A stretch of 20,552 nt of DNA from the IMG/VR virus record IMGVR_UViG_3300049057_000149, positions 1 through 20,552 of that record. One strand, written 5' to 3'. Shown piece by piece: positions 1 through 20,552 of the stretch. The DNA is from a virus. The notes under the pieces were generated by a model. That model worked only from the letters and a program-made list of their open reading frames with translations, had not been told where the DNA came from and did not search any database. The translations under genes were made by a program, and so were the position numbers. Every line of letters starts with the position of its first letter. The first letter of the stretch is position 1.

Positions 1-351
1 GTTGACATCGACATGGATAAAATTCTCCTCAGGGTAAAGGCCAAAGCCACTTGCTTTAAAGGCTGACACTTGGCCCACGGCAGTTAACAAATCTAATAAA
101 TCCATTCCGTTTACTTGGATGTCGGCGGCCTCACCAGTGCAGTGCTTGGACGACTGCGCGCCGCCAACTTTCGCATTGTGAGCAGGCGACCGATAACCTG
201 AAAGGATCTTGATTGGACGCCCAATTAACGACCGAAGTTCCTCTAGCGCGCGAACGAGGCGCATGTCGACATTGGCAGTGCCAGTTGAGGGGTCGTTGAA
301 TTCGTCACTGTAGAAGTGCGGGCTCAGTTTGACTCGATTACTGTTACCCAT
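1..351 (-). CDS. M15-family zinc peptidase (endolysin), partial
   Basis: Probable phage endolysin that cleaves the peptide part of peptidoglycan at the end of infection. The reverse-strand ATG at 351 opens a frame that runs off the left edge; 117 residues are present. Visible family features are SGYRSPAHNAKVGG (about residues 51-64), SSKHCTGEAADI (68-79) and FIHVDV (111-116). These supply the expected zinc ligands His70, Asp77 and His113 of the M15 D-Ala-D-Ala or L-Ala-D-Glu peptidases (Peptidase_M15_3 type). The missing part is probably short, since HVDV normally lies near the C-terminus. There is no good Shine-Dalgarno site, and the start overlaps the upstream holin-like gene by 8 bases, so translation is probably coupled to it. 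Family assignment is strong; the lysis role is inferred from phage context. A virion-associated peptidase is less likely. Confidence 0.88.
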   Translation of the reverse strand, partial: MGNSNRVKLSPHFYSDEFNDPSTGTANVDMRLVRALEELRSLIGRPIKILSGYRSPAHNAKVGGAQSSKHCTGEAADIQVNGMDLLDLLTAVGQVSAFKASGFGLYPEENFIHVDVN

Positions 352-493
352 TGACGGCTCGCACGATTGTAATAGCTACGAGTAAAAGGATTGAGAGGGC
401 GGCGAACTCTGCATAAGTGCATCCGACTAACGTTGCACCTGTGAACAAGGCAACAGCCAGCAGGGCAGCATCTTGGGTAGTTAGCATATGCAT
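344..493 (-). CDS. small hydrophobic membrane protein, candidate holin
   Basis: A 49-residue reverse-strand frame starting at ATG 493, with AGAGG nine bases upstream. A second ATG at 487 is possible but spaced worse from that site. After a short polar start (MHMLTTQD), the protein is almost entirely hydrophobic. It has an Ala/Leu-rich segment at about residues 9-25 and a second at 30-46, separated by a Thr-Tyr-Ala-Glu turn, and ends in RAVNG. This suggests two short or one long membrane helix. Its stop overlaps the endolysin ATG by 8 bases. Small membrane proteins translated just before an endolysin are usually holins that time lysis. The assignment rests on size, hydrophobicity and position only, because holins share little sequence; a pinholin or another membrane effector is possible. 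Confidence 0.6.
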   Translation of the reverse strand: MHMLTTQDAALLAVALFTGATLVGCTYAEFAALSILLLVAITIVRAVNG

Positions 494-664
494 ACTAATA
501 AACCTCTATTGTTTAAGTAGGAAGGACGGTCAGACGCGGACCAGCTCACCACAATGCAGTCGCATGGAAGGGGGGTATAAAAAGCGCGAGTGCGCGCAGG
601 TGACGCGCAAAACTAAATGGAGGGAGTTAGACAGTGCGAACTTACGTACTAACGACTAACTAAA

Positions 665-775
665 ATGGATGGGATTTTAGGGCTTCTGGGATTTCCTGGT
701 GGTGCAGCACTAGACTTGCTGCTAACGCCCAGTGTTAAATTAAGTAAACCACGGGAGGTTTCAACTTGTCAATAA
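665..775 (+). CDS. possible 36-residue hydrophobic leader ORF
   Basis: An ATG at 665 opens 36 codons, with a Gly/Leu-rich N-terminal half (MDGILGLLGFPGGAALDLLL) and a basic, polar C-terminal end. Its stop overlaps the TTG start of the primase-helicase by 10 bases. No Shine-Dalgarno site precedes it. However, a nine-codon frame starting at GTG 634, with GGAGG and a good spacer, stops at 663, one base before this ATG, so reinitiation is conceivable. It may be a coupling peptide or chance. No family is recognised, and only the arrangement supports it. Confidence 0.25.
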   Translation: MDGILGLLGFPGGAALDLLLTPSVKLSKPREVSTCQ

Positions 776-2838
776 CGACACCTCAATTTTCATGCCAATT
801 AAGCTTTTTTAAGCCAGGCGCTACCGCAGCCGAGTCCGCGCAAGTCAGAGAAGTTCAGGAACACCAAGGACTTAGTACCATCGCGCGCGCCATAACTTCT
901 AGCAGTCCTTGGTCTCCAGCGGTGTATCGAGATGGGAAAAGGCGAAACGATCACTTGGAGTCTATCCGTCTACTAGTTTTAGACGTGGACGATGGCTGCA
1001 CTATCGATGAGGCCCGCGCGCAGTTTGCAGACTACGCTCACGTAATCGCGACAACCAGAAGCCACCAGAAAGAAAAGAATGGCGTTGTCTGCGATCGTTT
1101 TCGTGTCGTCCTGTTACTACCGCAAGCTGTAAGTAACGACTCAGACTTTAAACGTTACTGGTTTGCGGCCTACGCTAAGTGGCCCTTCATCGACCCTGCA
1201 TGCAAGGACGCAGCCCGCTTCTTCTTCCCGTGCACTGAAGTTGTCTCGCTAAAGGAGGACGGATTACTGTTCTCGGAAAGCATACAATTGAATGCTAAAG
1301 GCATACAACGGACGCAAGTTAGCAGGCGCCAGGAAACTGGCGAACGCGGTGAACTTAATAAGAAGACTTTAATATTTATTGCTACAGGTAAACTAACACA
1401 CGGCAATTGGCACAATACACGCAATGCCGCGATAAGAGATTGCAAAGACAATCTTTATACAATGGAAGAGGCTATGGACACTCTCCATCCTGCCACAAAA
1501 AAGCATGCAGGTGACTGGGATGAGACTGACATTAAACATTTTGAGGACCTCTATGAGAACCGCCCTAGCCGATATGGACCGCGAGGCTTAGACGACCCGA
1601 ACAACGCTTTACGTGAAATCATCTTACGTTCTAAATATATTGTTAACATGGCTGATCCTGAAGAGACCGTGCTCTTCGACTCAACGACAGGTATCGCGCA
1701 CGCTCTTGCTCCCAGCGTACTTGCTCAGGTTCTAGGTAAGGCAGAAATGGCTCTCTATTCTAGTCAGTCTTTTGTTACCGCAAAATTTGTTTATGACAGG
1801 TTCAAGATGGCGCCCATGTTTAAAGAGGCAAGCACCAATCTAACTTTGTATAACACTTACGTGCCGCCTGAGTGGCAGCGCGCGCACTTTTACTTTGGCG
1901 CTGACTTGCCAGCAGGCAGCGGGCAGCTGCCAGCAGTCTACGACGAATTCCTCACGCATTTAACTGATGGTCATGCTGACTCCAAAGAGTACATCCTTGA
2001 TTGGCTTACGACAGCTCTTAGAGGTCGTAACTATACGATCCTTGCAGCACTCGGAGAGGAAGGCATCGGTAAAGGCATTCTTGGCAGCATCATGTGTGAG
2101 CTTTTTGGGCGCGCAAACTTTGCAAAAGTCCGCGATGAAGTCTTCAAGAACCGCTTCAACGGTCAGCTACGTAATCGCGCACTTGTCTACGTTGACGAAG
2201 TAAAAATTGAGACGAAGGAAGAGCTTAATCGTTTGAAGGATGTCGTTAATGATTCGATCGAGGTTGAGCGTAAAGGTAAGGACGCTGAACAATTAGCAAA
2301 CCAAGCAAGCTTCTATCTTAGTGCAAACGACCTCGATGCGATCCCCTTAAGCTCTGGTGACCGCCGCTTCTCAATCATTCAGCTCACTGAGCAGAAGCTA
2401 GCAGGCACCTCTTTAGTTCATCGGCTTAATCCGCTCACTGAACCTGACAACATCACGCAGCTAGCAGGCTACCTGGCAGCGCGAACGGTAACTCGCAACA
2501 TGTTCTTCCCGTTTGTGTCCGCGCGCACAGAAGAGGTTAAGGAAGCGGGCCTTACTGATTGGGAGTCCCAGGTCCTCTTTGAATGGACGGCCAAGAACGT
2601 GGGTAAGTCGATAAACGTGCGCGAGCTACAATCCTATATTCGGGACGAAGTCTTTAATGGGTATAGGTCGGCGCCCGGTAGACGTCGGATTGAGGGGCTT
2701 TGTAAGAAATATCCTAATTATCTTCGTTTTAAACATAAGACTGGCGAGAGCGAGCGGTTTATTGAGGTGGTAGGCTCACCCAGTAATGTGGGTGCACAGG
2801 ATTCTTCAACTGTTCCAAGAAGTTACAGCGTAAATTAA
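766..2838 (+). CDS. fused primase and SF3 helicase replication protein
   Basis: A 690-residue replication protein expected to unwind phage DNA and prime synthesis. The start is TTG 766, with GGGAGG ending 8 bases upstream. The N-terminal part resembles an archaeo-eukaryotic-type primase: LLVLDVDDG (about 69-77) gives acidic pair Asp73/Asp75, TTRSH (96-100) gives a His motif, and DRFRVVLLL and CKDAARFFFP follow. The C-terminal part is a superfamily 3 (D5/DUF5906-like) ATPase: Walker A GEEGIGKG (430-437), Walker B ALVYVDE (472-478), a sensor SANDLDAIPL around Asn521, and GDRRF (531-535). Walker A ends GKG rather than GKS/T, as seen in some phage members of this group. Residues 381-390 are encoded by a GC-rich repeat (1906-1936). 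A candidate iteron origin begins in its last codons, which fits a self-contained replication module. Domain calls are from motifs; the exact subfamily is uncertain. Confidence 0.88.
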   Translation: MSITTPQFSCQLSFFKPGATAAESAQVREVQEHQGLSTIARAITSSSPWSPAVYRDGKRRNDHLESIRLLVLDVDDGCTIDEARAQFADYAHVIATTRSHQKEKNGVVCDRFRVVLLLPQAVSNDSDFKRYWFAAYAKWPFIDPACKDAARFFFPCTEVVSLKEDGLLFSESIQLNAKGIQRTQVSRRQETGERGELNKKTLIFIATGKLTHGNWHNTRNAAIRDCKDNLYTMEEAMDTLHPATKKHAGDWDETDIKHFEDLYENRPSRYGPRGLDDPNNALREIILRSKYIVNMADPEETVLFDSTTGIAHALAPSVLAQVLGKAEMALYSSQSFVTAKFVYDRFKMAPMFKEASTNLTLYNTYVPPEWQRAHFYFGADLPAGSGQLPAVYDEFLTHLTDGHADSKEYILDWLTTALRGRNYTILAALGEEGIGKGILGSIMCELFGRANFAKVRDEVFKNRFNGQLRNRALVYVDEVKIETKEELNRLKDVVNDSIEVERKGKDAEQLANQASFYLSANDLDAIPLSSGDRRFSIIQLTEQKLAGTSLVHRLNPLTEPDNITQLAGYLAARTVTRNMFFPFVSARTEEVKEAGLTDWESQVLFEWTAKNVGKSINVRELQSYIRDEVFNGYRSAPGRRRIEGLCKKYPNYLRFKHKTGESERFIEVVGSPSNVGAQDSSTVPRSYSVN
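1906..1936. repeat. GC-rich repeat copy inside primase gene
   Basis: The stretch holds CCAGCAGGCAGC, GGGCAGC, the 10-bp palindrome GGCAGCTGCC (1922-1931) and CCAGCAG. It encodes LPAGSGQLPA, at the junction just before the helicase domain. The same palindrome and a similar LPAGS reading occur at 5156-5195, upstream of the small terminase. This suggests one repeat family that can sit in frame within a protein linker. Confidence 0.5.
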
Positions 2839-3014
2839 GCATGCGCACCCAGCACCCAGTCGCCCGACACATCAACCCCAACCACCCATTTATACACACT
2901 CCTATTCTAATTTACTATTTTAGTGGGTGCAGTGGGTGCAGAAGAGTAAGTAGTCGTAACTGTTGAAAAAAAAGCGCACCCACTTGATGGGTGCAGACTG
3001 GGTGCGCACCCAGT
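2790..3014. other. iteron-like GGGTGC cluster, candidate replication origin
   Basis: Nine copies of GGGTGC or its complement start at 2790, 2845, 2852, 2925, 2934, 2976, 2989, 3000 and 3006. They include a tandem pair of AGTGGGTGC (2922-2939) and a perfect 18-bp palindrome ACTGGGTGCGCACCCAGT (2997-3014). An AT-rich stretch free of the motif (about 2888-2922) lies in the middle. Reiterated short motifs flanking an AT-rich segment beside a replication gene are the usual layout of an iteron origin. Origin function is inferred. Autoregulation of the primase operon or transcription termination are alternatives. Confidence 0.5.
2966..2994 (-). terminator. candidate leftward Rho-independent terminator
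   Basis: Read on the reverse strand, a hairpin with 7-bp arms (TGGGTGC/GCACCCA, 2976-2994) and a 5-base loop is followed by GC and eight T residues (2973-2966). That is the standard shape of an intrinsic terminator. It would stop leftward transcripts coming from the 4405-3375 operon before they run antisense through the primase gene. The arms are also two of the iteron-like copies, so the structure may serve both roles. Confidence 0.5.
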
Positions 3015-3033
3015 AGAAAGTTTGAGGTATTAC

Positions 3034-3315
3034 GTGAAGTTAAAGTCTCTGATCGAATTAAGCGTGCCTAAAATAGCCGTCTTTGACGATGGCCACGGCA
3101 CCGTTAACCACAATAAGCTTCAGTTTGCTGGCATCACCTTAGACGGTGAGCCCGTTCTACTAATGCTTGATATTGATGGCAATTTTATTGATCCACGAAC
3201 GCTTAAAGGGTTTAGCGCAATCGTTTCCTTAGAAACGGTGGAAGGCCAGCGAAAGCCTGGCAGGGTGAGCGCTTCTACAGAGGCGTTTGTCGCTGGGGTT
3301 AAAGACAGCCGCTAG
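3034..3315 (+). CDS. hypothetical 93-residue protein
   Basis: The frame is open from 3022, but the start chosen is GTG 3034, which has GAGG (3024-3027) with a 6-base spacer; a TTG at 3022 lacks a comparable site. The product begins MKLKSLIELSVPK and alternates hydrophobic and acidic stretches such as IAVFDDGHGTVNH and PVLLMLDIDGNFIDP. This suggests a small beta-rich fold, ending in a basic polar tail. No signal peptide, membrane segment or known family is recognised. It lies between the candidate origin and the end of the convergent leftward operon. A role linked to replication is only suggested by position. Confidence 0.6.
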   Translation: MKLKSLIELSVPKIAVFDDGHGTVNHNKLQFAGITLDGEPVLLMLDIDGNFIDPRTLKGFSAIVSLETVEGQRKPGRVSASTEAFVAGVKDSR

Positions 3316-3339
3316 CAGGGCAGCAGCCAGCAGGGCAGC
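3314..3339. repeat. AGCAGGGCAGC direct repeat after stop codon
   Basis: Two copies of AGCAGGGCAGC (3314-3324 and 3329-3339) start within the stop codon of the preceding gene. The 16-mer CAGCCAGCAGGGCAGC at 3324-3339 occurs identically at 454-469 inside the holin-like gene. The second copy can also form CAGGG/CCCTG arms (3331-3345). It belongs to the dispersed CTGCTGCC-type repeats in this window. Confidence 0.55.
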
Positions 3340-3374
3340 CCCCTGAACGTTCTAATAGCCCCACCAGCGCGTCG

Positions 3375-3464
3375 TTATGAGACAGCCAGTACCAAGAGAT
3401 AGGCTGTTAAGGCCGCGCCAATAGCGGCGCATACGAGCAAGTCGCAGACTAAGTTGCCAATCAC
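3375..3464 (-). CDS. 29-residue single-pass membrane peptide
   Basis: A reverse-strand GTG at 3464 overlaps the stop of the lipoprotein gene (GTGA), with GGTGG six bases upstream inside that gene. The product, 29 residues, starts MIGNLVCDLLVC and continues as one uninterrupted Ala/Leu/Val helix to its C-terminus (about residues 9-28), ending LLVLAVS. It has two Cys and one Asp and no cytoplasmic tail of note. The four-base overlap argues for coupled, roughly equal synthesis with the lipoprotein. A plausible role is an inner-membrane partner in lysis or an envelope effector. No family is recognised and it is too short for sequence-based certainty. Confidence 0.45.
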   Translation of the reverse strand: MIGNLVCDLLVCAAIGAALTAYLLVLAVS

Positions 3465-3745
3465 TGGGCACCACCGATCTCTTCCAACTCTTCGATCGTA
3501 ATTTCGTAGCCGCCAGTAAGCGTAGTCAGCGCATCTAAGTTGTCTTGAGCTGCGTCTAGTTCTTCTTCGTACTCGAGTAAGGCAGTTCGAGCTTCGTGCA
3601 AATCAGCCCTCGCGCTGTCCAACTCAGCCTGAGCGCGCTCTTGAGCCGCATTCAACTCGTCGCCATAGTCTTGGCGCTCATCTCCGAGCGCGATTGAACA
3701 TGCGGCTATAAACAATAAGAACGTGATTAAAATTAACTTGTTCAT
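3461..3745 (-). CDS. coiled-coil lipoprotein, spanin-like candidate
   Basis: The start is ATG 3745 (MNKLILITFLL), with AAAGGAG upstream at good spacing. A longer in-frame start at 3826 lacks such a site and would spoil the signal peptide. Residues 1-15 form a lipoprotein signal ending in lipobox IAAC with Cys16; Ser17 at position +2 predicts outer-membrane sorting. Residues about 22-75 are Ala/Glu/Asp/Arg-rich heptads (ELNAAQERAQAELDSARADL), a long coiled coil, ending in an acidic tail. The mature chain, about 79 residues, has no second membrane segment, so it is not a one-protein spanin. With its overlapping membrane-peptide neighbour it could be the outer part of a two-component envelope complex. 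A superinfection-exclusion lipoprotein is an alternative. Confidence 0.7.
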   Translation of the reverse strand: MNKLILITFLLFIAACSIALGDERQDYGDELNAAQERAQAELDSARADLHEARTALLEYEEELDAAQDNLDALTTLTGGYEITIEELEEIGGAQ

Positions 3746-3756
3746 CGTTAACTCCT

Positions 3757-3801
3757 TTGCTATTGTATCAACAAATACAGAATAACTTATTGCTATTGTA
3801 T
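3757..3801. repeat. TTGCTATTGTAT direct repeat upstream of lipoprotein gene
   Basis: TTGCTATTGTAT occurs at 3757-3768 and 3790-3801, 33 bp apart, in the AT-rich leader of the lipoprotein gene. Read leftward it is ATACAATAGCAA, containing TACAAT, close to the bacterial -10 consensus. An 11-base match, ATACAATAGCA, occurs rightward at 4755-4765. The repeat may be a promoter element or regulator site. No good -35 box was found at standard spacing. Confidence 0.4.
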
Positions 3802-3861
3802 TTGCGAACAAAAAATCAATACACATGCCAAATAGTCATAAAATTAAATAGTTACAATTAC

Positions 3862-4269
3862 TTAGCCTGTCTTAATTTTAGATTTTCGCGCACGACCAGA
3901 TAAGAACAAAGCCTGATCGCTAACAGCATCAGTTACGTCAGCATCTACATCGCAAACAACGTGAGTATTAAAGTCATCGCGGTCCATTGATCGACAGAGC
4001 AATTGATAGGCGTCTCGCGAGAGAATATGCCCGTCAGGGTACCTCTCGCTGAATACAAGCACCTTGTCTTGCTTAGCAGGTGTACTCGCGCCATCGAGGT
4101 ATTGAATCAGGTCAGACACAAGCGTGTCGTATGATTCGACTTGAACTCGCAAAAGCCTGTATTGCAAGTCGGTATTGCTGTCTCGAGTAGCAAACTCGAT
4201 ACGCTGTCTATTAGTGAGAATTCTAGCGATCGTAGACTTTAAACGCTTCTTTAATTGAGCGTGTTTCAT
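3862..4269 (-). CDS. hypothetical 135-residue protein
   Basis: The start is ATG 4269 with AAGGGGA about six bases upstream, and the upstream 44-residue gene stops two bases before. The first 55 residues are basic and helical (MKHAQLKKRLKSTIARILTN, then IEFATRDSNTDLQYRLLRVQ), probably a helical hairpin or short coiled coil. The middle carries SERYPDGHILSRDAYQLL, then an acidic stretch (VVCDVDADVTDAVSD), and the C-terminus is basic (GRARKSKIKTG). No membrane segment, catalytic motif or family is recognised. It belongs to the leftward accessory operon with the lipoprotein, though a 116-bp leader separates the two. It is clearly coding by signals and length. Confidence 0.65.
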   Translation of the reverse strand: MKHAQLKKRLKSTIARILTNRQRIEFATRDSNTDLQYRLLRVQVESYDTLVSDLIQYLDGASTPAKQDKVLVFSERYPDGHILSRDAYQLLCRSMDRDDFNTHVVCDVDADVTDAVSDQALFLSGRARKSKIKTG

Positions 4270-4270
4270 A

Positions 4271-4405
4271 TTAGGTCCCCTTTGTCACAACGAGACCGCA
4301 TGAAGCGCCTAACGATCGAGCCAATAGCAAGACTAGGGCCAAGTTAGTCCCATGGACTATTCTGGTCCGTCCTGTCTTATTCTCTCGAAACGATACGCGA
4401 TACAT
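4271..4405 (-). CDS. hypothetical 44-residue small protein
   Basis: A reverse-strand ATG at 4405 preceded by GAGAGG with a 5-base spacer opens 44 codons ending one base before the next gene's ATG. The product begins MYRVSFRENKTGRTRIVHGT, continues with a hydrophobic helix (NLALVLLLARSLGASCGLVV) and ends TKGT. The layout suggests a beta-hairpin followed by a helix rather than a true membrane segment. Good start signals and exact packing against the next gene support it. Function is unknown; it is the first gene of the leftward operon, and small early phage proteins of this size often modify the host. Confidence 0.55.
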   Translation of the reverse strand: MYRVSFRENKTGRTRIVHGTNLALVLLLARSLGASCGLVVTKGT

Positions 4406-4423
4406 AGCGACCTCTCAGTTTTA

Positions 4424-4445
4424 GTGCACTGCATCATGAGTGCAC
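4424..4445. promoter_or_regulatory. GTGCACT inverted repeat, candidate operator or leader hairpin
   Basis: Perfect 7-bp arms GTGCACT (4424-4430) and AGTGCAC (4439-4445) flank an 8-base spacer. Each arm contains the palindrome GTGCAC. The repeat ends 18 bases upstream of the 4405 start, just ahead of its Shine-Dalgarno site. It could bind a dimeric regulator or fold in the leader RNA of the leftward operon. Confidence 0.45.
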
Positions 4446-4583
4446 AACTCTAGTTTCGTCGCGTTTTATTGAATCTGAAGAGCCTTAACAGAATCTTGGT
4501 GTCGAATTGGCACATGAATTTTGAATTATTGAGTGTTTTGTATGCATTTACGATAATTGCGAAGATTTAGCTAAAATCTCTAA

Positions 4584-4611
4584 ACAATACGAATTTACCT
4601 GTTTTTCTCAA
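4584..4611 (-). promoter_or_regulatory. candidate leftward sigma70-type promoter
   Basis: Read leftward: TTGAGA (4611-4606, five of six -35 bases), a 16-base spacer, then TATTGT (4589-4584, four of six -10 bases). It would drive the 44-residue gene and the rest of the leftward operon, with a leader of about 170 bases. The match is modest and the region AT-rich, so chance occurrence is possible. Confidence 0.3.
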
Positions 4612-4640
4612 TGTGATTCAACAAATCTTGTTTTATCAAT

Positions 4641-4671
4641 TTGACACGAAATAGAATCTAAATGCTATAAA
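4641..4671 (+). promoter_or_regulatory. candidate rightward sigma70-type promoter
   Basis: TTGACA (4641-4646, perfect -35) is followed after 19 bases by TATAAA (4666-4671, five of six -10 bases). The spacer is slightly long. It points toward the terminase and capsid operon and is back-to-back with the leftward candidate at 4584-4611. Late phage promoters often use other factors, so it may serve early transcription. Confidence 0.35.
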
Positions 4672-5155
4672 ACGTATCGCAAAACCGCAAACAGCATTCC
4701 ACCCCACAAGGTCTCAATATATAAATGCCACCCTCGGCCTGCAATAGTACAATAATACAATAGCATTTGATGTTTACTTAATGATATCAACAACTTAACA
4801 ACTGAGAATCATTGGAACATGGCCTCATGCCACCTGCCCACCCCCAATATTTGCGCCCTGACGCCCCTCTACCGCATCACTCAATCTTATATTAGTTAAT
4901 GATTACAATATGTTATCTCACATTGTCCCACTTCTAGATTGTCTCAGCTTGAGATTGCCAAGTCTTTTCAATAAGTTACGGGGGCGCGTGCCTGCCATCG
5001 ACATACTGTTGATACTCGTAGGGGTCCCTGTTCACAAGTTTTGGCGGAATTTACAGGCAATTCTAATGGGTGGGTTTGGCGATTTTTACGGGTGGGCGTC
5101 GTTCCGTATTTTTGGCCTATGCTAGGGTCGGTTTTAGAGGGCTAGGAAGGCCCGA

Positions 5156-5195
5156 CAGCTGCCTGCTGCCTGCTGGCAGCTGCCTGCTGCCTGCT
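5156..5195. repeat. 21-bp-period tandem repeat before small terminase
   Basis: The 19-mer CAGCTGCCTGCTGCCTGCT occurs at 5156-5174 and again at 5177-5195, with period 21. The palindrome GGCAGCTGCC (5175-5184) spans the junction. In the terminase frame it would read SCLLPAG twice, but the likely start codon lies just downstream. It shares its core octamer CTGCTGCC with copies after stop codons elsewhere in the window. Confidence 0.8.
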
Positions 5196-5207
5196 TCCAA
5201 GGAAAAG

Positions 5208-5615
5208 GTGCTCAAAGTGGCTCGAAAGAAGTACAGGGACGGACAACGAGAACAGCGGAAGATGGCTGCCGTCATCGACCAACTGAACGACTTCAAGAGG
5301 TTCCGGGCGGACATCCTCCCCGAACTGAAGAAGGCCCTCGATGGGGGCGCCTCCCCTAAACAGATACGCCAGTTGGTTCAGTCGTACATTACGGCCCGAG
5401 TGGCGAACATTGCCCTTACCGACGAAGACTCCGGTCGCGCGCTGGCTGCTGCCAAGGACTTGCTGGATAGAGAAGAGGGGCGCGCCGTTGAGCGAAGTGA
5501 ACAAGTCCACAAATTCGAAAAATTGCGTGAAGAAGAGATCGACGCGCTACTGACCAGCCGACTTAAGGAACTCCAGGATGGAGACCAAGAAGACGGCGGA
5601 GACAGCCCGCACTAA
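5208..5615 (+). CDS. terminase small subunit
   Basis: Recognises the packaging site and recruits the large subunit. The frame is open from 5070, but the likely start is GTG 5208 with AAGGA close upstream, or GTG 5217 with AAAAGG eight bases upstream. Earlier starts have no ribosome site and would include the tandem GC repeat as SCLLPAG units. The 135-residue product is mostly helical: a basic N-terminus (KVARKKYRDGQREQRK), helices through FKRFRADILPELKKALDGGA, an ASPKQIRQLVQSYI segment that may be a helix-turn-helix, then DSGRALAAAKDLLDREEGRA. The last stretch resembles the conserved LLDR-EG motif of many small terminases. The acidic tail (DGDQEDGGDSPH) overlaps the HNH gene by 38 bases. Assignment rests on that motif and the downstream large subunit. 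Confidence 0.75.
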   Translation: MLKVARKKYRDGQREQRKMAAVIDQLNDFKRFRADILPELKKALDGGASPKQIRQLVQSYITARVANIALTDEDSGRALAAAKDLLDREEGRAVERSEQVHKFEKLREEEIDALLTSRLKELQDGDQEDGGDSPH

Positions 5616-6174
5616 GGGTTCCCGTCGCCGCCGCCGCTCACCAATCAAAGGACCGTGTAAGACTGAGGACTGCAACTATACAGCGGCCAAGGTCGGTCTT
5701 TGCATTAACTGTTACGCCAGATACCGACGAAGTCAGCCCCACGTAAAGCTCCTAGAGAGGGAGAACAAGAAGCGTTATCTAGATCGCCCCGGTAAGCGGC
5801 AGTATTTCGCAGATCGTAAAAGAGAGCGCTGTCGGGAAACCGGCTACTACCAGACACCAGAGTACAAAGCTAAAAAGAAGGCTTACTACACTTCCGAACA
5901 CGGGCGCCGGCTGTACGCTGCCCGGACGGCGAAACGCAGAGCGCAGAAGCTCAAGGCGACGCCAGCTTGGCTCACCTCCCATCAGCACGACCTAATTAAG
6001 ATGTTCTACGAGGCGGCGGGCGCTCTGGCTGCAGAGTTCGGGCGTACAGTGCACGTCGATCACATTATCCCGCTGAAGGGTAAGAATGTGAGCGGCCTCC
6101 ATGTCCCCTGGAATCTCCAAGTCATGTTCGGCGATGAAAACAGTTCGAAGTCCAACAGGGTGGAGGCAGCTTGA
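5578..6174 (+). CDS. HNH endonuclease
   Basis: A 198-residue HNH nuclease set between the two terminase genes and overlapping both (38 and 4 bases). The ATG at 5578 has AAGGA nine bases upstream. It has a highly basic N-terminus (GSRRRRRSPIKG), a four-Cys zinc-binding motif (Cys27, Cys32, Cys42, Cys45), a Lys/Arg-rich helical middle and a C-terminal HNH fold: VHVDHIIPLKGKN with Asp161/His162, then His175, Asn179, and Asn188/Asn193. In cos-type phages such as HK97, an HNH protein next to the terminase assists end cleavage during packaging. Overlapping, in-step gene organisation favours that role here over a free-standing homing endonuclease, though homing remains possible. Confidence 0.85.
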   Translation: METKKTAETARTKGSRRRRRSPIKGPCKTEDCNYTAAKVGLCINCYARYRRSQPHVKLLERENKKRYLDRPGKRQYFADRKRERCRETGYYQTPEYKAKKKAYYTSEHGRRLYAARTAKRRAQKLKATPAWLTSHQHDLIKMFYEAAGALAAEFGRTVHVDHIIPLKGKNVSGLHVPWNLQVMFGDENSSKSNRVEAA

Positions 6175-7649
6175 GCAAGTTAGACCTCACAAAACTAACC
6201 AAAGCCCAGAAGCTAGAAATGCTCGATGCGCTTGAGGAAAAGAAGAGGAGGCAGCTTGAGCAGCGCGCGAACTTTATTCCCAATGCAGGACAAGCGCCAG
6301 TCATCGAAACATTCTGTGACGAAAAAATCGAGACAATTCTAGTACTTAGCGGAAATGGAATGGGAAAATCTGCGCTTGGAGCGAACCTAGCTATCGAATC
6401 AGCGCTTGGATATATAAGACATACCAAGTTCCACATGCCAGTACCCGCGCGCATTGTAGTCGTGCTCGATAAACCAGAAAAAGTGGATAGTGTTTGGCTC
6501 CCAGAAATTAAGAAATGGTATCCGCTGAAAGCAGAGCAGTGTCACAAAAAAGGAAAGCCCTATATCTCGCAGCTAACCTTCGACAACGGGAGCGAGCTTC
6601 TGTGGATGTTCCATGATCAGGACCCGATGTCGTTTGAGTCTATCGAGGGAGATGTCTTTATTTTCGACGAGCCCCCACCAGAGCACGTGTTCATTGCGCT
6701 CCGACGAGCCGGACGTAAAAAAGGGCGCAAACCGAAGTACGTAATTATCGGTACTCCCATCGCGGCCCCGTGGCTTCGGAAGAAGCTTTACGAGCCGTGG
6801 GCGCGCGGCGATCGACCAGAAGTCATGTGTTTTCGATTCTCTACTGAGGTAAACGCAGCCAACCTCTCAGATAACTATGTCGAGGACTTCTCTAGGTATC
6901 TCTCAGATAAAGAGCAACGAATCCGCTTACACGGCGAGTTCTTCGACTTGGAAGGCCTAGCACTCGCCCACCTCTTTGATCGTAGTAAGCACGTCGTAGC
7001 CCGCCGCCCGTGGCCTAGTGGATTCCCAGTCGTGATTGCTATCGACCCGCACCCTCGGAAAAAGCACCACGCCATCATGGTTGGCGTTACCCCTAACAAT
7101 GACCTTGTCGTAGTTAAAGAACTATCGTCCAAAAGCGCCCCGAGCGATTTTGCTTTAGAGCTAAAAAGTTGGTACGCGGGGTTTCGGGTCGTCGATATTG
7201 TTTGCGATTCCTTTGGAAGCGCTGACCTTACAGGCGGCGAAGGACGGCTATCGTTCATTCAGGTGCTTAAAGACCGGGGCATCCGGGTCCGCGCGACAAC
7301 TTATAACGAGAAGCAGGATGAAGCCTTCATTCAGATGATTCAGGAGGTTCTCTTGCTGCCCAGTGAACCAGATAACTACGGGCGCGAGCGTCCTCCCCGG
7401 CTGACCATTTTCGATGGTAACCCTGGAATAGTCGCCGATATCGAGTCGGTGGAGTGGCAGAAGTACCGGAATATCGATGAGTTTAAGCCAAAATTAGGGA
7501 TCGAAAGTAAGGATTTTTTGTCGTGCCTGAAGTATGCGCTTGCGACCCAACCAAGGTTCGATAAGCGGCTAGGTACGCGTATACACAGACCGGAGGCTCC
7601 CGTTAGCTGGAGTCAGAAGGCAAGAGGGCGCCTGAAGGCCGCCCGCTAG
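6171..7649 (+). CDS. terminase large subunit
   Basis: The 492-residue motor and nuclease that pumps DNA into the prohead through the portal. The start is TTG 6171, overlapping the HNH stop by four bases, with GGAGG just upstream. The ATPase half has Walker A LSGNGMGKSA (59-68), Walker B VFIFDE (162-167) and a coupling motif IIGTP (192-196). The nuclease half (RNase H-like) has VVIAIDPH with Asp292, IVCDSFGS with Asp346 and IESKDFLSCL with Asp448, a usual acidic triad. Length is typical of the family. All motifs appear intact. The Walker A is the glycine-rich type ending GKSA. Confidence 0.95.
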   Translation: MSKLDLTKLTKAQKLEMLDALEEKKRRQLEQRANFIPNAGQAPVIETFCDEKIETILVLSGNGMGKSALGANLAIESALGYIRHTKFHMPVPARIVVVLDKPEKVDSVWLPEIKKWYPLKAEQCHKKGKPYISQLTFDNGSELLWMFHDQDPMSFESIEGDVFIFDEPPPEHVFIALRRAGRKKGRKPKYVIIGTPIAAPWLRKKLYEPWARGDRPEVMCFRFSTEVNAANLSDNYVEDFSRYLSDKEQRIRLHGEFFDLEGLALAHLFDRSKHVVARRPWPSGFPVVIAIDPHPRKKHHAIMVGVTPNNDLVVVKELSSKSAPSDFALELKSWYAGFRVVDIVCDSFGSADLTGGEGRLSFIQVLKDRGIRVRATTYNEKQDEAFIQMIQEVLLLPSEPDNYGRERPPRLTIFDGNPGIVADIESVEWQKYRNIDEFKPKLGIESKDFLSCLKYALATQPRFDKRLGTRIHRPEAPVSWSQKARGRLKAAR

Positions 7650-7656
7650 CTGCTGC

Positions 7657-7683
7657 CTTGCCGCCCGTAATCTGGGCAGCAAG
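7657..7683. terminator. hairpin between terminase and portal genes
   Basis: Arms CTTGCCGCCC (7657-7666) and GGGCAGCAAG (7674-7683) pair with one mismatch around a 7-base loop. There is no T-run, so it is more likely an mRNA processing or attenuation hairpin than a full terminator. Its left side follows a CTGCTGCC repeat copy (7650-7657) starting in the terminase stop codon. Confidence 0.35.
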
Positions 7684-7718
7684 TAAAATAGAACTGTGAA
7701 AAGGAGGCCAGGAAGGCC

Positions 7719-9932
7719 ATGGACGTACGGAGTACAGCCCCTAATGTTGCGATTGAAGGTCGTAAAGAGCGACTGCCCGATGTAGTCGTTCCGTTACGTG
7801 AACAGATTGTTGAGAAGTTAGTTAAGAAGCTTGAGGAGCTTGGAGAAGGCCACCGAACCGTCGAAGTATGGAACACGGCTAATGCAGACCGTGGTGATTG
7901 GCTTGAACGACAAGTTGAACTCCTTGAGAAGTATGACGAGTTTCTCGAACCTATTTATGATGCAACGGAACAGTGGTCGAGCACGCTCCACCTACCGATT
8001 TCGTTTACGATCGCTAAGACGTTCCATGCTCGCTTTTTTGCAGCTCTCTTGACTGATCCCATGTGCACAGTTAGCGCGCGCAAGGCCTCTAACCAGGATC
8101 GCGCGCCGCTCGTGCAAGGAATCATGCAGTACACGCTGAAGGATTACGCCAATAACTACCAAGGTGTCGAAGAGGCACTCGATGCGTGGGTATGGCAGTG
8201 GTCGACTCGTGGCTGCGGCATTCTTAAGGCGCGATGGGATCGTAAGTACTCTAAGTATGTCGACGTAGTTCAGAAGCCGAGGGTAATCCAGGCTTTTGGT
8301 GTCACAGACCCGGAAACGGGCGAGCCCGGAGTAGTTAACGACACAGTGATGGAGGACGTTGAGGAGGAGGTCATTAAGACTTGCTTCGATGGTCCGATGT
8401 TGGAAGTCGTTCCGCCCGAAGACATTGTTATCGTTAATGGCGGAGGAGATCCGCAGAACGCTGACGAAGTTATCCAGCAGCAGTACCTGACAGAGGGTCA
8501 GCTGTGGACGCTTGCTGACCAGAAGGTTTTTAGGGAGTCAATTGTCAGGGAGATTGTAAGGGGCGGCGAAGATCATAAGTCAGGGGAGCAGGCTAACAAC
8601 ATTAAGGTTGCTCAGGCAGCTACTGCAGGTACTGGCGACATTGACAAGACCTACGACCTTAAGCGATTCCATGTTTTGGAGAGGTACGCAAAGATTGACG
8701 TGTTCGGTAGTGGTATTCCCGCCGACGTCATCCTCTGGGTTCATAAGGACTCTGCGAAGATTTTGCGCGCAACCTACTTATACAGAGTAAACAAAGAAGG
8801 TTTAAGACCCTTCTTCAAGATTGACCTATACAAGCGACACGGGCAAGATTATGGCATCGGCCTGATTGAGTTGCTCCATACGCTTACGACCGAAATCGAT
8901 GCCATCCATAACATGAAGGTGGATTTTGGTATTATCAGTTCTATGCCTATGGGGTTTGTTCGCGCTGGCTCTAGCATGGTCGACGAAAAGCTCAGGTTCG
9001 AGCCTGGCGCCCTCATGCCGGTCGACAACCCACAAACCGACGTCTTCTTCCCTACGTTTGGTAACCGCGCGTTCTTCACGCAACAGGAAGAGGCATCTTT
9101 ATATAATTGGGTCGAAAGACTCGTCTCAGTAAGTGATTTGTCGTTAGGAATTATTGGTGGCCAGGGGGCTACCAGAACAGCCACTGGAACACGTGCACTC
9201 TTGGGAGAGTCGAATGCCAATCTGGACGTATTCTTACGCCGACTCAACCGTGGCTGGAAACGTGCATTAGTTTACCTTTTCCAAATGCTCCAAGAGAAGC
9301 TGCCCCCTGGTTTCCAGTTTCGTGTGATGGGCGATGACGGCCACATGTATTGGGAGACTGTTAAAGATCCCAAAGAGCTTGAAGGCATGTTTGACTTTGA
9401 GCTCGAGCCGAACTCAGCGAACTCTAATAACCAGATCCAGATGGATCAGGCTAACCAAATTTACCAACTCACGAGTAATCCGCTCGACTACCAACTCGGT
9501 ATCTTCACTCCCCTTCAGCGATATGAATCAATTAAGTTCTTGCTCCAGAAAATGGGCGTGCGCGACGTTGGCAGATTTATTCAGAAGCCTATGGGACAAC
9601 AGCGTGTTTATAGTCCGCAAGAGATCGCAGACGCGACTCTCGCCGGTGTCGATCTTAAGCTGGGCCCTGAGCAAGATCTGCAGGGCTTCTTAGATTACTT
9701 CGATTATATCGTTGAGCACGACGAGCTGCTTGGACAATTTAACGAGCAACAGACGCTTAAGCTTGCTGCTAAGGCGCAGGAGGCTAGCGCAATGATGGAA
9801 GCCATCAATGCTCAACGCGCACAGGTTGCAAATACGCAACAGGTTCAGACGAACGCTGCCATGACCACAGGTGCGTCGGCTCCGCAAGGGATGCCGCAAC
9901 AGATGCCAATGGCGACAGCCGCCGAAGGTTAA
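7719..9932 (+). CDS. portal protein
   Basis: A 737-residue protein expected to form the dodecameric ring at one capsid vertex, through which DNA enters and leaves and to which the tail attaches. The ATG at 7719 has AAGGAGG 11 bases upstream. Length and order (directly after large terminase, before scaffold and capsid) match the large P22-type portals. Recognisable stretches include the early LPISFTIAKTFHARFFAALL, the EVVPPEDIVIVNGG segment, DYGIGLIELLHTLTTEIDAI and FQMLQEKLPPGF. The C-terminal about 70 residues are Gln/Ala/Met-rich (AQRAQVANTQQVQTNAAM), likely a helical barrel or flexible tail. Assignment is from context and overall character; no single motif is diagnostic. Confidence 0.85.
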   Translation: MDVRSTAPNVAIEGRKERLPDVVVPLREQIVEKLVKKLEELGEGHRTVEVWNTANADRGDWLERQVELLEKYDEFLEPIYDATEQWSSTLHLPISFTIAKTFHARFFAALLTDPMCTVSARKASNQDRAPLVQGIMQYTLKDYANNYQGVEEALDAWVWQWSTRGCGILKARWDRKYSKYVDVVQKPRVIQAFGVTDPETGEPGVVNDTVMEDVEEEVIKTCFDGPMLEVVPPEDIVIVNGGGDPQNADEVIQQQYLTEGQLWTLADQKVFRESIVREIVRGGEDHKSGEQANNIKVAQAATAGTGDIDKTYDLKRFHVLERYAKIDVFGSGIPADVILWVHKDSAKILRATYLYRVNKEGLRPFFKIDLYKRHGQDYGIGLIELLHTLTTEIDAIHNMKVDFGIISSMPMGFVRAGSSMVDEKLRFEPGALMPVDNPQTDVFFPTFGNRAFFTQQEEASLYNWVERLVSVSDLSLGIIGGQGATRTATGTRALLGESNANLDVFLRRLNRGWKRALVYLFQMLQEKLPPGFQFRVMGDDGHMYWETVKDPKELEGMFDFELEPNSANSNNQIQMDQANQIYQLTSNPLDYQLGIFTPLQRYESIKFLLQKMGVRDVGRFIQKPMGQQRVYSPQEIADATLAGVDLKLGPEQDLQGFLDYFDYIVEHDELLGQFNEQQTLKLAAKAQEASAMMEAINAQRAQVANTQQVQTNAAMTTGASAPQGMPQQMPMATAAEG

Positions 9933-9938
9933 TCCCGA

Positions 9939-10217
9939 ATGAGTAAACAAATGAAGCTTACACCTGAGGAGCGCGAGCTCCTTGTGGAAGTTCTCTTGAG
10001 TCAAGGTTGGACTTCGCTCTTGCGCGCGATCGACATCGAAGTCGGTCGTTTAGAGCAACTCCTTGTTAAGTATGACCTCTCAGAAGGCGCAGAAAAACTT
10101 GTGCACGCGAAGGCGCGCGTAGAGGGAGCGCATAAACTCCGCTACGCAATAAATCAAATGAAGAGTCGATACCTCAAAGAAGAGGCCGATGATTTGGCGA
10201 ACGGCGACGGCCACTAA
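9939..10217 (+). CDS. hypothetical 92-residue protein of head operon
   Basis: The ATG at 9939 follows the portal stop by six bases, with GAAGG ten bases upstream. The product is helical and charged: MSKQMKLTPEERELLVEVLL, then a segment DIEVGRLEQLLVKYDLSEGA and GAHKLRYAINQMKSRYLKEE. It ends acidic (DDLANGDGH). No membrane part or catalytic motif is seen. Small helical proteins between portal and scaffold occur in many podovirus-like head operons, with unknown function. It may be an assembly accessory protein. Coding status is well supported by spacing and start signals. Confidence 0.75.
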   Translation: MSKQMKLTPEERELLVEVLLSQGWTSLLRAIDIEVGRLEQLLVKYDLSEGAEKLVHAKARVEGAHKLRYAINQMKSRYLKEEADDLANGDGH

Positions 10218-10289
10218 CTGCTGCCACGGGCTCGTAGACCCCGATTGTCTAACGATCGAGTTGTGACGTAATCACCGGAGGAAGTCGTT

Positions 10290-11045
10290 ATGGACGACAA
10301 CAATCAGGCAAATAATGCCCCTGATGACGTACAGGATAATACGCTAGAAACCCCGCAAGAGGACCCGCTAAGAGGAGTTAAGTCAGAGTTTAATCGAAAA
10401 CTTGACGACATTCGCGCTCAGCAGGAAGCCACTATGAGGTCGCTTGAGGCTTCTATTCAGCAGATCGCTTCTAACTTGGTGCCTAGGCAGCCGAGTGCGC
10501 CGACAAAGCCGCTGAAAGAGCTGATTTACGACGATACAGACGCGTTTGCTGAGCAAATCGCAACGATGGCTGCCCAAAAAGCCGAGCAGATCGCTGCCCA
10601 GCGGGCCACTCAAACAGTAAACGAGCATACGACCAAGGCAACAGCCTTCAATCAGGTCGTGAATCGCTTGGCTTCCGAATATCCCGAGCTAAATACGAGC
10701 CGCGAAGCTCTCCAAGTCGTTGAAGAGATGACGAAGTCACTTCCTAAGTCCTTACAAGGAACGCCTGAAGGAGCAGAACTTGCGATTATGCGGGCAGCTG
10801 GCCAGCTTGGGCTTACTCCGGCAAGCAAACGCAAGAGCGTTTCCAAGGAAGACTTCTCCATGCCTGGTAGTTCTAGCGGAAACGGTGCAAGTCAGTCGCG
10901 CGCGCGTAAGCAAGATCCGTCAGAAGGCATCGACCAGAAGACGTTGATGGTCGCTCAGCTCATGGGCCGCGACATTACCGACCCGAAGGTACTCGAAGGC
11001 CTCCGCGAAGCCTCAAAACGTAAAAACTGGAAAGCTCTAAGCTAA
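10290..11045 (+). CDS. capsid scaffolding protein
   Basis: A 251-residue protein likely to guide assembly of the prohead and then be removed. The ATG at 10290 has GGAGG eight bases upstream. The N-terminus is acidic and Asn/Gln-rich (MDDNNQANNAPDDVQDNTLE), followed by a coiled coil (SEFNRKLDDIRAQQEATMRS), an Ala/Gln-rich helix (ATMAAQKAEQIAAQRATQTV), and a flexible Ser/Gly segment (SMPGSSSGNGASQSRARKQD). The basic C-terminal helix (EASKRKNWKAL) is what usually contacts the coat protein. Composition, position between portal and coat genes, and length fit scaffolds. No protease-like motif is evident. Sequence alone does not prove it. Confidence 0.75.
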   Translation: MDDNNQANNAPDDVQDNTLETPQEDPLRGVKSEFNRKLDDIRAQQEATMRSLEASIQQIASNLVPRQPSAPTKPLKELIYDDTDAFAEQIATMAAQKAEQIAAQRATQTVNEHTTKATAFNQVVNRLASEYPELNTSREALQVVEEMTKSLPKSLQGTPEGAELAIMRAAGQLGLTPASKRKSVSKEDFSMPGSSSGNGASQSRARKQDPSEGIDQKTLMVAQLMGRDITDPKVLEGLREASKRKNWKALS

Positions 11046-11076
11046 TTTTTGAACCCCTAAATAAGGAAATTTTAAG

Positions 11077-11556
11077 ATGTCTAATAAACCCAATTCGAAT
11101 TTAAAAGGCCGCCAGCCGCTGTCTACTAAGACGGAAGCTAGCGATTTCACTCACGACGATTTCGATTTTAACCTACTTAAGATCGACCCTGAGCTCAAGG
11201 CTGAGCTCGAAGGGCAAGGTTTTTCGTATCGTTGGATCAATAAAAAGACGTATGTCGACCGAGGAAACAACCACAGAACTGGATGGAAAGCCTATAAAAA
11301 ACAGGCTTCTGAAAGTCGTGGAAGTATCGATTTTGACTACGGAATTAGCCCAGAAGGCTATGTCGTTCGTGGTGACCTTATCCTTGCCGTGAAGCCTAAG
11401 GCGGCTCAAGATGCTTACCGCCAGCATATCCGCGCGAAAACAGAGCGCCAGAGTGCAGTCGCTAGACGGCAGGCGCAGCAACTTCGCCAGATGGCAGGCC
11501 ATGAGGGTATCAAGATCACAAGTGAAGGCTCTGACGACCAAGACTTTGACGAATAA
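11077..11556 (+). CDS. hypothetical head-operon protein, 159 residues
   Basis: The ATG at 11077 has AAGGA nine bases upstream, in the gap after the scaffold gene. The central part, FSYRWINKKTYVDRGNNHRT and GWKAYKKQ, resembles small phage proteins with a YRW-N motif found near capsid genes, whose role is not known. A DFDYGISPEGYVVRGDLILA beta-rich part follows. The C-terminal third is an Arg/Gln-rich helix (RQSAVARRQAQQLRQMAGHE) ending in an acidic tail. It may act in head assembly or be a minor virion protein. Function is not assigned. Confidence 0.7.
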   Translation: MSNKPNSNLKGRQPLSTKTEASDFTHDDFDFNLLKIDPELKAELEGQGFSYRWINKKTYVDRGNNHRTGWKAYKKQASESRGSIDFDYGISPEGYVVRGDLILAVKPKAAQDAYRQHIRAKTERQSAVARRQAQQLRQMAGHEGIKITSEGSDDQDFDE

Positions 11557-11566
11557 CCGTATTTTA

Positions 11567-11587
11567 GGCCCGTGTTAGTGTCGGGCC
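11567..11587. terminator. GGCCCG/CGGGCC hairpin before decoration gene
   Basis: Perfect 6-bp GC arms (11567-11572 and 11582-11587) flank a 9-base loop in the 91-bp gap before the decoration and coat genes. There is no T-run. It may modulate read-through or protect the 5' end of the abundant coat mRNA. Confidence 0.35.
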
Positions 11588-11647
11588 AGTCAATAAAGGG
11601 GCTGCATCGGACGCGGCTTCTTTCCTGTCCATGGAGGGACTTACATT

Positions 11648-12142
11648 ATGGCTAACTTAGATCAGCCAAAAGGCGCCGAACCTTTTGGACCTGTACTCCG
11701 GGTAATGGAGTATACCGCTGCCGCTGCAACCTATCCGGGCGACTTTGTAAAGCAAGAATCTGCTGGAAAAGTAACTCCGGCTTCTGCAAGCAATGCGTGT
11801 GTCGGCGTAGCACTCTCTTACGCTTCTGGCGATGGACAGAAAGTCCTCGTCGCTAACCATCCAGATCAGCTCTTCCGCGTCCAGTCTGACGACGCAACTG
11901 ATCCGGACGCTCAGACGGATATCGGTCTCAACTACAACATTGTGGTTGGTACTGCTTCTACGCTCTACAAGCGTTCTGCAATGGAGCTCGATGGAAACAC
12001 GGGCGCAACTGACTCTACGTTGCCCTTGCGTCTCATCATGATCGACAAAGCAGTCAACAACGCACTCGGTGCTAACGCTCTCTGTGTCGTTCAGATCAAC
12101 AACCACCAGTTAAAAGGTGGCACAGGAACAGAGGGAGTATAA
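11648..12142 (+). CDS. probable capsid decoration protein
   Basis: A 164-residue beta-rich protein just upstream of the coat gene and separated from it by three bases. The ATG at 11648 has GGAGGG nine bases upstream. The sequence runs FGPVLRVMEYTAAAATYPGD, then KVTPASASNACVGVALSYAS, GQKVLVANHPDQLFRVQSDD and LCVVQINNHQ. The pattern of a short exchange of small residues, Val/Thr strands and a hydrophobic beta core resembles head decoration or cement proteins, which sit on the capsid surface and stabilise it. Position before the major capsid gene is typical. Domain assignment is by resemblance and context only. Confidence 0.6.
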   Translation: MANLDQPKGAEPFGPVLRVMEYTAAAATYPGDFVKQESAGKVTPASASNACVGVALSYASGDGQKVLVANHPDQLFRVQSDDATDPDAQTDIGLNYNIVVGTASTLYKRSAMELDGNTGATDSTLPLRLIMIDKAVNNALGANALCVVQINNHQLKGGTGTEGV

Positions 12143-12145
12143 TTT

Positions 12146-13066
12146 ATGTCAGCACCAGTTATTGTACGTGGAAATTATTCGGATCTTTTTGGCACAAGTA
12201 TGTTGCCAGCTCTGGAGGAAATGTTCCGTTCAGAGTTAGCAATGCATCCTTCGCGCCGCGAACAGCTCTTTAAAATGGTAAAGACTGAGCGAGATATTTG
12301 GCAATCTTCAGAAGTCCATGACATGTCGTTGATGGTCGAGATTCCTGAAGGTACGGACTACACCTATACGCGTCCGCGCCAAGGTGCGAGCAAAACCCTC
12401 ATTCCGTTAAAGTACGGTTTGGGTTTCTCTATCTCTCAGGAAGCAGTTGACGATGGTAAGTTCGACTTCATCGCCGATGCTACTCGTAAGCTTGCTAAGA
12501 GTGCTCGTGAGTCGCAGGAAATTTCTGCCATGAACATTTTTAACAACGGTTTCTCCTCTGAAACGACTGCCGATGGCGTTGCTCTCTTTCACGCTACGCA
12601 CACGCTCCCGTCAGGCTCTTCATTCAGAAACAAGGCTTCTTCAGACGCTGACCTCTCTCAATCTTCACTCGATACAGCTCTCGCTGACTTCGATAAGATT
12701 TTCGTTGGCGACTCTGGAATCATCTATCGCATGGTTCCGAAGGTTCTGCTCTGTCACTCAGATAGCAAGCGTTACGCTCGCGAACTGGTTGGCAGCGACT
12801 TGAAGCCCGACACTGCGGATAACAACCTGAACGCTATCAAAGAAGATGGCCTCACGGTCGTTACCTCTCCTCACCTCACTGACACTGATGCTTGGTTCGT
12901 GCTTGCTGAAAAAGCAGACACTGGACTCCGAATCATCAGCCGTAAAGGTATTGAGACGAAGTCTGAGAATTCTTTCGATAACGACTCTATCAAGTATAAG
13001 ACGTCTTATCGCGAGAAAATCGGCGCGATTCATCCCTACGGTGTGTGGGGAACTCAGGGCGCGTAA
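12146..13066 (+). CDS. major capsid protein, HK97 fold
   Basis: The 306-residue shell subunit. The ATG at 12146 has GAGGGAG eight bases upstream, overlapping the end of the decoration gene. Features include RREQLFKMVKTERDIWQSSE, GASKTLIPLKYGLGFSISQE, a helix ATRKLAKSARESQEISAMNI followed by NNGFSSETTADGVALFHATH, and DTDAWFVLAEK near the end. This resembles the Mu gpT-like branch of HK97-fold coat proteins. The length is suitable for a coat without a long N-terminal delta domain, consistent with the separate scaffold gene. Two hairpins follow downstream. The coat assignment is well supported by order and character; the subfamily is moderately certain. Confidence 0.82.
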   Translation: MSAPVIVRGNYSDLFGTSMLPALEEMFRSELAMHPSRREQLFKMVKTERDIWQSSEVHDMSLMVEIPEGTDYTYTRPRQGASKTLIPLKYGLGFSISQEAVDDGKFDFIADATRKLAKSARESQEISAMNIFNNGFSSETTADGVALFHATHTLPSGSSFRNKASSDADLSQSSLDTALADFDKIFVGDSGIIYRMVPKVLLCHSDSKRYARELVGSDLKPDTADNNLNAIKEDGLTVVTSPHLTDTDAWFVLAEKADTGLRIISRKGIETKSENSFDNDSIKYKTSYREKIGAIHPYGVWGTQGA

Positions 13067-13097
13067 TCGCCCTACGTATTCTGCAAGTAACCAATGA

Positions 13098-13122
13098 CTA
13101 GGGGGCTATGATGGCCCCTTAG
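13098..13122 (+). terminator. hairpin after major capsid gene
   Basis: CTAGGGGGC (13098-13106) pairs with the run GCCCCTTAG (13114-13122), giving nine pairs with one G-T. It has no T-run. Placed right after the coat gene, it could be an attenuator that lowers expression of the fibre genes below the coat level. It may instead be an mRNA 3' stabiliser. Confidence 0.45.
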
Positions 13123-13127
13123 ACCTA

Positions 13128-13146
13128 CGACACCAAGACAGTGTCG
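13128..13146. terminator. second hairpin after capsid gene
   Basis: CGACAC (13128-13133) and GTGTCG (13141-13146) form a perfect 6-bp stem with a 7-base loop, five bases beyond the preceding hairpin and 12 bases before the next Shine-Dalgarno site. It may add to attenuation or tune initiation of the next gene. Confidence 0.35.
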
Positions 13147-13172
13147 GTTCTCTAGGACGGAGGAACTTTTAA

Positions 13173-13565
13173 ATGTCTACTACTTTCAAAGGCCCAGTCG
13201 TATCAACAAACGGATTCACGGGCGCACTCACAGGCGCAGTTACTGCTACAACTGCAAGCGCTTCTACTAGCCTCACAGTTGGCGGTGGAACTGCAATCAC
13301 TAAAATTGTTCGCGGACAAGTTACACTCGATCCCGCAGACGTTGCCGCAACTACTGTTGCTGACCAAAACATTACGATTACAGGCGCGACTGCAAACGAT
13401 ACTGTAATCATCAACCCGCCTACTACTGCTGTCACAGCTGGTCTGCTTGTTTGCCAAGCGCACGTTTCAGCATCAAATACGGTCACGGTTCGCCTCTACA
13501 ACACGACTGGCTCAGGGATTGATCTCGCTTCAGGATCTTGGACTTATTGTCTGATCCGATCGTAA
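13173..13565 (+). CDS. small fibre-like virion protein
   Basis: A 130-residue beta-rich protein. The ATG at 13173 has GGAGGA eight bases upstream. The N-terminus, FKGPVVSTNGFTGALTGAVT with repeated Thr/Ala/Ser, is of the trimeric-fibre stalk type. The remainder (DQNITITGATANDTVIINPP, then ASNTVTVRLYNTTGSGIDLA) matches a short beta-sandwich found at the ends of many phage head or tail fibres. It is the first of a row of fibre-type genes and lies next to the coat gene, so a head fibre is possible. Its exact virion location cannot be told. Confidence 0.65.
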   Translation: MSTTFKGPVVSTNGFTGALTGAVTATTASASTSLTVGGGTAITKIVRGQVTLDPADVAATTVADQNITITGATANDTVIINPPTTAVTAGLLVCQAHVSASNTVTVRLYNTTGSGIDLASGSWTYCLIRS

Positions 13566-13581
13566 TAGGGAGGGCTAAACA

Positions 13582-13893
13582 ATGGTTAAGCTCTTCACTA
13601 TCGCGGATAAAGATATCCCGACAGCAGGAACACGAGTTCAAGTCACGTCGACTTCAACGATCATCACTACAGTCGTTTTCCAAGCAAAAACTACGAATAC
13701 AGGGGTCGTCATTATTGGCGACTCCAATGTAGCTGCTGGCCAAGGCCTTGAGCTCTCGCCAGGGGAAACGCTTGCGATCACTGCAGACATGAGTGGTCGC
13801 AGCGGTGGAGACGAGTTGGATCTATCCGACTTCTGGCTGGATACAGCGACGAACGGTAACGACGTCAAAATCTCTTATATTAAAAGGAAGTAA
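13582..13893 (+). CDS. hypothetical small virion protein, 103 residues
   Basis: The ATG at 13582 has GGGAGGG seven bases upstream. The product has a beta-strand pattern: TRVQVTSTSTIITTVVFQAK, then GVVIIGDSNVAAGQGLELSP and GETLAITADMSG. It ends in LDTATNGNDVKISYIKRK. Similar small proteins with a GDSNV and SPGE-type motif occur beside phage fibre and head genes, without a known function. No enzyme motif is visible. It most likely is a minor structural or capsomer-binding protein. Confidence 0.6.
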   Translation: MVKLFTIADKDIPTAGTRVQVTSTSTIITTVVFQAKTTNTGVVIIGDSNVAAGQGLELSPGETLAITADMSGRSGGDELDLSDFWLDTATNGNDVKISYIKRK

Positions 13894-13898
13894 TTAAG

Positions 13899-15281
13899 AT
13901 GCCAGTTGGTGGTGGAAATGAAAGCGGAGGCACAGCAGGTGCTTCGACGGCCTTAGATAATCTAGCAAGTGTAGATGTAAACCAGAATCTTACTAGCACT
14001 ACTGATAACTGGAAGGTCGGCGCAGCTGCTGACAATTCTTGGATCAAGTTTAACGGCTCAACTGGGAGAGTCACACTAGGAACGGGCTTAAATGTAGCAA
14101 TCTTTGATCCGTCCTTAGCGACAGCTACAGCGGGCTACGTTTTTACCTTAGGTAACGGCGATGGCGATGGCTCGTGGGCATTACCTGCTGGCTGCTCCTC
14201 TGTAGCAGGAAATGTAGACACACTAACAGGCGATGTAATCTCTATCCGAGATTCTGCTGCAGCGCAAATAGCGACCCTTCAACAAACCTACGCCAATTAT
14301 AGCGGCGGAAACATGTCAGGTCTCGTCGGAGACAACGACATTCCGACAGGTTTTTTTGGTGTCGTTGGCGAGGACACAGCTACTGCAGCTACCAAACAGT
14401 TACTCATTTCCTCTGGTTCCATCTTAAATACGAGTGCTAACACTACAGGCGATACTGAGATCTATACTGGTTTTATCGCGGACGCTGGGTCTACAGGTTC
14501 GACTACTGGTCAACTCTATCAAGCTACTGGAGACCACTACGGAACAGGGAATACCGGCGCCATCACGCTGCTCACAGGTTCTGCGACAGCAGGCAATTCA
14601 GGTAGCATCACACTCGAACCTGGTACCGCTAGCGGCACTCGCGGAATAATCGACTTAAAAGCGGCGCAGGTTAGGTTTACAGATAACGGCGACGTCAGTT
14701 ATCGCAACACGTATACAGACACGTACTGGGGCACGCATCAGGGCCTGTTTCTTAAAACAGGTGTAGTTGATGCGCCTCTAGCTCTTGCTTCTGAAAGTGC
14801 AACGGCTGCTGGCGACAGCACGAATAGCGTTCGTATGTACTCCGGGTCTAATGCTGTCGCGAACTCGACTGGCAACACGGGCACCGTAGAGTTTTATACG
14901 GGAGGCATCGCAGATGCTGGCGGTTCTGGTGATACTGGGACCATTTACTTCTATCCTGGCGACAATGCAGGCACGGGCGCCTCTGGCGGTGTCGAAATGG
15001 TCGGAGGATACTCCACAGGTGGAAGCACTGGAAACTTCCGTTTTGAAACTGGCGGCGCAGACGGCGCAGGCAACAGCGGAAACATCACATTAAAAACAGG
15101 CGCATCTGTTAGCGGTACACGTGGCTACATTAAGTTCGACGCACTCGTTGCTGTCATGCCGACTGGCACTGCTAGCCCTGCAACTACTTATCCCAATGGC
15201 TCTTGTTACTACAACACTAGCGACAACAAAATCTATGTCCTCAACGGAGGTACGTGGAGAGCTACAGCGGCGCTCACGTAA
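13899..15281 (+). CDS. repetitive beta-rich tail or fibre protein
   Basis: A 460-residue Gly/Thr/Ala-rich protein likely forming a beta-helical fibre or head decoration. The ATG at 13899 has AAGGAAG eight bases upstream. It contains a duplicated module. Residues about 184-253 (EIYTGFIADAG, then GNSGSITLEPGTASGTRGII) recur as about 328-413 (EFYTGGIADAG, then GNSGNITLKTGASVSGTRGY). The C-terminal part YPNGSCYYNTSDNKIYVLNG is a common end piece of phage fibres. No adhesin or enzyme motif is seen. The repeats suggest growth by internal duplication. Confidence 0.7.
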   Translation: MPVGGGNESGGTAGASTALDNLASVDVNQNLTSTTDNWKVGAAADNSWIKFNGSTGRVTLGTGLNVAIFDPSLATATAGYVFTLGNGDGDGSWALPAGCSSVAGNVDTLTGDVISIRDSAAAQIATLQQTYANYSGGNMSGLVGDNDIPTGFFGVVGEDTATAATKQLLISSGSILNTSANTTGDTEIYTGFIADAGSTGSTTGQLYQATGDHYGTGNTGAITLLTGSATAGNSGSITLEPGTASGTRGIIDLKAAQVRFTDNGDVSYRNTYTDTYWGTHQGLFLKTGVVDAPLALASESATAAGDSTNSVRMYSGSNAVANSTGNTGTVEFYTGGIADAGGSGDTGTIYFYPGDNAGTGASGGVEMVGGYSTGGSTGNFRFETGGADGAGNSGNITLKTGASVSGTRGYIKFDALVAVMPTGTASPATTYPNGSCYYNTSDNKIYVLNGGTWRATAALT

Positions 15282-15293
15282 TAGAGGTGTCGT

Positions 15294-16127
15294 ATGCCAA
15301 TCAACATTCGTGATGGCGGCGGTTCAAGCTCCCCGACTACAACTCGTGGCGATCTAATCTATCGTGGCGCTAATGCTGATGAGCGGCTCGCAAAAGGTTC
15401 AGCTGGGCAAATGCTGCGAATGGATTTCGCGGGCACCGATCCAACTTGGGCCGATCGTTTTTCCCCTTCTCGTGAATCGATAATTTTTGAAGACTGGCGC
15501 GGTGGTACTGCCTTCGGTACGAACGTAGGCATCTACACTTGGTCGAATACGTCTGGCTCCTCTGGCGCCGCTGCCATGAACCTGACGACATTAAACAATG
15601 CTAAGCGCCCTGGTATCCTTCGTCAGCGTGTCGCAACCAACGGCGCCTACATCATTAATTCCATGTGGACTGATAAGCTCTTTGGTGGCGGCACATGCTT
15701 CTTTGAAACGGCTGTTTACTTTGCGCAGTTAAACAACGGTACTGACGATGTTCTTTGGTCGGCTGGCTTCCATTCAGCAACTAACGCGTCGGAAGCCCAA
15801 CATGGTGTCTACTTCCTTTACGACAATTCGAACGCCAAAATTCAACTAGTAACTGCTACTTCGGGAACGCGAACGAAGACAGCTGTTGGCAGCGACCTAG
15901 CAGCTACTACTTGGTATCGCTTTGGCTACCTCGTAAATGCAGCGGGCACCTCAGTACAAGCCTACATCAATGGCGTTGCTGTTGGCGCGCCAAATACGAC
16001 TAACTTTCCGCTCTCCAGCACAGGCTTAAGCATCCAGACAGCTAAGGCCGCAGGTAACGGTACGTGCGACGTATGGAACGACTACATTTACGTCCACGAA
16101 ATCTTCTCAGCTGCAAGGGAGGCGTAA
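15294..16127 (+). CDS. tail-fibre protein with lectin-like C-terminus
   Basis: A 277-residue protein with start ATG 15294, AGAGG upstream. Residues 15-52, TTTRGDLIYRGANADERLAK followed by GSAGQMLRMDFAGTDPTW, are a familiar fibre stalk motif. The C-terminal part (about 60-275) is a beta-sandwich: CFFETAVYFAQLNNGTDDVL, then HGVYFLYDNSNAKIQLVTAT, TWYRFGYLVNAAGTSVQAYI and NDYIYVHEIFSAAREA. The pattern is like concanavalin-type glycan-binding domains. It may bind host surface sugars. The fibre assignment is good; the ligand is unknown. Confidence 0.75.
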   Translation: MPINIRDGGGSSSPTTTRGDLIYRGANADERLAKGSAGQMLRMDFAGTDPTWADRFSPSRESIIFEDWRGGTAFGTNVGIYTWSNTSGSSGAAAMNLTTLNNAKRPGILRQRVATNGAYIINSMWTDKLFGGGTCFFETAVYFAQLNNGTDDVLWSAGFHSATNASEAQHGVYFLYDNSNAKIQLVTATSGTRTKTAVGSDLAATTWYRFGYLVNAAGTSVQAYINGVAVGAPNTTNFPLSSTGLSIQTAKAAGNGTCDVWNDYIYVHEIFSAAREA

Positions 16128-16129
16128 CA

Positions 16130-16390
16130 GTGTTTGTCGTTATGTTTACCTATGGAGAGTTAGAGCCTACTTGGGAAAATCGACAGTTTCCTGCTGACTA
16201 CCCAGCCCTTTGCTATGAATACGCGACTGAGGCTGATGCGCGCATGGCTTACCCGGATAAAGAGCCAATGGAGCGCGATACGTATACAGCATTACAGCGC
16301 GCGAAGGCTGAGCAGTATGCTTCGGAGCTAGCTGAAGCCGAAGCCCATCTTAATGACCCACCGACTTGGTGGCAGTTTTGGAGATGGTAG
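16130..16390 (+). CDS. hypothetical 86-residue protein
   Basis: The start is GTG 16130 with AAGGGAGG seven bases upstream, inside the end of the fibre gene's trailing region; an ATG at 16064 lies within that gene and is not preferred. The product begins MFVVMFTYGELEPTWENRQF, has a helical charged middle (RDTYTALQRAKAEQYASELA) and a striking aromatic end, PPTWWQFWRW. Tryptophan-rich ends of this type occur in small membrane-associated or assembly proteins. No family is recognised. Position suggests a fibre accessory, such as a chaperone. Confidence 0.55.
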   Translation: MFVVMFTYGELEPTWENRQFPADYPALCYEYATEADARMAYPDKEPMERDTYTALQRAKAEQYASELAEAEAHLNDPPTWWQFWRW

Positions 16391-16393
16391 TCC

Positions 16394-16687
16394 ATGGCTA
16401 ACGCTACTAACGGCAACACAATTTACATTGATACTACAGGCGACGTAACGACTAAAAAGAATGTGCGCGTGCCCTATGTTACGGTCAGCGCCTCTTCAGC
16501 TAATGCCGTTTTACTGCTCTCAGATCCAGATGGCACCAATAAGATTGACCTTCGAGTGGCCGCAGCCGGCGAGACACAATTATTTGATTTTTCTGAGCAG
16601 CCCCTCCTTTTCCCAAATGGAATTAAAGCGGAGACGGTAACCAACGCTATTGCGACTGTAGTTTATAGTATCGGAGGAGGTAGCTAG
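16394..16687 (+). CDS. hypothetical small virion protein, 97 residues
   Basis: The ATG at 16394 has GGAGA nine bases upstream, overlapping the end of the previous gene. It is a beta-rich protein: NGNTIYIDTTGDVTTKKNVR, then ANAVLLLSDPDGTNKIDLRV and GETQLFDFSEQPLLFPNGIK, ending in VVYSIGGGS. It resembles small proteins of unknown function placed among phage head or tail genes. The last codons contain the ribosome site of the next gene (GGAGGAGG). No enzymatic motif is visible. Confidence 0.6.
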   Translation: MANATNGNTIYIDTTGDVTTKKNVRVPYVTVSASSANAVLLLSDPDGTNKIDLRVAAAGETQLFDFSEQPLLFPNGIKAETVTNAIATVVYSIGGGS

Positions 16688-16688
16688 G

Positions 16689-18362
16689 ATGGCTATTTAC
16701 CAGGTAAAGGACTTTGCCGACATTGTCGACTCAGTCATGGAAGAGCTGAAGTTCGACTCTAGCGACTCTACAGAAGAGACGCGGATTAAGCGTGACATCA
16801 ACATGGTTTACCTCGATGAGGTCGTTCCGTTTAAGCGATGGAAATGGCTTACTGGCGAGGTTCTTAAAGAGCATAAGCCTTATTTAGGTGTTAGCACTGT
16901 CTCCGTTACGCCAGACTCTACGACTATTACGTTCGCTGTTGCCCCGTCTACTTCTAAGACTGGCTACTGGTTCGCAACTGATACTCACAACGAAATCTAT
17001 AAGATTAGTGCTCATACGGCAGGCGCAACGTCAGCTACCCTCACGAGTCCTTATACAGGCGCGCTCAATGCTACAGCGGCCTATAAAGTATGGACTGACC
17101 AGATTAATTTACCTACGGATGCACGTGAAGTCGTCGAGGTATGGCACCAATATTACAAGGCGCCGGTTGAGCCGCGCGGACTCCAGGAGATTTTGCGTTT
17201 GGTCGCTGAATCGCCTAAGTGTGAAGGGCGCCCCGCGTTCTATTACGTTGGCGACTACGAAGATCCGACATCAGGTACCGACGAGACTGAGTCCGATCGT
17301 TATAGAACGATTAAAATCTACCCGTCTATCTATCCCAACTCTACGACCCTTCACATTAACTACACGAAGGAAGTAAGCCCGCTTGAGGATGATGGCGACG
17401 AACCAGCGATGCCTCTTGAAGATCGTATAGTTCTCGTTTATGGCGCTCTCTCGCGAGCATGGGCGCGTAACCGTAATCCAGAAGAGGCAGCCCGCAACCA
17501 AGCAATGTTTGAGAACAAACTTGCGAGGATGGCCGGGCGTACGGAAGACACGTTTGACAAGCCAACGATAACGCCTGACTCAAACTACATGATGCGCAAG
17601 CGCGGTCCTCGCGTTGGTCGTATCCGTGGCGATGGCTCGCTGACTGGTGGCAGCTCATACACAATCCCGTCGTATCTCGCAGGTACGACAATCAATGGTG
17701 CTACGATAACTGGCAACGTTACTGTTAGCGCTGGTATTACGATCGACGGGCGCGATCTCTCTGTCGATGGTACAGCGATGGATGCCCACATTGCGGCGAC
17801 TACTGGTGTCCACGGCGCTACAGGCAGTGTCGTAGGAACTAGCGACACGCAAACACTTACTAATAAGACGATCGACGCCGACTCTAACACGATCACAAAC
17901 ATCGAGAACGCTGACATCAAGTCTGGCGCCGCCATCTCACTAAGTAAACTTGCATCGCTCGACACCTCAATTGTCGCAATTACGAACGGAAGTGGCGTCC
18001 TCGCCTCTTCAGCAATCACTGCAACTGAACTTACTTACCTAGACGACGTCGCAGCCCTGACCTCAGTAGTCCTCACTGACAACACAACAAACGGGACCGC
18101 AGTCACACTCACGGCAACATGGACAGTCGCAGTACTCTCCTACTCAGTCGTTAGAGGGGCCGCCAACTTAGACGCCGGTCACATTTACTTAATCAACGAT
18201 GGGACGAACGTTAACGTCGCGGTAGCCGGCGCAAGTCTTGGAACTACGGGCGTTACATTCAATGGAACCATTAGCGGTTCAGACGTCCTCTTAAGGTACA
18301 CGACAACTAGCACAGGCTCCGATGCGGCCCTTAAGTACAAATTGCATAAGTGGAGTGCCTAA
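16689..18362 (+). CDS. head-tail adaptor fused to fibre stalk
   Basis: A 557-residue protein. The ATG at 16689 has GGAGGAGG eight bases upstream. The N-terminal 300 residues look like a podovirus-type adaptor: DFADIVDSVMEELKFDSSDS, RDINMVYLDEVVPFKRWKWL, LPTDAREVVEVWHQYYK, and IKIYPSIYP through PLEDRIVLVYGALSRAWARN. From about 305 the protein changes to fibre sequence, Gly/Thr-rich and with HIAATTGVHGATGSVVGT, then TQTLTNKTIDADSNTITNIE, and a beta-rich tip from about 460 (LTDNTTNGTAVTLTATWTVA). A single chain joining an adaptor to a fibre stalk and tip is unusual. The N-terminal family call is moderate. The C-terminal fibre call is firm. Confidence 0.72.
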   Translation: MAIYQVKDFADIVDSVMEELKFDSSDSTEETRIKRDINMVYLDEVVPFKRWKWLTGEVLKEHKPYLGVSTVSVTPDSTTITFAVAPSTSKTGYWFATDTHNEIYKISAHTAGATSATLTSPYTGALNATAAYKVWTDQINLPTDAREVVEVWHQYYKAPVEPRGLQEILRLVAESPKCEGRPAFYYVGDYEDPTSGTDETESDRYRTIKIYPSIYPNSTTLHINYTKEVSPLEDDGDEPAMPLEDRIVLVYGALSRAWARNRNPEEAARNQAMFENKLARMAGRTEDTFDKPTITPDSNYMMRKRGPRVGRIRGDGSLTGGSSYTIPSYLAGTTINGATITGNVTVSAGITIDGRDLSVDGTAMDAHIAATTGVHGATGSVVGTSDTQTLTNKTIDADSNTITNIENADIKSGAAISLSKLASLDTSIVAITNGSGVLASSAITATELTYLDDVAALTSVVLTDNTTNGTAVTLTATWTVAVLSYSVVRGAANLDAGHIYLINDGTNVNVAVAGASLGTTGVTFNGTISGSDVLLRYTTTSTGSDAALKYKLHKWSA

Positions 18363-19726
18363 TGGCTAACGAACTTAAGGTACAAGGCGATTTAAAGGTA
18401 ACAGGGACAGCAGATTTAAGTGGCGGCGTGACGCTGCCAGCTGGTGGAGTTGAGCGAAGCGAAATTGCGACTGGCACAGCCTCTCATGTCGTAATTAATG
18501 CGGGCGACGGCTCTCTGTCTTCTGAGGCAACACTTGCTAAGTCTCGTGGTGGCGCAGGCGCTGACATGTCATCGGTCACCTTCCCCTCTAGCGGAACGCT
18601 CGTAACTGAGGCAGGCTCGCAGACGCTTACTAACAAGACGCTCACAGCTCCCGTCATCTCTACGATCAGCAATACAGGCACAATCACACTGCCGACAGCA
18701 ACTGATACACTCGTCGGAAAAGACACGACTGACACACTCACCAATAAGACCATCAGTGGGGCCAGCAATACAATTACGAACGTGTCGTTAACTGCTGGTG
18801 TGACGGGTACTCTACCAATTGGCAACGGTGGTACTGGGCAGACGACAGCGCAAGCAGCTATCGATGCCTTATTACCAGACCAAACTGGCAATTCGGGTAA
18901 ATTCGTCACGACCAACGGGACAACAGCTAGCTGGGGCACTGTCGCAGGCAGCGCCTTAGCAGTTGTATCTAAAACCACTACTTATACGGCTACAACTAGC
19001 GATGACTTAATTCTCTGTACGGCGGCTTCAGCATGGACTTTAACTCTTTATGCAGCTGCCAGTAACTCCGGAAAAGTTCTTAGAATCAAAAAGACTGACG
19101 CAAATTTTAACGCAATCACAATTGATGGCAACGCCAGTGAGACAATCGATGGTGCAACGACTACTACGATCAATTCTCAGTACGAGGAACTTACCGTAAT
19201 CTGCGACGGGTCGAACTGGCATATTCTAGACAGGCGAATTCCAAGCACATGGACTGATTTCCCGTCTGTCGCCGCAGGAACACTGATTAAAGCCGTCACC
19301 ACAAACCCAACATATGGCACAGTCGCAATGAACAAAGCTCGCTGGCGACGTGTCGGAGCAGATATGGAAATTTGGTGGGATTACCATCAAAGTACGGCTG
19401 GAACCGACGGAAGCGGAACATACCTTTTCGATATGTCAGGAACAGGCGTAACAATGGATACAACTCAGGCGCCAGCATCCACAACGACAACTTTTGGCCC
19501 TCAAACAGCCGCAACCGTTGGCGTATGGTCCGGCCAAACAACCACGGCATACGCTCAAGGTGAAGTTAGAATGTACAATTCGACTCAGCTTTACGTACAT
19601 CACAACTATGCGTCTACGTCTGGAGGCGCAGACGCTTCAGTGTGGGGAGCCACATTCCCATTCGGGTCTGGCGCTAAAAAATACTCTATCAGGGCGTTGG
19701 TCCCGATCTCCGGTTGGAACGGATAA
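18362..19726 (+). CDS. tail fibre protein
   Basis: A 454-residue fibre. The ATG at 18362 overlaps the previous stop by one base (TAATG), so translation is probably coupled. The stalk starts MANELKVQGDLKVTGTADLS and carries LAKSRGGAGADMSSVTFPSS, two TLTNKT modules at about 88-93 and 125-130, and TLPIGNGGTGQTTAQAAIDA. Next comes a beta-domain at about 200-290 (SAWTLTLYAAASNSGKVLRI). The C-terminal domain from about 295 (KARWRRVGADMEIWWDYHQS through SGTYLFDMSGTG) is a tip found on many phage tail fibres. It may bind the receptor. The product shares its stalk modules with the upstream adaptor-fibre protein. Confidence 0.85.
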   Translation: MANELKVQGDLKVTGTADLSGGVTLPAGGVERSEIATGTASHVVINAGDGSLSSEATLAKSRGGAGADMSSVTFPSSGTLVTEAGSQTLTNKTLTAPVISTISNTGTITLPTATDTLVGKDTTDTLTNKTISGASNTITNVSLTAGVTGTLPIGNGGTGQTTAQAAIDALLPDQTGNSGKFVTTNGTTASWGTVAGSALAVVSKTTTYTATTSDDLILCTAASAWTLTLYAAASNSGKVLRIKKTDANFNAITIDGNASETIDGATTTTINSQYEELTVICDGSNWHILDRRIPSTWTDFPSVAAGTLIKAVTTNPTYGTVAMNKARWRRVGADMEIWWDYHQSTAGTDGSGTYLFDMSGTGVTMDTTQAPASTTTTFGPQTAATVGVWSGQTTTAYAQGEVRMYNSTQLYVHHNYASTSGGADASVWGATFPFGSGAKKYSIRALVPISGWNG

Positions 19727-19743
19727 CACAAGGAAGTTAAGCA

Positions 19744-20552
19744 ATGGCCCGCAGGACGCAGGTCTTTCAACAAATACCATGGACGGGAGGACTGAATAGT
19801 TCAGTTGATCCAGGCGTACTTCCGCCAAACGATCTTGTTATTTGTGATAACGTTGTTAACTCTACCGCTGGCAGCCGGCTTAAGCGCGAGGGCTTGTCGT
19901 ACATTGACTCAGCAGTTCCCGCAACCACTTACCGCTCCTCTAGCGGCACAGATCGCACACTAGTATTCGCGTCATCTGTCAGCATAGCTGCTCCAGCTAA
20001 TCAGATTTTGTGTGTCGGCGAAAAGATCACCGTCGCGGGAGCTGGTAACTCCATCTATAACTGCACGGGCGGTACGATAAGCGCCATTAGCACTACCACC
20101 ACGACAAACGACACAATCACTTACACATTCGTTGGCGCTACGTCGGTAGCTGAAGGCTCGACAGCGGATACTGCTGCAGTTGTAACTAAGTATAGCAACG
20201 TTCTAGGCGTGTTCGACTTCTGGTACTACAGCTCTAGTAATCAGGTAAAAGAGCAACTTACAATCGGTATCACCGACCAACCAAAAATCTTTAAATATGA
20301 TTCAGCTGGTCGGCGCGTAGAACTCACTAAACATGCGGCAGCTACAGCGCTCACCGGCACCATCTCGAGCTGCGACATCAGGTCGTTCAATGAGCGACTC
20401 GTCATGACCTTCTCAGGCATTAACAACACGCCAAAGTTCTGGGACCCGAACGGCGGGACTACAACTTGGGAAGACTTACCTGGTACGCCACCTGATGCAG
20501 AATTCATGCAAATACATCTTGGTCGTTTGTGGATGAATGATAAGACAAATAG
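19744..20552 (+). CDS. tail structural protein, partial
   Basis: The ATG at 19744 has AGGAAG seven bases upstream, and the frame stays open for 269 codons to the window edge. The N-terminal stretch FQQIPWTGGLNSSVDPGVLP followed by NDLVICDNVVNSTAGSRLKR and EGLSYID is a pattern common in large podovirus tail hub, nozzle-like or stabilisation proteins. Later segments (LGVFDFWYYSSSNQVKEQLT, DIRSFNERLVMTFSGINNTP, MQIHLGRLWMNDKTN) look beta-propeller-like, with recurring WD-type strand ends. Family placement is moderate, and the C-terminus is missing. Confidence 0.65.
   Translation, partial: MARRTQVFQQIPWTGGLNSSVDPGVLPPNDLVICDNVVNSTAGSRLKREGLSYIDSAVPATTYRSSSGTDRTLVFASSVSIAAPANQILCVGEKITVAGAGNSIYNCTGGTISAISTTTTTNDTITYTFVGATSVAEGSTADTAAVVTKYSNVLGVFDFWYYSSSNQVKEQLTIGITDQPKIFKYDSAGRRVELTKHAAATALTGTISSCDIRSFNERLVMTFSGINNTPKFWDPNGGTTTWEDLPGTPPDAEFMQIHLGRLWMNDKTN

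Follow-up and report, generated by a model that had tools for sequence, protein, structure and literature searches.

What is the function of a dense cluster of short repeats at the 3′ end of a viral primase-helicase gene, and does it mark the start of replication, as the initial annotation proposed? The window, defined here as the entire 20,552-base stretch of DNA that was analyzed, contains ten copies of the hexamer GGGTGC, nine of which are located within the 222 bases at 2790–3011. The number expected in a segment of this length is ~0.08, calculated from a shuffle mean of 7.74 per window and in agreement with the ~0.1 estimated originally. An even spread of copies elsewhere would have argued against an origin; the count within the window, which is a linear fragment of a virus record with ORFs cut at both ends, yielded a single hexamer in the other 20.3 kb. 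All nine clustered hexamers extend to the heptamer TGGGTGC and span 2789–3012. When all possible heptamers were compared in the 660 bases around the helicase stop codon, the top heptamer reached 9 copies per 300 bp, whereas the best heptamer in 200 dinucleotide shuffles averaged 2.27 copies and reached at most 3. That the cluster arose by chance or by simple tandem-repeat expansion is hardly credible. Tandem-repeat expansion does account for many of the GGGTGC arrays found in other contigs, several of them inside ORFs, but the window copies occur on both strands with irregular spacing, their number exceeds that of any shuffled heptamer, and the arrangement in the closest relative described below also contradicts this explanation.

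The nine iterons associate into three groups with the order ><<, 65 bp, >>, 36 bp, <>>< (> and < denote the plus and minus strands, respectively). The first group comprises iteron 1 (2789–2795, plus strand), which lies within the helicase gene near its 3′ end, and iterons 2 (2845–2851) and 3 (2852–2858), both on the minus strand and arranged head to tail with a 7-bp period. A degenerate copy with one mismatch, TGGGTGA (2776–2782, minus strand), also lies inside the gene. The second group comprises iterons 4 (2924–2930) and 5 (2933–2939), both on the plus strand, which are the first and second members of a tandem 9-mer pair, two copies of AGTGGGTGC at 2922–2939. The third group begins with iterons 6 (2976–2982, minus strand) and 7 (2988–2994, plus strand) and ends with iterons 8 (2999–3005, plus strand) and 9 (3006–3012, minus strand), which occupy the left and right arms of an 18-bp perfect palindrome, ACTGGGTGCGCACCCAGT, at 2997–3014. 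Both the tandem pair and the palindrome are thus present as first described. The helicase gene stops at 2838, and the proposed placement of the cluster directly after the gene holds for eight of the nine full iterons, the first copy being the exception.

The 65-bp gap between the first two groups has an AT content of 58% compared with 50% for the contig, a modest enrichment, and contains the second one-mismatch iteron, TGGGTGG (2882–2888, minus strand). The least stable 40-mer of the gap by nearest-neighbour energy, 2885–2924, is situated between opposed iteron pairs and falls in the lowest 0.43% of the window 40-mers; it is the proposed unwinding element. A still less stable 40-mer is found at 2700, within the helicase gene, which counts against this proposal. 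The GC skew of the fragment exhibits no clear turning point that would decide the position of an origin.

The adjacent gene (766–2838, plus strand; TTG start assigned by the ORF finder) encodes a 690-residue primase-helicase, the proposed origin-binding initiator. Residues 47–201 match a phage DNA primase family, residues 430–534 correspond to the SF3-type helicase domain DUF5906 (PF19263, E value of 2.6e-19), and both ends of the protein match PHROG DNA primases; the Pfam scan returned no Toprim domain match. The nearest solved relative by sequence is the C-terminal region (CTR) of the NrS-1 primase-polymerase (6k9c/6k9e, E value of 1.2e-12), and the fold matches are to the NrS-1 CTR (E value of 3.4e-20) and to the SaPI5 primase-helicase 7ola (E value of 6.9e-10). 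In the structure model, the N-terminal part is of low confidence and residues 281–670 have values of about 85–98. The last structured part, modeled with pLDDT of about 85–95, consists of a helix (598–610), a short strand (615–617), two helices (618–629 and 639–648) and two strands (653–657 and 664–668), and we read this predicted order as a winged helix. The predicted C-terminal winged helix, residues 597–672 (2554–2781, plus strand), is the likely iteron-binding domain.

A helicase-domain profile identified 80 viral loci, which were clustered at 60% identity. For each locus, the segment that starts 60 bases ahead of the stop codon and ends 400 bases past it was compared with the matching stretch at the gene start and with random stretches elsewhere. 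A heptamer with at least five copies was found downstream in 10 of 35 helicase clusters, the window being one of the 10, compared with 0 of 32 clusters at the upstream stretch and 1.4% of the 2601 random stretches, at the same threshold. The one-sided Fisher probability for 10/35 versus 0/32, calculated by hand, is about 7e-4. About 25 of the 35 clusters have no strong downstream heptamer repeat at the threshold used. The downstream words of the other clusters are GGTTTCC, GTTACAA, AGGTAAC, TAACGCA, ATGGATC, AGTTACC, ATTGTTC, AACTCGA and AAGGTTC, and the sequences read at those loci contain short words on both strands flanking an AT-rich stretch. A recurrent order consists of one group, an AT-rich gap of ~40–65 bp, an oppositely oriented pair, a spacing of about 35–110 bp and a third group, for example, >>>>, 41 bp at 90% AT, <<<, 73 bp, >>> in locus L331 and >>, 39 bp, <<, 82 bp, >> in L344. 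This order is not universal. The closest relative found, L273, whose primase-helicase is 41% identical over 666 aligned positions, deviates from it with 10 GGTTTCC iterons located 33–345 bp past the stop codon in the order <<<<<>>>>>, five in each orientation. Absence of the repeats from relatives that share the primase had been named as an argument against an origin; the word GGGTGC is indeed replaced, by GGTTTCC in L273, and the organization is present. The layout is kept while the word differs because the iteron word is lineage-specific. The recurrence of one plan in different words is the strongest support found for selection acting on the plan rather than on the word.

The same comparison bears on the possibility that the cluster is an operator array, with repressor or activator sites that control the helicase operon or the promoter of the ORF at 3022–3315. 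The 18-bp palindrome ends 8 bp ahead of this TTG-started ORF, and a terminator-like hairpin formed from two iterons, with a T run behind it, occupies 2995–2975 on the minus strand. Nonetheless, an operator function is improbable: a sigma-70-like promoter was not found at 2600–3500, the next feature of the region varies in the relatives (small ORFs, a late activator, a cos end or another gene), and the repeats track the 3′ end of the helicase gene rather than a particular next gene.

A second element occurs at the relatives' loci. The 13-mer AAGYYRTTGWTTT is present in 16 of 90 downstream regions and in none of the remaining 735,792 bases of these loci, a biased count as the 13-mer was derived from these sequences. 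It is located within 500 bp past the helicase stop codon in L273, L292, L293, L331, L340, L341, L345–L348, L350, L352, L354, L357, L359 and L361. Most of its forms fit the IHF consensus WATCAANNNNTTR, with 18 found versus 2.4 expected; one control permutation gave 8 versus 1.15. The element is possibly a host-factor site within the origin. This IHF-like element, common in the relatives, is absent from the window cluster. Elsewhere in the window, an exact match to WATCAANNNNTTR, TATCAACAACTTA at 4785–4797, is found in an 800-bp AT-rich stretch without iterons (4270–5070), and CAGCTGCCTGCTGCCTGCT occurs twice, exactly and with 21-bp spacing, at 5156–5195.

Isolated phages were selected as database matches to the helicases and not for repeats. 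Nine of the 11 carry repeats after the primase gene. These are clear in MA11, the Vibrio phage LP.1, PCA1, the Pseudomonas putida phage Psp6, Vibrio 1.017.O, BcepNazgul and JC01, where the heptamer count was reached by 0 or 1 of 200 shuffles, and weaker in Saba and Donnerlittchen; RDJL3 and KPP25 have no repeats after the primase gene. Several of the repeat sites in the isolates are unannotated gaps of 300–700 bp. A DNA search of the window iteron region against isolated phages gave chance matches only. In Bordetella phage BPP-1 (L363), two opposed TTTGCCTCG tandem pairs surround an AT-rich stretch ~490 bp past the primase gene, beyond bbp28; for phages of this group, the origin had been proposed to be a stem-loop lacking iterons.

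The isolates also inform on whether the cluster is instead a packaging site, pac or cosB-like, bound by the small terminase. BcepNazgul and other cos phages have the region near the genome end, and a small terminase gene adjoins some of the GGGTGC clusters found in unrelated contigs (L036). However, the repeats of PCA1, Psp6 and LP.1 are apart from the terminase genes and adjacent to the primase gene, and in the window the large terminase gene, at 6171, is 3.2 kb from the iterons, which makes a packaging role very unlikely.

Searching sequence collections for the word itself proved misleading, as the matches were mostly tandem-repeat expansions together with dispersed repeats of Catellatospora and of one Prevotellaceae genome. 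In Catellatospora (L233, L236, L240, L241, L243, L245–L248 and others), inverted copies of TGCACCCA with 19-bp spacing occur at many places in the genome and resemble dispersed repeats or sites for a regulator. In the Prevotellaceae genome (L234, L249, L250, L252, L255 and L264), many contigs carry the same inverted TTGCACCC array, in several cases near a contig end. Loci L010, L216, L099 and L269, with L147/L228 and L261, look from their sequences like origins with the same word; they were selected on the word and hence are not counted toward conservation. In L010, L216 and L269 the word lies beside other primase families, and the stretches examined of L147/L228 and L261 showed no primase gene next to it. 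L010 contains twelve TGGGTGC copies around an AT-rich stretch (10155–10474), and these immediately follow a primase gene that belongs to a different family (phrog_1139). GGGTGCA is the word of a second origin-like family, which comprises L216 (1006–1382), L099 (212–510), L261 (4957–5139) and L269 (1914–2179); the arrays of L216, L099 and L269 are near CHC2/Toprim primase-helicase genes, and L261 and L269 are Desulfobulbus-type genomes.

Iteron arrays in plasmids can serve copy control, partition or recombination, and the window cluster could be such a site rather than the replication start itself. Two GGGTGC clusters in other contigs (L086 and L112) adjoin serine recombinase genes. On the other hand, no partition or recombinase gene was recognized next to the window cluster and the comparative association is with the primase-helicase, and we assign this explanation only a slight probability.

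For a replication origin, the question is then which part of the initiator reads the word. The window protein and that of L273 share 60% identity in the helicase core (421–545) and 26% in the winged-helix region (597–672). The proteins of L344 and L345 share 73% in the core and 33% at the C-terminus, and their words differ (GTTAC and GTTCGA), whereas those of L345 and L350, with 98% and 53%, respectively, share the same word. L292 and L293 have a GTTAC-type word in common despite only 30% C-terminal identity. Recognition of the iterons by the C-terminus is only suggested by these pairs because the C-terminus diverges fast in general, as L292 and L293 illustrate. The window (TGGGTGC) and L273 (GGTTTCC), alike in the core and unlike in the winged helix, render initiator–origin specificity directly testable.

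The window also encodes a portal (PF23899) and a capsid protein (PF25209), and the large terminase matches PF03237 just below the cutoff. Because it carries its own large terminase, portal and capsid genes, the contig is assigned to a tailed phage, not to a satellite. No RNA families or tRNA were found in the window. A query with the terminase did not find viral relatives; terminase and portal match phage MW202601 (L271) at 35–37%, the nearest phage by these genes. The replication module has apparently been exchanged, because MW202601 is annotated with DNA polymerases.

Taken together, we conclude from the sequence comparisons that this tailed phage very probably initiates theta-type replication at the cluster, which directly follows the phage's own initiator gene and would be bound by that initiator helicase. 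The initial proposal of an iteron origin beside the primase-helicase is reinforced by homologous helicases elsewhere, at which iterons of matching layout occupy the corresponding position. In the likely mechanism, the C-terminal winged helix of the primase-helicase would bind TGGGTGC, helicase rings would assemble on the opposed iteron groups, and the rings would melt the AT-rich stretch at about 2885–2924 and prime there. The initiator gene and its target could move together as one replicon cassette because they are neighbours, and the iteron word and the winged helix may change together. Further origins may lie outside this genome fragment. The occurrence of this layout 3′ of the primase-helicase in tailed phages of several hosts provides a simple rule for locating origins in metagenomic phages.

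Several known systems share parts of this arrangement. As in lambda-type origins, the iterons are predicted to be bound by a phage initiator; the lambda iterons lie inside a replication gene, whereas eight of the nine window iterons follow the stop codon. The model for the pRN1 plasmid and Bordetella BIP-1 (PMC4234260) likewise places the origin 3′ of a primase-SF3 helicase with a C-terminal winged helix; it features a large stem-loop and a stated absence of iteron structure, in contrast to the nine iterons of the window. The phage P4 alpha protein (cited in PMC4234260) binds repeats via a winged helix, unwinds and primes, activities to which those predicted for the window initiator are likened. 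P4 alpha has a Toprim primase, and the Pfam scan found no such domain in the window protein, which places the latter outside the P4 type. The NrS-1 primase-polymerase (6k9c, 6lrb; PMC7102993) is the nearest solved structure to the helicase half of the window protein by both sequence and fold. For NrS-1, an 8-nt priming signal with two genome copies was suggested as a possible origin, and the parts of that report consulted do not mention an iteron array (PMC7102993).

The closest likeness is to the SaPI/PICI rep-ori (PMC6092414, PMC7581432), which is located directly 3′ of the initiator gene and comprises short iteron sets with element-specific words around an AT-rich stretch, together with an SF3/D5-type primase-helicase with a C-terminal DNA-binding domain. 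In the window, the location immediately 3′ of the initiator gene (stop at 2838, iterons at 2789–3012) and the layout ><<[65 bp]>>[36 bp]<>>< with its modest whole-gap AT content correspond to this type. The initiator of this type is a self-loading helicase that has a dsDNA-binding domain at its C-terminus; for the window protein such a role is only predicted, from the DUF5906 helicase, the modeled winged helix and the fold match to 7ola. The window has three iteron groups versus the two sets described for PICIs. PICIs are satellites without a full virion gene set that depend on a helper phage, whereas the window contig encodes a large terminase, a portal and a major capsid protein of its own. 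By its sequence, the window thus appears to carry the structural features of a PICI/SaPI-type origin and is not itself a PICI. The new aspect is the presence in tailed phages of an origin type known from satellites, with words that change between lineages; a literature search, with subscription journals mostly outside it, found no description of the iteron version in tailed phages. In our judgment, the odds are even that the PICI-type origin is not confined to satellites but serves widely as the replicon of ordinary tailed phages that encode SF3 primase-helicases, with word and winged helix changing together. If so, the origins of many uncultured phages, and an initiator-to-word code, could be read from their sequences, and PICI replicons may have an ancestor in common with those of tailed phages.
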